Origin: Candidatus Obscuribacterales bacterium
GTDB lineage: Bacteria; Cyanobacteriota; Vampirovibrionia; Obscuribacterales; Obscuribacteraceae
Reading direction: 5' to 3'
DNA length: 64,000 bases
Assembly (NCBI GenBank): GCA_020054205.1
Contig: JAGVLS010000045.1
Location: 1-64,000, forward strand
A program made the position numbers and the translations under genes. The notes beneath the pieces are model-generated. The model was not told the DNA's origin. It was given only the letters and a program-made list of their open reading frames with translations, and ran no database searches. Positions 1-64,000 of this stretch are shown in pieces (position 1 is the first letter of the stretch; each line of letters opens with the position of its first letter).

Positions 1-375
<375 letters not shown>

Positions 376-413
376 TACTTACTGTAAGCCAGACACTCAT
401 AATATGCAGTTTT

Positions 414-487
414 CAGGGTAATTGAACCCTGACAAGATTTGTAATCGTATCGCGCTCAGGGATGAAGCGCATAACAAATACGATTAC
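414..487 (+). other. 23S-5S spacer with two rRNA processing hairpins
   Basis: Two perfect inverted repeats lie between 23S and 5S. The first is CAGGGT/ACCCTG (414-419 with 426-431). The second is a 10-bp stem, GTAATCGTAT/ATACGATTAC (441-450 with 478-487), whose loop contains a further CGCGCT/AGCGC pairing. Stems of this kind around rRNAs are normally RNase III or maturation substrates. That role is inferred; the pairing is seen. Confidence 0.6.
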
Positions 488-495
488 GAAAAAAG

Positions 496-612
496 TCTTG
501 GTGCTGATGCGGCCGGAACACACCCGTTCCCATCCCGAACACGAAGGTAAAGACGGTCAGCAGCGACAATACTTGGTGGGAGACTGCCCGGAAAGATAGC
601 CCAGCGCCAGGT
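496..612 (+). rRNA. rrf: 5S ribosomal RNA
   Basis: A sequence of about 117 bases has 5S hallmarks. The conserved CCCATCCCGAACACG block is in loop B/helix III, and the ends pair with each other (CTTGGTGCTG at 497-506 against CAGCGCCAGG near 602-611, with wobble pairs). It lies 120 bases behind the 23S end in the usual operon order and is followed at once by an intrinsic terminator. Confidence 0.95.
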
Positions 613-680
613 TTATTTTAAAAGCCCCGTAAGTGATTGCTTGCGGGGCTTTTTGTTTTATTGATTGAGCACTTGCCTAT
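602..680 (+). repeat. 5S-tail/terminator repeat, copy 1 (parental)
   Basis: This is the parental copy: the last bases of 5S rRNA (CAGCGCCAGG), TTTATTTTAAAAG, the terminator hairpin, and the downstream GCACTTGCCT. The other two copies at 1668-1738 and 2299-2378 keep the same order of elements with substitutions. Confidence 0.75.
621..656 (+). terminator. rRNA operon intrinsic terminator
   Basis: AGCCCCGTAAG and CTTGCGGGGCT form an 11-bp stem with one wobble pair around a short loop, followed by TTTTTGTTTT. It sits 9 bases behind the 5S gene, so it should end the rRNA transcript. Degraded copies of this terminator recur at about 1685-1722 and 2320-2357. Confidence 0.9.
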
Positions 681-812
681 ATAACTTATTGGGAGCAGGT
701 CCCCAAAGCGCGCTTTCCTTGTCATAGCTGCTTTCAGATGACTTTTACGCCAAAAGGTTGCCTTTTTACGCCTTTGTTGCCATAATAATTTCATATGCAT
801 GGAGTGAGAAAA

Positions 813-1031
813 ATGGCTAAAACAATTAAACTATCGGATGAACTTATAGACGAAGCTCACAGATGGGGCAATGTATATAGCCGCTCTGCTCCTAAGCAAA
901 TAGAATATTGGTCACGCATTGGTAAAATTGCCGAGGAAAATCCTGACTTGCCATATAATTTTATTAAAGACATCCTCATGGCTAAGCAAGAAGTTAAAGA
1001 CAAGCAAACGAAACCATACAAACTTGGTTAG
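813..1031 (+). CDS. ParD-like type II antitoxin
   Basis: A 72-residue protein that resembles the ParD-like antitoxin family. The N-terminus (AKTIKLSDELIDEA) has the typical ribbon-helix-helix beta-strand and first helix, which would bind operator DNA as a dimer. The C-terminal tail (from about residue 50) is lysine-rich and would wrap the toxin. I chose the ATG at 813 because GGAG at 801-804 lies 8 bases upstream; an earlier ATG at 795 has no such site. The stop is 5 bases before the RelE-type toxin gene, so the two are very likely co-transcribed. It lies in the accessory block behind the rRNA terminator. Confidence 0.75.
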   Translation: MAKTIKLSDELIDEAHRWGNVYSRSAPKQIEYWSRIGKIAEENPDLPYNFIKDILMAKQEVKDKQTKPYKLG

Positions 1032-1036
1032 TATCT

Positions 1037-1321
1037 ATGCATATCTTGCAAACAACCTCTTTTCAAAAAGCTGTAAATAAGCTTCATGCCAATCAAAAAA
1101 AAGATCTAGATATTGCAGTAAAAGCAATTAGGAAAAATCCAGTGATCGGAGATAAGAAAGTTGGTGATCTTTCAGATGTATATATTTACAAATTTAAAAT
1201 AGCTAAACAGCTTAAATTACTTGCCTACACTTATGAAGCACGATCCAAAACATTGATACTCCTTGCCATAGGCTCGCACGAGAATTTTTATCGTGATTTA
1301 AAAAAATCATATAAAACTTAG
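1037..1321 (+). CDS. RelE/ParE-superfamily toxin
   Basis: A 94-residue protein with the short alpha-alpha-beta layout of RelE/ParE toxins. It opens with a helix containing TTSFQKAVNKL, has a central basic segment, and closes with the core strands ending in LLAIGSHENFYRDLKK, where His and Tyr near the C-terminus are typical of YafQ/HigB-type mRNA interferases. Whether it cleaves ribosome-bound mRNA or poisons gyrase like ParE cannot be told from sequence. The gene starts 5 bases after the antitoxin stop, which is the usual antitoxin-first operon. It appears complete. Confidence 0.7.
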   Translation: MHILQTTSFQKAVNKLHANQKKDLDIAVKAIRKNPVIGDKKVGDLSDVYIYKFKIAKQLKLLAYTYEARSKTLILLAIGSHENFYRDLKKSYKT

Positions 1322-1359
1322 GTTCTTTCAAGTCCCATTTTTACTGTTATCTCAGCTAA

Positions 1360-1697
1360 AACGTTTGTGCACGCAACTATATTCAATCTAAAGCTGAAAT
1401 GATTAAAAATGCTGATTATATGGGCTTACCCAAAAAGCTAAAGCTGTAGTCGAAAAACTAATAAAAGGTAATTTGCCAAAAAATATTACTCTATATGGTG
1501 GTGAAAATTATATTTGTGATCATATAGATTTTGCGCCTGGACGTACATTGGTTTTTCTCAAAAAGCGTAATGGTTTTCTTGTGGGCTCAAACTGGAATGC
1601 ATCTGTGTGCCCAATTAAAGATGGTAAATTAGATTGGTACACTGGAAAGAACCGCTTCAGTAAACAGCCACAGGATGAATCTATAAAAGCCCCGTAA
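1360..1697 (+). pseudogene. Remnant of an unknown protein, frameshifted
   Basis: Two overlapping reading frames read as one broken protein. The frame from 1360 ends near KAEMIKNADYMGL. The second frame picks up around 1430 (TQKAKAVVEKLIKGNLP) and runs to 1697. A single-base change around the CCCAAAAAG run at about 1428-1437 would join them. The second half has a compact beta-rich look (IDFAPGRTLVFLKK, then CPIKDGKLDWY). There is no convincing start or ribosome site; a TTG at 1473 could only start the second half. The last residues are encoded by the second terminator copy, so the natural C-terminus is missing as well. I do not recognise the family. Confidence 0.4.
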
Positions 1698-1738
1698 GTG
1701 ACTACTTGCAGGGCTTTTTGTTTGCACTTGCCTTTATG
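1668..1738 (+). repeat. 5S-tail/terminator repeat, copy 2
   Basis: This stretch reads CAGCCACAGG, then AAAAGCCCCGTAAGTGA, a loop, CAGGGCTTTTTG and GCACTTGCCT. It matches copy 1 element by element. The hairpin is weakened but keeps the T-run. It separates the first toxin-antitoxin module from the second. Confidence 0.65.
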
Positions 1739-1783
1739 TCTTGACTTGTGATACACTGAATACAGTGAATACAGTGAATACAT
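1728..1783 (+). promoter_or_regulatory. Promoter and tandem operator of second TA module
   Basis: A plausible -35 (TTGCCT, 1728-1733) and -10 (TACACT, 1752-1757) are 18 bases apart. Immediately downstream are tandem 9-base repeats, GAATACAGT at 1758-1766 and 1767-1775, then GAATACAT at 1776-1783. Repeats overlapping the transcription start are what a ribbon-helix-helix antitoxin would bind for autoregulation. The repeats are seen; the operator role is inferred. Confidence 0.5.
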
Positions 1784-1800
1784 ATATTACAGAAAGTTTT

Positions 1801-2028
1801 ATGGCAACCTCAATCCGTTTACCTGATGAAATAGAAAACCGCCTTGAATTTCTCGCTCGTCAAACAGGGCGGACTAAGGCTTTTTATATTCGTGAAATGA
1901 TTATGGATAAGATTGATGATATGGAAGATTATTATCTGGCTGCCTCTATACTAGAAAATGTTCGCAAAGGTAAAGAAGCTACTTTTACGTCTCAAAAAGT
2001 GAGAAAAGATCTTGGCTTGGACGATTAG
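1801..2028 (+). CDS. RelB/CopG-type antitoxin (module 1)
   Basis: A 75-residue ribbon-helix-helix antitoxin. The DNA-binding half reads TSIRLPDEIENRLEFLA followed by TGRTKAFYIREMI. The acidic second half (IDDMEDYYLAASILE) would bind the toxin. I placed the start at the ATG at 1801 because conserved RHH sequence begins there and the longer frame from 1741 is encoded by operator repeats. The toxin start lies inside the end of this gene (17-base overlap), so translation is coupled. It is a clear homologue of the antitoxin at 37080-37292. Confidence 0.85.
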   Translation: MATSIRLPDEIENRLEFLARQTGRTKAFYIREMIMDKIDDMEDYYLAASILENVRKGKEATFTSQKVRKDLGLDD

Positions 2029-2278
2029 TTATACAGCTAGCGCTAAGCAGTCACTCAAAAAATTAGATAAGCAAATTGCTCGCCGAATTATAGATTATCT
2101 TGATGAACGCGTTAGTACTTCAGATAATCCGCGTAGTACAGGAAAAGCATTAACAGGACCACTTGGTTCTTTTTGGCGCTATCGAGTTGGAGATTATAGA
2201 GTCATTTGTGATATTCAAGACGACAGAGTAATTGTCTTGGTTGTGCAAATAGCCCATCGCAAAAATACCTACAGATAA
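2012..2278 (+). CDS. RelE-family toxin (module 1)
   Basis: An 88-residue RelE-type mRNA interferase candidate. The segment SAKQSLKKLDKQIARRI forms the first helices. The hallmark FWRYRVGDYRVICDI segment is at about residues 53-68, and the conserved C-terminal AHRKNTYR carries the His/Arg/Tyr cluster used in catalysis by many RelE proteins. It starts at TTG (2012), 17 bases before the antitoxin stop; no ATG fits. The same TTG start and the same 17-base overlap occur in the homologous module at 37276. It should act in the cytoplasm on translating ribosomes and be neutralised by the upstream antitoxin. Confidence 0.85.
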   Translation: MAWTISYTASAKQSLKKLDKQIARRIIDYLDERVSTSDNPRSTGKALTGPLGSFWRYRVGDYRVICDIQDDRVIVLVVQIAHRKNTYR

Positions 2279-2298
2279 TCTAATTCCATCTATGGAAT

Positions 2299-2378
2299 CT
2301 AGCACCAGGTTTATTTTTAAAAGCCTCGTAAGTGATTGCTTATGGGCTTTTTTGTTTTATGGACTTTTGCCTTTTTTA
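2299..2378 (+). repeat. 5S-tail/terminator repeat, copy 3
   Basis: This stretch reads AGCACCAGGTTTATTTTTAAAAG, then CTCGTAAGTGATTGCTTATGGG, then CTTTTTTGTTTTAT, and matches copy 1 over roughly 75 bases, including the 5S 3' tail. The hairpin is degraded but still followed by a T-run. It closes the second TA module and directly abuts the truncated Fic fragment. Confidence 0.7.
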
Positions 2379-2383
2379 TAAGC

Positions 2384-2572
2384 GGCAATGGTCGCCACAC
2401 ACGTCTAATAGCCGACTTGATGATGTTTTATGCTGGGCATAGTCGATTTACATGGGGCGGGCATAAACCGATAGACGCAGAAGGGCAAACTAGAGATCGG
2501 TATTTACGAGCACTTAGAAAAGCTGATGCTGGAATTTATAATGAGTTGATTCAATTTGCAATAGCTGATTGA
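2384..2572 (+). pseudogene. C-terminal remnant of a Fic-domain protein
   Basis: Only the C-terminal third of a Fic/Doc-type protein remains. The fragment begins inside the Fic motif (GNGRHTRLIADL, from HPFxxGNGR) and continues through RFTWGG and a helix ending YLRALRKADAGIYNELIQFA. This tail is what I know from the mobile mystery protein B group, which is often on mobile elements. The conserved HPF part and everything upstream are missing and replaced by terminator copy 3, so the active site is broken. Without the catalytic His it cannot be an active AMP-transferase. The open frame continues upstream to 2336 only through repeat sequence. Confidence 0.7.
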
Positions 2573-2650
2573 TTTCTTCTCGATAATAGCCTTTTTCGAA
2601 TTTCCCATGTCTTCTGGATAAGTTTGACTATGAATTTGTAATCTATAAAC

Positions 2651-3577
2651 TTGCTTGTTCCAATTTTGGTGTTAAGTTATTCGTACGCGCATCAAATTAC
2701 TATGGGCAATTTCCTTTCTCGCCTGGCACTTTTACCAGTATTAGCCGCTATATTATTCATTTGCTATATCATTTCAATTATCCTATTAGCTCTTATGATA
2801 GATGTATGCTGCGTAAGCTACACGGTTTTACCCAAAGCTTTTGGTCTATCATATGTTCAGCATGGCTGCGTTTTTGATCCATATTTTCACACTCCTGGAG
2901 CTTACTGGTACACGCTTATATACATACTCTATCCATTTATTTGTGGAGTCTTGCTTTTATATGCTTGGCAAAAATGGATCAATATAAATTTTGCATGGAT
3001 AATAAAGTTTCTGATCTGTTTATTTCTATCTGCTCTATGGTGTCTGATTATATTTAAAATAATTGGTGGAATTGCTTCATTGTTAATAATAGATCGCCTA
3101 GATTTCAATTTTTTCCTGAGCGATCTTCCGTTGGTATTGCCGCGAATGAACATACCAGCACTTTTCACTTTCACCATGAAAAACCCCTTTCTCAACAATT
3201 TCTATCTTGCAGAAGTTTTGTCAGAACCCTTTTACACAATATCCCTACCTATAGTTCTCTTTTTCTGGGGATATTGGTGGACAAAACACAGCTCAAAATC
3301 ATTGCCCACTATTTCAAAACTTTTTGTTTGCCCATTTCTCATTTTTCTCATAACATCCGAAATAATTGATTTGTGCAACATTACTCTTTTCGATTTCTCT
3401 TCTAGTACTGCAGATAAAAACTTCAACGTAACTTTTTCAATATTAGGGGCAATAATTTTCTTCTTTATCACGCAGGTAATAGTAAGCTTGCCAGTAAATA
3501 TTGTCCAGGCAGTTAAAGATTTTGTAAACGCAGGGAGCCAGCAACGCACTAAGGAGCATCTGGACACTGTTCAATAA
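2651..3577 (+). CDS. Multi-pass membrane protein of unknown function
   Basis: A protein of up to 308 residues dominated by hydrophobic segments. I count about seven likely membrane spans, at roughly residues 24-50, 85-106, 115-145, 195-212, 227-243 and 262-288 plus a weaker one. Aromatic-rich loops lie between them, and the C-terminus is short and polar. No catalytic motif or transporter signature is visible, and I do not recognise the family. The TTG at 2651 gives the full frame; the ATG at 2705 is an equally possible start because neither has a strong ribosome site. It lies in the accessory block and the gene remnant behind it is truncated, so it may be recently acquired. Confidence 0.5.
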   Translation: MLVPILVLSYSYAHQITMGNFLSRLALLPVLAAILFICYIISIILLALMIDVCCVSYTVLPKAFGLSYVQHGCVFDPYFHTPGAYWYTLIYILYPFICGVLLLYAWQKWININFAWIIKFLICLFLSALWCLIIFKIIGGIASLLIIDRLDFNFFLSDLPLVLPRMNIPALFTFTMKNPFLNNFYLAEVLSEPFYTISLPIVLFFWGYWWTKHSSKSLPTISKLFVCPFLIFLITSEIIDLCNITLFDFSSSTADKNFNVTFSILGAIIFFFITQVIVSLPVNIVQAVKDFVNAGSQQRTKEHLDTVQ

Positions 3578-3599
3578 TTCAAATATATTATCTAGGAAA

Positions 3600-4040
3600 G
3601 CAGCAAAGTTTTACACATCTATTTTTAAAAACTCAAAAATACTACGAATATCTCACTATGGAGAATCTGGTTTTGAAATTCATGGACAAAAGGCTGGCAC
3701 TATACTGACTGTAGTTTTTGAGCTTGATGGACAAGAATTTACAGCTTTAAATGGTGGTCCTATATTTAAATTCAGTGAAGCTATATCATTACAAGTATTT
3801 TGTGATTCACAAGAAGAAATAGATTATTACTGGGAAAAACTTTCCGAAGGTGGAGATCCACAATTTCATCAATGTGGTTGGCTAAAAGACAAATATGGAC
3901 TTTCCTGGCAAATAGTACCTAGTGTTTTAGGCGAAATGATAAGCAATCAAGATCCTAAAAAATCAAACAATGTCATGTCCGCACTGCTTAAAATGAAAAA
4001 GCTCGATATAGCAAAACTAAAACAAGCCTACAATAATTAG
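3600..4040 (+). pseudogene. N-truncated VOC/PhnB-like protein
   Basis: A 146-codon open frame without a start codon encodes most of a PhnB-like (3-demethylubiquinone-9 3-methyltransferase-type, VOC fold) protein. Visible family landmarks include AAKFYTSIFKNSKI, FTALNGGPIFKFSEAIS, EIDYYWEKLSEGGDP, CGWLKDKYGLSWQIVP and a tail MKKLDIAKLKQAY. The usual first 15-20 residues are missing. The frame is open upstream into the end of the membrane-protein gene but contains no ATG, GTG or TTG there, so it was probably cut by a deletion or insertion. The rest is undamaged, which suggests a recent event. Enzymes of this group often have no known substrate. Confidence 0.75.
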
Positions 4041-4125
4041 TCGGGATCTTAAAAACCTTTTTCAAACTCTCATCTATAATAACTACGTTTTTACTCACAA
4101 AGGCTCTATTGCTGACTTTCCACCA

Positions 4126-4407
4126 TTAGCCTTTAGCTATTTCTTTCTTGATTGTCCAATGAATTGCTAAAGCTGGTGTAAGCAATACAAATAAAACAAA
4201 AAATTTGACTTCAGTAAAAAAGCCAAGCATTAACCAGCGCATTTGTGTTTCATCCATATGATACATCTTATTAGCCATACCAAGCCAGCAATCCCAACAA
4301 CCGAAGGTAACAGCATAAGAAAAAAGAACAATACCAAAAGATATAAGCGCACTTCTCAGCAGAATGTTTCTTACCACCCGCAATGAATCTATTGTCATTT
4401 CAGTCAT
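4126..4407 (-). CDS. Small membrane protein, DUF6868-like
   Basis: A 93-residue protein with two hydrophobic spans at about residues 15-38 and 63-84. They are separated by a loop containing MYHMDETQMRW, which resembles the spacing in DUF6868 proteins. That assignment rests on the overall pattern only. The spans and charged C-terminus (IKKEIAKG) suggest an inner-membrane protein. It is a single gene downstream of rhodanese and separated from it by a strong terminator. The start is the ATG at 4407, just downstream (on the minus strand) of a GGAGATGA-like site. Confidence 0.55.
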   Translation of the reverse strand: MTEMTIDSLRVVRNILLRSALISFGIVLFSYAVTFGCWDCWLGMANKMYHMDETQMRWLMLGFFTEVKFFVLFVLLTPALAIHWTIKKEIAKG

Positions 4408-4478
4408 CTCCTAATTTCCATTTTGATTTTAGTAGCATCGAACATCTTTTTTGTAAATGGCACAATATACCATACAGT

Positions 4479-4511
4479 AAAAGCAGATTACCTAAAAAGT
4501 AATCTGCTTTT
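4479..4511 (-). terminator. Bidirectional-looking hairpin terminator
   Basis: A perfect 13-bp inverted repeat (AAAAGCAGATTAC/GTAATCTGCTTTT) surrounds a 7-base loop. A- and T-runs flank it on both strands. It lies 17 bases after the stop of the minus-strand rhodanese gene and should end that transcript. Confidence 0.85.
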
Positions 4512-4528
4512 ATCGAGAACCGCCTTAT

Positions 4529-4942
4529 TTATCCACAAGAAGATGTTGTACAGCTAGAACCTTTGCTTTTAGCTTGTATTTTTGCGTCCGTTGCTGCCCA
4601 TTCATCATAGCCACCAATTAATTCTTTAACCGGAAAGCCTTTTTTGGCTAAAGTCAAAGCACCTTTTGCTGCTAAATTACAAAGAAGATCATAACAATAC
4701 ACAATTGTTGTTTTATCTTTGCTTAGCTTAGATGCATACTGTTCTAATTCTTCAATAGAAACATTTACAGCTCCTGGCACATGTCCTTTTTCAAAATATT
4801 CTTTTGTACGTAAATCAATAATTTGCAATGGCTCATTAGCTTTTTGTGCATAATGCAAACCAATTGGACCAATTTCAAAAGCTAGTTTGCTTTCAAAATG
4901 TTTAACTGCTTCTTGTGTTTTATCTTGGGTATGTACTGTCAT
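4529..4942 (-). CDS. Rhodanese-domain sulfurtransferase
   Basis: A 137-residue single-domain rhodanese. It contains the substrate-loop sequence IIDLRTKEYFEKGHVPGAVN (residues 41-60), then VYCYDLLCNLAAKGA with the candidate persulfide Cys at 83, and the closing GGYDEWAA near 109-116. The loop after Cys83 lacks the CRxGxR arginines of thiosulfate sulfurtransferases, so the sulfur donor is unclear. A Cys-rich tail (SSCTTSSCG) may bind metal or sulfur. It is divergently transcribed from the HxlR-type regulator at 5112. In many bacteria such a regulator controls the adjacent sulfur, thiol or aldehyde stress gene, so HxlR probably regulates it. Confidence 0.85.
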   Translation of the reverse strand: MTVHTQDKTQEAVKHFESKLAFEIGPIGLHYAQKANEPLQIIDLRTKEYFEKGHVPGAVNVSIEELEQYASKLSKDKTTIVYCYDLLCNLAAKGALTLAKKGFPVKELIGGYDEWAATDAKIQAKSKGSSCTTSSCG

Positions 4943-5043
4943 TGTTAAAACCTCTTTTCATGTCTTATTTTTGAGTTGCAACTTTCTTATACCCATAATA
5001 GAATTGCTAGTATTCAAACGCAAGAAGGCACCAAAAAGTAATG

Positions 5044-5063
5044 TAGTATCCATTTTGATACTA
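5044..5063. promoter_or_regulatory. Inverted repeat, likely HxlR operator
   Basis: TAGTATC and GATACTA form a perfect 7-bp inverted repeat with a 6-base spacer. It lies between the divergent rhodanese and HxlR genes. HxlR-family dimers bind AT-rich palindromes containing GTATC/GATAC half-sites, so this is a good candidate for the site controlling both genes. The repeat is seen; the binding is inferred. Confidence 0.6.
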
Positions 5064-5111
5064 TTTAATAGCAGCAAGGTTTTTAGATAAATAATAAAGG
5101 ATACATCTCTT

Positions 5112-5519
5112 ATGCATGACAAGTTTGATTGCCCAATTATGTCAACCATGGCCATGATTTCAGATAAATGGAAAGTGTTAATCATATGCAAATTACGTAA
5201 TGGCAAAATGCGCTTCAATGAATTGATGAAAGCCTTACAAGGCATTACTCAAAGAGTACTTACTCATCAATTGCGTGAATTAGAATCTGATGGCTTAGTT
5301 TCTCGCAAAGTATTTCCAGAAGTGCCACCAAGAGTTGAATATTCATTGACTCATTTAGGAACAACTTTAGTTCCTGCTTTAGAGCAACTAGAAAATTGGG
5401 CAAAAGAACATTCAACTGAAATTTTAAATGCACGCCGACTAGCAATAAAAACTATTTCTGGTGATTGCACAAAAGAGTTACAAGTTAAACCAAAACAAAA
5501 TGCCGGTAAAACAAACTAA
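5112..5519 (+). CDS. HxlR-family transcriptional regulator
   Basis: A 135-residue winged-helix regulator. The HxlR pattern is clear: an N-terminal Cys (FDCPI, Cys7), then ISDKWKVLIICKLRNGKMRFNEL, then GITQRVLTHQLRELESDGLV with the recognition helix, and the wing RKVFPEVPPRVEYSLT. The N-terminal Cys is the redox- or electrophile-sensing residue in relatives such as HypR/YodB, so a thiol-stress signal is plausible. The C-terminus extends about 20 polar residues beyond the domain. It is divergent from the rhodanese gene, with an operator-like palindrome between them. Confidence 0.9.
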   Translation: MHDKFDCPIMSTMAMISDKWKVLIICKLRNGKMRFNELMKALQGITQRVLTHQLRELESDGLVSRKVFPEVPPRVEYSLTHLGTTLVPALEQLENWAKEHSTEILNARRLAIKTISGDCTKELQVKPKQNAGKTN

Positions 5520-5739
5520 TGCCAAACTAAATGCACAGATGCAAAGTGATTTTTGCTAGCCGTTATCAAGTATTTATATAAAAGAAAAAACATAGTCTTC
5601 ACAACTTGTCCTTTCTATTGCAATTTACGCTTTAAGAGCATTTCATAGGTTATTATTTACCTTTCTTGAAAAGCTTGATTTATGGTATAACAACACAGGT
5701 AAATGATTTCTGATTAAGTCTTATATTGGTGACAAGTAA

Positions 5740-7020
5740 GTGTTGAATGCGAAGAAGGTAAATGCCGCATACAGGATACTTGCCTGTAGCATCCTTATTA
5801 ATTTAGCCGTATCACCTTTTGCCGCAATGGCAGAAGTAAGTGATATCACCATATCTGTACCTGCCGATACAGCTCAAGCCACTAGCAGCCGCCAAGCAGA
5901 GAACAATCAATTTGATTTTTCTCTCAAAGCTACTCGCAATACATATATTTCTCCACCGCAAAGATTAGAAGAACTAGTTAAAATAGCTATTGATCGTAGT
6001 GAGCAAGCACAACAATTAAATCAAAAAGCTAGCAAAAAATTTAAAAATATAAGAAAAGTAGCTCGACGAGTAAAATCAATGGCTCAATTTGCTACTGCCT
6101 ACCAAGGATTTGCATCATCGAGTGAAGCTGCCGATATAATTCTCTCTGAAAAGCTAAAGCTCAAACATGCCAATGCTATTGAATATGTGCAACAAAAACA
6201 ATTAGATGAAATGCACACTAAATTATTTATGTCGATGAGCCAGATAGCACAAGGCGTCGGCATTACAAATAATGAACAGCGTCGAGAAAAAATTATTGCC
6301 GCTGGCACTGCCGAAATGGAAAAACTTGTTGGCAAAGAAGAAACAGACAAAACACTTTCTTTAATGACTGCTTGGTCAAAGAATGCTTCCGTACCTGAGT
6401 CTACATTTTCTCAAGACTCATGGGATGTAATGGAAACACAAGGCAAGTCTAATCAAATTCTTACATCCGCACTTAAAGATGATTCAGTAGTAAAAGCAAT
6501 CGAAGCTCGTTTGCATAAATTTAACCATCGTAGTAATTTTGCACGCGCTACATCGAAAATAGTCAATACTAGTTTAAGCGTAGCTATGTTTAGCCCCACT
6601 TTAATTGCCCCTGCTGCCCAAGTAGCACAGCTTGTATTTGTTGCTCTTACTGGCGGACCAGAAGAAGAAAAGCTTTTGAAAGAAGTTTATTTAGATCGTT
6701 GTTTTGAAAGTCGTTTTAAACGCTTGAACACTGAAGCTTCTTTAGCTATAAACAATTACAATATGGCAATTTTAACTAAAAACCCAGCTCTACTTCTTTG
6801 TAGCGAGTCTATGTTAGCGCAAATGGCAGGCAGAACACCTGCTGAGCAAGTATTAGGACAAGCTATGATTTTACCGGCTGAACAAGTAAAGCCAGTAGAG
6901 ATTACTTTAAAGCAGCCCAAAAAAGAAAAGAAAGTTGCCAAAGAAAAAATGGTTGAAAAAGAAAACAAGTCTGATCGGCAAGCAACAAATACTTCTAACC
7001 AACAAGAAAAATTGTATTAG
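5740..7020 (+). CDS. Exported protein of unknown function
   Basis: A 426-residue protein with an N-terminal signal peptide (hydrophobic about residues 12-30, cleavage likely after AMA near residue 31). The mature part is mostly alpha-helical with long stretches rich in Ala, Lys and Gln (about residues 70-200). One hydrophobic stretch lies around 285-305, and the C-terminal tail from about 390 is a highly charged Lys/Glu run, probably disordered. No catalytic motif is visible and I do not recognise it. It starts at TTG (5740). The stop overlaps the stop of the convergent TPR lipoprotein gene in the sequence TTAG. Confidence 0.7.
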   Translation: MLNAKKVNAAYRILACSILINLAVSPFAAMAEVSDITISVPADTAQATSSRQAENNQFDFSLKATRNTYISPPQRLEELVKIAIDRSEQAQQLNQKASKKFKNIRKVARRVKSMAQFATAYQGFASSSEAADIILSEKLKLKHANAIEYVQQKQLDEMHTKLFMSMSQIAQGVGITNNEQRREKIIAAGTAEMEKLVGKEETDKTLSLMTAWSKNASVPESTFSQDSWDVMETQGKSNQILTSALKDDSVVKAIEARLHKFNHRSNFARATSKIVNTSLSVAMFSPTLIAPAAQVAQLVFVALTGGPEEEKLLKEVYLDRCFESRFKRLNTEASLAINNYNMAILTKNPALLLCSESMLAQMAGRTPAEQVLGQAMILPAEQVKPVEITLKQPKKEKKVAKEKMVEKENKSDRQATNTSNQQEKLY

Positions 7021-8090
7021 AAATTTGTCGCTAATATTTGTCCTAAACGGGCATCTATTTTATTAGCTTGAGCTGTGTTTTTACTAGCATGCAACATATT
7101 GCTATAGTTTTTCAAACCATTAGCTAAATGTGCTTTGCCTATGCCACCTTGCTCAAATATTGCAATTGCTTTTCTATATAACGAATCTGCTTCTGCATAT
7201 CGTTTTTGTTCTGTATATAAAATAGCTAAATTATTCATTGCTGTTCCTAAATAAAGACTATGAGCAAAATTTGGTGCTTTTTCATAAATACTAATAACTC
7301 GTTTGTATAATGGCTCAGCTTTATTATATTGTCTTTGTGCACGATATAATTCAGCCAAATTATTTGTTACGGTAGCTACTTCTGGGTGATTAGGTCCATA
7401 GAATTTTTCATAGCTTGACATAGCCCATTTCAAAGACGGCTCAGCTAATGCATCTTTCCCTAATGCTACATACATAGAGGCAAGATTATTTCTCACGCTG
7501 GCAGTTTCTGGATGATCATTACCCAATTTATTTTCACAAATAGAAAGAGCTTGTTTATATAAGTTTTCTGCTTGTCCATATTCACCTAATTGAAAATATA
7601 ATGGAGCTAAACTATCTTTACTTTGACCAATTTCAATGCTACCAGCTGACAGATTTTCTTCTCTAATTTGCAAAGCTTGCTCTAGTGCCGCTTCTGCTTC
7701 TTGCAATTTGCCTGCAGCTAAATAAGCGTTTCCTATGCCATTAAGTGTTTCTGCTAATTTCAATAAAGTTGGCCGTGCTTCTTGTTCACGTAATTTTAAA
7801 GCTCTTTTATAAGCTTCTTGCGCATCAGCAATTTTTCCTTCACGCTGATAAAGTTTACCCAAAGCATTTAAATCTAAAGCTAATTGAGGATTTTCTTTTC
7901 CTAAACGTTTTTCGTCAGTTTCTAAAGCTGTTTTTAATGATGTTTCAGCTTTACTATAATCACCAATTTTTATTGCTCTATCTGCATCGTCGCGAAGTGA
8001 GCTGGGATTGTTAAAAGCGCTGCATGCATACAAAAGTGGTATCGTTGCTGCTAATCCCAAGAAAACTCGAAACTTATTTAGCTTTTTCAT
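7017..8090 (-). CDS. TPR-repeat lipoprotein
   Basis: A 357-residue protein with a lipoprotein signal (FLGLAATIPLLYAC; Cys at about 23 would be lipidated). It is followed by about seven tetratricopeptide repeats of the kinesin-light-chain type (TPR_12), each with the pattern LNALGKLYQREGKIADAQEA or NNLAELYRAQRQYNKAEPLY. These repeats form an alpha-solenoid for protein binding, here anchored to the envelope. The C-terminal 30 residues are less regular. It is convergent with the gene at 5740 and upstream of nothing on its own strand. A related smaller TPR lipoprotein is at 23635. The partner is unknown. Confidence 0.85.
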   Translation of the reverse strand: MKKLNKFRVFLGLAATIPLLYACSAFNNPSSLRDDADRAIKIGDYSKAETSLKTALETDEKRLGKENPQLALDLNALGKLYQREGKIADAQEAYKRALKLREQEARPTLLKLAETLNGIGNAYLAAGKLQEAEAALEQALQIREENLSAGSIEIGQSKDSLAPLYFQLGEYGQAENLYKQALSICENKLGNDHPETASVRNNLASMYVALGKDALAEPSLKWAMSSYEKFYGPNHPEVATVTNNLAELYRAQRQYNKAEPLYKRVISIYEKAPNFAHSLYLGTAMNNLAILYTEQKRYAEADSLYRKAIAIFEQGGIGKAHLANGLKNYSNMLHASKNTAQANKIDARLGQILATNF

Positions 8091-8139
8091 ATTTATTCCT
8101 TTTTATTTTGCAAGCGTTTATTTTGCACGCGTTTATTTA

Positions 8140-8697
8140 CTAGCGCAAATTTTTAAATAAACCTACACCAAGACCAATAGCAGCACCCACACCAGTTGCT
8201 TGACCAATTCTTCGTCCATGACGGCTACCAGCCCAGCCTAGTCCTAAACCAGCTGTAGCACCTGTGGCAATATCGCGCACAATGGGATGTCGCTTCATAA
8301 TTTTACTAGTGCGAATTACTCCTACCCCAGCACCTGTGCCAGCACCAATTGCCGCTCCTCGCAAAACGCCACGTTTGGTAATTAAGCCAGTTAATGCACC
8401 AGTGCCAGCTCCGACTCCTGCTCCAATTGTGGCTCCTTTTGCCATAGGATGACGTTGCCAGAATGTTCTTTGATCTCTGACATATATTCTTTTTATAACC
8501 GGTTTAGTAATAACAGGACGATTATCATAATAAGCTTGTGCTGGCAATAATCTATAAGTATTAACTGGGTTTGTACTCGGCAAAGCAGTTGTATTAACTG
8601 AACCAGTTAACATTGTTGTTTCCGCTTGCACGGGCAGCAATAACGTAGATAAATATGCAATGGCAAGCAACAAATTTCCGATTTTATACGTACTCAT
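8140..8697 (-). CDS. Glycine-zipper envelope protein
   Basis: A 185-residue protein with a signal peptide (cleavage after PVQA near residue 25). From about residue 85 it has three glycine-zipper segments, such as GATIGAGVGAGTGALTG and GAAIGAGTGAGVGV, of the YMGG/Rick_17kDa type. These pack as membrane-inserted hairpins and are common in outer-membrane and stress proteins. I chose the ATG at 8697 because GGGGACA lies about 10 bases upstream and the signal peptide begins there; the frame extends upstream to 8763 without support. It is divergent from the response-regulator gene at 8897. A similar glycine-rich stretch is in the protein at 21064. Confidence 0.75.
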   Translation of the reverse strand: MSTYKIGNLLLAIAYLSTLLLPVQAETTMLTGSVNTTALPSTNPVNTYRLLPAQAYYDNRPVITKPVIKRIYVRDQRTFWQRHPMAKGATIGAGVGAGTGALTGLITKRGVLRGAAIGAGTGAGVGVIRTSKIMKRHPIVRDIATGATAGLGLGWAGSRHGRRIGQATGVGAAIGLGVGLFKNLR

Positions 8698-8837
8698 AAC
8701 TGATGTCCCCAAAATAATTAGTCTGCAAATAAGGTAGACGCTTATTTTGCCATTTAGTTCCAAAAATCAAGCCAAAATACTAGCCAGCTGTCAGGAGAGC
8801 TTTCATTGCTTTGTAACGTTATTATTTAAAGGACTGA

Positions 8838-8850
8838 GTGATCACAAAAC
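8838..8850. promoter_or_regulatory. GTGATCACAAAAC motif upstream of two-component operon
   Basis: The 13 bases GTGATCACAAAAC lie 47 bases before the response-regulator start and contain the palindrome GTGATCAC. The identical 13 bases occur at 10813-10825 before the SulP gene. A nearby TTACAA follows in both promoters. This could be a binding site for the response regulator; that is inference. Confidence 0.4.
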
Positions 8851-8896
8851 AATTACAAGCCTGTGTTATTCTAATAAATTTATAATAGAAAAGATT

Positions 8897-9577
8897 ATGG
8901 CCAAAATACTAGTAGTAGAAGACGAAAAAGACCTAGCTAAATTAATTGCCGAATGGCTTAATCGAGAACATCATCTGGTAGAAATTGTCACAGATGGCTC
9001 TGCTGCATTACTTGAACTTAAAAACAATACTTATGATGTAATTGTGCTTGACTGGATGTTACCTGAATTATCAGGCATAGAAATTTGCAAACGATATAGA
9101 GCATTAGGAGGCAATGCAGCAATTATTATGCTCACTGCCAAACAAGGACTAGATGAAAAAGAAATTGGCTTTGAATCAGGAGTAGACGATTACCTAACAA
9201 AACCATTTCAATTAAAAGAACTGGCAATGCGTGTCAAGGCACTCTTAAGAAGAACTGTATCTGAACATCATCACACATATAAAATCAATGACATTGAAGT
9301 TGATATTGAAAATCACAGAGTAATAAAAGACAATCAAGAAATTCATCTTTTGCCACAAGAATTTCGCCTATTAGAATTTTTCTTGCGACATCCCCAAAGA
9401 ATATTCAGCTCTGACGAATTAATTAGGAGCGTTTGGGAAACAGAAGCAATTGCGCATCTAGACACTGTCAGAGGACATATAACAAGATTGCGAAAAAAAC
9501 TGGACTCACCAGGAAAAAACTCCATTATTACTACTGTCCATGGAGTAGGCTATAAGCTAGGTATAGATAATGCTTGA
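8897..9577 (+). CDS. OmpR-family response regulator
   Basis: A 226-residue two-domain regulator. The receiver domain has the acidic pair (EDE, residues 8-10), the phosphoacceptor Asp52 in VIVLDWMLPE, the conserved Thr in MLTAK and the Lys in LTKPF. The winged-helix output follows at about residues 128-224 (LLPQEFRLLEFFLRHP, then HLDTVRGHITRLRKKL and TVHGVGYKL). I chose ATG 8897 because the receiver starts there; the frame is open 150 bases further upstream. The gene overlaps the histidine-kinase gene by 8 bases, so the two form one system. Residues 1-52 are very close to the regulator at 22964, which suggests duplication. Confidence 0.95.
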   Translation: MAKILVVEDEKDLAKLIAEWLNREHHLVEIVTDGSAALLELKNNTYDVIVLDWMLPELSGIEICKRYRALGGNAAIIMLTAKQGLDEKEIGFESGVDDYLTKPFQLKELAMRVKALLRRTVSEHHHTYKINDIEVDIENHRVIKDNQEIHLLPQEFRLLEFFLRHPQRIFSSDELIRSVWETEAIAHLDTVRGHITRLRKKLDSPGKNSIITTVHGVGYKLGIDNA

Positions 9578-10790
9578 TAAAATGCGAATAAAGCTAGCTC
9601 TTTATTTTATGTGCCTAGTTTTAGTATTACATTTTATTGGCGCTGCCTTATCAATTACCCTCTTTCATATTAGTTTAGAAAAAAATACTGAGACCTTGCT
9701 TACGGATTTACTAGCAGAAGTCAGACCATCAATACAAATTACCAAAAATCATATTCCTACTTTAATTACCTGGGCGACAAATGCTGATGACAGAGAACTT
9801 AAGCATGGAGCGACCATTCAAGTTTTTGACACCAAGGGAAATATTTTAGAAAATTATGGACCGGAAGGAATTAATAAACTAGCCAATGGCAAATTAAGTC
9901 AAAATAGAATTAGCATTCAATCTCGCCATGAAAAAATAAATCAAGGCAATCATACATTTGGATATTTACAGATTCAAACATCTACAGAACAAAATGATAC
10001 TTCAACACAACATGCTATTTATGCTGCGCTACTAGCTGCTCCTTTTATTGGTGCATTAGTCTCTATTGTCGGATATATGTTTGCCGGCATTGCCATTGAG
10101 CCAGTAAACAAAACAATGCAATTATTACGACGTTTTGTAGCTGATGCTGGTCATGAACTTAATACACCTATTGCCATTATTGAAGCTAGTATTGAAACTC
10201 TACAAGAAGTTTTACGAGAACATAAAATAAGTGAAGACCTCACCGAAGTAATTAGTAAGGCAAGCGCCAGAATGAATGAACTTGCTTCTGATTTAGTTTT
10301 TTTAGCAAGAGTAGAAGATCCTATATCTCATTATCCGATGAGCTCAATCAATATCAAAGAGATTGTTGATGAAGTAGCAACTAATTTTCGGCCTTTAGCT
10401 AAAATCAAAAATATTGAATTGTGTTTAGAACAAATTCCCAATTTGGAAATACAAGGTAATGCTGAATTTTTAAAACGAATGTTATCGAATTTGATAAGCA
10501 ATGCCATGCGTTTTACAGACGCTGATGGCACAGTCAGCATAAATATATTCGTTGATGGAAAGCGCTTACACATCCAAGTCAAAGATACAGGTATTGGTAT
10601 TACTTCAGATAATATAGAAAAAATTTTTGATCGCTTTTATCGAGCAGACAATGCTAGAAACAGAGCCTCAGGTGGAGCTGGATTGGGTTTATCTATAGTA
10701 AAAGCTGTAGTTGAAGCCCATAAAGGAAATATTTCAGTGACAAGCACTATCGCTAAGGGCAGTACTTTTACTGTAGCCATCCCCTTGTAA
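9570..10790 (+). CDS. Sensor histidine kinase
   Basis: A 406-residue membrane kinase. It has a first transmembrane helix at about residues 9-33, a periplasmic sensor loop at about 35-148 with no domain I recognise, and a second helix at about 149-176. The HisKA box DAGHELNTPI follows with phosphoacceptor His195. The ATPase domain carries the N box (NLISNAMRF), G1 (DTGIGI) and G2 (GGAGLGLSIV) motifs. The HAMP linker between helix 2 and HisKA is very short or absent. It overlaps the end of its response-regulator gene (ATG at 9570). Its stimulus may relate to anions, since the next gene is a SulP transporter sharing a promoter motif. Confidence 0.95.
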   Translation: MLDKMRIKLALYFMCLVLVLHFIGAALSITLFHISLEKNTETLLTDLLAEVRPSIQITKNHIPTLITWATNADDRELKHGATIQVFDTKGNILENYGPEGINKLANGKLSQNRISIQSRHEKINQGNHTFGYLQIQTSTEQNDTSTQHAIYAALLAAPFIGALVSIVGYMFAGIAIEPVNKTMQLLRRFVADAGHELNTPIAIIEASIETLQEVLREHKISEDLTEVISKASARMNELASDLVFLARVEDPISHYPMSSINIKEIVDEVATNFRPLAKIKNIELCLEQIPNLEIQGNAEFLKRMLSNLISNAMRFTDADGTVSINIFVDGKRLHIQVKDTGIGITSDNIEKIFDRFYRADNARNRASGGAGLGLSIVKAVVEAHKGNISVTSTIAKGSTFTVAIPL

Positions 10791-10810
10791 ACAGATTTTG
10801 TAAATTCTCA

Positions 10811-10844
10811 CTGTGATCACAAAACCACAACATCCCGATCACAG
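10811..10844. promoter_or_regulatory. Inverted repeat before SulP gene
   Basis: CTGTGATC (10811-10818) and GATCACAG (10837-10844) form a perfect 8-bp inverted repeat with an 18-base spacer. The left arm contains the 13-base motif also found at 8838-8850. GTTACAAC follows at about 10849, comparable with ATTACAAG in the other promoter. This may be the site by which the adjacent two-component system controls the transporter. Confidence 0.45.
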
Positions 10845-10902
10845 AGTGGTTACAACGCCTTGCTAAATTTGAATTAGCGCAAGGGACACGTTGTAACTAT
10901 TT

Positions 10903-12594
10903 ATGCAAAATTCCACCATAGAACAATCTGCACAAGATTTATCACCAACTCACGTACCACAAAATGGACTAGCGGGTTTAAAACATTGGCGACAAGATAT
11001 GATTGCCGGATTGATCGTTGCCTTAGTATCTGTTCCTTTATCTTTAGGTATTGCTCTGGCTTCTGGTGCTCCACCTATTTGTGGACTTACTTCTGAAATA
11101 ATTGCTGGTTTGATATTTCCTCTATTAGGTGGAGCATATGCAACTATTAGTGGTCCAGCGGCAGGACTATCGCCAGTTCTCTACTCAGGTATCTATACTC
11201 TAGGACATGGCAATATGGAAATAGGTTATCGACTTATTACTGCCATTATTCTTTTTGCTGGCTTAACTCAATTAGTATTGGCTTATCTTAAAGCAGCCAA
11301 ATTTAGTTATTTAATACCACGAGCTGCTATTCAAGGGATGTTAACGGCCATAGGCATTGGTTTGTTAGTCAAACAAATTCCTAATCTAATCGGAGAAAAA
11401 TTTCACTGCCACGAGTTAATAAGTACTGTGTTTGAAATTCCTGCCCATATTGCCCACACAAATATTGGTGTTTTTACTACTGCTTTAATTTGCATAGCAT
11501 TATTATTTTTCATTCCTAATAGCAAAATAAATTGGCTTAAAAAAATTCCTGCCCATTTGATTGTAGTAGTTGCTGGAATTTTACTTGGACAAATATTTCA
11601 TTTGCATCACAATTTGCTCATACAAATACCAGCCGATCCTTTTAAGCATGGAATTGTCTTACCAGATTTTCAAGGCTTATTTAGTCACCCTGCTTTAATT
11701 CCAACAATTATATTTTATGTATTCGCCCTCACTTTTGTTGACGGCACCGAATCTCTAGCTACTATTCATGCTGTCGATCAAATAGACCCATATCATCGCA
11801 AATCAAATCCAACCAAGACACTTTCTGCTATGGGTATCTCCAATATTTGTTCTAGCTTAATTGGTGGCTTAACTATAATTCCAGGCATTATCAAAAGCAC
11901 TACAAATATAGTGGCTGGCGGCCGTACAGCTTGGGTAAATTTCTACAATGCTCTTTTTCTCATTTGTTTTTTGCTTATCGCTCATAACATAATTAGCTTA
12001 ATCCCTGTTGCCACTTTAGCCGCTGTACTAGTACACATTGGATTTAAACTAGCAGGACCAAGCAAATGGCAGAGTGTATTCAAGCTTGGCTGGATACAAG
12101 CAGTAATTTTTTCTACTACTGTTATCGTTACTTTATTTAGTGATTTATTAATTGGTATAGCTTGCGGTATTCTGGTAAAAATTGTCATCTTATTAGCTTA
12201 TTCATTTACTAGTGCAAAATCACTTGCTACTCGCAAAGAAAACTTATTGCTAGAGCTTTGGGATAGCTTTATTAGCTTATTTAAAACACCAGTATTAAAA
12301 TTAGAATTCAACGAAAATATCGCTAAAATATATTTCCATGGCTCTTTAACATGTTTCAATAACCTCGCAATAAGATCAGCAATTGAAAAAGCTTGTTCAT
12401 CCTGCAAAAACGTAGAGATTATATTCACTCCAGACACACGATTAGTTGATCATAGTACTCAAAATTATTTAACAAGCATTGCCAAAGAATGTTTCGAAAC
12501 TGGAAATCAAGTTATAGCAGTTAAGGGCATGGACAAGACTTTACCGGTACGATATTATGCATCAAATGCGTCCCAAAAGACATATTGGCTTTAA
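10903..12594 (+). CDS. SulP-family anion transporter
   Basis: A 563-residue permease. The SulP start is visible (QDMIAGLIVALVSVPLSLGIALASG, about residues 32-56), followed by GLTSEIIAGLIFPLLGGAYATISGPAAGLSP and about 10-12 membrane spans through residue 440. A C-terminal soluble region (about 460-563) is in the position of the STAS domain but is divergent. Family members move sulfate, bicarbonate or other anions with Na+ or H+; the substrate cannot be named from sequence. It lies directly behind a two-component system with a shared promoter motif. Its last 38 bases overlap the next gene, which suggests coupled translation. Confidence 0.9.
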   Translation: MQNSTIEQSAQDLSPTHVPQNGLAGLKHWRQDMIAGLIVALVSVPLSLGIALASGAPPICGLTSEIIAGLIFPLLGGAYATISGPAAGLSPVLYSGIYTLGHGNMEIGYRLITAIILFAGLTQLVLAYLKAAKFSYLIPRAAIQGMLTAIGIGLLVKQIPNLIGEKFHCHELISTVFEIPAHIAHTNIGVFTTALICIALLFFIPNSKINWLKKIPAHLIVVVAGILLGQIFHLHHNLLIQIPADPFKHGIVLPDFQGLFSHPALIPTIIFYVFALTFVDGTESLATIHAVDQIDPYHRKSNPTKTLSAMGISNICSSLIGGLTIIPGIIKSTTNIVAGGRTAWVNFYNALFLICFLLIAHNIISLIPVATLAAVLVHIGFKLAGPSKWQSVFKLGWIQAVIFSTTVIVTLFSDLLIGIACGILVKIVILLAYSFTSAKSLATRKENLLLELWDSFISLFKTPVLKLEFNENIAKIYFHGSLTCFNNLAIRSAIEKACSSCKNVEIIFTPDTRLVDHSTQNYLTSIAKECFETGNQVIAVKGMDKTLPVRYYASNASQKTYWL

Positions 12595-13975
12595 GTTATT
12601 TATAAGTCTTCTAATTAGTTGTTCTTTGATATATTCGCATTTATCCTGTGCGCTAGGCAATGAAACAACAACTAGTGACAACACTCAATCCATTGATCGC
12701 TTAATAAAAGAAATTTTGCTCAATGAAATAAAATTAGCACGCTTCAATTTAAATTACCGGCTGGAAGCAGCTAAACAAGGACGTTTCAAAGGTATACGTT
12801 ATTTCTTAATGCAAGAAGCTAATTCTGCCTTAACTATGTCTGGACTTACCGTCACTGTAGCTGAGCGCATGGCACACATCCATGGCGACGAGCATCGACA
12901 TTTGCACCCTGGCGCTCTACGTCATGCTAATGTTTTAGCTGGCGTTGGACAAATACTAGGAGCGTCTGGCTCTATGTTTGAATTTGTCACTAATGGTTAT
13001 CATTCATATATAGCATGGCGCAAAGGATTCTCTCCAGCTAAAGGAATTAAATATGTAGATCATTTAGTAACCGAAATAGATTCTCAGCTTGTTACTATGC
13101 AAAGCTTGGCAGAAAAGGAAAATGAAACGGGAAATAAAACTAGTTTAGTACATTTATCTGAATATAAAATATTAGTAGATATCCGTGATTTACTGGTAAA
13201 TGAGTTTAATAGTTTCCATGTTAGTGCACGCAGATCTCTTTGGACTCAACAGTCTTTTTATATTTTAGACACAGCCAAAAATGTTACTGGCGCCCTCGGC
13301 AATTTATATGGCTATAAAGCTTTAGCCAGACGTCATCGTATATTCAATCAACCAGCTGGTGTACTAGTGACTATATCTGGTGCTTTTATTATTGCCAACC
13401 CAATTTTAAGTCGTTTAATTGGCAAAACTGCGGCCAAACTAGATGGTTATTCATTAAAAAGATCTGGGCTGGGAAAAACCAATACAAGTTTAGCTAAATT
13501 ACAATTAGACAATGACGAATTAAAAGATAATTGCAAAAAGTATAAGGATAGTGAAACTAATATTTTAAGTTCACTCGATAGAGCCGATCTTTATGAATCA
13601 CACGAACAACGATTTACTAAGCAATTAGATATTGCCAACAAAGAGATAAGTCGCGGTAATAGAGTAGCAGTACAAAATATATTATCTGGATTATTTATTG
13701 GTGGAACCAAATTAGCTAATGGAATTATGTTTATCGAAGCTGGCTATAAATATTACAATGACCCAAGAATGACAAATGTTATGCTAGGAGTAGGCGCCAT
13801 ACCATATTTGGCTGGATCATCTTATAGCGTTGCTGATAATTTACGCATACAGGTAATGCGTGAAATAGATACTTATCGACTGAAGAAAAAGCACGAATTA
13901 CCTGGACAGCTAATTCATAGTCAACTTAACGAACTGGATGTCCTGGAAAAATCTGTACAAGCTATGATAAATTAA
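12557..13975 (+). CDS. Exported protein of unknown function
   Basis: A 472-residue protein with a signal peptide (hydrophobic about residues 13-30, cleavage near SCALG). The rest is helical, with several glycine/alanine-rich amphipathic or membrane-compatible segments at about 120-150, 265-290, 370-390 and 405-425. A charged coiled-coil-like segment lies at about 305-365. I recognise no domain. The start is ATG at 12557, or the in-frame ATG at 12566. Either lies inside the SulP gene, so it probably depends on SulP translation. The next gene follows after 30 bases, making a three-gene run of SulP and two secreted proteins. Confidence 0.65.
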   Translation: MHQMRPKRHIGFKLFISLLISCSLIYSHLSCALGNETTTSDNTQSIDRLIKEILLNEIKLARFNLNYRLEAAKQGRFKGIRYFLMQEANSALTMSGLTVTVAERMAHIHGDEHRHLHPGALRHANVLAGVGQILGASGSMFEFVTNGYHSYIAWRKGFSPAKGIKYVDHLVTEIDSQLVTMQSLAEKENETGNKTSLVHLSEYKILVDIRDLLVNEFNSFHVSARRSLWTQQSFYILDTAKNVTGALGNLYGYKALARRHRIFNQPAGVLVTISGAFIIANPILSRLIGKTAAKLDGYSLKRSGLGKTNTSLAKLQLDNDELKDNCKKYKDSETNILSSLDRADLYESHEQRFTKQLDIANKEISRGNRVAVQNILSGLFIGGTKLANGIMFIEAGYKYYNDPRMTNVMLGVGAIPYLAGSSYSVADNLRIQVMREIDTYRLKKKHELPGQLIHSQLNELDVLEKSVQAMIN

Positions 13976-14005
13976 TGGCAATTATCATTTTTAGAGGTGT
14001 TATCC

Positions 14006-14782
14006 GTGAGAACTCAATTGGCTTGGCTCTTAATTAGTTCATTACTTATGTCCCAGACTATTGGTCTAACTGCACCAATCACAAAAAAACCAGTTTCTGA
14101 GAGCAAAAAAGTAAATAATAGTTCTTCCAAAGATATTTTAATCAATAAGATAATTACATCAAGTCAAGCGGCGAGTTTACCAGATCGCATTCTTGACAGA
14201 ACCCTAGAAACTTGCAAACCAGGTAGCAAAAGTGATCTTGGCTTGATGAATTCATTACCATTTACCAAAGACATGCCCGACACCAAACAACAAGAAATGC
14301 AAGCACGCATGGACAAAGGCAAAGAAATTTTTAGAGAACAAGTGCAAAAATACAGAAGCATACTTGAGCTACCAAAATTTTTACCAAGTGTTCTTTCAAG
14401 TTTGCTTAGTAAATATTATTCAGATCAAGATTTACAAACCATATTGAAATTTTGGCAATCACCAACTGGACAAAAAACAGCAGCGTTATTGCCACAAATT
14501 CAAGGTGATTATGTAAAAATGGGTTTTGAGTATTTTGTACCAAAGTTTATAGAAATTTTTAAAGATATTATGCAAAACCCAGAAGTACAAAATCGTCTTA
14601 ATTCTTTTAAAATGCAACGCTTACAGCAGTCTGAAGACACAATACAAACTCCTCACCCCACCAACAGCAATACATTCAAGATAGAGAGTAAGCCCAATAG
14701 CGAAACAGCTCCAGCTGTACCGACGCCAACACCAAAGTCAAATAAGCCAGAAGGTGAGCCAATTAAAGAACTATTGAATTAG
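14006..14782 (+). CDS. Exported protein with DUF2059-like segment
   Basis: A 258-residue protein with a signal peptide (about residues 1-22, cleavage near GLTA). The central part (about 105-190) resembles DUF2059. It has helices containing LPSVLSSLLSKYYSDQDLQTI, then FWQSPTGQKTAALLPQIQ, where the SPTGQK turn is the family's most recognisable feature. The function of that domain is unknown. The tail from about 205 is Pro/Ser/Thr-rich and likely disordered. I chose GTG 14006 because AGAGG at 13993-13997 is 8 bases upstream and the signal peptide begins there. Its stop overlaps that of the convergent hydrolase gene (TTAG). Confidence 0.65.
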   Translation: MRTQLAWLLISSLLMSQTIGLTAPITKKPVSESKKVNNSSSKDILINKIITSSQAASLPDRILDRTLETCKPGSKSDLGLMNSLPFTKDMPDTKQQEMQARMDKGKEIFREQVQKYRSILELPKFLPSVLSSLLSKYYSDQDLQTILKFWQSPTGQKTAALLPQIQGDYVKMGFEYFVPKFIEIFKDIMQNPEVQNRLNSFKMQRLQQSEDTIQTPHPTNSNTFKIESKPNSETAPAVPTPTPKSNKPEGEPIKELLN

Positions 14783-16434
14783 TTTTGGGCATGAAAATTC
14801 ATCCAATTAGCAAGCCCATCAACTAAAAGATTGTTGAATTGTCCTTCTTCAAAAATCAAATGTTCAGCTTTGCCGATAATTAGTAAATTACGATCATCGC
14901 AAGCTAAAGCATTAAATAATTTGATAGTACTCTCTGGTTTTACTAATTTATCTTTGCTGCCTTGCACTACAAGCACTGGTGTATTTTTTATTTTTTCTGC
15001 ATGTTTTAAATTAGCATTCATAAAAACATCAAATTTAATTAGTTCAACAGGAGTCAATTCCAATCTATCTCTTGGATCTTTGCGCCATTTGTCTTTTAGA
15101 GAAGGTTTTTTCGTAGCTTGATTGATAATACCTGTACCTATATCAAATGGTTTATTTGGTCCTTGCAGAAAATGTAGAGCTACTTGCATATTAGTTTTAC
15201 GTCGTTTATAACGTTCACTAGCTGGTACCGATGAAATTAAACCACTTACTATGCCTGGATAGTCTGCCACTGTTTGCAAGGCTAAAGCCCCGCCCATTGA
15301 TTCTCCCAACAAAAACACTTTGCTTTCAGGAGAATTTTCATGAATTGTTTTTATCAAATATTGGAAATCAGCTATAGAAGAGTTGAAGTCTACTGTATCT
15401 TGCCCTTTTAAACGAGACCATGCCCCAAAACCACGAACATCCATAGCTATTACAGTAAAACCTCTCTTTACTAAAGCTTTAGCAAGTTCATTATAAGAAT
15501 GACTATTAAGCCCTAGCCCATGAACACATACAACTATAGTTTTTGCTTCAACTCGCCGATCTCGCCAAACTACAATTGGCAAGTCTGCTTCATGAGCTTC
15601 TGTTATTTCCCAAAAATCATTTGATGAAGCTTGTTTAGCCGCAATGTTTTTAATTTCCCTCTTTTCTATTTGATCATTATCTACATCAAAATTTTTAGGG
15701 GCAGAAAGCTTGCTCCGTGTAATAAGAACAATTGATTTAGTCCATTTACTAAATGCTTCCTCTGCTTTTTTTGTATCATCCAATTTTCTATAAATATCAG
15801 ATAAAGTTAAATATGCCCAACTCTCAGCAATTTCATCAGAAAGATCAGCTTGATCTGGCATAGCATGATATGAACGAATTAGTTGTAGGCAATAAGACTC
15901 TGCTTCTTTATAGTTTTTTTCAGCAATCATACAACCAATAATATTGTCCAATATTTCATTCATAATAAAATTACCAGGCTCTACTAATGGTTGGACTATT
16001 TTTAGTGCTGCCAAATATTGGTCTAATGCTTCTTTCACTTTATTTTTGTGATAAAAACAATTACCTAGTCTATTAATTGCCTTTGCTTTATCAAGAGATT
16101 TATTGTCAAACTTATCAAGAATTTCAATTTGTTTTTGCAAATATTCAATGGCATCAGAATATCTATCTTCTGCATACGACCAACCAGCAAAAGAAGAAAA
16201 GATTTCTGCTTTTATCAATAAATCAGCTGGAGAATCACTTAACAATTTCAATTTATTGTGTAATAACTTTTCAGCCTGATTAGCATTATTATTTTTGATT
16301 AGATTTTCAGCTTCTAAAATAGTCTCTGCAATATTTTTCTCATCAGCCTGAGCAAACACTACATTAGATTGCAGGGTAAATATCAAAGTCAGTGAGATTA
16401 AAAACGAAACAAATGCTAAGCTACGCATAAACAC
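14779..16434 (-). CDS. Secreted TPR-alpha/beta-hydrolase fusion
   Basis: A 551-residue protein with a signal peptide (cleavage after VFA, about residue 29). TPR-like helical repeats follow at about 35-245 and then an alpha/beta-hydrolase of the monoacylglycerol-lipase type. Hydrolase landmarks are the oxyanion segment VVCVHGLGLNSHSY, DVRGFGAWS, the nucleophile elbow GESMGG, the acid in VVQGSKDKLVKPE and the His in GKAEHLIFEE. All three catalytic residues are present, so it should be an active serine esterase or lipase of the cell envelope. The TPR half probably recruits a partner or substrate. The upstream region is shared with the divergent paralogue pair at 16573. Confidence 0.85.
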   Translation of the reverse strand: MFMRSLAFVSFLISLTLIFTLQSNVVFAQADEKNIAETILEAENLIKNNNANQAEKLLHNKLKLLSDSPADLLIKAEIFSSFAGWSYAEDRYSDAIEYLQKQIEILDKFDNKSLDKAKAINRLGNCFYHKNKVKEALDQYLAALKIVQPLVEPGNFIMNEILDNIIGCMIAEKNYKEAESYCLQLIRSYHAMPDQADLSDEIAESWAYLTLSDIYRKLDDTKKAEEAFSKWTKSIVLITRSKLSAPKNFDVDNDQIEKREIKNIAAKQASSNDFWEITEAHEADLPIVVWRDRRVEAKTIVVCVHGLGLNSHSYNELAKALVKRGFTVIAMDVRGFGAWSRLKGQDTVDFNSSIADFQYLIKTIHENSPESKVFLLGESMGGALALQTVADYPGIVSGLISSVPASERYKRRKTNMQVALHFLQGPNKPFDIGTGIINQATKKPSLKDKWRKDPRDRLELTPVELIKFDVFMNANLKHAEKIKNTPVLVVQGSKDKLVKPESTIKLFNALACDDRNLLIIGKAEHLIFEEGQFNNLLVDGLANWMNFHAQN

Positions 16435-16572
16435 CTTAATTAATCTATTGTCGCCATACCAGCAAATAGTCTAGCAGATTAAAGAAGGTATTTTTGCTCA
16501 AAGACTGCACAAATATGTAGTGCCTTTTCAATTGGGTACATTAAACTGACAGAACCTACTGGAAAAATTACA

Positions 16573-17709
16573 ATGCCTCCCACAGAACCCCTGGCTGACA
16601 CCAAGAAACCTAACCCAGACATATCTGAATCAAGTACTGACTCTAAATCCGAAGACTGGCAAAGCAATTTTGCAAGCGATATTAATGCACCACCTAAAGG
16701 GGAAAGCGATAAATCTGCTTCAAAAGACAAACAAGTATTAGCTGCTGTTGGCGATGCTTTAAATGAATTGCTTAGTCCTTCTGACAAAAACACTAATATT
16801 GCAAGATTTGTCGAAAATGTAGAGTCTTTACGTATAGATAAAGCTAAAGATAGAAATGGAAATAGAGGTCTGTATATAAAAATGGCTAGCAAAGAGCCAT
16901 TTGTTTTTGCTACCAATGAAAATGAACATAGCGGCGATGATCAAATAAATAGAGGAATAGCCAAAAATGGACAAATTAAAATTACAGAAAACACAAGATT
17001 CTTATTGACTGCAACTCCAGGGGAAGAGCCTAATCTAGAGCTAAACTACATTACCGGCATCAATAGTTTTAAAAAACGACCAGAAACAGCTGACGATAGC
17101 AAAACCGACGACAGTCAAGAAAGCCCAGCTGCGCCCCCTGCTCCCATAGAGCATATGCTTACTTCTTTAAAAATAACTCCAGAGAATATACACGGGAAAT
17201 TAAAAACAGGTGTAGTGCGCCTTCCTTTCACAATTCCTACTTCCGATCTAGTACAAGGACAACCAGGGCTAGCAGACGTAATTAAAGACAAACAAATTTT
17301 TTCAGATGTTTGCCAAGCTATTCAAAGCCTTATTGATACTGATTATTTTAAAAGTCTAGAATTAAAACAAACTGAAGAAGGAAAATTTGATCTCAATATT
17401 GAAACAACAAAAGAACAAACTATAAAAGCAATTCCAGGCATATCCATTGAATTAGCCAATAGTTTGTCGGCTAAGATAGAAAAAACTAAAGATAGCCTAA
17501 AAATAAGTGAAATTAATGGCATATCCATTCAAATGCCATTATTAGGCAATCGCATGCTTAGTGTTAGCAGTGTTGAATTTATACGTAATACTAAGGGTGA
17601 ATCATGCTTAAGTTTGCAACTAAGCAATCCAAATAATCCAACACAAAAATTAGCTCCTTTGATGCTGCCGATTAAACAATTAATCGCAGAAGCTCAAAAA
17701 CACCCATAA
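16573..17709 (+). CDS. Unknown protein, first of a tandem paralogue pair
   Basis: A 378-residue cytoplasmic-looking protein with no signal peptide. Residues 1-60 are polar and probably disordered (Pro, Ser, Asp, Lys). Two similar beta-rich modules follow: one at about 62-155 (pattern VESLRIDKAKDRNGNRGLYI) and one at about 235-370 (SLELKQTEEGKFDLNI, then an amphipathic helix, then LSLQLSNP). The following gene encodes the same architecture. No motif indicates an enzyme, and the repetitive IDK/LEL strands suggest a binding scaffold. The start is ATG at 16573 with GGAAAA about 10 bases upstream. I do not recognise the family. Confidence 0.65.
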   Translation: MPPTEPLADTKKPNPDISESSTDSKSEDWQSNFASDINAPPKGESDKSASKDKQVLAAVGDALNELLSPSDKNTNIARFVENVESLRIDKAKDRNGNRGLYIKMASKEPFVFATNENEHSGDDQINRGIAKNGQIKITENTRFLLTATPGEEPNLELNYITGINSFKKRPETADDSKTDDSQESPAAPPAPIEHMLTSLKITPENIHGKLKTGVVRLPFTIPTSDLVQGQPGLADVIKDKQIFSDVCQAIQSLIDTDYFKSLELKQTEEGKFDLNIETTKEQTIKAIPGISIELANSLSAKIEKTKDSLKISEINGISIQMPLLGNRMLSVSSVEFIRNTKGESCLSLQLSNPNNPTQKLAPLMLPIKQLIAEAQKHP

Positions 17710-17772
17710 TTTATTTATTCTGCTCCAATTCTAGATTATAATTTAGACAAATACTGAGGGTATTTTGTAACC

Positions 17773-18963
17773 ATGGCTCCCCCCGAAAAGCCTGACGATA
17801 AGCCAAATCGCGCTACCCCTGATAGCGTGGAGAATGCTGACTTTGGGGATTTTATCAGTTTGCTTTCTGAAGAAAGAAATGCGCGTTCTTGTAGTCCACC
17901 TCCAGAAACAGGCGATAAAAAACCACCTGATCAAATCAATAAAACGGGAGACCAGACTGATAATACTCCTAAAATAAATGACGCCGAACGTCAACAATTA
18001 CAAAATGGCGCTGTAAAGTTGTTGGACAGATTGCTTGAATCTCCTGATGCTGTCAAAGAAATTAAAAAATTATTCGAGCAATTAAAATATATGAAGTCAG
18101 TCAAAATTGATAAGGGAGATGGAAAGCTCTTAATTCAAATTGAAAATAATACAGAACAATATATAGGCGAGCCACAAAAGAAAATGGGAATTAAAACTGG
18201 CCGCATGCGCATCGATGAAAATGTCTCTTTATCAATTACGCCTACTAAATCAGCGTTGATAATATCTGATTTAAGTGGATTTAGTACAACAAAAAAAGTC
18301 GGTATGCGACCCGAAGGCGAAGTAACTCCCGAACGTATAATAATAGATGCTAATGGAAATATGCAGGTAGATATATCATATGAAAGATTTGCTCTGATTG
18401 CACCACGCAGACGCCAGCATAGAAGCGATGGGCATAAATCACTAAATTTATCTGCTGAAGATTTGCAACAAAATGACAATATGTTCAAACAATTAACAGG
18501 TGGATCAGGTTCATTTGAACAGGTACGCAAAGTATTACAGGGGCTAATAGACTCCAACGATTTAGATCATATTGAATTATCCCGTCGAGATGACGGCAAA
18601 ATCGATATGAAGCTTGTTGGTAATAAAGAAAGAGAAAGAAAAATAAATCGGACAGTTCCTAACTTTGAACTTAAAGCCTTTGAATTAGCCGAAACACTAT
18701 CAGCTACGCTAAGCGAAGAGGCTGATAGCATCAAAGTAGAAAATATTGAAGGTATTAAACTTTCTGTAAATTCACCACTTGGTCTTGCCAAATTAGCACC
18801 AAGAACAATTACTTTTATGAATAGTGACGAAAATAAACCAACACTAAAACTAGAACTAGCGCACGAAGAAGATATGAACAAAATTGTTCTATCTGTCAAT
18901 ATGACATTAGAAGAAATACGTGCACAAATGAATGGCGACAAACAAAAAGAAGAAGAAAAATAG
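17773..18963 (+). CDS. Unknown protein, second of a tandem paralogue pair
   Basis: A 396-residue paralogue of the preceding protein. It has a polar Pro/Asp-rich start (about 1-75), a module at about 75-165 (MKSVKIDKGDGKLLIQIENN), and a second module at about 235-385 (DHIELSRRDDGKIDMKLV, then SIKVENIEGIKLSV and TLKLELAHEED). Alignable positions include LLxxSPD, the xxVKIDKxxG strand, the QxLIDSxxxxxLELxxxxxGK helix-strand unit and IxxINGIxxxxxxP. The pair is separated by 63 bases containing a TATAAT at 17737-17742, so the second gene may have its own promoter. There is no signal peptide and no known domain. Confidence 0.65.
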   Translation: MAPPEKPDDKPNRATPDSVENADFGDFISLLSEERNARSCSPPPETGDKKPPDQINKTGDQTDNTPKINDAERQQLQNGAVKLLDRLLESPDAVKEIKKLFEQLKYMKSVKIDKGDGKLLIQIENNTEQYIGEPQKKMGIKTGRMRIDENVSLSITPTKSALIISDLSGFSTTKKVGMRPEGEVTPERIIIDANGNMQVDISYERFALIAPRRRQHRSDGHKSLNLSAEDLQQNDNMFKQLTGGSGSFEQVRKVLQGLIDSNDLDHIELSRRDDGKIDMKLVGNKERERKINRTVPNFELKAFELAETLSATLSEEADSIKVENIEGIKLSVNSPLGLAKLAPRTITFMNSDENKPTLKLELAHEEDMNKIVLSVNMTLEEIRAQMNGDKQKEEEK

Positions 18964-19134
18964 ATACAACATCTCACCGAAACCCAGTCCCTGTCTCATT
19001 TTTATGCGGCTTCGCCCTTGACATGGCACCAAAGATGGTATTAAAATGAAGCTAAACATACAAATCGCCTGGAGGCAACTGGCTTTCAACCAACCCTCGG
19101 CTTACAGATTTGGTGTAATAACAGGTAAATACAA

Positions 19135-19341
19135 ATGAAAACTATAGATCTACTTGCATTTATTTTAGTAGTGATTGGTGGAATTAACTGGGGGCTAGTC
19201 GGAGCCTTCAATTACAACCTTGTTACTTCATTGTTAGGTGACGCTAGCATGATGACCAAGGCAGTATATGGCTTAGTGGGCTTAGGAGCTTTGTACGAAG
19301 CTTATAAGTTCATGCAAAAACGTAATTGTAGCTCTGCATAA
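19135..19341 (+). CDS. DUF378 family small membrane protein
   Basis: A 68-residue protein with two membrane spans, of the DUF378 (YuzA-like) family. The diagnostic start is KTIDLLAFILVVIGGINWGLVG, written in two pieces here as LLAFILVVIGG and INWGLVGAFNYN. The second span YGLVGLGALYEAY follows. The function of the family is unknown. The C-terminus ends in a short basic/Cys tail. It is a single gene with an upstream AGGTAA and is followed by a strong terminator at 19444. Confidence 0.9.
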   Translation: MKTIDLLAFILVVIGGINWGLVGAFNYNLVTSLLGDASMMTKAVYGLVGLGALYEAYKFMQKRNCSSA

Positions 19342-19443
19342 ATAAATCAAGTTTATTAATAAAACCAACCAAACATAATTTCCTCTCCTTAATGAGAGTT
19401 ATTTGGCTTACTTAAAATAAGCAAGTGGAGATTAACAGTTTTG

Positions 19444-19468
19444 ATCACCCGAAAGGGTGATTTTTTTT
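19444..19468 (+). terminator. Intrinsic terminator
   Basis: ATCACCC and GGGTGAT pair around a GAAA tetraloop and are followed by an eight-T run. It lies about 100 bases behind the DUF378 gene and before the XRE regulator, and should end the DUF378 transcript. Confidence 0.9.
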
Positions 19469-19617
19469 GAAATATTAGCCTAAAAACCGTTTCTTTACCT
19501 AATTTTTGCCAAATTGGTGTAGATAACTTGGCATTTCATGAGGGATAGTTTTATCAACAGAAAGTGGGAGAAAAATAGCTCTCATGCGTGATCCAAATAC
19601 AAGTTAGGATAAGTAAA

Positions 19618-19938
19618 ATGAAATTGATGGACGATAAGGACTTTATTTTGGCTAAGTCTGACCCCGACAGTTTATTAACTGCTTTATCACTCACGGTCAA
19701 AGATCGGCGTGAACATCTTGAGCTGTCACAAAGTGAATTAGCTAGACGCAGCGGCTTACACCGTTCGTATATTGGTGATTTTGAACAAGGAACACGGAAT
19801 ATTTCAGTTAAAAATTTACGGAAACTAGCAATTGCTCTAGAAGTAAAAGCTTCGGAGTTATTAGGTTTAGCTGAAAACCGTTTGGAAATTGATAATAAAT
19901 TACCAAATCTACAAAATCAAGTTAGCACAGCCAAATAA
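19618..19938 (+). CDS. XRE-family helix-turn-helix protein
   Basis: A 106-residue regulator with one HTH_3 domain at about residues 25-85. It reads LTVKDRREHLELSQSELARRSGLHRSYIGDFEQGTRNIS in pieces; the key ones are LSQSELARRSGL and the recognition helix HRSYIGDFEQG. The C-terminal 20 residues are polar. I chose ATG 19618 because AGGA sits 8 bases upstream; the frame continues upstream to 19588 without a site. Such stand-alone XRE proteins are common in mobile regions and restriction or TA loci, but none of these is visible next to it. Its targets are unknown. Confidence 0.85.
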   Translation: MKLMDDKDFILAKSDPDSLLTALSLTVKDRREHLELSQSELARRSGLHRSYIGDFEQGTRNISVKNLRKLAIALEVKASELLGLAENRLEIDNKLPNLQNQVSTAK

Positions 19939-19965
19939 GGCAATACCACATACAGTGGCTTGGCT

Positions 19966-20424
19966 CTATTGTGGAGGAATATTAGCTGGGCAAGCTTTAA
20001 CTTTTTGTAGTATGTCTTGGTGATATTGCTTAAACTTGTGGCTAACATGACTAGCTGGTAACAAAACCTGCTCACGTTCATAGGCTTGAGCAACTGGATT
20101 CTTCCACATATCGTAAGGGAAGTCCCAGCTTTTATGTTGTCTATACCAGAGTTCAATTCCATGAGAACGCCAAACCAAAAGAATTGGCAATGGTGTTCCT
20201 TCTCCATTTTTTTCTTGCAAATAAGCTAACCAAGACTTATTGATTTTAATTTTAGTACCGCCGGGAAATACTCGCGCTTCATGATCTGTAAAAGCAACAA
20301 TTAATTCTGGAGTACAAGTGTGCACAGCTACTAAGATGTCGCCTTCTTGCTTACACCAAGGCAATGTTTTAAGAAACTCCAATAAATTGTCACAAATAAG
20401 ACAAGTACCAACCGCTTCAGTCAT
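19966..20424 (-). CDS. Unknown protein, Cys-containing
   Basis: A 152-residue protein I do not recognise. It has an early CLIC pair (Cys8 and Cys11) and further Cys at 24, 37 and about 145. A beta-rich middle (ILVAVHTCTPELIVAFTD, then LPILLVWRSHGIELWYRQ) is followed by a helical end (HVSHKFKQYHQDILQKVKAC). It has no signal peptide or membrane span. The start is ATG 20424 and nothing lies upstream on the same strand. It is convergent with the XRE gene. Confidence 0.6.
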   Translation of the reverse strand: MTEAVGTCLICDNLLEFLKTLPWCKQEGDILVAVHTCTPELIVAFTDHEARVFPGGTKIKINKSWLAYLQEKNGEGTPLPILLVWRSHGIELWYRQHKSWDFPYDMWKNPVAQAYEREQVLLPASHVSHKFKQYHQDILQKVKACPANIPPQ

Positions 20425-20654
20425 AAATTTGCCCCACTACTTACCAATGTAGATATTTATACTAGATTTTATGCCCAATGGGTAACTAATATAAGCTTCT
20501 TGTCAACAATTGGCGTGCCAAGTCTTAAAAATGAGTACCAGTCATAGAAATAAAGTAAGCACAAATATGCTATCTTCGGCTTATATGGAAAAAGATAAAG
20601 GCATCTTGATAAGCATCCATATTATTTTATCTTTTCAAAATAGAGGTAATTATT

Positions 20655-21017
20655 TTGTCTGGCAAAAATGACAATTTTAATAATGAAACAGCTCCTCTTA
20701 ATTTTGAACAATTAGTTGAACTATATAACAAAGAAACAGCCCTTGAATTACTTGCTATGTCTGTTACTGAATCTGAACAACTGATTAATCAAATTATTGA
20801 TGCCTTAGCTCAAAAAGATAAAGTGACAGCAATGATGCAAACACATCAGCTTAAAGGCTTAGCTGGCACTATGACCATCCATGAAATGAGCAAATTATGC
20901 AAACAATTAGAAGACAATCTAAAACAAGATAATTGGCTAGAAGCAGATTCAAGTTCAGCACTTTTGAAAAATGTATTTTTCCAAGTACAAAAATATGTTA
21001 CTTCTATAGAAAAATAG
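20655..21017 (+). CDS. HPt domain phosphotransfer protein
   Basis: A 120-residue four-helix HPt protein. The phosphoacceptor motif THQLKGLAGTMT contains His64, with the conserved Lys and Gly three and four positions on. HPt proteins relay phosphate between a kinase receiver and a second response regulator. There is no kinase nearby. The orphan response regulator at 22964, three genes on in the same direction, is the obvious candidate partner. It starts at TTG (20655), preceded by AGAGGTAA at 20642; no ATG fits. It is probably the first gene of an operon through 24291. Confidence 0.85.
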   Translation: MSGKNDNFNNETAPLNFEQLVELYNKETALELLAMSVTESEQLINQIIDALAQKDKVTAMMQTHQLKGLAGTMTIHEMSKLCKQLEDNLKQDNWLEADSSSALLKNVFFQVQKYVTSIEK

Positions 21018-21063
21018 ATAGTTCAGATGATTTAAAATCGGCGATGACAAGAGAGGTAATTAG

Positions 21064-21837
21064 ATGTATAGAAAATTTAAAAGAATAACTATAAGTTATT
21101 TTGTATTAGCATTTTCTCTTTCATCATCAATTGTATTGGCTCAAAATGAAAATCCAAACTTCTCCAATACTGGCAACAATTGGCCATTACAAGGACGAGT
21201 TGCTTACGCACCAGCCGGCTTAGTAATTCCTATTACTTTAAATACTGCTATTTCTACTCAAATTGCTAAAGCTGGAGATTATATACAAGCTACAATTAGC
21301 CAAAATGTAGCTTTAAATGGCGCTTCATATATTCCAGCTGGCTCGATAATTACTGGACAAGTTACTGAGGCAGAAGCAGGTAGAAGATTAAGTCGCTCTG
21401 GCTCATTAGGTATTCAATTCAATCAATTGCGTTTGCCTAATGGCACAACAATTCCTCTCAGTGCTCATGTGCTAGGCAATATTGGCAAATATAGTGACAA
21501 GAATAATACATATCATGGTGAGGGCTGGGGAACAAAATTTGAACAATTTGCTTTGCGTGGTGCTCTTGGCGCTGGCGGTGGGGCAGCGTTTGGAACTGCT
21601 GTCGGTGCAATTGCTGGCGGCGTTGGACGTGGTGCTTGGTCTGGTGCTGCCATTGGTGGTGGTATTGGGATTTTAGATTCGTTAGTGCTAAGGAAAGGAC
21701 GGAATGTTTTAATTAGTTCTGGTACGCCCATGCAATTACAACTAGATGATCCGTTAACGTTACCTCTCACCGGCAATAATAATTTATCCACTCCCACTTC
21801 AGAAATAGAAGACCCTTCCACAACTGGTGCGCTCTAA
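21064..21837 (+). CDS. Envelope protein with VirB10/TrbI-like domain and glycine zipper
   Basis: A 257-residue exported protein (signal peptide cleaved after VLA, about residue 27). Residues 45-145 resemble the C-terminal barrel of TrbI/VirB10. Landmarks are IPITLNTAISTQIAKAGD, YIPAGSIITGQVTEAEAGRR, and IQFNQLRLPNGTTIPLSA. A glycine-zipper segment (about 165-215) follows, with GALGAGGGAAFGTAVG and related repeats, then a polar tail. No other conjugation genes are present, so this is likely a chromosomal envelope protein, as in other lineages that use this fold outside secretion. RBS AGAGG lies 8 bases before the ATG at 21064. Confidence 0.75.
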   Translation: MYRKFKRITISYFVLAFSLSSSIVLAQNENPNFSNTGNNWPLQGRVAYAPAGLVIPITLNTAISTQIAKAGDYIQATISQNVALNGASYIPAGSIITGQVTEAEAGRRLSRSGSLGIQFNQLRLPNGTTIPLSAHVLGNIGKYSDKNNTYHGEGWGTKFEQFALRGALGAGGGAAFGTAVGAIAGGVGRGAWSGAAIGGGIGILDSLVLRKGRNVLISSGTPMQLQLDDPLTLPLTGNNNLSTPTSEIEDPSTTGAL

Positions 21838-21838
21838 G

Positions 21839-22912
21839 ATGAAACAAGAAAATGCATCTGAGCAATTTTCTCAACTTTCTCACGAAGCAACTGCCAACAA
21901 TAAAAACAAATTGTTATTAAAACAAATTGTTAGTTTTTCGCTTGCTCTGTTATGCCTTTGGCTAGCTTTTCGCAACGCTGATTGGAAATTGCTTTTAAGT
22001 TATATGCAAGAGCTTAATTTAACTTTCGTTGCTTTAGTTTTCATTTCTTCTTTATTGAGCCATTTTTTTAGAGCATGGCGCTGGTTAATTTTATTAGCAC
22101 CACTTTCCAGTCACAAAATAAAGTTATGGAATTCTTTTTGTGCTGTTATGTATGGATATGCTGTCAATGTCGCTATTCCGAGAGGAGGCGAAATTGTACG
22201 ACTTATGTCCATCAGCAAAAAAGAAAATCTGCCGTGGGCGGGTGTATTACCAACTATGTTTATCGACAGAGTCTTAGATCTAGTCATGCTGGCAATATTG
22301 CTTGGTATTTGTTTAACTCAGCTACCAAAAGATGTGTCTGCAAAAATGCCTTATTTGGCTGGTTCTGGAATCACAATGATGGTAATAAGTTTGCTTGTTT
22401 TGATACTTTTACCTGTCATGGGAAAGATAATAAAAACAGCAATGACCTTACCAATTGTCATAAAAGTATTGCCAGAAAAAGTTCAAGAAATTTTGCTGAA
22501 GCTTTGTGAGCAATTTGATCAAGGCACAAAATCTCTCACTAATATTTTGAATTATCCAGCAATTAGCATCCTTACCGTACTGATTTGGTTGTGTTATTGG
22601 TTGAATATTTACTTGATGATTTGTGCCTTTGGCATGACAACAAGTGTATCAGTGCAACAGTCTCTTTTAGTATTCACAATTGGTTCTGTTGGTGTTCTTA
22701 TTCCTACTCCTGGTAGTGTAGGTAGTTATCACTTACTGATTAGCCAAGCTCTCTCTTTGATTGCTCATATAGAAAACAATCAGGCCTTAGCTTACGCTTT
22801 TGTTTTACATTTATTTTGTTTTGTTATTGCTACTTGCATTCCAGCTGGCATATGTTTTCTGCTGCAAAATTCTCAAAGCAATAATCAAAACAAAAAAGAT
22901 GTCAGTAGTTAA
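21839..22912 (+). CDS. UPF0104 / LPG-synthase-type membrane protein
   Basis: A 357-residue protein with about eight membrane spans, in the lysylphosphatidylglycerol synthase transmembrane family (UPF0104, PF03706). Family landmarks are the FFRAWRW segment, the PRGGEIVRLMSISKKE loop with FIDRVLDLVML, and the late PTPGSVGSYHLLISQAL. Members act as lipid flippases (MprF type) or of unknown substrate; there is no aminoacyl-transferase domain here. The start is ATG 21839, immediately after the upstream stop (taa 21835-21837). A GTG at 21827 is an alternative that would overlap it. It is in the middle of the HPt-to-TPR operon. Confidence 0.85.
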   Translation: MKQENASEQFSQLSHEATANNKNKLLLKQIVSFSLALLCLWLAFRNADWKLLLSYMQELNLTFVALVFISSLLSHFFRAWRWLILLAPLSSHKIKLWNSFCAVMYGYAVNVAIPRGGEIVRLMSISKKENLPWAGVLPTMFIDRVLDLVMLAILLGICLTQLPKDVSAKMPYLAGSGITMMVISLLVLILLPVMGKIIKTAMTLPIVIKVLPEKVQEILLKLCEQFDQGTKSLTNILNYPAISILTVLIWLCYWLNIYLMICAFGMTTSVSVQQSLLVFTIGSVGVLIPTPGSVGSYHLLISQALSLIAHIENNQALAYAFVLHLFCFVIATCIPAGICFLLQNSQSNNQNKKDVSS

Positions 22913-22963
22913 CAACTTCCTCAAATCGATGACAAGATAAAACAATAGGGATAAAATCTTACT

Positions 22964-23635
22964 ATGGCAAAAATACTATTAGTTGAAGACGAAAAAGATT
23001 TATCCGATCCAGTACGGCTTTTTTTAGAAAGCCAAGACCATTTGGTTGATGTAATAAATGACGGACATGATGCTATTGAAAAGCTTAAATATTATACTTA
23101 CGACGTAATTATTTTAGATTGGGTTTTGCCAGGAATGTTTGGAGTAGAGGTTTGCCGCCTGTTTAGACAAAACGGTGGTACAACACCAATTTTAATGCTT
23201 ACTGCTAAAAGTAATACACAAGAGAAAATAAAAGCATTGGACGCTGGCGCTGATGATTATCTAACAAAGCCTTTTGATTTAGATGAAGTATCAGCTCGCA
23301 TCAGAGCTCTTTTACGTCGACCAATTGCACTTTCAGCTAATGTCTTAAAAGCTCGCAATTTAGTTGTCGAACCAAATACATATCGTGTAATACGAGATAA
23401 TGAGGAAGTTCAGCTTTTACCAAAAGAATTTGCACTTTTAGCTTTTTTTATGCGTCATCCTAATCAAGTATTTAGTCCAGAGGCATTACTTGATAGAGTC
23501 TGGGCTTCTGACTCAGATGCATCTCCTGAAACTATACGCACTTATATAAAACGTTTACGCCAAAAAATAGATGTTGAAGGACAGCCCTCAATAATTAATA
23601 CTATACATGGAGTTGGCTATAAATTAGAAGCATAG
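22964..23635 (+). CDS. Orphan OmpR-family response regulator
   Basis: A 223-residue regulator with receiver (phosphoacceptor Asp52 in VIILDWVLPG, Thr/Ser in MLTAKS, Lys in LTKPF) and winged-helix output (about 125-222: LLPKEFALLAFFMRHP, TIRTYIKRLRQKI, TIHGVGYKL). It closely resembles the regulator at 8897 throughout, including the MAKIL.VEDEKDL start and the TYDVI.LDW block. No histidine kinase is next to it; the HPt protein at 20655 is a likely phosphate source. The stop overlaps the start of the TPR lipoprotein gene by one base. AGGGA lies 12 bases upstream of the ATG. Confidence 0.92.
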   Translation: MAKILLVEDEKDLSDPVRLFLESQDHLVDVINDGHDAIEKLKYYTYDVIILDWVLPGMFGVEVCRLFRQNGGTTPILMLTAKSNTQEKIKALDAGADDYLTKPFDLDEVSARIRALLRRPIALSANVLKARNLVVEPNTYRVIRDNEEVQLLPKEFALLAFFMRHPNQVFSPEALLDRVWASDSDASPETIRTYIKRLRQKIDVEGQPSIINTIHGVGYKLEA

Positions 23636-24291
23636 TGAAAAAAAGCAAAGCTAATACAAAGAACAAATTTTGTTTTTTGCTTTTTACTTTCTTTCTTTCG
23701 CCACTATTGACGGACTGTAGTAGTATTACCCCTTTTAACTACACGCAAGAAGCTGAATTATGGGAAGAGTATCGGCTGACAGCATATCAAAGCCTTAAAA
23801 ATCAAAAGGACGAAGAGTCAATTAAGCTTTTTGAAAAAGCTTTAAAACAAGCAGAAAAATTTGGTAAAAATGATGCACGCGTAGCCACTAGCCTGCAAGA
23901 ATTAGCAGATCTATATTTAGCAAAACAAAATTACAGCGAGGCAAATAAGCTTTATATTCGCTCAGCAAGTATTTATGAACAATTATGGAATGAAACCGAA
24001 GCCCAAGATAAAAGTATGTCCGGACGGGGACAAGATTTAGCTTCTGTTTTAGATAAGCAAGCTTCCTGTTGTGAGCAGCAAGGCGAATTTAAAATGGCTG
24101 AAGAATGCTATAAAAAAGCAATTAAAATTGCTCGATTAGATGTCTCCCCTGCCCGCCTCTACAAAAAACTAGTTACTAATTACAAAAATTTTCTTACGCA
24201 ACAAAATAGAAAAGAAGAAGCCCAACAACTTCTTGATCAATTAGAAAAAATGGCTCCCATCCAGACTTTTAAAACAATTGAAAAATATTAG
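23635..24291 (+). CDS. Small TPR lipoprotein
   Basis: A 218-residue protein with a lipoprotein signal (hydrophobic about 12-27, SPLLTDCSS with Cys at about 28). Four or so TPR units follow (about 45-210), the clearest being LQELADLYLAKQNYSEANKLY and QGEFKMAEECYKKAIKIA. It starts at GTG 23635, overlapping the regulator's TAG by one base, so translation is coupled. It is related in style to the larger lipoprotein at 7017-8090. It is likely an envelope adaptor acting with the other products of this operon. Confidence 0.85.
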   Translation: MKKSKANTKNKFCFLLFTFFLSPLLTDCSSITPFNYTQEAELWEEYRLTAYQSLKNQKDEESIKLFEKALKQAEKFGKNDARVATSLQELADLYLAKQNYSEANKLYIRSASIYEQLWNETEAQDKSMSGRGQDLASVLDKQASCCEQQGEFKMAEECYKKAIKIARLDVSPARLYKKLVTNYKNFLTQQNRKEEAQQLLDQLEKMAPIQTFKTIEKY

Positions 24292-24297
24292 TTCTTA

Positions 24298-25131
24298 TCA
24301 TCCGCGTTGACAAGTTGGACAATAGTGTGCTGAGCGTCCAGCAATACGCACTCGAACAATAATATTTTTACAAGTTTTACAAGGCTTTCCGGTGCGACCA
24401 TACACTAATGAATCATTTTGATAATTTCCATTTATCCCTTCACTATTCGTGTAGTTTCTAAGAGTGGAGCCACCCATTTCAATTGCTTGACGCAAAACTT
24501 TTTTAATCGCCAAACATAATGTATGTAATTGTTTAAGACTAAGCTCACACGAGCTGGTTTGAGGACAAATGCCAGCTAAATATAAAGACTCATCGGCATA
24601 TATATTTCCAATGCCAGCAATAATTCTTTGGTCTAATAAAGTACTTTTTATAGCCTGACGGCGCATTTTAATTTGTTTGTGCAATACATTCGCTTGCAAA
24701 TCTGTCAGTGGTTCACATCCCAATTCAGATAAAGCTGGGACTATTTGTGCCAAATCTTTATAGTTTGGCACAAACCAAAGCCGCCCAAAAACACGCATAT
24801 CTTCAAAAATAAATTGCTTATGATCATTTAAATCAAACAATACCCTTACATGCTTATCAATAGTTTTATTTTTGCTTTTAATTAAAATGCGTCCAGACAT
24901 ACGCAAATGTACAACCAAGCAGGCTTTTGACCTAAAAACAAAAATAAGGTATTTGCCGCGTCGCTCAATAGTTTCGAATTCTTGTCCACAAAGCAATTGA
25001 CTAAATTTATGTTTTTTTTCTGGATAAGCAATCGAATCTGAACGTAGAATTTTCACAGTAACAATTTTTTTGCCCAATAAAGACTTATTTAGGCTTCTTT
25101 TAATTGTCTCTACTTCTGGTAATTCAGGCAA
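24298..25131 (-). CDS. mutM: Formamidopyrimidine-DNA glycosylase
   Basis: A 277-residue base-excision repair enzyme that removes 8-oxoguanine and formamidopyrimidines. The N-terminal PELPEVE provides the catalytic Pro (after Met removal) and Glu, and the family's YLxF block reads KYLIFVFRS. The helix-two-turn-helix region contains GIGNIYADE. The C-terminal zinc finger has the four cysteines in CKTCKN and HYCPTCQRG. Full length and no damaged motif. It is last in a minus-strand run behind the P-type ATPase (12-base gap). Confidence 0.97.
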   Translation of the reverse strand: MPELPEVETIKRSLNKSLLGKKIVTVKILRSDSIAYPEKKHKFSQLLCGQEFETIERRGKYLIFVFRSKACLVVHLRMSGRILIKSKNKTIDKHVRVLFDLNDHKQFIFEDMRVFGRLWFVPNYKDLAQIVPALSELGCEPLTDLQANVLHKQIKMRRQAIKSTLLDQRIIAGIGNIYADESLYLAGICPQTSSCELSLKQLHTLCLAIKKVLRQAIEMGGSTLRNYTNSEGINGNYQNDSLVYGRTGKPCKTCKNIIVRVRIAGRSAHYCPTCQRG

Positions 25132-25143
25132 AATAATACCCTT

Positions 25144-27480
25144 TTACAATACAATTGCTTTTAGTCTAAGCGAATTGCCAACCACACACAAAGAACTCAT
25201 ACTCATAGCAAAACTTGCCAGCATCGGATCAAGTAAAATACCAAATTGCGGATACAACAATCCAGTAGCAACAATAATACCAACAGCATTATAAGCAAAA
25301 GCAAACATAAGATTTTGTCGAATATTACTAAGAGTCAATTTACTTAAGTGAATTGTTTTGTTAAGCATGGCACTATCAAAATGCAGCAATGTAATATTAG
25401 CGTTAGAAACAGTCACTTCGGCGCCATGCCCCATAGCAATACCTATATCAGATTTTGCCAAAGCAAGAGCATCATTAATGCCATCACCAACAAAAGCAAC
25501 TTTATTTCCTTTATCTTTTAAAGAATCAATTATTGCTGCTTTTTCTTGTGGTAACAAGCCAGCAAAAACAAATTCAGGATCGATACCAACTTGCTGACCA
25601 ATTGCTAAAGCAGTTGCTAATTTATCGCCAGTCAACATACAAATTTTATAGCCTTGTTTTTTTAGCTGAGCAATTGATTGGTCCATGTCTTTTCTTAGAC
25701 TATCAGCAATAATAATCTGTCCAATAATTTTTCCCTGGCAAGCAACTATAACTGGCGTATAGGCTGACAAGTCTGTTAATACATCTTTTTGTTCAAATAT
25801 ATGCTCGGCAATATTTAAGTCTCTAATTAACTTATCATTGCCAATTGCAATTAATTTGTTATTTACTAAAGCAGTAATACCTTTACCAACAAAATAATTA
25901 AAGTTTTCTCCATGAACAAAGTCTATCTTTTTCTCTCTGGCATATGCACAAATAGCTTTGGCTAAAGGGTGTTCGCTATTAGCTGCAACACAGGCTGCTA
26001 AAAATAATAATTCATTAGCATCAAAATTTTCAATTGTTTGGCAAGCAATTACTTCTGGTTTGCCTTCAGTAAGCGTACCTGTTTTGTCAAAAGCAATTAA
26101 ATTGACATTAGCTAGGCTCTCTAAAGACTGAGCATCTTTTACTAGTATATTTTCAGAGGCGGCCTTGCCGACTGCTACCGTTATCGACATGGGAGTAGCT
26201 AGCCCCAAAGCACAAGGACAAGCAACAATCAAAACTGATATAGCATTTACTAACGCCCAAGCTAATTTAGGCTCAGGACCATATATTGCCCAAGCAATAA
26301 AAGTTATTGCCGATATAGCCATAACAATAAAAACAAAATAGGCAGATATTTTATCAACCAGGCTTTGTATTGGCGCACGCGATCTTTGTGCTTGCGCTAC
26401 TAAAGCTATGATTTGTGACAATAAGGTTGTCTCTCCAACTCGTTTTGCCTGCATAATAAAACTACCAAGAATATTTTGAGTGCCACAAGTCAAATAAGAA
26501 CCTTGATGCTTATCAACAGGCATTGATTCACCAGATATGGTTGACTCATCAATAGAGGCAGAGCCATCTATAATTAAGCCATCAGCAGGAATTTTTTCTC
26601 CCGGAAATACTTTCAGCAAATCACCCACGGCAATTTTGTCAATGTCCACATCTTGGATTTGTCCGTCAGACATTAACTTATGTGCTTGCTTAGGATTTAA
26701 AGACAATAATTTTTGCATGGCATCTGACGCTTTGTTACGAGCTTTCAATTCTAATAATTGACCAAGAATAACCAAAATAATAATTACACATATACTTTCA
26801 AAATAAACAGGTGTTTCACCATGCTGTCCGCGAAATCCATTAGGTAAAACAGCTGGATAAAGTGTAGCAATCAAGCTATAAAAATAAGCTGCACCAGCAC
26901 CAAGAGCAATAAGTGTAAACATATTGAAACTACCTTTTAGCAAAGAATTCCAAGCCCGTGCAAAAATGAATGAGCCTGGAAATACAATAGTTAAAGAGGC
27001 AAGAATCATTTGCCATAAATTTGATCTAGTAAAAGCAAGCCACGAGTTTTCCAAAAACATATTCAGCATAGAAAATATCACTACCGGTAAGCCTAATAAT
27101 AAGGCTAGCATTAATTTTTTTCTTAGTGATTTTTCTTCAGCATCATCATGTACATTTGGCAAAGGTAAAACTGGTTCTAAGGACATAGCACAGAAAGGAC
27201 AAATACCAGGTCCAATTTGCAAAACATCCAAATGCATGGGACAGGTGTATTCTCCATCAGCAAGGGCAGCATGCTGACGATTAGGTTTTAAATATTGTTC
27301 TGGTTGAGCGTTAAATTTATCCAAACAATGTTTACAGCAAAAATAATATTGTTTGCCTTCATATTCTGTAGATAATTGCCTATTTACTTGAGGATCTACC
27401 GTCATACCACAAACTGGGTCAAGCATTGACAATAAATTATTATTTTGATTGTGACAACAGGAATGATTTGATGAACTCAC
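25144..27480 (-). CDS. copA: Copper-type P1B-ATPase with YHS and metal-binding domains
   Basis: A 778-residue heavy-metal exporter. It begins with a Cys/His-rich start (about 1-12), then a YHS domain ([10 protein letters not shown] ... YYFCCKHC, about 17-55) and a heavy-metal-binding segment (YTCPMH ... [10 protein letters not shown], about 77-105) instead of the usual HMA domain. The membrane core has [12 protein letters not shown], the metal-binding CPC. The catalytic domain has [10 protein letters not shown] (phosphorylated Asp), EHPLAKAI, and [10 protein letters not shown]. This architecture is typical of Cu+/Ag+ exporters of the CopB/CopA-like group, but the metal cannot be proven. The gene starts with ATG overlapping the antiporter stop by 4 bases. 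Confidence 0.93.
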
Positions 27481-29045
27481 TCTGACCTGTCCTCATCCTT
27501 TAAATTTGGCATAGCAATGCCTTGTTCTTTCAGCCAATTATATAATCCTGTGCCATTATCAGCTAATGAAAATAATTTGCGATCATTATCCCAATAAATT
27601 TGATAGCCAGTAAATTCAACCACCGCTAACAATATGTCATGGTCAAAAAACTTAATCGTTGCTATAGCTGGCATTTGACCCATACCTTCAGGTTTATTAT
27701 AGGCTTTCAGTTTTATAGCGTCTTGCAATACATCAATATCACTTTCTTCTGTAGTTTCAAAACATTCTTTACCAGATTGATCTAGTATCACCAAGCGATT
27801 AGATGAATGCAAAACAACTTCCAGTTTGCTTTGATTTTGTGCAACTAAATCAAGTGAAGATCTAAACATGGATGCCACATGATGCCTTGGCACCTTCGAA
27901 ACATGTATATTGGCAGCATTTTCCGATTTTATTGCTTTATACTTACCCAATTCGTGTTTTACATCACCAGCAAAGAAAAAAGCTGTGCCTAAAATGGCAT
28001 ATACAGCTAACAGCTGTACTCCTTCTAACCAATTGCATTCGCCATCCATAGCTACAAAACCTAATATTATGACCGAAACTGCTACAGCCAAAACTTCAAC
28101 TGGCGTAAAAAATAAATCCATTGGTCTCGGTGCAATAAAAAAGCTTAGAAAAACCAGAACCGGCGCTACAAAAAGGGCAATTTGAGCCCCTGAACCAAGA
28201 GCAATATTTATTGCTAGGTCCATTTTGTTTTTCATAGCCATTAAAATGGCTGTACTGTGCTCGGCTGCATTGCCAATAATTGCTACCAAAATTACTCCAA
28301 TAAAAACCTGCGTCATGCCAAGCGTGGCGGCAGCATGTTCTACGTTACGCACCAAACATTCACTCATTACTGCTACCAAAATAGTGGCAACAGCTAAAAT
28401 AGAAATTGATTTTTTAGCACTCCAATGACTAACTCCAATTGCTTCTTGAGCAGCTTGATCAACAGGTGGAGTATAAAGATGTTTGTGAGTTTTTAAACTA
28501 AAAATAAGACTAAGAATATAAGTAATAAACAGGACAATTGCAATTCCTAGCGCTAGATCATCTTCATTAAAATGTGCTCGGCTACTAAAATGAAATGTGG
28601 CTGGTACAGTTAAACTAATTGCACCCAGAGCTAAGAGTGTCGCTAGAGTAGTTGCTGCTGTACGGTTGAAAGTTTGTGTATCATAACGTAAACCACCGGC
28701 AAGCATAGAAGCACCCATAACCAGCAAAATATTCCCAATAATCGAACCAGTAATAGATGCTTTTACAATGTCAAACAAACCAGCCCTTAAAGCAGTAACA
28801 GCAATAATGAGTTCGCAAGCATTACCAAAAGTAGCATTTAATAGTCCTCCAATACCTTCACCAACACAACTAGCAAGATGTTCTGTCGCTTTACCCATCC
28901 AACCAGCCAAAGGAATAATTGCTAAGCAAGCAAAGAAAAAAACTAGATTTTCATAGTGTAAATATTGCGCCAATAATGTTAATGGTACAAATAAAAGTAG
29001 TATATTCAGAATAAAATCAGACTTGAGAAAACTTTTCGCTTTCAA
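27477..29045 (-). CDS. Ca2+/H+ antiporter (CaCA family) with C-terminal extension
   Basis: A 522-residue exchanger. Both CaCA repeats are present: [21 protein letters not shown] (written as [13 protein letters not shown]) near residue 65, and [21 protein letters not shown] near 255 with the acidic Glu at each repeat. About 11 membrane spans reach residue 370. A soluble extension of about 135 residues follows ([13 protein letters not shown] onward) that I do not recognise and that is unusual for CAX proteins. It should export Ca2+ or similar cations. It is part of a TonB-like/CAX/CopA/MutM run, with a 4-base overlap with CopA and 16 bases after the TonB-like gene. Confidence 0.9.
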
Positions 29046-29061
29046 TTTATTCCCCTATTGA

Positions 29062-29865
29062 CTATGGCGCCGGCATACGATATCTTTCGATATCACCAAA
29101 GTGATGATAACGATAATCAGCGCTAGTAGCGGTTTTGATACCTGCTTCTTGAGTAACAGTCCTACGTTTTGAACCACGTGGAAAACGTAAAATACTCGTA
29201 CCTTCCAAATCACTGATAGCTGAAAGAACAGCCTGATCATATTTCTTAAAACCAGACGATTCAAAAATATCCAGATTAGCTATGCGCCCATCATTCGTAA
29301 TTTGACAGGAAAACCAAGCAACCGTACCCAATGGAAAACGAGGCATTATCATACCTGTCATTGGATTAATACGTGGTCTTTCATACTGATCAGGATTATT
29401 TACTTTTTCTTGAACTGAAAGTTGTACTGCTCTCAAAAAGCGGTTACGCCAGCGATCCCATTCAACTTGCAACTCTTGATCTCCAGCATCAGGATCTGCT
29501 GCAGTTAAATTACCGGTATTGAGCGTGGCTGAGCCTTGCAAAACTGGCTTTTTATGGAGATCTCTGGGATCTAAAGTTTCTAATTCTGTCGTTTCTATAT
29601 TACCTTGCAATAAATCTTGTTTGGTTCCAGCTTGCAAAAGATTATTTTCAGCATTACCAGTTAAATGAGAATTAGACTTACTACCAGGTAATTCCGGCAC
29701 CGGAAAAGGTAAATCATGCAATGAATTCATATTAGAACTTGACGTCCCGGAAGAGGCTTTCTTTTTAGCTTCCACCGACGCCAACAGCAAGTTGAAACTA
29801 ATAAAAAGTAGTACAAGGCTTCCTGTGATTTTGCTTACAGACTTACAACTATTATTTATAATCAT
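29062..29865 (-). CDS. TonB C-terminal-like envelope protein
   Basis: A 267-residue protein with an N-terminal anchor (hydrophobic about 14-31), a disordered Ser/Asn/Leu-rich linker (about 35-125), and a C-terminal domain (about 130-265) of the TonB/TolA type. Relevant pieces are WFSCQITNDGRIANLDIFESS and YDQAVLSAISDLEG, the usual xVxIxxDGxVxxxxxxxSSG-x-xxxDxAVxxAI signature. No ExbBD or receptor is nearby, so the role in transport is inferred. I chose ATG 29865 over a TTG at 29877. It is likely the first gene of the CAX-CopA-MutM run. Confidence 0.75.
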   Translation of the reverse strand: MIINNSCKSVSKITGSLVLLFISFNLLLASVEAKKKASSGTSSSNMNSLHDLPFPVPELPGSKSNSHLTGNAENNLLQAGTKQDLLQGNIETTELETLDPRDLHKKPVLQGSATLNTGNLTAADPDAGDQELQVEWDRWRNRFLRAVQLSVQEKVNNPDQYERPRINPMTGMIMPRFPLGTVAWFSCQITNDGRIANLDIFESSGFKKYDQAVLSAISDLEGTSILRFPRGSKRRTVTQEAGIKTATSADYRYHHFGDIERYRMPAP

Positions 29866-29948
29866 AATTTGTTTCAAATATTTGTACTGGCAACCACCTT
29901 CAGTTTACCCTTTTCTGTAAATAAAAGAATGATTAACAGTTAAAATTA

Positions 29949-30365
29949 TCAATTTTGTGAGCGATTGTTATTGCTTTCTGCATCGGTCCAGCTAAATGAT
30001 TCAGGCGAAAATGGTTGTTTAGCACCATATTCAATACCATATTGAACCCCATGAATTGAACCTTTAATCATGCCGCTCAGTAAGCCATACGGAATACTCA
30101 TTGTCGCAATTAAAATATTGCTAGCAATACCAAAATCATTGCCAAAATCCTGGCGTAAAACACCAGCCATTCTACGGGTTTCTAGTTTAATATCTCTCAC
30201 TACCCTGATAGGCACTCCTAGACTTACTCCACATACTACCCCTGCAACCTTTTTAGGCACACTAAATATTCCACCTGCAACATTTTCCTTTTCTTCAGGC
30301 TCAGCATTTGCAGACAAAGTAAAACCAGATACTAGAATTAAAAAACAAACAATAAAATGCTTCAT
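29949..30365 (-). CDS. Small exported protein of unknown function
   Basis: A 138-residue protein with a signal peptide (cleavage near ANA, residue 20). The mature part has two weakly hydrophobic segments (about 38-55, VAGVVCGVSLGVPIRVVRD, and 80-105, with GLLSGMIKGSIHGVQYG). It resembles the small envelope proteins with repeated Gly/Val segments seen around it, but I cannot assign a family. I chose ATG 30365 because the signal peptide starts there; the frame is open to 30401 and would then overlap the ACT gene. It lies 16 bases behind the ACT-domain gene on the same strand. Confidence 0.65.
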   Translation of the reverse strand: MKHFIVCFLILVSGFTLSANAEPEEKENVAGGIFSVPKKVAGVVCGVSLGVPIRVVRDIKLETRRMAGVLRQDFGNDFGIASNILIATMSIPYGLLSGMIKGSIHGVQYGIEYGAKQPFSPESFSWTDAESNNNRSQN

Positions 30366-30381
30366 TAGCGATAACCTTGTT

Positions 30382-30840
30382 TTATTTTTTTCTAGCCACA
30401 CTAGATTTATTTTTCTTTTTTGTTGCTTGTTTAATCACAGTGCTAGCTTTATTGGCTTGTTTTTCATTTTCAAAACCAAATACTCCTAGCCATTTTTTGC
30501 CTGTTGTTTGTACAACTAAAAATGAAATATTGATGTTGTTTGTTGCTAGCGCCTGAGAAATTTTTTCTCCTAGCCCCAATTTGTCATCACCTTCTACAGA
30601 TAAACAAGCTATTTTTGTCGCTGGTTTTAATCCAATTTGTTTAGCTACTTTTGCTGCTTTACCTAAAACGGGATAAACTTCTACCGCTGCTTTTTTTGCA
30701 TTATGAGGATAAACATATCCCATTACTATGCTCAAATTATTACCAACCTCTACTAATGGTTGTAATGTTTTTGCTAAGGCACCGGGGCAATTATCTAATT
30801 CTTTGCGCCATAATAAGGCTTTTTTTACTGTTAATGCCAT
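30382..30840 (-). CDS. Tandem ACT-domain protein
   Basis: A 152-residue protein made of two ACT-type domains and a Lys-rich tail. Domain 1 is at about residues 8-62 (ELDNCPGALAKTLQPL is the typical loop-helix, followed by LSIVMGYVYP). Domain 2 is at about 72-135 (VEGDDKLGLGEKISQAL, then NISFLVVQTTGKKWL). ACT domains usually bind amino acids as regulatory modules; stand-alone pairs like this have no fixed function. The basic tail (KKKNKSSVARKK) might bind nucleic acid. It is the first gene on this minus-strand run. Confidence 0.7.
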   Translation of the reverse strand: MALTVKKALLWRKELDNCPGALAKTLQPLVEVGNNLSIVMGYVYPHNAKKAAVEVYPVLGKAAKVAKQIGLKPATKIACLSVEGDDKLGLGEKISQALATNNINISFLVVQTTGKKWLGVFGFENEKQANKASTVIKQATKKKNKSSVARKK

Positions 30841-30930
30841 AATATCTCCTGGTCTCTTATAAATTATGATTTAAAATAATAGCACTATAATAACCAGGAT
30901 GGCCATTGTCCCAATAAGAGAAATCCATCA

Positions 30931-31785
30931 ATGCACAAAAAGAATTATATTCACTCATTTATTGCACCAGGAGGCAAAAAGTTTTGGCTTTTGATGACAA
31001 TAGTTTTTATTTATTGTGCTTTTGTTATCTGGATTGATGATCATGGCTTTCCCGCTAAAACAGTGCTTGAATCCGATAGCGCCTTAACTATAGGCGGTAT
31101 TATGGGCTTATTGCTTGTATTTCGCACCAATAGCGCTTATGAACGCTGGTGGGAAGCACGTAAACTTTGGGGACAATTAGTCAACGAGATTCGCAATTTA
31201 TCTATAAAAACACAGGCTGTTCTTGCAAATGATCAAGACAAGTACGAATTTATCAAGCTCTTGTTAGCTTTTCCCTATAGCCTGAAAAATCATTTGCGCG
31301 GAGGCGTTTTTGATTTGAAAGTATTTGACTTGCATGCCCAAAAAATAGAACCAAGTCATTTTCCTCAATACATAGCAAGTTTAGCCAGCCAGAATCTTTA
31401 CAAGTGGAAAACAGAAGGCAAAATTGATGGATTCATCTGGTTAGAACTTGATTTGCATGCACGCGCGCTCATGGATATTTGTGGATCATGCGAACGCATT
31501 CTTAAATCTCCCATTGCTGGTGCTTACAAACAACTAATTTGGCACGGCATTATTATATACATGGTTTTAGCGCCCTGGTTAATCATTCCGCTTTTAGATA
31601 ATTGGACACTGGTAGCGGTGATATTAAGCGCTTACTTTATTTTAGGCGTAGAGTTATTAGCAGAGGAAGTGGAAGAGCCTTTTGGTACACAAACAAATGA
31701 TTTACCATTAGAGACTATTTGCAGCAATATCAGTATCTCTATCAAAGAAATTTTTCCTCAATTAAATCTTGACTTGCATCAATAA
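30931..31785 (+). CDS. Bestrophin-like anion channel (UPF0187)
   Basis: A 284-residue membrane protein of the bacterial bestrophin family. The diagnostic block FRTNSAYERWWEARKLWG is at about residues 65-82, after a first span (about 18-36) and the second (about 48-64). Two further spans lie at about 205-225 and 228-248. Bacterial homologues form pentameric cation or anion channels. The C-terminal LPLETICSNI motif near residue 259 is also typical. It is complete, with ATG 30931, and stands alone on the plus strand, divergent from the ACT gene. Confidence 0.9.
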   Translation: MHKKNYIHSFIAPGGKKFWLLMTIVFIYCAFVIWIDDHGFPAKTVLESDSALTIGGIMGLLLVFRTNSAYERWWEARKLWGQLVNEIRNLSIKTQAVLANDQDKYEFIKLLLAFPYSLKNHLRGGVFDLKVFDLHAQKIEPSHFPQYIASLASQNLYKWKTEGKIDGFIWLELDLHARALMDICGSCERILKSPIAGAYKQLIWHGIIIYMVLAPWLIIPLLDNWTLVAVILSAYFILGVELLAEEVEEPFGTQTNDLPLETICSNISISIKEIFPQLNLDLHQ

Positions 31786-31791
31786 TAAAGA

Positions 31792-31883
31792 AAGTGCGCC
31801 AAGATAGATGTCATACACTTATTTTTAGACTGTCAAATAGACGATAATGACATTATCAAAACAGTATCCAAGAGAAAGCACTT
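31792..31883 (+). other. Nested inverted repeats in leader
   Basis: Two nested perfect repeats lie in the 103-base gap before the next gene: AAGTGC (31792-31797) with GCACTT (31878-31883), and inside them ATGTCAT (31808-31814) with ATGACAT (31847-31853). The outer right arm is 6 bases from the GTG start. It may be a structured leader or an operator. The function is unknown. Confidence 0.35.
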
Positions 31884-31888
31884 AACTA

Positions 31889-33034
31889 GTGTATAGAGAT
31901 ATTAGTTACAAGCACAATCAAAACCTAATTATCATGCTTGCGGCAATTTCCATAAGCATGAATAGTCAACTTGTGTTTGCTGAGACAACAGTAAGCGATA
32001 ATGTAAGCATTGCTCAAGCCACTCACCTCGCGCCAGTGCCTAATATTATTCCAACTGATGTCACTAATATTGGCATTGGTAGAGAAAGATCTTTAGTAGA
32101 TCCTGGCTGGCGATATCATGTTTTAAATAAGCTTCCAGAAAGACTTTGGTTTAGCATGAGCACTGAAGTTAGCCAACGTCTGGATACTAATGTGCTCTTC
32201 ACATATAGTCATCCAAAAGCAGATTATGCTTTCCGCGTTTTGCCTAATATATTTCTTGGTTATGATTTATGGAAACGCTCGAGCATTTACACAAATTATT
32301 TTGTCATTAAAGATTTATTCGCATCACAAGGCGGGCTTTTAAATTTTCCCACTACCCAATCATTATCGCTTGGTTTTCGTCAAGAATTTCCCATTACACA
32401 AAGAACAAATATTCAACTGGACTTTCAAGCAAGAGAACTTTGGCAAACAGCAAATATACGCCAGGCAGATCTTTTGCCTTCTATTTTAGTCACACATATG
32501 TTTACTCCTCGCATGCTTGTTTTTGGCAATAGTGTTTTGCAATTAAGAGGAAGCGATTATTTTTGTGGACCGCAAAGAGAAATAGATCCTTTTTATACAT
32601 TGGGACTTGTTTATCGCAAAGGTCAATGGGTGTTTACAGCAACACAAACTCTCGTGAACAATTATCGACGACGCAACGCCATTCCACCGGTAGGAAATGT
32701 TTCCTTAATTGGTGATTTGGAAGTATCACATCCAATACATAGAAAAATTCCTGGTTTAGTCGGTTTCGTTCGAGCAGAGCCAATTTATAACTGGCGTTCA
32801 CAAAAGGTAGCTGGCATAAGTGGTTTTGACTTTAGATTATTTGGCGGCTTAAGGTTCTCCATGAATAAACCTTCCTATTCACCCTCTATCAATCAGCTTA
32901 AACGTCAACTCATCGAATCTGAATCTCAAAATCTTCCTAATTCAAAAGAAGACCCCAATGCGAATAATCAATCAAATAATGATAATTCACCAGGTTTAAG
33001 ACCAGAAATTAGCCAAAGCAAAAACCCTGTATAA
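31889..33034 (+). CDS. Outer-membrane/secreted protein candidate
   Basis: A 381-residue protein with a signal peptide (hydrophobic about 13-31, cleavage after VFA). The middle (about 85-330) alternates polar and aromatic residues in 10-12-residue strands such as FRVLPNIFLGYDLW and WVFTATQTLVNNYRR, as in transmembrane beta-barrels. The tail (about 335-381) is polar and Asn-rich. I cannot assign a family. The start is GTG 31889 with AGAGAAAG about 12 bases upstream. It is a single gene between the bestrophin and tRNA-Glu. Confidence 0.6.
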   Translation: MYRDISYKHNQNLIIMLAAISISMNSQLVFAETTVSDNVSIAQATHLAPVPNIIPTDVTNIGIGRERSLVDPGWRYHVLNKLPERLWFSMSTEVSQRLDTNVLFTYSHPKADYAFRVLPNIFLGYDLWKRSSIYTNYFVIKDLFASQGGLLNFPTTQSLSLGFRQEFPITQRTNIQLDFQARELWQTANIRQADLLPSILVTHMFTPRMLVFGNSVLQLRGSDYFCGPQREIDPFYTLGLVYRKGQWVFTATQTLVNNYRRRNAIPPVGNVSLIGDLEVSHPIHRKIPGLVGFVRAEPIYNWRSQKVAGISGFDFRLFGGLRFSMNKPSYSPSINQLKRQLIESESQNLPNSKEDPNANNQSNNDNSPGLRPEISQSKNPV

Positions 33035-33054
33035 AAAATTTTTCCTTTTGCTTA

Positions 33055-33081
33055 ATAATAAAAAACCAGGTTTTCACCCGG
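33055..33081 (-). terminator. Minus-strand terminator behind tRNA-Glu
   Basis: Read on the minus strand, CCGGGT and ACCTGG pair (one wobble) around a GAAA loop and are followed by TTTTTTATT. It lies 20 bases after the tRNA and should define the 3' end of the tRNA precursor. Confidence 0.75.
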
Positions 33082-33099
33082 CTCTTGGAAATTTAAATT

Positions 33100-33172
33100 T
33101 ACCCCCAGGGGAATTCGAATCCCCGTTACCTCCGTGAAAGGGAGGTGTCCTAGGCCACTAGACGATGGGGGC
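33100..33172 (-). tRNA. trnE: tRNA-Glu (anticodon UUC)
   Basis: A 73-base gene on the minus strand folds into a complete cloverleaf. The acceptor is GCCCCCA/TGGGGGT with an A discriminator. The anticodon stem CCTCC/GGAGG encloses CTTTCAC (anticodon TTC). The T arm is GGGGA/TCCCC around TTCGAAT. The A53:U61 pair in the T stem is a peculiarity shared with cyanobacterial and chloroplast tRNA-Glu. CCA is not encoded. In plants and cyanobacteria this tRNA also feeds tetrapyrrole synthesis. Confidence 0.97.
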
Positions 33173-33308
33173 ATGATTGCTTAAAAACACGCCATAGACG
33201 TCCTATGAGTTAGCCAGAATAACAAAATACTTATGGTAGTGTCAACTTATCTTACGATTCTGTTTATTTTTGCAGTACAATCAAGTTGCCAGTTGTTTTT
33301 TCACAAAA

Positions 33309-34259
33309 ATGCTTCATCCATATAGAACTTTTAATAACTACTTAAAAGAGCATTTTGGCACTGTCGTCTATCGGGTGCCAATTGATGCCGGCTTTGATTG
33401 TCCAAATCGAGATGGCACACGGGCTTTTGGTGGTTGTACATTTTGTGATGAAAACGGTTCTGGCGCTCCCACTATTAAAAGCAATATAAAAATCAAAGAG
33501 CAATTGATTCATGGCATTGACAGAATTAAATATCGTTTTGGAGCAAAAAAATTCCTCGCTTATTTTCAAGCCTTTACTAATACTTATGCTCCCGAAGGCG
33601 TTCTGAAAAATCTCTATGAAGCTGCCTTAGATCATGAAGATGTTGTTGGTTTATGTATAGGCACACGCCCAGATTGTTTGCCAGATAATGTGCTCGATAT
33701 GCTAGCAGAATTGAATAAACGTACATTTATATGGTTGGAAATAGGCTTACAATCGGCATTTAACCAAACATTGGATATTATCAATCGAGCACACACTGCT
33801 GAGGAATTTTTTGATGCTGTCAAACGGGCAAAAAAAAGAAATTTAAAAGTAGCTACACATTTGATATTTGGTTTGCCAGGAGAAACCAAAGAACAAATGC
33901 TTTCAACTGTTGAGCAAGTTGCTCAAACTGATATTGATGGTATCAAAATTCATCAGTTGGTTATCTACAAAGGAACCCCACTAGAAAAAGAATATAATTC
34001 CGGCAGTTTGCAAACATTTGATGAAGATGATTATGTAAATTTGGTAGCTGATGCCATTGAGATGCTTCCCAAAGACATGGTGATAATGCGACTGGTGGCA
34101 GAAGGAACAAAGGATGAATTAGTTGCTCCCAAATGGGCATTAAACAAAAGTCAAACAATAATTAAAATTGATAAAATTATGCACGCGCGTGGCACCGAAC
34201 AAGGTTGTCGCTATCAATCATTTTTAACTAAAAGCGACGCTCCCACAATTCCGGCATAA
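33309..34259 (+). CDS. TIGR01212-type radical SAM protein (YhcC-like)
   Basis: A 316-residue radical SAM enzyme. The iron-sulfur cluster motif is CPNRDGTRAFGGCTFC (three Cys with 11 and 2 residues between), preceded by GFD, as in the TIGR01212/YhcC group. The core continues with GTRPDCLPDNVLDML, WLEIGLQSAFNQTLDIINR and HLIFGLPGET. The function of the family is unknown, though members are linked to tRNA or rRNA processing in annotation only. I chose ATG 33309; a TTG at 33270 would add 13 residues. Its last 46 bases run antisense through the end of the ROK kinase gene. Confidence 0.9.
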   Translation: MLHPYRTFNNYLKEHFGTVVYRVPIDAGFDCPNRDGTRAFGGCTFCDENGSGAPTIKSNIKIKEQLIHGIDRIKYRFGAKKFLAYFQAFTNTYAPEGVLKNLYEAALDHEDVVGLCIGTRPDCLPDNVLDMLAELNKRTFIWLEIGLQSAFNQTLDIINRAHTAEEFFDAVKRAKKRNLKVATHLIFGLPGETKEQMLSTVEQVAQTDIDGIKIHQLVIYKGTPLEKEYNSGSLQTFDEDDYVNLVADAIEMLPKDMVIMRLVAEGTKDELVAPKWALNKSQTIIKIDKIMHARGTEQGCRYQSFLTKSDAPTIPA

Positions 34260-35176
34260 TCACCCAATTCTGCTTTTACAATTTCAAGTTTTTTAGAAGC
34301 TATTTTCAATGATTTAGTTTTTGCTTCATGTTGAGCTGTTTGGAAATAATAATCCACAGCTTCGACTAAACCACCACCAAGAATGATTTTTTTTGGATTA
34401 AGCATATTAACTATATTAGCCAATCCAATACCCATAAAACGAGCAGCATCTGTAACAGCCCTCACCACCAATTCATCTTTTGTTTCAATTGCATGTTGAA
34501 TGGATTTAGAGCGCAATATGCCTTTATTAGGATCGATTTTTTCCCGCACTTGCGAATCGGCGCCACGCGCTATTTCTTGCACTATATATTTGGCAATAGC
34601 TGTACGAGAAGCATATGTTTCCAAACAACCCATACCACCACAACCACATGTTCTCCCATAGGGCACCAGCACCATATGTCCTACTTCACCAGCAGTACCA
34701 CTAGCTCCATGATATAGCTTGCTATTGATGACGATACCACTGCCGATACCAGTACCAACAAATATACAAATAAAATGATCGCAATTACGCCCCGCGCCAA
34801 AATGCAATTCACCCAATGTTGCTACTTCTACATCATTACCCAGTTTACAAGGTAAGCCATAATAGCTTGACAATGGTTCTACTAAAGGCAGTTCTGTTAA
34901 GCCAAGATTGACAGCATTTAAAATAATTCCCTTTTGACGATTGACCATACCAGCAGCCCCAATGCCAATGCCAGAAATTTGTTTTATATCAGTACCTGAT
35001 TCCGCTAAAGCTTCATCAATTACAGCAATGATTCTCTTTATCAAATCATCTTGTTCATGTGGATATCTTGTTTTCTTTTTTCCGGTACCAACTAATCTAC
35101 CGGTCTCTAGATTTACTACACCAGCAAGAATTTTTGTTCCACCAAAATCAATACCAATGGCCAATTTTTCGGGCAT
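34214..35176 (-). CDS. ROK-family sugar kinase (glucokinase-like)
   Basis: A 320-residue ROK protein. Landmarks are the ATP-binding GIDFGGTKI start, GIGIGAAGMV, the phosphate-2 segment GTGIGSGIV, and the ROK zinc-binding signature GRTCGCGGMGCLETYAS (about 176-192) with the catalytic region GNDVEVATLGE at about 113-123. It should phosphorylate glucose or N-acetylated hexoses; the exact substrate is not decided by the sequence. There is no DNA-binding domain, so it is a kinase rather than a NagC-type repressor. It is convergent with, and overlaps, the radical SAM gene. Confidence 0.9.
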   Translation of the reverse strand: MPEKLAIGIDFGGTKILAGVVNLETGRLVGTGKKKTRYPHEQDDLIKRIIAVIDEALAESGTDIKQISGIGIGAAGMVNRQKGIILNAVNLGLTELPLVEPLSSYYGLPCKLGNDVEVATLGELHFGAGRNCDHFICIFVGTGIGSGIVINSKLYHGASGTAGEVGHMVLVPYGRTCGCGGMGCLETYASRTAIAKYIVQEIARGADSQVREKIDPNKGILRSKSIQHAIETKDELVVRAVTDAARFMGIGLANIVNMLNPKKIILGGGLVEAVDYYFQTAQHEAKTKSLKIASKKLEIVKAELGDYAGIVGASLLVKND

Positions 35177-35222
35177 AACAAATTTCCCTAGTATCCAAAG
35201 GACAAATAATTATAACAAAATA

Positions 35223-36785
35223 CTATGGCAAAATACGTTTTTGCAGCCAGTGCCAGTATTTCCCAGCTTTTGAACTATTTTCTGGATGAGTACTTGCAGA
35301 AGCACCAATTATAGCGTTCGGTATTGGCAGGGAGCCTAATGATGAAAGTTCAGTTGGATTATAATTCTCCGAACGTAAAGATGGCAGTCCATATTCACTC
35401 AAAAGGCTATTTTTTTCCAATGTTTGTTTGGAAAAATCAAATAAGCTTTCTTCTGGAATATAACTTACAGCATCATTTATATAAGTTGTATCTGCTGATA
35501 ATTTATCTATTGGAATAATAGCCAATGAACTTGCTACTCGTCTAGCTTTTACGTCTCTATTTCTAGTTACTGTTTGTCCATTCACTACCATAGTAGTTGA
35601 CCCACCACCATCTAAATTCATCGCAGCTATAGCACCCATTTTATGCAAAAACTTGGCAACATCCCATAACGTGTGTGGTCCTTCAACAGTAAGCAATAAC
35701 AAATGTCTATCAGCAGTCACTCCAATTGCTGTGCGAGCCTTAATTTGGCTGGTAGTCCATGTTTGACGGAATTTTTCACCTTTAAGATCTATATATATTT
35801 GATTGTTGCGAATTAAAACTGGTCCGCCACTAACTGCGTCAATCACATCTTCCCATGATTGGGGATTTGTTTGCCAATTTAAATGTACCAAATCACCACG
35901 CGATAATTTTGCAATATCACTATCTCTACTATCGCTTAAAACAAAACCACCATACGGAATACTTATGCTTGTCTCTGTTTTATCAGTAACACAACCATTA
36001 TGATCAACGGCAATCAAAGTACCAGGATAAGCCATTTGTACAAAACTGCCCCAACGTTGTGTATAAGCTATTAAATGGCTGCCGCTACGTCTTGGCTGAT
36101 TGACATTATTTACCCAAATAGAGCCAATTTCGGGATTTGATGTTTCAAGCAAACCATGTAAATTTAAACGGTCCATTCTAAAAGAACCATCTTCTGTAAT
36201 CCCTAATGAAATACGTTCATAGATAGGTCCAGTTATCCATTCACCATTAATCTTTAAAGATCCAAGTGGTGTACCATCTTTTTTAAAATAATTAGCATTT
36301 ACTGCTGCAATTGCTTGTACACGCTTAGCTTGATTTTTAACTTCATCAAGCGCAAATCTATTGGCAGCTAATACTGGCTTTACTTTCACCTGAGCAGTAT
36401 TCATATCTACATCTACTAAATTTACATTAAGTCCACCACGGTAAAACTTATGGACAACACCAACAGATAAATTAGAAGTACCCATTAAATCAGCAATTTC
36501 AGATAATGGTTTAACAGTTATTATTTTGCTTTTTTGCCGATGAGTTTTGCTTTTAGAAAGTTTTTTTGTTGGTTTAGTTTTAGCTTTAACCAACCTTTTT
36601 TGTTGCTGATTGCTAGCCTTAGGCAATTTATAATTGGCTGATGGGCGTAATAAAGAAGGGCGTGGAGCAACTACACCCAATGTTTGGGCAGAAAGCCCAT
36701 TAAATGACCCAAAACAAATAGTCGAGTTTAAAGTAATAGATAAGAATACAGCTAAAAGACTTATTTTCTTCTTGGACTTTATCAT
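35223..36785 (-). CDS. Phosphodiester glycosidase family protein (NAGPA domain)
   Basis: A 520-residue exported protein with a signal peptide (about 1-25), a basic Lys-rich linker (about 45-95) and a phosphodiester glycosidase (NAGPA, formerly DUF2233) domain at about 105-430. Domain landmarks are AAVNANYFKKDGTPLGSLK, AVSGGPVLIRN, RTAIGVT and the late LNLDGGGSTTMVVNGQ block that carries the catalytic residues. In animals the enzyme uncovers GlcNAc-phosphomannose; bacterial members likely act on wall or capsule polymers. The C-terminal 90 residues are low-complexity. It lies 46 bases upstream of the ROK kinase gene on the same strand. Confidence 0.85.
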   Translation of the reverse strand: MIKSKKKISLLAVFLSITLNSTICFGSFNGLSAQTLGVVAPRPSLLRPSANYKLPKASNQQQKRLVKAKTKPTKKLSKSKTHRQKSKIITVKPLSEIADLMGTSNLSVGVVHKFYRGGLNVNLVDVDMNTAQVKVKPVLAANRFALDEVKNQAKRVQAIAAVNANYFKKDGTPLGSLKINGEWITGPIYERISLGITEDGSFRMDRLNLHGLLETSNPEIGSIWVNNVNQPRRSGSHLIAYTQRWGSFVQMAYPGTLIAVDHNGCVTDKTETSISIPYGGFVLSDSRDSDIAKLSRGDLVHLNWQTNPQSWEDVIDAVSGGPVLIRNNQIYIDLKGEKFRQTWTTSQIKARTAIGVTADRHLLLLTVEGPHTLWDVAKFLHKMGAIAAMNLDGGGSTTMVVNGQTVTRNRDVKARRVASSLAIIPIDKLSADTTYINDAVSYIPEESLFDFSKQTLEKNSLLSEYGLPSLRSENYNPTELSSLGSLPIPNAIIGASASTHPENSSKAGKYWHWLQKRILP

Positions 36786-36993
36786 TTAGTGTTTCCTTAA
36801 ATACCCTCAAAACCGCTAATAGTGTCAGTTTTGGTTATCAATAAGCATCGGGCAAAGCTCTTTGCTTGTCAAATGAAAACTGGCGTATTCAGGTTATGCC
36901 CGAGCGATTAACCAAACAAACGTTATCGGTCACAAAAATTCAAACTAAAAATCGAGATATTTTGAGAGACCAAATACTCTCAAAATCATCAAC

Positions 36994-37053
36994 TTTACAA
37001 CTGCAATTGGTTTTGTTATACTGCTTATTAGACAGTGCTATACATGTATAGCA
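36994..37053 (+). promoter_or_regulatory. Promoter and palindromic operator of second RelBE module
   Basis: TTTACA (36994-36999) and TATACT (37017-37022) are 17 bases apart and make a good sigma-70 promoter. Thirteen bases downstream lies a perfect 18-bp palindrome, TGCTATACATGTATAGCA (37036-37053), covering the expected transcription start. This fits autorepression by the ribbon-helix-helix antitoxin encoded at 37080. A separate 9-bp inverted repeat (TTTTGAGAG/CTCTCAAAA) is upstream at 36960-36985. Confidence 0.7.
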
Positions 37054-37079
37054 GTTGCAAAAAGGACAACCAAAGCAAT

Positions 37080-37292
37080 ATGTTAGCCATACGAATACCA
37101 AAAGAAATTGAAAATCGCCTTGAATTACTAGCCCGCAAAACAGGCCGTTCGAAGAGTTTTTATGTTCGTGAAGCTATTCTGGAGCATATTGATGATTTAG
37201 AAGACTATTATTTGGCGGTTTCTCGTTTAGAAAAAAACTTGCCAGCAATTTCTGTAAAGGAAATGGAAAAACGCCTTGGTCTGGAAGATTGA
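37080..37292 (+). CDS. RelB/CopG-type antitoxin (module 2)
   Basis: A 70-residue antitoxin of the ribbon-helix-helix class: LAIRIPKEIENRLELLARKT, then GRSKSFYVREAILEHI and the acidic IDDLEDYYLAVSRLE tail. It is strongly similar to the antitoxin at 1801, with identities in ENRLE.LAR.TGR.K.FY.RE and DDxEDYYLA. I chose ATG 37080 because AAAGGACA lies upstream and the frame from 37035 consists of the operator palindrome. The stop overlaps the toxin start by 17 bases. Confidence 0.88.
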   Translation: MLAIRIPKEIENRLELLARKTGRSKSFYVREAILEHIDDLEDYYLAVSRLEKNLPAISVKEMEKRLGLED

Positions 37293-37545
37293 ATTTGATC
37301 TACATACAGAACGTGACCTAAAAAAAATTGATCCTGTTTCACAAAAAAGGATCTTTCACTTTCTGAAAGAAAGACTTGCTCCTTTAAAAGATCCACGCAC
37401 ACTCGGTGAAGCTCTACATGGTGAAAAGTTAGGTGATTTTTGGAAATATCGCGTAGGTAACTACCGAATTATCTGCAAAATCGAAGATAAAACCATCAAA
37501 ATTTTAGTCATACGGATAGAACATCGAAAAGATATTTACAAATAA
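37276..37545 (+). CDS. RelE-family toxin (module 2)
   Basis: An 89-residue toxin like that at 2012: helix start LKKIDPVSQKRIFHFLKE, the FWKYRVGNYRIICKI core (about 55-69), and a C-terminal EHRKDIYK. It starts at TTG 37276, inside the antitoxin gene, with the same 17-base overlap as module 1. The two toxins share residues in LGEALHG-like, F-W-x-YRVG-x-YR-x-IC and HRKxxY segments. It ends 13 bases before the stop of the convergent SDR gene, so the module is inserted tightly between chromosomal genes. Confidence 0.88.
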   Translation: MVWKIEFDLHTERDLKKIDPVSQKRIFHFLKERLAPLKDPRTLGEALHGEKLGDFWKYRVGNYRIICKIEDKTIKILVIRIEHRKDIYK

Positions 37546-37558
37546 AACTATTTTGTTT

Positions 37559-38341
37559 CTATACTCCAGCCGTTAAACCACCATCAATTGGAATAACCGC
37601 CCCCGTCACATAAGCTGCTGCTTCTGAGCATAAAAACAAAACTACATTTGCTACTTCTTCTGGACTTCCTACCCTTTGCATAGGGATATTGGCTTGCACA
37701 AATTCATTTAACGCTTCTTTAGCAGAAATACCTTTACGGGCACCTACTTCTTCATTGAATCTTTCGCATAAGGGTGTCGCAATACAACCAGGACAAATAC
37801 AATTAACTCGTATATTGTCTTTAGCATAATCTAAAGCAATAGAGCGAGTTAATTGTATAATAGCCGCCTTTGAAGAACTATAAGCAGCCGAGAGTTTTAT
37901 TCCTCTCAGTCCAGCATCCGATGCATTATTAATTATTACCCCGCCACCATTTACAATCATTTGTTTTAAACAAGCTAAAGACATTAGATATGTGCCTTTA
38001 AGATTAGTATCAAATACAAAATCCCAATCGCTTTCTTTTGTTTCTAATAATGGTGCCACAAATTCTACACCAGCATTATTGAACAAATAATCTATGCGTC
38101 CAAATTTTTCCATTGTTTTAGCAATTACAATTTCTACATCGGAAGATTTAGCTATGCTGCCTGCTATTGCTAATGCTTGCCCACCAAGTTTATTTATTTC
38201 TTGAACTGTTTCATTAGCGTGACGAGCATTAATATCAAGGATACTGACACTAGTTCCCGCTTGAGCAAAAGCTAATGCTGTCGCTTTACCGATACCAGAA
38301 CCACCACCAGTGATTACTGCTACTTTATTAGCAAATTGCAT
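37559..38341 (-). CDS. SDR-family oxidoreductase
   Basis: A 260-residue classical short-chain dehydrogenase/reductase. Key sites are the cofactor loop TGGGSGIG (residues 11-18), NNAG at about 89-92, the catalytic Ser in NASDAG, and Tyr/Lys in YSSSK (about 155). Cofactor discrimination is NAD-like, since Asp follows the second beta-strand (LDINAR). The closing motif PIDGG is present. The substrate cannot be assigned; similar enzymes act on 3-oxoacyl or sugar alcohols. It lies 10 bases behind secF on the same strand and is probably co-transcribed. Confidence 0.9.
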   Translation of the reverse strand: MQFANKVAVITGGGSGIGKATALAFAQAGTSVSILDINARHANETVQEINKLGGQALAIAGSIAKSSDVEIVIAKTMEKFGRIDYLFNNAGVEFVAPLLETKESDWDFVFDTNLKGTYLMSLACLKQMIVNGGGVIINNASDAGLRGIKLSAAYSSSKAAIIQLTRSIALDYAKDNIRVNCICPGCIATPLCERFNEEVGARKGISAKEALNEFVQANIPMQRVGSPEEVANVVLFLCSEAAAYVTGAVIPIDGGLTAGV

Positions 38342-38351
38342 TGTATTTTTC

Positions 38352-39323
38352 CTAATTAGCTAATCTTGTCTTGCGATTAGCTTTTAATTCGCGCCACCAA
38401 ACCAAAAGACAACTAGCATTAAAAATAGAAGAATATGTTCCTGAAATAATACCTATTAACATTGCCAGGACAAAATCACGAGTAGTCACTCCCCCTAATA
38501 CATAAAGAGCAGTGAGTGTGATAATTACAGTTAAAGAAGTATATATCGATCGGGTCAAAGTTTGATTGATACTTTCGTTTGCTATATCACCAAAAGTCCT
38601 ACGTTGTTGTTCACCAGATTTAGCATCAATGGTTTTACTACCAACATATTTAGAATTTTCACGGATACGATCAAAAACAACAATGGTATCGTGCACAGAA
38701 AAACCAATTACTGTAAGCACCGCGCTAATAAATAAACTATCTACTTCCGTACCAATTACGAGCCCTAAAATAGCAAAAATACCAACTAAAACTAAAACGT
38801 CATGTACTAAAGCAGCAATCGCGCACATAGCATAATCAAACATAAAGCGTACTTTTATATATACAACCATAGCTACAAATGTAAGCAACAATGCCAATAA
38901 GCCGTTTTGCAATAATTCAGGTCCTACTACTCCGCTTACTTTATCAACTGAAAGTACTTTAAATTCGCCAATCTGATTGCTTAACTCTTCATTCAATTTT
39001 TTCTTTATTTGTTCATCTTGTTTTTCATCAGTTAATGCTTTGGTGCGCATCACAATTACATCTTTTCCAGCAATATTAGCCAATTGCACTTGGGAGCCAG
39101 TCAATCCAGTCTCTTCTAGGATATTGCGTACTTTTTGTAATTCAACTGGTTTAGCAAATTGATATTGCAAAATAGAGCCACCAGTAAAATCTATACCCAA
39201 CTTTAATGGCGAATGAAATTGATACAAACACATGGCAATGCCAATTAGACCTGGAATAGTAATTAACAAAGATATACCGAACCAAAACGGACGATATTTA
39301 ACTATATTGACTTTAGGCAACAC
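38352..39323 (-). CDS. secF: Protein translocase subunit SecF
   Basis: A 323-residue SecF. The N-terminal span is followed by GIDFTGGS, the short periplasmic domain, then the RND-type core with DKVSGVVGPELLQNG, ALVHDVLVLVGIFAI, FSVHDTIVVFDRIREN and SINQTLTRSIYTSLTVI. It works with SecD to pull translocating proteins using the proton gradient. All RND motifs are intact. The gene is 11 bases behind secD. Confidence 0.95.
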   Translation of the reverse strand: MLPKVNIVKYRPFWFGISLLITIPGLIGIAMCLYQFHSPLKLGIDFTGGSILQYQFAKPVELQKVRNILEETGLTGSQVQLANIAGKDVIVMRTKALTDEKQDEQIKKKLNEELSNQIGEFKVLSVDKVSGVVGPELLQNGLLALLLTFVAMVVYIKVRFMFDYAMCAIAALVHDVLVLVGIFAILGLVIGTEVDSLFISAVLTVIGFSVHDTIVVFDRIRENSKYVGSKTIDAKSGEQQRRTFGDIANESINQTLTRSIYTSLTVIITLTALYVLGGVTTRDFVLAMLIGIISGTYSSIFNASCLLVWWRELKANRKTRLAN

Positions 39324-39334
39324 TATATTTTCTC

Positions 39335-40876
39335 CTAACCTACTTTGGCATTAGCTTTACTAGCATTTGATTTTTTATCCATTCTCACTCCAAACAACTT
39401 AACGTTTTTCGGAATTAGATGTAAGAACACTCTGGTGGCAGTAATGGCAGAAAACATTGATATAGCCACACCAATTCCTAGAGTAACAGCAAATCCTTTC
39501 ACTACCGATGTACCAAATGCCATCAGTACCGAACAAGCAATTAAACTATTCATATTACTGTCAAAAATTGAAGAAAATGCTTTTTCAAAACCAGCTTCAA
39601 TAGCAGAATATAAGTTTTTACCATTATTCAATTCTTCTTTTGTTCTCTCAAAAATAAGGATATTAGCATCAACTGCCATACCTATAGATAGAATAAAACC
39701 AGCAATACCAGCTAAAGTAAGAGTGACAGGCATAGCTTTAAAGACAGCCAGTGTAGTTAGCGTATAAAGAATAAGAGCAGTATTAGCTACTAACCCAGCT
39801 ACACCATACACAACAAGCATAAACAACATCACTAAACCAATACCAGCCAAGCCCGCAATTAAACTTTTATCAATAGAATCTTGCCCTAAAGTTGCACCAA
39901 CTGTACGTTCTTCCAAAATTACAACCTTTGTAGGCAGAGAGCCTGCATTTAATTTAGATGCTAAATCAACAGCTTGATCTTTCGTAAAACTACCTTTAAT
40001 TTCACCATCTCCACCTCTAATTGGTTCAATGACATTGATACCATGATAAGACTGCATTGATAAAGGACGTCCATCTGGACCACGATCAGTTGGTAACCCA
40101 TCTAAAAATATGCCAATTTGTTTACCAACTAATCGGCTAGTTAAATCACCAAATTTTTTAGCACCTTCTGGTTTGAAATGAAAGTTTATTACCCAATTGC
40201 GACCATTAGCCAGTGGTACTGCTTGTGCACTTTTAAAATCTGCCCCGGTTAAATTTACATCCCTCCAGACAGGACTTCCTGTGTCATCAAGCATTGGACT
40301 GCCATTATCATTATAGGCAAGTTCTTTAAATTCCAATAAAGCAGTAGTCCCAATTCTATCTTTAGCAGCTTGCGGATCTTTCACACCCGGCAATTCAACA
40401 ATAAGTCTGTCACGCCCTGCTCTTTGTACAACAGTCTCTGATACACCTAAGCTATTAACACGATTATTTATTACTGTTTCCACTCCGCGCATAACCTCTG
40501 GTGTAATTTCTGGCACCAATTTGCTAGGCTGTGCTTGTAAAAGAAGTTGTGAACCACCTTTTAAATCCAATCCTAGTTTGAGATTAGTAATAAAAGCAAA
40601 ATCCCTAAAATGTCCTAATACTTGAATATTATTAGCTTGTGAAACTTCGGCAAAAGCTTCTTTCGTTGCTTGATCAATTTGAAATTGATTCATTTGTTTG
40701 TAATCGGGTCGCTTTTCTAACGATGACAAAATTTCTTCTTGCAAGACAGAAGGCGCTAATTCAGCTAATCTCTGCCAATTAGCTAATTGTTTGTCTGGCA
40801 CCACTTGTATCAGTGTTGTTAAGGACCAAACAAAAACAGCAATTACTGCCCAAAGTTTCCAATTACGCACAAACAT
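39335..40876 (-). CDS. secD: Protein translocase subunit SecD
   Basis: A 513-residue SecD. Landmarks are the first span (about 5-23), the LGLDLKGGSQLLLQ motif (about 93-106), the periplasmic P1 domain with ERVQRAGRDRLIVELPGV-like sequence, and the C-terminal RND core with GATLGQDSIDKSLIAGL, IGMAVDANILIFERTKEEL and LIACSVLMAFGTSVVKGFAVTL. It is complete. SecD and SecF as adjacent separate genes is the usual arrangement. It starts the secD-secF-SDR operon. Confidence 0.96.
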   Translation of the reverse strand: MFVRNWKLWAVIAVFVWSLTTLIQVVPDKQLANWQRLAELAPSVLQEEILSSLEKRPDYKQMNQFQIDQATKEAFAEVSQANNIQVLGHFRDFAFITNLKLGLDLKGGSQLLLQAQPSKLVPEITPEVMRGVETVINNRVNSLGVSETVVQRAGRDRLIVELPGVKDPQAAKDRIGTTALLEFKELAYNDNGSPMLDDTGSPVWRDVNLTGADFKSAQAVPLANGRNWVINFHFKPEGAKKFGDLTSRLVGKQIGIFLDGLPTDRGPDGRPLSMQSYHGINVIEPIRGGDGEIKGSFTKDQAVDLASKLNAGSLPTKVVILEERTVGATLGQDSIDKSLIAGLAGIGLVMLFMLVVYGVAGLVANTALILYTLTTLAVFKAMPVTLTLAGIAGFILSIGMAVDANILIFERTKEELNNGKNLYSAIEAGFEKAFSSIFDSNMNSLIACSVLMAFGTSVVKGFAVTLGIGVAISMFSAITATRVFLHLIPKNVKLFGVRMDKKSNASKANAKVG

Positions 40877-40987
40877 AAATTATTCGTTCCACCATATATA
40901 TACTTAGTTCTGAGCTACCAATTTTAACGTATCTTCTCTGTTGGCAACTCTAGTACAAAAGTTTTTCTAAGTAGAACAAAACTCATA

Positions 40988-41692
40988 CTAAGCAGTACAA
41001 ATTCGATCGCCGCCCCTTTGTTGAGCTAATTCAAGTGCTTGAACAGCCCGAGCAACCAGCTCATCATGCTCACGCGCGTGCGCTGGAAATGAAGCAGCAC
41101 CAATACTTGCTGTTACGTTTAAGTTATTCCAATTATGACTAATAGCTTGTGCACCTATACGCTGACGAATGCGCTCGGCTGCAATTGTTGCACCTTGCGG
41201 ATTTGTTTCTGGAAATAAAATGGCAAATTCATCGCCACTATAACGCGCTGGAATATCAACATCTCTTATAGTTGCTTTAATTACAGAACCAGCTACTTTC
41301 AAAACAGCATCAGATGTCAGCGATCCAAATTGACGAGCAATCTCTTTATATCCATCAATTGAGACAAGTAATAAAGATACCGGTCTTTTATATCGCTTTG
41401 CTCTCTTAAGCTCATCTTTCAATTCTTTGAGAAATGTCCGAGAGTTGTAAAGCTCAGTTAAAGAATCTAAAAGTGCAAGCCTATCTAATTCTTCTGCTTT
41501 AACTGCCGTCAGATTTGACTCAGTATTAGCTAATAAAGAGCGGTTTTCAAGCTCTTTTACCCTCTCCAACATTTGACCATCAAGTTGCGAACGTCCACCA
41601 ATTTGTTGTGTCTTGGGACGTTGATTAGTGTCAAGAACACGACAAAACATACATGTTCTACCACTGCAGATATGATCTAATTTGCCTACCAT
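40988..41692 (-). CDS. Diguanylate cyclase with N-terminal Cys cluster
   Basis: A 234-residue protein. Residues 1-20 hold three closely spaced cysteines (9, 14, 17; CSGRTCMFC) of possible metal or redox function. A coiled coil at about 35-75 is followed by a GGDEF domain (about 75-232). The catalytic signature is YSGDEF (152-156), an accepted variant of GGDEF, so it is likely active. The RDVD at 143-146, five residues upstream, matches the inhibitory I-site RxxD. It should make cyclic di-GMP. The start is ATG 41692. A possible RNA pseudoknot lies in its leader. Confidence 0.9.
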   Translation of the reverse strand: MVGKLDHICSGRTCMFCRVLDTNQRPKTQQIGGRSQLDGQMLERVKELENRSLLANTESNLTAVKAEELDRLALLDSLTELYNSRTFLKELKDELKRAKRYKRPVSLLLVSIDGYKEIARQFGSLTSDAVLKVAGSVIKATIRDVDIPARYSGDEFAILFPETNPQGATIAAERIRQRIGAQAISHNWNNLNVTASIGAASFPAHAREHDELVARAVQALELAQQRGGDRICTA

Positions 41693-41734
41693 TTTAGTCT
41701 CACAATATATTGTTTTTTAGCTTATTGTAGGTAC

Positions 41735-41787
41735 GGCCTTTATACGCTTAATGTTCCCTTTTAAGTTTAAGGCCAAACGTATTAAGC
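41735..41787 (-). promoter_or_regulatory. Interleaved inverted repeats (possible RNA pseudoknot) in leader of cyclase gene
   Basis: Read on the minus strand, GCTTAAT (41787-41781... complementary to ATTAAGC at 41752-41746) encloses half of a second pair, GGCCTT/AAGGCC (41774-41769 with 41740-41735). The order is A, B, A', B', which can fold as an H-type pseudoknot with 7-bp and 6-bp stems. It lies 43-95 bases before the diguanylate cyclase start. The pairing is seen; the structure and role are inferred. Confidence 0.4.
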
Positions 41788-41826
41788 TTACCCCCACACC
41801 TATCATTCTATAGTTTCTTAAAGCCG

Positions 41827-43215
41827 CTAATTTATTATAGTACCTTCATTTACAATCTTTTTCCCTGACACAAATAAATCTATTAATTGGGCTTGCCCAT
41901 GAAGAATTAAGTCATATGGATTTAATTGATCTAAGACATGCAAACTACTATCTTTCAAGCCAAAAATAGCAATATCTGCCAGTTTATTAGGCTCTAAGGA
42001 GCCGATATTATTAGCTTGTCCAATAATATTGGCTGCCCCAAAGGTTAAATGGTGAATTACCTTTTCACTACTTACATTAAATTGTGGATTTGTAGCCTTT
42101 AGTAAATTTACAGCAAATAAAGCTTCTTCTAAGACATTTAAACTGAAAGCAGAAGCAGCACTATCTGTGCCAAAACCAAATTCTAATTCCATCTCAATAA
42201 AACTTTTCATCGGTGCTGTGCCATTCATTAGCAAGGCATTGCTGCGTGGGCAATGAATTACTTTAACTTGATTTTGTTGCAAAAGACTTAATTCATCATT
42301 ACTCACATGTACAACATGGCTGGCAACGGTAAGAGAATTTAAAAATTTTTGTTTGTACAAATAATTTACTGGTGTCAGTCCTTTTTGCCTCCAAGACAAA
42401 TTTTGTATCTTTTCAATTTTTTCTTGAAATACAAAGCTGAGATAATTATCGACACAATCATTATTATCTTCTATCCATGCACATTCAGCTTCTGATTCTG
42501 CCAAATGAATTAAATAAGGTAGATTATGCGATTTACTCCATTCAATAACTTCTTGCAAAAGACTCGGACAAACAGTATACGGAGCATGGGGAGCAATTGT
42601 AATCTTAATTAATTCAGACGCTAATGCTCTTTTAAGTTTATTATCTTCTTGAGCATTTTTGATAAATAAATTGTATTTATCCAACCATTTTTGCCAAGTA
42701 TGCTGAGCTATATTTTCATCAATACCAAATAATTCCAGCCCGACAAGTCCTCTTAAGCCAATTTGTGCTAATCCCCAAGCGGCAGCTCCTGTATAAGAAG
42801 AATCGGCTACACATGTTGTCCCTGATAAAGCAATTTCTTTGGCACCTAATAAAGCACTTTTTTTCCAGTCATCTGGTTGAAATTTTCTTGATGATATTAC
42901 TAAAGTTCTAATCCAATCAAAAAAAAATTTTTTCTGAGTGTTTAAAAATTTGAGCGATGAATAATCTAAATGGGTATGCAGATTAATCAAACCTGGCATT
43001 ATTATTGCTTGTTTGTAATCTTTGTATAATCCAGCATTCAATAATTTTTCTTTTTGCCGCTGGGAAAATCTTTGATCAAATTCATCTTTCGAACAAATAT
43101 CAAAAATATGTTGGTTATTTAAGATAAGTACAGCATTTTTAATTGGTTTTGCTACTATGGGCAATAGCCAGTCTGCTGCTAAATAAGAGTAATTCAAATT
43201 ATTTCCGGTAGACAT
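41827..43215 (-). CDS. Amidohydrolase (chlorohydrolase/deaminase type)
   Basis: A 462-residue metal-dependent hydrolase of the cytosine-deaminase/MtaD group. Metal ligands are in GLINLHTHLDYS (His-x-His), APHAPYTVC, LIHLAESEAE, and the Asp in FGTDSAAS; the SNALLMNG segment preceding it is typical of the branch. The reaction is probably deamination of an aminated purine-like or pterin-like molecule; candidates include aminofutalosine deaminase, but this is undecided. The start is ATG 43215. It is divergent from the yceD-rpmF cluster. Confidence 0.85.
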   Translation of the reverse strand: MSTGNNLNYSYLAADWLLPIVAKPIKNAVLILNNQHIFDICSKDEFDQRFSQRQKEKLLNAGLYKDYKQAIIMPGLINLHTHLDYSSLKFLNTQKKFFFDWIRTLVISSRKFQPDDWKKSALLGAKEIALSGTTCVADSSYTGAAAWGLAQIGLRGLVGLELFGIDENIAQHTWQKWLDKYNLFIKNAQEDNKLKRALASELIKITIAPHAPYTVCPSLLQEVIEWSKSHNLPYLIHLAESEAECAWIEDNNDCVDNYLSFVFQEKIEKIQNLSWRQKGLTPVNYLYKQKFLNSLTVASHVVHVSNDELSLLQQNQVKVIHCPRSNALLMNGTAPMKSFIEMELEFGFGTDSAASAFSLNVLEEALFAVNLLKATNPQFNVSSEKVIHHLTFGAANIIGQANNIGSLEPNKLADIAIFGLKDSSLHVLDQLNPYDLILHGQAQLIDLFVSGKKIVNEGTIIN

Positions 43216-43283
43216 TTTTACTTAATAATATGGCTTTGTTGTACTATTATGTCCGCAAACTAAGTAAAGCTGAGAAATAATCA

Positions 43284-43832
43284 TTGAAAATTAGTATCTC
43301 TGAATTAAAATTACTTCCCAAACAAAAGCTAAATATTACTTTTAAAGAATCTCTTGAAGATATTGATGCTGTAAAGCCAGTAATAGGCGATCTTATTCTC
43401 GCTTATAGTGGCTCTGGCTTACATCTTTCAGGCACAGTACAGACCTTGCTAAAACTTAGCTGCCATCGCTGTTTACAGCCATATTTTCAAAGTTTAATCG
43501 TCGATATTGATGAGCGCTTTGCAGTTCAATCAGATATTTATAAGCCAGGACAAAAAGAAAGAGAGCTTAACAAAGATGATTTTGTTGAATATCTTTCTGA
43601 CAAGGGGGAGCTTGACATTAGCGATGTTGTGTATCAAGCTGTTACACTGGCTACACCAACTAGTTGTTTATGCAGTGGAGAATGTCCTGGTCCAGCGTAT
43701 AATTTAGCTTCGGCTGAAGCTACAGAACAAAATGCTGATTTATTAGCAAGTAGTAATAATAGCCCAGATAAAGCAAATCAAGTTGATCCAAGATGGGAAA
43801 ACTTGAAGAGACTGTTTGCAAAAGAAGAATAA
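43284..43832 (+). CDS. yceD: DUF177 (YceD) protein
   Basis: A 182-residue protein of the DUF177 family, which almost always precedes rpmF. Landmarks are the SGTVQTLLKLSCHRCLQPY block and the ELDISDVVYQAVTLATP block with following CSGECPGPAYN. The Cys pairs in CHRC and CLCSGEC probably bind zinc. YceD is linked to 23S rRNA accumulation in plants and E. coli. It starts at TTG 43284, with GAGAAA upstream. The C-terminus NLKRLFAKEE is normal. Confidence 0.92.
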   Translation: MKISISELKLLPKQKLNITFKESLEDIDAVKPVIGDLILAYSGSGLHLSGTVQTLLKLSCHRCLQPYFQSLIVDIDERFAVQSDIYKPGQKERELNKDDFVEYLSDKGELDISDVVYQAVTLATPTSCLCSGECPGPAYNLASAEATEQNADLLASSNNSPDKANQVDPRWENLKRLFAKEE

Positions 43833-43902
43833 GAAGAGAAAATCGTAGATAATAGTATTTAGTCGAGTATAAATAATCGGCATAAGAAGGAGTTAAAGGT
43901 CC

Positions 43903-44088
43903 ATGGCTGTCCCCAAGAAGAAAACATCACACCAGAAACAACATTCTCGCCGAGCAAATTGGAAGCTTACAGTAAGCAAATTAGGGCAATGTCCAAATTG
44001 CTCCAAACCAATAAGATCTCATCAAGCTTGTATCTCATGTGGATATTACCGTGGGATGCCAGCAAGATTATCAGATCGCCTCACCTAA
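43903..44088 (+). CDS. rpmF: 50S ribosomal protein L32
   Basis: A 61-residue L32. The start AVPKKKTSHQKQHSRRANWK is canonical, followed by the zinc-binding CPNC and CISC pairs (the four-Cys form of L32) and GYYRGMPA. A strong AAGGAG lies upstream. It sits between yceD and plsX as in many bacteria, linking ribosome synthesis to lipid synthesis. Confidence 0.97.
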   Translation: MAVPKKKTSHQKQHSRRANWKLTVSKLGQCPNCSKPIRSHQACISCGYYRGMPARLSDRLT

Positions 44089-44192
44089 AATTGGCTGAAG
44101 AGATGTTTACAAGATAATTGGCAAGCATTCGGCAATTGCCATAAATGTTACGATATTTACAGGGTTTTATAATTTAGTGGGCGGGAGAATTG

Positions 44193-45209
44193 ATGATTCG
44201 CATTGCGGTTGATGCCATGGGCGGTGATCATGCACCTCGCGAAGTAGTACATGGCGCTGTACTTGCAGCCAAAGAGTATGGGATTGCGGTACAGCTTGTC
44301 GGACTACCAGAAATTGTTTCACAAGAATTAAGTCGTCATAACATAACTGGACTCAACATTAGCGTGGTACCAGCTTCTGAAATTGTATCCATGGATGAAA
44401 AACCAAGTCGAGCAATTGTAAAGAAAAAAGATTCTTCAATTGTAGTTGCTACAAAACAAGTTGCCGATGGACTAGCTGACGGTGTTGTAGCAGCTGGCTC
44501 AACTGGGGCAGCGGCAGTAGCTGCACAAATAAATTTAGGACGCATTGCTAATTTAGATCGCTCAGCAATTGCTTGTGTAATGCCAACTAGCTCCAATAAA
44601 CCTTGCGTTGTTTTAGATGTTGGTGCCAACGTAGAATGTACTCCTTTTCAATTATTTCAATTTGGCATTATGGGTTCAATACTTTCGGAAGGACTATTCA
44701 ATACAAAACATCCTAAAGTCGGGTTGTTAAATATTGGTGCCGAAGAAACAAAAGGTACTGAATTAGTTAAAGAAGCATACAAACTTATGCAAAACAGAGA
44801 ACAACTTAATTTTGTTGGTTTTGTTGAAGGGCGTGATTTTCCTATGGGCAAAGTAGATGTAGTTGTTACTGATGGTTTTACAGGAAATGTTGCTCTTAAA
44901 ACATCAGAAGGCATAGCAAAAATGATATCTCTTATGCTCAAACAAGAATTACTCTCATCAATTCGCAATAAAATTGGCAGCAAAATAGCTGAACCAGCTT
45001 TTCAAAGTTTAAAGCGCAGAATAGACTATAACGAATTTGGCGGTGCATTGCTTATAGGCGTCAAAGGAGTTTATGTTATTGCCCATGGCGGCTCAACACA
45101 TACAGCCATTAAAAATGCCATTAGAACTGCCTCTGATATGGTGCGTGCTAACATAGTAAAACAAATTGAATGGACTTTGTCTTTGACTACCGCAGGAAGC
45201 AAGTCGTGA
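44193..45209 (+). CDS. plsX: Phosphate acyltransferase PlsX
   Basis: A 338-residue PlsX that converts acyl-ACP and phosphate to acyl-phosphate for phospholipid synthesis. Landmarks are the start IRIAVDAMGGDHAP, the SIVVATKQVADG and AAGSTGAAAVAA segments, DVGANVEC, GLLNIGAEE, and the end VYVIAHGGS. I chose ATG 44193, five bases after GGGAG; the TTG at 44190 is an alternative. The stop TGA overlaps the fabH start as GTGA. Confidence 0.95.
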   Translation: MIRIAVDAMGGDHAPREVVHGAVLAAKEYGIAVQLVGLPEIVSQELSRHNITGLNISVVPASEIVSMDEKPSRAIVKKKDSSIVVATKQVADGLADGVVAAGSTGAAAVAAQINLGRIANLDRSAIACVMPTSSNKPCVVLDVGANVECTPFQLFQFGIMGSILSEGLFNTKHPKVGLLNIGAEETKGTELVKEAYKLMQNREQLNFVGFVEGRDFPMGKVDVVVTDGFTGNVALKTSEGIAKMISLMLKQELLSSIRNKIGSKIAEPAFQSLKRRIDYNEFGGALLIGVKGVYVIAHGGSTHTAIKNAIRTASDMVRANIVKQIEWTLSLTTAGSKS

Positions 45210-46273
45210 ACTTACAAGTTGGTGCAAAATTAATAGGTGTAGGCAAAGCTGTTCCCAGGAGTGTTGTCACCAATGCAGATTTGGAAGGCTTGGTTGACAC
45301 TTCTGATGAATGGATAACAACTCGCACAGGCATCCGTCAAAGACATGTTGTTTCTGAAGGAGAAACAGCAACTGGATTAGCTATTGAAGCCGCCAAAGAT
45401 GCAATTGGTTTTGCCGCTCTTGATCCAGCAAAAATTGATTTAATTATAGTTGCTACATCCACACCCGACAATTTATATCCATCCACCGCTTGCATGGTAC
45501 AAGCAGCAATTGGAGCCAAGCAAGCAGCTGCTTTTGATATGGAAGCCGCTTGTACTGGCATCATTTACGCTTTAGCTGTAGGACAACAATTTATTGGTTC
45601 TGGCACTTTTAAAACTGTGCTTATGATTGGCGTTGATGTACATTCTCGTTTTTTAAACTGGGAAGACAGAAACACATGTATTTTATTTGGTGATGGCGCC
45701 GGTGCATTTATTATGCAAGCATCCCAAAAAGAAAATGAAAATGATATGCTCGCTACTTACTTACGCGCCGATGGCAGCGGCGGTCATTTATTGTGTATTC
45801 CAAATTCTGGTGTGCATTATCCGCATGTTGGTACTACACCCGAAAAAGCTACTCATAGATTTTTGCAAATGAATGGTCGTGCTGTTTATGAATTTGCTAT
45901 TAATGCCGTACCAGATGCTGTAAAAACTGCTTGCGCGCGCGCGGGCATTGAAGTGAAAGATATAGATTTTCTAGTGCCACATCAGGCTAATCAACGTATC
46001 ATTAAAGCAGCAGCTGAAAGACTAGGATTTTCGCCAAAACAAATTGTCAGCAATTTAGATCAATATGGCAATACATCTGCTGCCTCAATTCCGCTGGCTA
46101 TGGCTGACGCGCTAATGCGCAAACAAATAATACCACCAGCTGTATGTGTTTTAGTTGGTTTTGGTGGTGGATTAACCTGGGGCTCGGCAATAATACGCTG
46201 GACTGCCTTTGACCAAAGACAAATTACACAAGAAAATCAGAATAAAGAAAAAACAATAGGAAGTACTATTTAG
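45206..46273 (+). CDS. fabH: 3-oxoacyl-ACP synthase III
   Basis: A 355-residue KAS III that starts fatty-acid synthesis from acetyl-CoA and malonyl-ACP. The catalytic Cys is in EAACTGIIYAL, His in VPHQANQRI and Asn in YGNTSAASIP. The TSDEWITTRTGIRQRH block is also typical. I chose GTG 45206 because AGGAAG is 7 bases upstream and plsX stops there (GTGA overlap); the open frame starts earlier at 45170. About 20 extra polar residues lie at the C-terminus. Confidence 0.95.
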   Translation: MNLQVGAKLIGVGKAVPRSVVTNADLEGLVDTSDEWITTRTGIRQRHVVSEGETATGLAIEAAKDAIGFAALDPAKIDLIIVATSTPDNLYPSTACMVQAAIGAKQAAAFDMEAACTGIIYALAVGQQFIGSGTFKTVLMIGVDVHSRFLNWEDRNTCILFGDGAGAFIMQASQKENENDMLATYLRADGSGGHLLCIPNSGVHYPHVGTTPEKATHRFLQMNGRAVYEFAINAVPDAVKTACARAGIEVKDIDFLVPHQANQRIIKAAAERLGFSPKQIVSNLDQYGNTSAASIPLAMADALMRKQIIPPAVCVLVGFGGGLTWGSAIIRWTAFDQRQITQENQNKEKTIGSTI

Positions 46274-47224
46274 ATGAATAAAATTGCTTGCTTGTTTCCT
46301 GGACAAGGTTCTCAAAGCGTTGGCATGGGCAAAAGTTTTTATGATAATAGCTCACTAGCTAAAAATACTTTTGACAAAATTGATGTCATTGCTCACAGAT
46401 CTTTATCCCAACTTTCTTTTTCTGGTCCTGAAGATGAGTTAAAGCGAACAATTAATACCCAACCAACAATACTGGCTGTGTCACTAGTAGCTTGGCAATG
46501 CTATCTAGAAACTGGCGGACCAAAACCAGATTTTGTCGCTGGGCATAGCTTGGGCGAATTTACTGCTTTAGTTGCTGCACAAGTGTTATCTATTGAAGAC
46601 GCCGTCAAATTAGTAGATAAGCGTTCAAGACTCATGGAAGAATGTCCAACTGGTGCAATGTCAGCAGTAATTGGTATGAGCAGAAATGATTTAGTAAACA
46701 TTTGCCGAGAAGTAGAAAGTAAATTAAAAGACAAAGTGGTAATTGTTGCTAATTTCAATACACGTGAACAATTAGTTATATCCGGTAGCCCGGAAGCTGT
46801 ACAATTAGCTGGCACCAAAGCTAAAGAATCTGGAGCAAAAGTGATACCACTTCCCGTTGGTGGTGCTTTTCACTCACCGCTTATGCAAAAGGCAGCTCAG
46901 GAATTTGAACAAGAAGTTTCAAAAGCAAACTTTGAAAATGCCAAAATACAAGTTATACAAAACTTTGATGCTAAATCATCTGTTGACGCTAATGACATAA
47001 AGTCTAAACTAAGCAAACAAATGCCCAATGCAGTCCTTTGGTGTGACTCCATAGAATACATGCTTTCTCAAGGCGTTAAAACATTTATTGAAATTGGTCC
47101 AGGCAAAGCATTAACTGGCATGGTAAAAAAAATAGATCGTAGCGCCACTGTCCACAACATTTTTGATATGGAATCGCTAAATACATTTGCTGCCAGTCTT
47201 GATTCTCTTTGCCAAAAAACATAA
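46274..47224 (+). CDS. fabD: Malonyl-CoA:ACP transacylase
   Basis: A 316-residue FabD that loads malonyl groups onto ACP. Landmarks are LFPGQGSQSVGMG at the start, the nucleophile in GHSLGEFTALVAA, the His in GGAFHSPLM and the GPGKALTGM end. The ATG follows the fabH stop directly, so the two are translationally coupled. fabG and acpP do not follow here, unlike in many clusters. The 3' end is 110 bases before the SLH gene. Confidence 0.95.
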   Translation: MNKIACLFPGQGSQSVGMGKSFYDNSSLAKNTFDKIDVIAHRSLSQLSFSGPEDELKRTINTQPTILAVSLVAWQCYLETGGPKPDFVAGHSLGEFTALVAAQVLSIEDAVKLVDKRSRLMEECPTGAMSAVIGMSRNDLVNICREVESKLKDKVVIVANFNTREQLVISGSPEAVQLAGTKAKESGAKVIPLPVGGAFHSPLMQKAAQEFEQEVSKANFENAKIQVIQNFDAKSSVDANDIKSKLSKQMPNAVLWCDSIEYMLSQGVKTFIEIGPGKALTGMVKKIDRSATVHNIFDMESLNTFAASLDSLCQKT

Positions 47225-47271
47225 ATGCTTTGTTTTTAAAGTTAAATTTTCTCCTAAAAAACAAAAGCCCG

Positions 47272-47324
47272 GGCTAATATTTCCATCACACACGTAATTT
47301 AGCCAGGCAAAGCTAAATACGGGG
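47272..47324 (+). promoter_or_regulatory. Alternative hairpins in leader of SLH gene
   Basis: TTTAGCC (47298-47304) can pair upstream with GGCTAA (47272-47277) or downstream with GCTAAA (47312-47317), giving two mutually exclusive stems. The downstream one ends 4 bases before the GGGG ribosome site (47321-47324) of the SLH gene. This geometry is that of a translational switch, but I match it to no known riboswitch. Confidence 0.35.
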
Positions 47325-47333
47325 TAATTTGTT

Positions 47334-48041
47334 GTGAAAAGTAAATTTATAGCAGCTATATTAGTAGCATTATTAATAAATACTGGGTCTAGTTTAAGTT
47401 TAAACGCTGCATCTCCTACAAATGGCTTTAAAGATTTAACGGATAGTCCTAACAAAACTTATATAGAAGAATTAACTAAATTAGGAATTTTTGATGGACT
47501 AGGATTAGAATTTAAGCCATATCAAAATATCAGTCGCGGTGAATATATTGCTTGGCTTGTCACAGCTAATAATCGTATGCGCACAGCTGAACATCAAATT
47601 CAATTTGCTCCTTGGTTACAACCACAATTTTCTGACGTACCAAAAACACATCCTTGTTATAAATGGATACAAGCAATGTCCAATACTGGCTATTCAATTG
47701 GCTATACAGATAAAACATTTAAGCCCAATCAAGCTATTACTCGCGAAGAAATGATAGCCATCAAGTCTTATGTTGATTATGGTGACACTCATGCTACAGG
47801 AAATTTATTCAAATATAATGACTTAGCACAAGTAGACGCACGCTTTAAACGCGGCATTATTGATGATGCTTATTGGACCGACAACAATATGGAGCGTGCT
47901 TTTGGTTCCACTAAATCTTTAAAGCCAAAACAAGCAGTAATGCGCTTTGAGGCGGCAGGAACCATCTGGGGATTTGGCAATAGTGGTCAATGCACAGCCC
48001 ATAAAATATTAGAGCGTGGTGGTCGTCCTAGTACTTATTAA
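47334..48041 (+). CDS. S-layer-homology (SLH) domain protein
   Basis: A 235-residue exported protein (signal peptide about 1-24, cleavage near LNAA). Two or three SLH repeats follow. The clearest are FKDLTDSPNKTYIEELTKLGIFDG (about 32-55) with ISRGEYIAWL, and FSDVPKTHPCYKWIQAMSNTGYSIGY with ITREEMIAIKS (about 100-150). SLH modules bind secondary cell-wall polymers or peptidoglycan and are common in cyanobacteria and relatives. It starts at GTG 47334 with GGGG upstream. The stop overlaps that of the convergent gene (TTAA). Confidence 0.9.
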   Translation: MKSKFIAAILVALLINTGSSLSLNAASPTNGFKDLTDSPNKTYIEELTKLGIFDGLGLEFKPYQNISRGEYIAWLVTANNRMRTAEHQIQFAPWLQPQFSDVPKTHPCYKWIQAMSNTGYSIGYTDKTFKPNQAITREEMIAIKSYVDYGDTHATGNLFKYNDLAQVDARFKRGIIDDAYWTDNNMERAFGSTKSLKPKQAVMRFEAAGTIWGFGNSGQCTAHKILERGGRPSTY

Positions 48042-48553
48042 CCTTTACTTGGTGGCGGTGGTGGTAAAAGTCTTATCGGCTTCGGTTCATTTTCTTTCGC
48101 TTTAAGCCTTTCTTCTTCTTTTACATCCTCATCAATAATGCGCATAAGCATAGCCACCACCTCATCAATAGCCATATGAGCAGGCAATTTTCTTTCACCA
48201 ATTAGGTCATGTGTCCATAGTCTTGTTTCTCTGTGGTGAGCTGTGACATTGATTTTATAATAGTCTTTATCACCATGAATCATAAACATTGTTGCTTCAC
48301 GTTCAAATTGAAACCATTTTTTTATATCCAACAAATCAAGAATAATTGATTGTCCTGTCTCAGCATTCTCTGGAATATCAACCTTTGGACGACTGGTAGT
48401 GAGCTCATCATGAATAAGTTGTGCTAATTCATTTTTAGCATTTAAATCACAAACATTGACTGGCTCAGCATCAAAATAGAAAGAATTATCCGCCTGTTTT
48501 ACAGTCGGCAATATAATTTGATTATGGTAACGATAGAATCTAACAAATGACAT
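48038..48553 (-). CDS. Unknown protein, last gene of lysS-linked cassette
   Basis: A 171-residue cytoplasmic protein I do not recognise. It opens with MSFVRFYRYHNQIILPT, has a middle segment IILDLLDIKKWFQFEREATMF, then KINVTAHHRETRLWTHD and an amphipathic helix (about 128-155). It ends in a proline run (RLLPPPPPSKG). The fold looks like alternating strands and helices and is reminiscent of small immunity-type proteins, but that is only an impression. It follows the frameshifted gene by 93 bases on the same strand. The stop overlaps that of the SLH gene. Confidence 0.6.
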   Translation of the reverse strand: MSFVRFYRYHNQIILPTVKQADNSFYFDAEPVNVCDLNAKNELAQLIHDELTTSRPKVDIPENAETGQSIILDLLDIKKWFQFEREATMFMIHGDKDYYKINVTAHHRETRLWTHDLIGERKLPAHMAIDEVVAMLMRIIDEDVKEEERLKAKENEPKPIRLLPPPPPSKG

Positions 48554-48646
48554 AGGATAATTTACCCTCTTTTCCCTATGACAGTATACACCGTAAAATT
48601 TGCCTGGGACTCGTTATCGCGTTTTTGTGGATCTCGCCAATGAACT

Positions 48647-49230
48647 TCACCACTTTCTAAGTTGTCTAAAGACTTCACGATTATGATCTAATACAGCTTG
48701 CCAATCATTTCTATTGGGCTCGATATTATTATCACCTATAAGAAATTGCACAACATCTTCAAAAGCCACCCTTCCACTAGGAATATGCTTGTCATACAAA
48801 TCGGGAATTTCTTCCGTAGATATTCGTACATGTGAATGTGGATATGGAAAAGGTTTTTTATCAGTATCTTCAAGCTTCATTGGTTCCAGGGTTTCTCTAT
48901 CAATCTTTTCAGGATGCCAATGAAATTCATATAAAGCTTTTCCAGTCTCAACAGAACTAATTTTATAAATATATTCTCTTGTTTTAATGCGTACTTTGTT
49001 GGAGGTATCTTCTATTGGAACTACCTCCGTAATTATGTAAGCATGTAACTTGTATAGCTTTTTCCGTTCTGCGTTTTTAGCTCCAATGCAGGAACTAAAG
49101 CATATAATTTTATTGTGTCCCCTTTGATGGGATGCTTTGAACGCCGCCACTGAGACTTAGTTAAAGTACTAAGTGCTTTTTGTATATGGGGACTAAATTC
49201 TTTATTTGCTTGATCCGCAGTTCTTGCCAT
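48647..49230 (-). pseudogene. Frameshifted gene with HWHP and HSH motifs (unnamed family)
   Basis: Two overlapping minus-strand frames read as one protein of about 190 residues. The first (49230 to 49033) gives about 52 good residues (ARTADQANKEFSPHIQKAL ... LYALVPALELK). The second, -1 relative to it, continues with LYKLHAYIITEVVPIEDTSN, YEFHWHPEK, PHSHVRI, GRVAFEDVVQFLI and DWQAVLDHNREVFRQLRKW. The shift lies in the A-rich stretch at about 49060-49080 (minus strand), which includes an A5 run at 49060-49064. It could be a mutation, a sequencing error or a true -1 frameshift. The His pairs suggest metal or nucleic-acid chemistry. I recall similar unnamed proteins next to a small partner in other bacteria, but cannot cite them. 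Confidence 0.6.
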
Positions 49231-49450
49231 AAATTTGACTGTATCCAGTAAATGGCAACAGCATTAATAGTTCCATGATTTCACAGCGATTATCCGTATC
49301 AAAACCACCAGCCCTATATTTTTTTATAAATTCTTCTGCTGTCATGCCGAGCTGTTCTTTGACAGTTTTATCAAACAACTCGCGCGTTTCTGCCGTAGTC
49401 ATTTCAACTACATCATAAGATTCGTTATCGTTATTAATACAGGTACTCAT
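49202..49450 (-). CDS. Small acidic partner protein (unnamed family)
   Basis: An 82-residue acidic protein with two helical segments: TAETRELFDKTVKEQLGM and TAEEFIKKYRAGGF (about 19-52). A conserved-looking DTDNRCEIMELLMLLPF segment follows (about 52-68), then a short tail. I recall comparable LGMxxxEFxxxxxAGxF...VMxxxMLLPF proteins lying before an HWHP protein elsewhere, so this may be an antitoxin- or chaperone-like partner; that is unproved. The downstream gene starts at ATG 49230, inside this gene (29-base overlap), so the two are translationally coupled. Confidence 0.65.
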   Translation of the reverse strand: MSTCINNDNESYDVVEMTTAETRELFDKTVKEQLGMTAEEFIKKYRAGGFDTDNRCEIMELLMLLPFTGYSQIYGKNCGSSK

Positions 49451-49519
49451 ATAACTATCTCATAGTAGTACTACTGTTTAGATTATAACCCAAGCTCTTA
49501 GGTTATTTCTGTAAATTAT

Positions 49520-49681
49520 TTACCCTCTACAGGCGCCTGATAGACCCTTTTGTTCAATAAATTGCTGTGATGAGGAAAACCTGGAAAGGTAGTCTAGTAA
49601 GGTTTCTCTTGGTAGATCCTTGCCGCGCGTTCTCAAGGTATAAGCACCGTTAGTATCGCCGCTTGGATCATACCTGGGCAT
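49520..49681 (-). CDS. Small ORF between lysS and the cassette
   Basis: A 53-residue open frame on the minus strand. Its composition looks protein-like: Asp/Gly-rich start (PRYDPSGDTNGAYTLRTRG), then an amphipathic helix (KDLPRETLLDYLSRF) and a SSSQQFIEQKGL end. It lies 35 bases after the lysS stop and 69 bases before the next cassette gene on the same strand. The weak point is the absence of a clear ribosome site before ATG 49681. The frame is open further upstream into lysS. No family is recognised. Confidence 0.4.
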   Translation of the reverse strand: MPRYDPSGDTNGAYTLRTRGKDLPRETLLDYLSRFSSSQQFIEQKGLSGACRG

Positions 49682-49716
49682 GGTTAAGATTAACTGTGAA
49701 GTGGACGGATTTAATT

Positions 49717-51195
49717 TTATAGAGGCTTCATGGTTGGAAAAGCAATTACATCACGAATGGAAGGAGAGTCAGTTAAAAGCATAACTAGTCTATCTAAACC
49801 AACTCCAATACCCATGGTCGGTGGCATACCATATTCCATTGCTAAAATAAAATCTAAATCTAATGGTTGTGCTTCTACATTTCCAGCTTCTCGCTTTTTG
49901 GCTTGTTCTTCTAGTCTTTGTTTTTGATCTTGCGGATCGCTAAGTTCACTATAGCCATTAGCATGTTCACGTCCATAAATAAACAGTTCAAAACGCTCTA
50001 CCAAGCCTTTTTTCTCGCGATGCATTTTAGTAAGTGGTGAAATTTCAACAGGATAGTCAATAATAAATGTAGGTTGAATCAGTGTAGATTCACACTTTTC
50101 TTCAAAAATTGTATTAATAACCGCTCCGCGTGAATCTTCATCTTTCAATTCTACGCCTAGTTTTTTAGCAATTTCTTGGGCACTATTAAAATCAGAAATC
50201 GTATCAACATCAACACCAGTTATATTTTTTATAGCTTGTGCCATTGTAATACGTGCCCACGGACGCTTAAAATCAATTTCTTTCCCTTGATAAGAAATTT
50301 TGCTTGTACCACACACAGTATTTACTACGTGTAAAAGCATTTCCTCGGTAAAATCCATAAGCTCAAAATAGTCACCATAAGCTTGATATAGTTCAAGCAT
50401 AGTAAATTCTGGGTTATGCTTCGTACTTATGCCTTCATTGCGAAATATTCTACCAATGTCATAAACTTTTTCAAAACCACCAATAATCAAACGTTTTAAA
50501 TGCAATTCTGTTGCTATACGCAAATACAAATCCATATCAAGCGCGTTGTGATGGGTAATAAAAGGTCTGGCATCAGCACCACCTGCTTCCGCTTGCAAAA
50601 CTGGTGTTTCTATTTCTAAAAAGCCTCTTTGGTCCAAAAATTCTCTGAGCGATCTAATAGCAATACTACGTTTTTTAAATGTTTCACGTACGCTCGGATT
50701 CATAATCAAATCAACATAACGATGTCGATAACGAGCTTCAACATCAGTAAATCCGTCCCAGCTATCTGGCAATGGCTGCAACGATTTACAAAGTATTTCA
50801 TAACCAGTTACTTTAATCGACAATTCACCTTGTTTAGTGCGCCTAACTGTGCCTGTTGCACCAACAAAATCTCCTTTGTCGAGAAGCTTCAGCCTTTTTA
50901 AAGCCTCTTCAGATAAGTTTTCTTTGTGACAAAAAAGTTGAATTTTTCCTGATTGATCATATAAATCAACAAACATCCAGCTATTTCGCTCATTCATAAC
51001 TCTTCCACAGACAGAAACAACATCTTCTGTTTCGCTGCCAGCTGGCAAATCTTTATAGAGTTTCTGCAAATCATCAGCTTGATGAGTGCGCGCATAATTA
51101 TAAGGATAAGGATTAATACCTTCCTCTTTTAATTGATTAAGCTTGCGCAATTTTTCAGCGCGCAATCTACTTTTTTCTACATCGACAACAGTCAA
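49717..51195 (-). CDS. lysS: Lysyl-tRNA synthetase (class II)
   Basis: A 492-residue class II LysRS. The N-terminal OB-fold anticodon-binding domain (about 60-140, VVSVCGRVMNERNSWMFVDL) precedes motif 1, motif 2 (FRNEGISTKHNPEFTMLELYQAYGD) and motif 3 (GIGVGLDRLVMLLT). The end SIRDVIAFPTMKP is canonical. I chose TTG 51195 because AAGGAG lies 7 bases upstream in the coding frame; the ATG at 51216 would add 7 residues without a site. It lies upstream of the unnamed cassette on the same strand and is divergent from gyrA. Confidence 0.95.
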   Translation of the reverse strand: MTVVDVEKSRLRAEKLRKLNQLKEEGINPYPYNYARTHQADDLQKLYKDLPAGSETEDVVSVCGRVMNERNSWMFVDLYDQSGKIQLFCHKENLSEEALKRLKLLDKGDFVGATGTVRRTKQGELSIKVTGYEILCKSLQPLPDSWDGFTDVEARYRHRYVDLIMNPSVRETFKKRSIAIRSLREFLDQRGFLEIETPVLQAEAGGADARPFITHHNALDMDLYLRIATELHLKRLIIGGFEKVYDIGRIFRNEGISTKHNPEFTMLELYQAYGDYFELMDFTEEMLLHVVNTVCGTSKISYQGKEIDFKRPWARITMAQAIKNITGVDVDTISDFNSAQEIAKKLGVELKDEDSRGAVINTIFEEKCESTLIQPTFIIDYPVEISPLTKMHREKKGLVERFELFIYGREHANGYSELSDPQDQKQRLEEQAKKREAGNVEAQPLDLDFILAMEYGMPPTMGIGVGLDRLVMLLTDSPSIRDVIAFPTMKPL

Positions 51196-51347
51196 TTTCA
51201 ATCTCCTTGCCAGCATTATTTTGCTTTAGATTTGCGCCATTATCAACTTTATAATTGGCTAATAATAAGACTTTGATACTTTTTGATTATATTAGCAAAG
51301 TAAAAGATTTACTCTAAGACTCGCTTCACAAGCCTAAAGTTAGCCCA

Positions 51348-51356
51348 TGTTATAAT
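51348..51356 (+). promoter_or_regulatory. Extended -10 promoter of gyrA
   Basis: TGTTATAAT is an extended -10 element (TGN before TATAAT) 86 bases before the gyrA start. No good -35 lies 17 bases upstream, which is common for extended -10 promoters. The leader in between is not obviously structured. Confidence 0.5.
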
Positions 51357-51441
51357 TTTCTTTGTATGCAACACTGGTTTTTCAGCGTTTTTGAAAGCCC
51401 TTGTGTTCGTTGGGTAATAACTTTTTAGGAGAGATTAGCTC

Positions 51442-53931
51442 TTGAGTACTGGCGAAAGAATAGTAACTGTTGAACTAAGAGAAGAAATGCGCAAGTCATT
51501 TATTGACTACGCTATGTCAGTTATTGTCAGTCGAGCTATTCCTGATGTGAGAGATGGACTAAAACCAGTGCATCGTCGCATTATTTATGGAATGTATGAA
51601 TTAGGTCTTGCTCCAAATGAGCGTTATCGTAAAGCTGCAAAAGCTGTAGGCGATGTAATGGGTAATTATCACCCACACGGTGATTCTGCCATTTATGAAT
51701 CTTTAGTTAGATTAGCTCAGCCGTCAGCCAGTCGTTATGTATTAATAGATGGTCATGGAAATTTTGGTGATTTAGATAATCCCCCTGCTGCTATGCGTTA
51801 TACAGAAGCGCGCTTAGCTCCTATGTCCATGGAAATGCTTTCAGATATAGAATCTGAAACCGTTGACACTAGACCTAATTTTGATGATAGCCGTCGTGAG
51901 CCAGTTGTTTTACCATCGAGAGTACCAACATTGCTTCTCAATGGCTCAGCTGGAATTGCTGTCGGCATGGCAACCAATATTCCACCACATAATTTGACAG
52001 AAGTAATAGATGGAACAATAGCCAAAATTGATAATCCAGATATGGACTCTAAAGGTTTGATGCAATATATCAAAGGTCCAGATTTCCCATCTGGTGGAAC
52101 GATATTAGGCAGACAAGGAATTGAAGAAGCTTACACAACTGGTCGTGGCTCAATACCAGTAAGAGGACAAGCCACTATTGAACAAATTCCTGGTGGTGGC
52201 GGCAGACAAACACGTATGGCAATTGTTGTCACATCACTGCCTTATCTGTGTGGACCAGAAGCATTTGCCAAAAGAATTGCTGACTTAGTAAAAGACGAAA
52301 AAATTAATGGCATTAGCGATATAAATGATGAGACTGATAGAACTGGACTACGTGTTGTCATTGAATTAAAACGAGATGCTCATCCAGAAGTTGTACTAAA
52401 TAATTTATATAAACAAACCCAATTACAACAATCTTTCCCCGTAAATACACTAGCTCTGGTGCGAGGACGTCCAGCAACTTTAAACTTAGCTGCACTCATT
52501 CAAGAATTTGTTGACCATCGTATTGATGTTGTTACCAGACGTACACGTTATTTACTTAAAAAAGCTGAAGAAAGAGCCCACATATTAACTGGCTATCTGA
52601 AAGCTTTAGAAAATTTAGATGCTGTAATTAAAATTATTCGTGGTGCTGATTCAACAGATGAAGCTCGCCAAGGTTTAATGAAAAAATTCCAGTTAGATGA
52701 AGCACAAGCTTCCGCTATTCTGGAAATGCAATTACGACGCCTTACCGGATTAGAACGCGGCAAAATTGAAAAAGAATATAAAGAACTAGTAGGCAAAATA
52801 AAAGAATACAAAGATATTTTGGCTAAACGAGACAAAGTTCTTACCTTAATTAAAACCGAACTAGAAGAAATCAAGAAAAAATATGGTGATGAAAGACGCA
52901 CGAAAATAGAAGGTAGTGCTAGTGATCTTGAGTTGTCTGACAAAGATTTGACTCCTAATGAGCCAATGGCTGTTTTCATGACCAAACAAGATTATGTAAA
53001 ACGTATTCCATTGGATACATTCAAACGCCAAAGAAGAAATACTCGTGGAGTATCTGGTGTTAAAACAAAAGAAGAAGATGATTTAAAACATTTCTTCACT
53101 GCCAATATGCACGATAAATTACTTATTTTTACAAGCAAAGGGCAAGTGTATGGCATTGAAGTTATGGATATTCCTGAAAATAGCCGCTCTGCTCGCGGCA
53201 TGGCAATTGTCAATTTGATTCCCATAACACAAAATGAAACTGTAACTTCCGTTATTCCAGTATCTTCATTTAGAGACGATGAATACTTTGTCATGCTTAC
53301 TCGTCAAGGAAGCATCAAAAAAGTTTCCATGACTGATTTCGATAGCATACGTCGCAGTGGTATTATCGCCATTACTTTAGGTAGTGGTGATGAATTAGGC
53401 TGGGTGAGACCATCAAATGGAAAAGCCGATATTATTATTGGCACATCAGATGGTATGTGTATTCGTTATAGCGAAGAAGAATTGCGTCCACTTGGACGTA
53501 CTGCCCGCGGTGTAAGAGCAATTACATTACGTGAAGGTGATAATATCGTCGGCTTTGACGTTGTGGAAGCACAACCAGACTCATCAATCTTAGTGATAAC
53601 CACTGATGGTTATGGCAAACGAGTGAAATTTGAAGAATTCCGTCAACAAGGACGTGGCGGTATCGGCATTATTGGTATTAAATTCAAAAATGCTCAATCT
53701 CGTTTAGCAACCTTGAGAATTGTCAAAACTGGTGATGAAGTAATCGTCGCTACAGCCAATGGCATTGTCGTTCGACAACGCACTGACGATATAAGCTCAC
53801 AAGGAAGGATGGCTACTGGAGTACGCATTCAACAATTGGGTGAAGATGACTCAGTAATGTCCGTTACACCATTGGTTGAGCCACCAGATGATGTAGATTT
53901 GGATGTAGACACAGGCGAAGCCAAAGAATAA
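51442..53931 (+). CDS. gyrA: DNA gyrase subunit A
   Basis: An 829-residue type IIA topoisomerase A subunit. The catalytic Tyr is residue 120 in AAMRYTEARL. The quinolone region HPHGDSAIYESLVR has wild-type Ser82 and Glu86 (equivalents of E. coli Ser83 and Asp87). The C-terminal domain contains a GyrA-box-like QGRGGIG at about residues 735-741 and several IRxxS-type blades, which favours GyrA over ParC. It starts at TTG 51442 with AGGAGAG upstream. The stop is directly adjacent to that of the convergent small gene. Confidence 0.95.
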   Translation: MSTGERIVTVELREEMRKSFIDYAMSVIVSRAIPDVRDGLKPVHRRIIYGMYELGLAPNERYRKAAKAVGDVMGNYHPHGDSAIYESLVRLAQPSASRYVLIDGHGNFGDLDNPPAAMRYTEARLAPMSMEMLSDIESETVDTRPNFDDSRREPVVLPSRVPTLLLNGSAGIAVGMATNIPPHNLTEVIDGTIAKIDNPDMDSKGLMQYIKGPDFPSGGTILGRQGIEEAYTTGRGSIPVRGQATIEQIPGGGGRQTRMAIVVTSLPYLCGPEAFAKRIADLVKDEKINGISDINDETDRTGLRVVIELKRDAHPEVVLNNLYKQTQLQQSFPVNTLALVRGRPATLNLAALIQEFVDHRIDVVTRRTRYLLKKAEERAHILTGYLKALENLDAVIKIIRGADSTDEARQGLMKKFQLDEAQASAILEMQLRRLTGLERGKIEKEYKELVGKIKEYKDILAKRDKVLTLIKTELEEIKKKYGDERRTKIEGSASDLELSDKDLTPNEPMAVFMTKQDYVKRIPLDTFKRQRRNTRGVSGVKTKEEDDLKHFFTANMHDKLLIFTSKGQVYGIEVMDIPENSRSARGMAIVNLIPITQNETVTSVIPVSSFRDDEYFVMLTRQGSIKKVSMTDFDSIRRSGIIAITLGSGDELGWVRPSNGKADIIIGTSDGMCIRYSEEELRPLGRTARGVRAITLREGDNIVGFDVVEAQPDSSILVITTDGYGKRVKFEEFRQQGRGGIGIIGIKFKNAQSRLATLRIVKTGDEVIVATANGIVVRQRTDDISSQGRMATGVRIQQLGEDDSVMSVTPLVEPPDDVDLDVDTGEAKE

Positions 53932-54192
53932 TTACATATCGAAAGAAATGCCTTCTTTACGGCATTTTGATAAACACCAATTTAATGCCATTTGTTGAGC
54001 AAGGGCTAAGTTCTCTTTTGATTTAGGACGACTAGCAAATACTTGATCTAACAGTTTTTGCAATTCACCTTGATAACATTGTAATGATGGTGGCAAATTG
54101 AGCGTATAGATATTATTTTGCAAAGCAACAATATCTAAAAAGTATTGTGATTGTTGTGAGCCAAGCGCTGGTACAGCAAATGCTCTAACCAT
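53932..54192 (-). CDS. Small unknown protein convergent with gyrA
   Basis: An 86-residue protein of unknown function. It has a short hydrophobic start (VRAFAVPALG), a helical middle (SQQSQYFLDIVALQNNIY) and a helix-rich end (ENLALAQQMALNWCLSK). It ends immediately after gyrA, with no space for a terminator. The codon use resembles neighbouring genes. The start is ATG 54192 with no strong ribosome site. It might be a real conserved small gene, but I cannot identify it. Confidence 0.5.
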   Translation of the reverse strand: MVRAFAVPALGSQQSQYFLDIVALQNNIYTLNLPPSLQCYQGELQKLLDQVFASRPKSKENLALAQQMALNWCLSKCRKEGISFDM

Positions 54193-54611
54193 AAATATGG
54201 GTTTCCTATGTATCCTACGCCACGAATCAAATTTATTTCTAAATTGCCATTCTTATCATAACTTTACAGAGTAATAAAACACAAGCGTTGAAAACCAATC
54301 TAGCTACGGTATCCACCACTGATAGCGCTTGGCAGCCCATTAATTTCTATATTTTCGATAGAGCCTACATATTTAATGCATTTATAAGTTGATTGCCCTT
54401 AGCCCTTTAATATTGATTAAACCAACGAGAAAAGCCTGAAATAGCCAATTCTGCTGGAAAGGAATTAGTTAGGCTTAAAAAAGTTACAAAAATGCTAAAA
54501 GTTTGAACTAAATGGGTATGTTATACAAAGCATAAGTTGTCAATAGGTACTTGTAGGTCTAAATCCAAGTGTAATTGGCGCTAGCTCAATGTTTCTTTGA
54601 GGAAATTTGTA
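54193..54611. other. Intergenic region with one nested hairpin
   Basis: About 420 bases without a gene between two divergent genes. I see one nested inverted repeat, AAGCCT/AGGCTT (54432-54437 with 54471-54476) around AATTC/GAATT (54447-54451 with 54462-54466), followed by A-rich sequence. GAGGAAA just before 54612 is the ribosome site of the next gene. Nothing else is recognisable. Confidence 0.4.
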
Positions 54612-55103
54612 ATGGGCAACAAAAAAAGTTTTTGCAAAGCTGGCGAAATAAATCAAACAAATGATGTAAACGATCAAAATACTAGGCGCATTATTGCTTC
54701 AAATCCTAATACCCCAAAAGAGGTATTGATGTTTCTAGCTCAAGATCTCTCCACTACAATCCGACAACGGGTAGCTGAAAATTTAAGAACACCACCAGAG
54801 ACATTATCTAAACTTGCTGATGATAATGATACGGAAGTTCGTCTAGCAGTAGCTGAAAATCCTAATTCTAATGCTGCGATACTGACAAAATTATCGAACG
54901 ATGAAAGTATAGATGTTCGCTTTGGTGTAGCAGAAAATCCACATATGCCAGAAGATATTTTGATCAAACTAGCAGATGATGATAATCCGTATGTACGCTG
55001 CCGTGCCTTACAAACATTGCAAAGAATGTCATTGCACAGTCAAGCCAGATTGAACTTATTGCTGCAATCATGCTGCGGCAAACATACAACAAAAGAAAAT
55101 TAG
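54612..55103 (+). CDS. Leucine-rich-repeat-variant (LRV) protein
   Basis: A 163-residue protein built of four or five LRV/HEAT-like repeats with the pattern VRxxVAENPxxPxxxLxxLADD, for example RQRVAENLRTPPETLSKLAD and RLAVAENPNSNAAILTKLSN (written in part). Such alpha-solenoids bind proteins or, in nitrogen-fixing bacteria, carry an extra iron-sulfur cluster; the N-terminal Cys here (KSFCKAGE) is single, so no cluster is evident. Two Cys lie at the C-terminus (SCCGKH). I chose ATG 54612 with GAGGAAA 8 bases upstream. It is convergent with the regulator at 55115. Confidence 0.85.
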   Translation: MGNKKSFCKAGEINQTNDVNDQNTRRIIASNPNTPKEVLMFLAQDLSTTIRQRVAENLRTPPETLSKLADDNDTEVRLAVAENPNSNAAILTKLSNDESIDVRFGVAENPHMPEDILIKLADDDNPYVRCRALQTLQRMSLHSQARLNLLLQSCCGKHTTKEN

Positions 55104-55114
55104 CCTTCTAATTA

Positions 55115-55789
55115 TTAGCGAGAAGGATCTTCTTCTCTTAATACGTAACCTTCTCCACGTACTGTTTGGATCAAGCGTTTTGCATTGCCATCTTCCAACT
55201 TAGAACGTAAATAACGAATATAAACTTCAATTACGTTTGATTCGCCGATAAAGTCATAACCCCATACTTTATCGAATATAAATTCACGAGTTAAAACTTG
55301 TTCTGGGAATTGCATAAAGAGTCTGAGTAAATCAAATTCTTTTGCACGTAAATCTAATTGGCGTTCACCACGTTTTACAACACGGTTAAGTTGATCCATC
55401 CACAAATCAGCATAAGTCAAAATGCCTTCTTGTGGCTTGCGACGCATTACTGCTCTTATACGTGCCAATAATTCTTCTGTAGCAAATGGCTTAGTCAAAT
55501 AATCGTCAGCACCACTGTCTAGTCCTGAAACTCTATCTTGCAGTCCGTCTTTAGCAGTCAGCATTATTACGGGCACTTTTGACATAGCGCGTAAACGCTT
55601 ACAAACTTCTACTCCATCTAAGCCCGGCAGCATAATATCTAGTAGTACTAAATCTGGTTGCTCTTTCTTGAATACGTCTAGACCTTGATTACCCTCGTGG
55701 GCAACACAGACCTGGTAACCTTCATAACCCAGCTCTAATTCGATTAGACGCGCGATGTTTACATCGTCTTCGATAATTAGGATCTTCAA
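55115..55789 (-). CDS. Orphan OmpR-family response regulator
   Basis: A 224-residue regulator. Receiver: EDD at 7-9, phosphoacceptor Asp51 in LVLLDIMLPG, MLTAKD, and LTKPF with Lys near 101. Winged helix at about 127-218: LRAKEFDLLRLFMQFPE, VIEVYIRYLRSKLED and TVRGEGYVLRE. It has no adjacent kinase. It starts at TTG 55789, preceded by GAGGTGA at a good distance. It is less similar to the regulators at 8897 and 22964 than they are to each other, and closer to the general RppA/NblR-style regulators of cyanobacteria. Confidence 0.92.
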   Translation of the reverse strand: MKILIIEDDVNIARLIELELGYEGYQVCVAHEGNQGLDVFKKEQPDLVLLDIMLPGLDGVEVCKRLRAMSKVPVIMLTAKDGLQDRVSGLDSGADDYLTKPFATEELLARIRAVMRRKPQEGILTYADLWMDQLNRVVKRGERQLDLRAKEFDLLRLFMQFPEQVLTREFIFDKVWGYDFIGESNVIEVYIRYLRSKLEDGNAKRLIQTVRGEGYVLREEDPSR

Positions 55790-56197
55790 GAGCGTTCACC
55801 TCATAACCTTTAATTTAACGTCAGCCTTTAATATTAAACCCTACTCAAACGACTTTTAAGCTTTGCAATCAAAATTTTTGAATTCGTTACACGATATTGT
55901 TCAAAACGCTGATCAGACTTGAGTTACAAAGATTAGCTTGAAGTTAGAGCCTATTTACAATGTATATCTACAGCTAATATTAAAGAATCTACCAGGTGTT
56001 TAATCTTTCGAAAAGGGGTTTTGAAAAAAAACCTTTGAGATTTTTCAATTACCTCAATCAGGGCCGTACTAATTAAAGTAGATTTAAGAAAATCTCATTT
56101 GTCAACAAATAGGAATAAGAGTTTTTATCAGCCTACTTACAAAACTGGGTATGTTGAAACATATAGAACGATAATCACAATACTCAATAATAGTTAG
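55790..56197. other. Intergenic region between divergent genes
   Basis: About 400 AT-rich bases between the regulator and the TPR gene. I see short palindromes (TTTAATATTAAA near 55830) and a G-rich/A-rich stem (AAAAGGGGTTTT, about 56018). There is no gene and no clear promoter. It presumably holds the promoters of both flanking genes. Confidence 0.35.
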
Positions 56198-57667
56198 ATG
56201 CAAAGCTCAAAACTAAATTCCACCCACCAAGAAGTTTCTCCTTCTTTCAAACATTCACAGTTTTTGAGATTTCATTACCTTGGCTTCAATACTTTTGCTT
56301 TAAAAACAGCAATTGTCATTGCTACATTGCTTACTCTTTGTGATGCCATTGCTTTAATTCCTACATATAATGGAATTGCCGACTTTGCTATCAATATAAT
56401 TTCGCTTTGGACTAAAGCTCTAGTGCTTTGGTATATAGGCTTTTTATTAATCATGTTTTTTGCGTCTTTTGTTGTAGGAGAAATTTCCCTTAGCGCAAAA
56501 GGCATCCGGCTAGGAGGATTTTCTAAATTAGTAACTTGGGATTTGGTTGAAGCCATATCGCTTGAACCACAAAAATTATTTGGCAAATTATTTTCTTTAG
56601 AAAATGCTCCAATCAAACTTACTTTATTTATTGCTCGTTCTAATGCAAAAAAGAGATGGCGCTCAAAAGAATTACCATCTTTTTTCTTTGCAGCAAATGA
56701 ATATAAGTCATTTATAGAAAAGCTTGCTTCTAAAGTAACTAATTTACAAATAAATAGCCAATATTATTTGGTCAGTAAAAATCCAGACTTAGCAAATTTG
56801 AAGAGAAATTATTGTTTTTATCACAAACAACGTTTTTTCATTACTGTTTTTATTGCTCTAAGTTTGATTTGTTTCTTAGGCAGACGTACCTATGTTTATT
56901 ATGTATACAATCAAGCTAATACTAATATGAAGCGTGCTGCTTATCAAAGTGCAATGGATAATTACAGTAAAGCTACAACTATTGATCCATATTTTGCTTA
57001 CGCTTGGCACAATTTAGCAACAGCAGAGTTTAAATTAGGATATATACCAAATGCTATCGAACATTGGCAAAAAGCATTAGCGTTAAAACCTGATTTTGTT
57101 GAGCCAAAAGTGAGTTTAGCTTATTGTTATCTTCAAAATTATGATTATGTCCGCGCACGACAACAATTAGATAAAGCTCTCAAACTTGCTCCCAACGATC
57201 CATATGTATTAATTAATTCAGCTCAAGTATCAATGCGCTCTGGCAATATACAACAAGCAATGCGAACAGCAAGACTACTTTTAGCTTTGGATAATAAAAA
57301 TACGGGAGCAGTGGCTGTAATTGCTCAAGCCCGCATTCGCTTAGGAAGACCGGAAGATGCTCTTAAGCTTTTAAATAAAGCAAGCAAAAATAATCGTATG
57401 ATAACAACTGATATTTATTGCCAATTAGTTAAAGCAGAAGCTTTGGCTGTACTCAATAAATTAGACCAAGCTGAATTGATCACAAGAAAATTATCTTACA
57501 GCCAGCCTAACAATGCCGATATATTTTTTGACTTAGCAGATATATTTATGAAGCAAGGGAAAGTCAAACAAGCCAAAGAAATTTTAGTAAAAGCAGAACA
57601 ATTACAACCAAAGAATCCAAGAACATTGCTTTTAAAGACAAAACTTGATTTAGCTAAGGAGAATTAA
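56198..57667 (+). CDS. Membrane-anchored TPR protein
   Basis: A 489-residue protein. Residues 1-130 contain two membrane spans (about 33-52 and 68-93) around a cytoplasmic domain (about 105-180, KLVTWDLVEAISLEP). A third span lies at about 210-230, then TPR repeats from about 240 to 485, with units like AYAWHNLATAEFKLGYIPNAI and DPYVLINSAQVSMRSGNIQQA. Large TPR scaffolds like this usually assemble envelope complexes. The gene ends 0 bases before the serpin gene (stop taa then ATG), so the two are probably one operon. Confidence 0.8.
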   Translation: MQSSKLNSTHQEVSPSFKHSQFLRFHYLGFNTFALKTAIVIATLLTLCDAIALIPTYNGIADFAINIISLWTKALVLWYIGFLLIMFFASFVVGEISLSAKGIRLGGFSKLVTWDLVEAISLEPQKLFGKLFSLENAPIKLTLFIARSNAKKRWRSKELPSFFFAANEYKSFIEKLASKVTNLQINSQYYLVSKNPDLANLKRNYCFYHKQRFFITVFIALSLICFLGRRTYVYYVYNQANTNMKRAAYQSAMDNYSKATTIDPYFAYAWHNLATAEFKLGYIPNAIEHWQKALALKPDFVEPKVSLAYCYLQNYDYVRARQQLDKALKLAPNDPYVLINSAQVSMRSGNIQQAMRTARLLLALDNKNTGAVAVIAQARIRLGRPEDALKLLNKASKNNRMITTDIYCQLVKAEALAVLNKLDQAELITRKLSYSQPNNADIFFDLADIFMKQGKVKQAKEILVKAEQLQPKNPRTLLLKTKLDLAKEN

Positions 57668-58873
57668 ATGCCAAAGACAATGACAACAATTTATTTAGCG
57701 TTCACAATAATATTGAGTCAATTATTATTACCATGTTATAGCAAATCAACATTACAGGAAAATCCCTCCCACACCAGTGATTTTGCCTTTAACTTATTAG
57801 ATCAATCTATTGGTGGCAAAGAAAACAAAAATGTCATTCTCTCACCTTTTAGCATTTCAACTGCATTATCAATGGTTTTAAATGGAGCCAATGGTGAAAC
57901 AGAAAAGGCAATAGCTAAGACTTTGGGATTTTCCAATAAAAATATGGCTTCTGTTAATACTGATAATAAATCCCATTTAGATTCACTCAAAAATGTTGAC
58001 AATAACACACAATTGACAATAGCCAATGCTTTGTTTATCAACAAACAAATAAAACTAAAAGCTGATTTCCTGGAAACAAATAAGCAATTTTATGGAGCAG
58101 AAATTTCTTCATGTAATTTTAGCGATCAAAAAACCGTAACTAAAATCAATGATTGGGTAAGCAAACAAACTAAAGGCAAAATCCCCACTATCATCGACCA
58201 GCTAAATGGTGGAGATCTTATGTGCTTATTAAATGCTATTTACTTTAAAGGCTTGTGGAAAAGTCCTTTTTTGAAAGGCGATACACACGAAGAAAACTTC
58301 AATTTAGTAAATGGCTCGAATATCAAAGTAAAAATGATGCACAAATCAGCTAAGTTTCAATATATTGAAAATAATAAATTTCAATCAGTCTATTTACCTT
58401 ATTCCGATGGACGTTTAGGATTATATGTTTTCCTTCCCATGAACGGTAATAATATTACTTCTATCAGCAACGATCTTATGATAGCTGATTGGAATAAATT
58501 GACTAAATCATTTAAAGCTGAACAAGGTTATTTAGGATTACCTGTTCTTAAAGCTGAGTATTCTATTACTCTCAATAATGTTTTGAGCAATTTAGGAATG
58601 GCAATTGCATTTAACAGCAAAGCTAATTTTTCCAAAATAACTAGCGAAACAGATACTTTCATTGGTCGGGTCATTCATAAAGCAGTAATGGAAATTAATG
58701 AAGAAGGTACTACTGCCGCTGCTGCTACGGCTGTAGTTATGTGTACAAGCGCAATGCCGCAAAAAAATGTAAAACCACCTTTTGAAATGATTGTCAACAA
58801 ACCATACATTCTTGTATTGGCCGATCAAAAAACAAATGAAAAACTTTTTGTTGCTGCTATTTACCAACCATAA
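57668..58873 (+). CDS. Secreted serpin (serine protease inhibitor)
   Basis: A 401-residue serpin with an N-terminal signal peptide (hydrophobic about 6-24; SQLLLPC is lipobox-like but not canonical). Serpin landmarks are NVILSPFSISTALSMVLNGA, NALFINKQIKL, NDWVSKQTKGKIPTII and NAIYFKGLW, and the C-terminal PFEMIVNKPYILVL. The reactive loop hinge EEGTTAAAATAVV (about 343-355) has the small residues of inhibitory serpins, so it should trap proteases. By counting from the hinge, P1 falls near Ser/Ala/Met, which suggests a chymotrypsin- or elastase-like target. Serpins are scattered in bacteria, so acquisition is possible. It follows the TPR gene directly with AAGGAG upstream. Confidence 0.92.
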   Translation: MPKTMTTIYLAFTIILSQLLLPCYSKSTLQENPSHTSDFAFNLLDQSIGGKENKNVILSPFSISTALSMVLNGANGETEKAIAKTLGFSNKNMASVNTDNKSHLDSLKNVDNNTQLTIANALFINKQIKLKADFLETNKQFYGAEISSCNFSDQKTVTKINDWVSKQTKGKIPTIIDQLNGGDLMCLLNAIYFKGLWKSPFLKGDTHEENFNLVNGSNIKVKMMHKSAKFQYIENNKFQSVYLPYSDGRLGLYVFLPMNGNNITSISNDLMIADWNKLTKSFKAEQGYLGLPVLKAEYSITLNNVLSNLGMAIAFNSKANFSKITSETDTFIGRVIHKAVMEINEEGTTAAAATAVVMCTSAMPQKNVKPPFEMIVNKPYILVLADQKTNEKLFVAAIYQP

Positions 58874-59064
58874 ATCAAATGAAAAAAGCAGCCTTTTAAC
58901 TGGCGGTAAGAATTTTTTTTAGCTTCAGTACCTATTAGAAGAATTAGATGCAAGATCGTTGCAACAATATGCAGAAGTTTGTGCATACTATAAGTCAAAC
59001 TTCACCGTTGAGATTTTGATAATGTGGTAAACTAATTCATTCATTTATTTTTTAAGGAGTGGAC

Positions 59065-59583
59065 ATGACAGTTTCCGATACAAAAGAACCAATGCCTTGC
59101 GTGAAAGCAGAACCAGAAAAAGAACATAAATGGCTCAGCAAACTCATAGGTGAATGGACTTTTGAAGCTGAATGCTTTATGGGTCCAGATAATCCACCTA
59201 TGAAATCAACTGGTGCAGAAAAAGTTCGCTCATTAGATGGGCTTTGGATGGTAGGCGAAGGAACAAGCACTACTCCCGATGGTGGTCCTTGCACAACCAT
59301 TATGACTTTAGGCTATGACCCGAGCACAAAACATTTTGTTGGCACATTTATTGCTTCAATCATGACCCATATGTGGCAATATAAAGGTCAATTGAATAAA
59401 GAAGAGACCATTTTAACTCTTGATACAGAAGGACCAGATTTTGTAAATCCAGGTAAAACTTGTAAATATCAAGACATTGTTGAATATAAAGACAACAATA
59501 ACCGTTTACTCAGGTCACAAGTACTTGATGCCAATGGTAAATGGCAGCAAATTATGACAGCTCATTATCGACGCAAAGTCTAA
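59065..59583 (+). CDS. DUF1579 family protein
   Basis: A 172-residue protein of the DUF1579 family (lipocalin-like fold of unknown function). Family landmarks are HKWLSKLIGEWTFEAEC near residue 24, SLDGLWMVGEG, TIMTLGYDPSTKHFVGTFI and the final MTAHYRRK. I chose ATG 59065 because AAGGAG ends 6 bases upstream; a GTG at 59059 is too close to the site. It is monocistronic. The preceding 180 bases hold a few short repeats but no terminator I can support. Confidence 0.88.
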   Translation: MTVSDTKEPMPCVKAEPEKEHKWLSKLIGEWTFEAECFMGPDNPPMKSTGAEKVRSLDGLWMVGEGTSTTPDGGPCTTIMTLGYDPSTKHFVGTFIASIMTHMWQYKGQLNKEETILTLDTEGPDFVNPGKTCKYQDIVEYKDNNNRLLRSQVLDANGKWQQIMTAHYRRKV

Positions 59584-59594
59584 TCTTTACCCAA

Positions 59595-59990
59595 TTAATT
59601 TGTTAGCTGTGTTCGTTTGATAGAAACAGTTTGTGGACCTTTGCCATCTGCACTTTCAAACGTTACTTTTATTTGCGTATTTTCTTTGCCGCGTATTTTA
59701 AAAACGACATCTTTAAAAAGTAAGCCGTCAATATTTTTTCCATCAATCTTTGTAATACGATCACCGACTTTAAGTCCAGCTTTGCCAGCAGGACTGTCAG
59801 CAGTTAGATCTTTAACTATTACTGGATGATCTTTCGAGACAATCATACTTTCTTCTTTGTCTTTATCGTTAAATCCTTTTACTTCAATGGCAACACCAAT
59901 GCCAACTACAGGATCTTCTTTATCTTCAGCGCTTACTGGACATCCTACTAATGCTAATAAACTCATAATTATCAGAAATTGTTTTTTCAT
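59595..59990 (-). CDS. Secreted PDZ-domain protein
   Basis: A 131-residue protein with a signal peptide and lipobox-like end (SLLALVGCP, Cys near 18). One PDZ domain covers about 40-125. The loop KDLTADSPAGKAGLKVGDRITKIDGKNI is typical of the DegP/C-terminal-processing protease type. There is no protease domain, so it is likely an adaptor in the envelope. I chose ATG 59990 over an in-frame TTG at 59999 because the signal peptide starts there. It is convergent with DUF1579. Confidence 0.8.
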   Translation of the reverse strand: MKKQFLIIMSLLALVGCPVSAEDKEDPVVGIGVAIEVKGFNDKDKEESMIVSKDHPVIVKDLTADSPAGKAGLKVGDRITKIDGKNIDGLLFKDVVFKIRGKENTQIKVTFESADGKGPQTVSIKRTQLTN

Positions 59991-60076
59991 ACTAATCAAA
60001 ACTCCATCCTGCTTCTCTTATCTCAATCTACCCTTTCATTCAGATAAAAGCATTAATACTTCAAGCCCATCAAAAG

Positions 60077-61048
60077 TTAGTTGAGAAAATGCCTAGCCCA
60101 GGCAATTTCAGCTCTTAACGATTCTTCTAAATTAAAGTCTTCGTAAAAACCAATTTGATCCTTAAGCTTATTAACAGAACAAGTATTTTCAGTAATTAAC
60201 TTCTCAACTTGAGCAATAGTCACTGGTGACGATTTACCTAAAATAATTTGAGCTGTACGTGCTGTTGTTTTAATTAGCCATAAAGGCATCGTACGTGGAG
60301 TTGGTTTATTCAAACATTTTGCTATTTTATCAGCTAATTCTCTTACTGTCGGTACATATGAATTAGCTAAATTGAAAACATGATATCCATCAGGTAATTT
60401 ATTTATAGCTAAATCTACTGCTTTAGCTACATCTTTTGCATAAATCAAACTTTTACGAGCAGCCATTTGTCCAATATGGAAATACCTTCCTTTTTTAATT
60501 TGTTTTATAAGAGAAAGCATATTACCTCTATCTCCTTCACCAAAAATAAGCGCTGGTCTAAATATTATTGTTTTTGGACATACTAGATTTTTTGTGAGCC
60601 AATTTTCTGCTTGTGTTTTAGAAATAGCATAAGCAGTTTTTGGATCAAGAGAAGATGACTCTGTTGCTTCCGAAAAAGGACCGTTGCCATAAACGGCAAT
60701 TGTGCTAAAAAACACAAATGTTTTGACATTGTTTTTTTTGCATGCTTGAGCTAGCTTTTTTGTCGTTTCTAAATTTAAAAGATTATATTCTTCTTGAGAG
60801 GCATTTGGTCTATGAACAAGAGAAGCTGTATGAATTACAGTAGAGCAATTTTTAGTGAGTTCTGTAAATTCATCATCTGAGACCTTTAAAAAATCCAGTT
60901 CTTTTATTTCAATACTTGAAGAGCATTGCAAATAAGGAAAAAGTTTTTCGAAATTAGCTTTTTTTCTTACTTGTAATTTTAATTCGGTTTTCAGCCGTTC
61001 AACAAGCGCGCGTCCAACCAGTCCATTTGCCCCCGTGATTAAAATCAT
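60077..61048 (-). CDS. NAD-dependent epimerase/dehydratase
   Basis: A 323-residue extended SDR. The Rossmann motif TGANGLVGRA is at residues 4-13. Active-site Tyr/Lys are in AYAISK (about 137-142). The active-site Ser/Thr region reads FFSTIAVYG. Similar to UDP-glucose 4-epimerase or 3-beta-HSD-type enzymes; the substrate is unknown. It begins at ATG 61048, overlapping the glycosyltransferase stop by one base, so the two are translationally coupled. The pair probably makes a nucleotide-sugar-based glycan. Confidence 0.85.
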   Translation of the reverse strand: MILITGANGLVGRALVERLKTELKLQVRKKANFEKLFPYLQCSSSIEIKELDFLKVSDDEFTELTKNCSTVIHTASLVHRPNASQEEYNLLNLETTKKLAQACKKNNVKTFVFFSTIAVYGNGPFSEATESSSLDPKTAYAISKTQAENWLTKNLVCPKTIIFRPALIFGEGDRGNMLSLIKQIKKGRYFHIGQMAARKSLIYAKDVAKAVDLAINKLPDGYHVFNLANSYVPTVRELADKIAKCLNKPTPRTMPLWLIKTTARTAQIILGKSSPVTIAQVEKLITENTCSVNKLKDQIGFYEDFNLEESLRAEIAWARHFLN

Positions 61049-62031
61049 TACTTAAGTGTACTAGCCTTATCGTCTACTTTTTCATCGAGAGCTGAATCAT
61101 TAATTGCTTGATAATTGATTACATTAACTCTAAACACATTTTTTGGATCAGCTTGTACTTGGTACTGTTTAACATACGCAATAATAATGAAAACAAAAGC
61201 TCTAAACCAAATGGCACAATAGACCAATAAATTGAAAGACAATGGATATTTGTCAGCCATGTGTTTACGATAAAAAACTTCCATGCCCTTATGCAAGTTT
61301 ATAGTGGCACCAATTGGACGCAGCCTGCTAGCTGCACCATGATAGTGATAAACAACAGCATCTGGTCTATAGACAATTTTCCAACCTAATTGTTTAAGCC
61401 GCCAACACCAGTCTATATCTTCACCAAACATAAATATGTCTTCGTCTAATAAACCAACTTGTTCAATAGCAGCAGTTCTTACCATCATGCAAGAACCCGA
61501 TAGCGCGTCTACCGAAAGCTCACTGTTTGGATCTTTATCAGTAAGGTTATATCTAGCCAGGCTTGCATTATTAGGAAATAAACGACTTAAATAAGTCAGC
61601 CTAAAAAAAGCTGCTTTTGGATCAGGAAATGAACGTCTGCATGCTAATTGCAATGAACCATCAGGATTTAAAATTTTTGGTCCCACTGCTGCTGCTTTCG
61701 GATTATTGTCTAAATATGCAACTAAACGAGAAATGGCATTATTGGTAACTATAGTATCTGGATTTAAAAGAAGAATATAATCGCTATCAGTAAGTGGAAT
61801 AACTTGGTTGCATGCTTTGGCAAAACCAACATTGTCATCATTAATAATTAAATGTACAAATGGATAATATTCACTGACAATTTCAACAGAATTATCATCT
61901 GATGCATTATCGACTACATATATATCGAATTCTTTTTGTAGGGCATCAGTTACAATCGAGTCTATACACTGAGACAAAAGCTCAGGTGTTTTCCAATTAA
62001 CTATGATGATTGATAACTTTGATTTGCTCAT
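61048..62031 (-). CDS. Glycosyltransferase family 2
   Basis: A 327-residue GT2 (rhamnosyltransferase-like) enzyme. The start SIIIVNWKTPELLSQC, the nucleotide-sugar loop VVDNASDDNS, and LLLNPDT (DXD-equivalent) are clear, followed by SGSCMMVR and the W-rich DIDWCWRLKQLGW motif. A hydrophobic C-terminal segment (about 270-292) may anchor it in the membrane. I chose ATG 62031, which overlaps the mutase stop (ATGA); the TTG at 62037 is less likely. Likely role: building an extracellular or O-antigen-like polysaccharide. Confidence 0.88.
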   Translation of the reverse strand: MSKSKLSIIIVNWKTPELLSQCIDSIVTDALQKEFDIYVVDNASDDNSVEIVSEYYPFVHLIINDDNVGFAKACNQVIPLTDSDYILLLNPDTIVTNNAISRLVAYLDNNPKAAAVGPKILNPDGSLQLACRRSFPDPKAAFFRLTYLSRLFPNNASLARYNLTDKDPNSELSVDALSGSCMMVRTAAIEQVGLLDEDIFMFGEDIDWCWRLKQLGWKIVYRPDAVVYHYHGAASRLRPIGATINLHKGMEVFYRKHMADKYPLSFNLLVYCAIWFRAFVFIIIAYVKQYQVQADPKNVFRVNVINYQAINDSALDEKVDDKASTLK

Positions 62032-63590
62032 AACCAAGAAGGCGGCTTAAATTTTCCAAATGCTTTTTTGAGCGTATTACTTATCTCACCAATTGTGGCA
62101 TAACTTTCTACAGCTTCAACTATTGGAAATATAAGATTGTCATTACTTAAAGCAGTTTTCTCTAAATTATTTAAGCTAAGTTCAACTTTTGCTTGATTTC
62201 TCCCTTTCCTTAATTTTGCTAAACGCTCTTTTTGTTCACTTTCAATGGTGTCATCTACTCTCAATATGGGAATTGGTTCATTTATATTGTCAATGAATTC
62301 ATTTACACCAACTACCACCTTGTCTTTTGACTCTATTTGTTGATGGTATTGATAAGCAGATTCTTGAATTTCTTTTTGAATAAACCCAGATTCAATTGCA
62401 TTAATCGCGCCACCCATTTTTTCTATAGCTTCCAAATAATCCATTACTTCTTTTTCAATTTCATCAGTTAGTTTCTCAATATAAAAAGAACCCGCAAATG
62501 GATCAGCAACATTAGCTAAGCCTGTCTCTTGGGCAATTATTTGTTGTGTTCTTAAAGCAGTAAGAGCTGCTTGTGGGCTAGGCAAAGATAAAGCCTCATC
62601 TTTAGAATTAGTATGTAATGACTGAGTGCCACCCAAAACAGCTGATAATGCCTCAATTGCTGTTCTTACTATATTATTATCCGGCTGTTGTTGAGTAAGA
62701 CTAGATCCAGCAGTTTGCACGTGAAAACGCAGCATCATTGATTTGGCATTTTTTGCTTTAAACTTTTCTTTCATTAGTTTTGCCCAAATGCGTCTAGCTG
62801 CACGGAATTTAGCTACTTCCTCAAATAAATTCATTTGCGCTACAAAGAAAAAAGAAAGTTGTGGTGCAAAAGTATCCACATCAAGTCCTGATGCAATGGC
62901 AGCTTTCACATAAGCACAAGCATTGGCAAATGTAAAAGCTAATTCTTGTACAGCTGTAGCACCAGCTTCACGAATATGATAGCCACTAATTGAAATTGTA
63001 TTCCAGAGTGGCATTTCACGAGCACAATAAGCAAAAATATCGGTAATTATGCGCATAGAATGTTGAGGTGGAAAAATATAAGTATTGCGAGCCTCGTATT
63101 CTTTCAAAATATCATTTTGAATTGTGCCTCTAAGTTTGGTTGGATCTGCTCCTTGTTTTACACCCACCAATCTATACATAGAAAGCAATATGGCCGCTGT
63201 CGCATTAATTGTCATCGATGTTGAAACAAGCGATAAGTCTATGCCTTCAAACAATTGTTCCATATCAGCTAATGAATCTATGGCAACACCAGTTTTTCCT
63301 ACTTCACCTGCTGCCATTGGATCATCTGAATCTAAACCCATTTGCGTTGGTAAATCAAAAGCAGCAGACAAACCAGTTTGCCCATTTGCCAAGAGATAAC
63401 GAAAACGTTCATTTGTTTCTTTGGCGCTACCAAATCCTGCATATTGACGCATAGTCCACAGTTTTGCTTGATACATATCCTTGTGAATACCGCGCGTAAA
63501 AGGATATTCACCTGGCTTGCCTAGCTTTTTTTTCAATGATTCGGCATTAAGATCTTCTGGTTTAAAAACGTATTTATTTATTTTTTTCAT
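62028..63590 (-). CDS. Methylmalonyl-CoA mutase, N-terminal (catalytic) subunit only
   Basis: A 520-residue protein covering the TIM-barrel substrate domain of methylmalonyl-CoA mutase. Landmarks are the RGIHKDMYQAKLWTMRQYAGFG block (residues 34-55), GLSAAFDLPTQMG, SMTINATAA, and HVQTAGSSLTQQQPDNN, all normal. The cobalamin-binding C-terminal domain is absent, as in organisms with split mutases (a separate B12-binding subunit gene), which is not in this window. The real substrate could also be isobutyryl- or ethylmalonyl-CoA. The stop overlaps the glycosyltransferase start; the operon partner is odd metabolically. Confidence 0.92.
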   Translation of the reverse strand: MKKINKYVFKPEDLNAESLKKKLGKPGEYPFTRGIHKDMYQAKLWTMRQYAGFGSAKETNERFRYLLANGQTGLSAAFDLPTQMGLDSDDPMAAGEVGKTGVAIDSLADMEQLFEGIDLSLVSTSMTINATAAILLSMYRLVGVKQGADPTKLRGTIQNDILKEYEARNTYIFPPQHSMRIITDIFAYCAREMPLWNTISISGYHIREAGATAVQELAFTFANACAYVKAAIASGLDVDTFAPQLSFFFVAQMNLFEEVAKFRAARRIWAKLMKEKFKAKNAKSMMLRFHVQTAGSSLTQQQPDNNIVRTAIEALSAVLGGTQSLHTNSKDEALSLPSPQAALTALRTQQIIAQETGLANVADPFAGSFYIEKLTDEIEKEVMDYLEAIEKMGGAINAIESGFIQKEIQESAYQYHQQIESKDKVVVGVNEFIDNINEPIPILRVDDTIESEQKERLAKLRKGRNQAKVELSLNNLEKTALSNDNLIFPIVEAVESYATIGEISNTLKKAFGKFKPPSWL

Positions 63591-63682
63591 TTAAAAAAAT
63601 TTGCCTTTGCGACCCATCATTAGTTTGGCTCAATAATTGCCTCTAGCCGTGTTTGGTAACAATCATTTTGTGAGTATAAGCG

Positions 63683-63688
63683 TATAAT
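63683..63688 (+). promoter_or_regulatory. Candidate -10 (TATAAT) of the cysteine synthase gene
   Basis: A perfect TATAAT lies 48 bases before the GTG start at 63731. No good -35 is found 16-18 bases upstream, so this is a weak call. Confidence 0.35.
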
Positions 63689-63730
63689 GAAAGAGTAGCC
63701 AGGTGGCAATTGTAATGGAGGTTTCTTTCA

Positions 63731-64000
63731 GTGCAATATCACAGCACAATTCTTGAAACAGTTGGTCTAACACCACTAATTAAGCTTAGCAAAATTACAC
63801 AAGGGCTGAAGCCATTAGTATTGGCCAAAGTAGAAGCATTTAACCCTGGCGGCTCTGTTAAAGATAGACCAGCGCTAAGAATGATTGAAGAAGCTGAAAA
63901 ACAAGGACTATTAAAGCCAGGTGGAACCATCATTGAACCAACTTCAGGTAACACCGGCACTGGACTTGCTCAAATTGCTGCTGTAAAAGGATATAAATGC
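63731..64000 (+). CDS. Cysteine synthase / cystathionine beta-synthase family (partial)
   Basis: The first 90 residues of a PLP-dependent fold-type II enzyme. The start [12 protein letters not shown] is typical, then [14 protein letters not shown] with the PLP Schiff-base Lys in SVKDR, and [16 protein letters not shown] with the substrate-binding loop. The gene runs off the window end, so O-acetylserine sulfhydrylase and cystathionine beta-synthase cannot be separated. GTG start 63731, GGAGG at 63717-63721. Confidence 0.93.

Follow-up and report, generated by a model that had tools for sequence, protein, structure and literature searches.

A candidate mobile toxin-antitoxin pair between lysS and its companion gene in a Candidatus Obscuribacterales genome

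We analyzed a 64,000-nucleotide stretch of contig JAGVLS010000045.1 from a Candidatus Obscuribacterales bacterium (assembly GCA_020054205.1), hereafter referred to as the window. The open reading frame (ORF) listing of the window confirmed that a 53-residue ORF, an 82-residue ORF, an ORF with HWHP and HSH motifs, and a 171-residue ORF all lie on the minus strand behind lysS (Table 1). None of the ORFs behind lysS matched a Pfam, NCBIfam, or PADLOC model above its threshold. In this study, the 82-residue protein is designated AT, the HWHP/HSH protein HW, and the 171-residue protein p171.

Table 1. Features of the lysS-p171 region (positions are those of the window).
Feature	Position	Strand	Remarks
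lysS	49717..51216	-	Leads the ancestral lysS-p171 operon
Segment of 1163 bp between lysS and p171	48554..49716	no strand	Missing from relatives
53-aa ORF	49520..49681	-	Probably not a gene
TATAAT, -10-like hexamer	49482..49487	-	Starts 37 bases 5' of the AT start
12-base palindrome, AGTAGTACTACT	49463-49474		Flanked by the TATAAT-like hexamer and the start of AT
AT, acidic, 82 aa, putative antitoxin with the motif LGMTAEEFIKKYRAG	49202..49450	-	Intact here; homologues immediately 5' of HW in related genomes, a Dermacoccus plasmid, and a Mycobacterium prophage
HW, HWHP...PHSH...HIPSGR protein, putative toxin	48647..49230	-	One split gene
HW 5' part, 65-aa frame	49230 to about 49064	-	Colinear with the intact G037 protein
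HW 3' part, 167-aa frame	about 49063 to 48647	-	Colinear with the intact G037 protein
65-aa ORF (N-terminal part of HW, other frame)	49033-49230	-	
HWHP/HSH ORF, 167 aa	48647-49150	-	
A5 run, site of the -1 reading-frame shift	49059..49063	-	Nucleotide alignment with G037 and G012
p171, 171 aa, Pro-rich tail	48038..48553	-	lysS companion, outside the inserted pair

A preliminary description had read these four ORFs as one functional cassette. They are adjacent and co-directional in the window; however, their surroundings in related genomes told them apart. Of the 50 genomes examined from the same family, 42 encoded a p171 homologue, and in each of the 19 relatives inspected at this locus (L025-L043) p171 lay directly 3' of lysS on the same strand and without the pair, starting 9-170 bp past the end of the lysS match, as against 1163 bp in the window. 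These results indicate that lysS followed by p171 is the ancestral order, and that the relatives display the site of the AT-HW insertion in its empty state. Conversely, AT-HW occurred elsewhere without p171. The 53-residue ORF had no credible homologue among the 50 related genomes, the one match (E = 0.026) containing a stop, and it is probably not a gene; it was accordingly rejected as a third gene of the module. The four-gene cassette was therefore rejected on the synteny of lysS-p171 and of the pair, and we consider it extremely improbable: the supposed cassette is three separate things, namely p171, the 53-residue ORF, and an AT-HW module whose HW gene is frameshifted. A position next to lysS should thus not be taken as evidence of a joint function. 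As for p171 itself, it is a lineage-specific, uncharacterized protein of 160-175 residues with conserved W..FE and TGRG.DGMW-like motifs, and alignment showed that the Pro-rich tail is common to many of its homologues.

Profile searches of the 50 family genomes detected HW in 11 and AT in 11, a patchy distribution. In all 10 genomes with clear HW homologues, AT was located immediately upstream of HW, a constancy beyond what chance would give; the objection foreseen in the preliminary description, that the two genes might not co-occur in other genomes, did not materialize. The two genes of the window shared about 60% and 52% identity with those of the closest relative, G037. The ends of AT and HW overlapped by 11-29 nt in seven of the nine pairs measured, with the small partner first, and in G023 a divergent HW protein was preceded by an overlapping small ORF that encoded the motif FGMTIPQFL. 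Conserved His positions in the HxHP, PHxH, and HIPxGR motifs were hallmarks of the HW family. AT-HW is thus a real two-gene unit inserted between lysS and p171, in which AT would be the antitoxin partner. Hexamers of the form T-A-N-N-N-T were found 26-42 bases 5' of AT in seven related modules, and a generic promoter scan gave no signal above chance. The palindrome listed in Table 1 was considered as an operator before AT and rejected, as it was not conserved in the relatives' modules. Literature searches returned no description of an AT-HW pair.

Alignment with the intact G037 homologue and with G012 showed that HW of the window was split by a single -1 frameshift at the A5 run. The two parts were colinear with the intact G037 protein and shared 67% and 59% identity with it. 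The 29-base overlap reported previously does exist, but it joins the 82-residue ORF to the 65-residue ORF rather than to the 167-residue HWHP frame. Apart from the A5 site, both halves of HW were open and well conserved, implying that the lesion is either recent or an assembly error; the latter may apply here. A programmed frameshift was rejected, since the 0-frame codons GGA AAA AGC differ from the standard slippery heptamer A AAA AAG; it is also disfavored by the single intact frame of G037, and a mutation or assembly error is the preferred explanation. HW was also broken in G012, G014, and G004, each time by different lesions, with AT intact in all three. HW carried lesions in four of ten copies and AT in none, but with the lengths of the two genes taken into account this difference was not significant (estimated probability by chance, about 0.24), so toxin decay with a retained antitoxin was rejected as proof of a toxin-antitoxin (TA) system. 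Because its HW is frameshifted, the module in the window is probably in decay, its antitoxin still being intact.

The pair was also detected on mobile elements outside the lineage, among them actinobacterial plasmids. A mobilizable Dermacoccus plasmid encoded a 54-residue AT with LNMPGDTFLARWDAGEF and an overlapping HW with a WHWHP motif, and the Mycobacterium abscessus prophage prophiGD44-1 carried AT-HW as genes 30 and 31. Traces of the pair were present on a Pseudonocardia plasmid, and a further copy lay on a metagenomic viral contig. Among the related genomes, the G037 copy had relaxase/NikA-like genes on one side and kfrA on the other, and IS21 genes adjoined that of G014. Carriage by plasmids and a prophage and the proximity of relaxase/NikA-like, KfrA, and IS21 genes indicate that the pair is mobile, and AT-HW has probably inserted between lysS and p171, illustrating how a mobile module may split a housekeeping operon. 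Scans of genome and viral collections yielded few further copies, and no other copy turned up at E <= 0.001 in a sample of 386 genomes from the phylum.

Several neighboring observations were made in the course of these searches. An AT homologue without HW was present at about positions 890-1700 of two loci, L052 and L059 (G023:C272 and G012:C199), just 3' of a small gene and a gene for a MazF/PemK-type toxin. L052 and L059 came from different genera yet were nearly identical, which suggests a recently shared mobile contig or contamination. A gene for a Fic/DOC-family protein lay about 0.5 kb from the broken AT-HW of G012 (L019, 6947-8308). Contig CAJCIF010000110.1 (L084, 4161 bp) is titled Actinobacteria bacterium, yet genome G003, which belongs by its placement to the same family as the window, contains this very contig; either its title or its binning looks wrong.

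The toxin role of HW is a prediction, and its His-rich motifs could be the metal site of an ordinary enzyme, so that AT-HW might be a non-toxic enzyme-adaptor or regulator pair carried by plasmids and phages. The patchy, mobile, two-gene layout, with the small gene first and overlapping ends, favors a TA system instead, as does the resemblance to TumE-TumA set out below, and we regard a non-toxic pair as improbable.

TumE-TumA is a validated TA superfamily, in which six toxins halted growth of E. coli and were neutralized by their cognate antitoxins; one TumE toxin lowered protein synthesis, and the proposed RNase activity is unproven (PMC10584680). No curated family in Pfam, NCBIfam, or PADLOC was matched by AT or HW above its cut-off, and HW of the window and its close homologues gave no match to PF20126 or NF045777 at their cut-offs. 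The divergent HW protein of G023 matched PF20126 with E = 0.0013 and 19.2 bits, under the cut-off of 23.4, and the HW profile with E = 1.3e-9, making it a sequence intermediate between HW and TumE. Two ATs matched the NCBIfam TumA model at E values of 0.06-0.08, the best AT score against NF045776 being 13.6 bits relative to a cut-off of 100. The profile search called for by the preliminary description therefore returned nothing above a cut-off, but it did uncover a sub-threshold signal to the characterized TumE-TumA, which itself favors a TA role. AT-HW has not been filed under TumE-TumA because its curated models are not reached.

We then compared profiles, drawing on cyanobacterial genomes for genuine pairs of TumA (NF045776) and, downstream of it, TumE (NF045777). 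HW against genuine TumE gave an hhalign score of 29.5 (probability 34%), the highest score among 150 column shuffles being 22.3, and AT against TumA gave 21.4 (16%) compared with a best of 17.9 in 150 shuffles, column shuffling being a lenient control for such scores; unrelated families scored 10-18. Against a combined TumE alignment of 27 sequences, HW reached a probability of 50% (E = 1.6e-4), with PHxH aligned to PHHKH. The probability was 25% when the G023 sequence was left out and 1-4% when an enlarged HW set was compared with one TumE group alone (A6). As a yardstick, two accepted TumE groups reached 48% against each other. HW (A3) gave no profile signal with the TumE set of the same bacterial family that has HTH-like partners (A4), and a sequence search of the PDB with the HW and TumE profiles found nothing credible. 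The remote HW-TumE link is thus suggestive, not decisive, and varies with the alignment.

AlphaFold2 modeling of an intact HW (L085) with seven sequences gave a pLDDT of 80.8 and a pTM of 0.81. In the model, a helix at the N terminus is followed by seven strands and then by helices at the C terminus. TumE is described as an alpha+beta fold with two helices on a seven-stranded antiparallel sheet (PMC10584680), and the predicted HW model is consistent with this published description in the order of its elements. Foldseek found no match in the PDB for this model, and none in BFVD or the PDB for the first AlphaFold2 model (pLDDT 68.5); TumE was likewise reported to have no PDB match (PMC10584680).

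These data bear on whether HW is a toxin unrelated to TumE, belonging to a family that has a fold of its own and an active site rich in His, which might depend on a metal. The His positions of HxHP, PHxH, and HIPxGR are what mark the HW family, the RYD of TumE corresponds to FHxH in HW, no curated family is matched, and the hhalign support, modest as it is, changes with the alignment used. In contrast, the order of secondary-structure elements in the HW model is that of TumE, both partners score above the null against the matching TumE and TumA, and G023 supplies an intermediate sequence. We therefore consider an unrelated toxin unlikely. The related proposal that HW-AT represents a separate, undescribed TA family in at least two phyla, with a new HxHP/PHxH/HIPxGR catalytic site not derived from TumE, is likewise doubtful.

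Our preferred reading, to which we assign a probability of roughly 0.7, is that AT-HW is a mobile type II TA module and a divergent relative of TumE-TumA, with AT as the antitoxin and HW as a toxin directed at RNA or translation, serving maintenance or defense of the element that carries it. The pairing, the patchiness, the carriage by plasmids and a prophage, and the weak remote link to TumE-TumA together lend good support to the undescribed, TA-like pair with a coupled start that had been proposed. The data show the pairing and its gene order, the overlap, the mobility, the insertion, and, at the level of the assembly, the frameshift; we infer that HW is toxic, that it is neutralized by AT, and that its target is RNA. 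AT would be made first and would bind and mask HW, the translation of which would be coupled to that of AT through the overlapping ends. Once freed, HW, for which an alpha+beta fold with a sheet of seven strands is predicted and in which a cluster of Tyr, His, and Arg residues is conserved, would block growth, probably by attacking RNA and halting translation, as proposed for TumE. The module may thereby act as an addiction or defense element of a plasmid or prophage. In the source genome it would have landed between lysS and p171, where the HW frameshift would have left a decaying copy with AT intact. The strongly conserved Tyr/His/Arg positions of HW provide a direct list for mutation, and intact copies are available in related genomes.

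Three known systems can be compared with the pair. The candidate defense protein PDC-M44A of PADLOC (76 positions) matched AT of G037 at the TumA core motif with E = 0.012; however, the match was weak, covered only 23 residues, and did not extend to the partner. TumE with a winged-helix-like partner, from the same bacterial family (A4), forms two-gene units like AT-HW but differs in having the toxin gene first and the HTH-like partner second, with no detectable profile link to HW. Such genuine TumE genes with a downstream winged-helix-like partner (L063-L083) were present in 12 of the 50 family genomes, with up to five copies in G024.

With TumE-TumA (PF20126/DUF6516, NF045777/NF045776), the differences lie in size, motifs, and validation. 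HW has about 175-210 residues and TumE about 100-130, the invariant HxHP and HIPxGR motifs of HW are missing from TumE, and AT and TumA share a common core of only about 21 residues, their C-termini being different. Toxicity has been validated for TumE, whereas the toxin role of HW is putative and the curated cut-offs are not reached by AT-HW. In contrast, both are two-gene operons with a patchy distribution, and the partner lies upstream in the NF045776 type; TumA-TumE of cyanobacteria has the identical gene order and overlapping ends. TumA and AT share the small-protein motif [LM]xxxExFxxxYxxG. TumE and HW share a Y-x-Y strand followed by a strand with RYD (TumE) or FHxH (HW), a PHxH motif, and an arrangement of an N-terminal helix, seven strands, and a C-terminal helix, predicted in the case of HW. 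AT-HW is thus probably related to TumE-TumA and probably works like it, and it would constitute an unannotated addition, spanning at least two phyla, to a little-known kind of TA system whose toxin mechanism is unproven.
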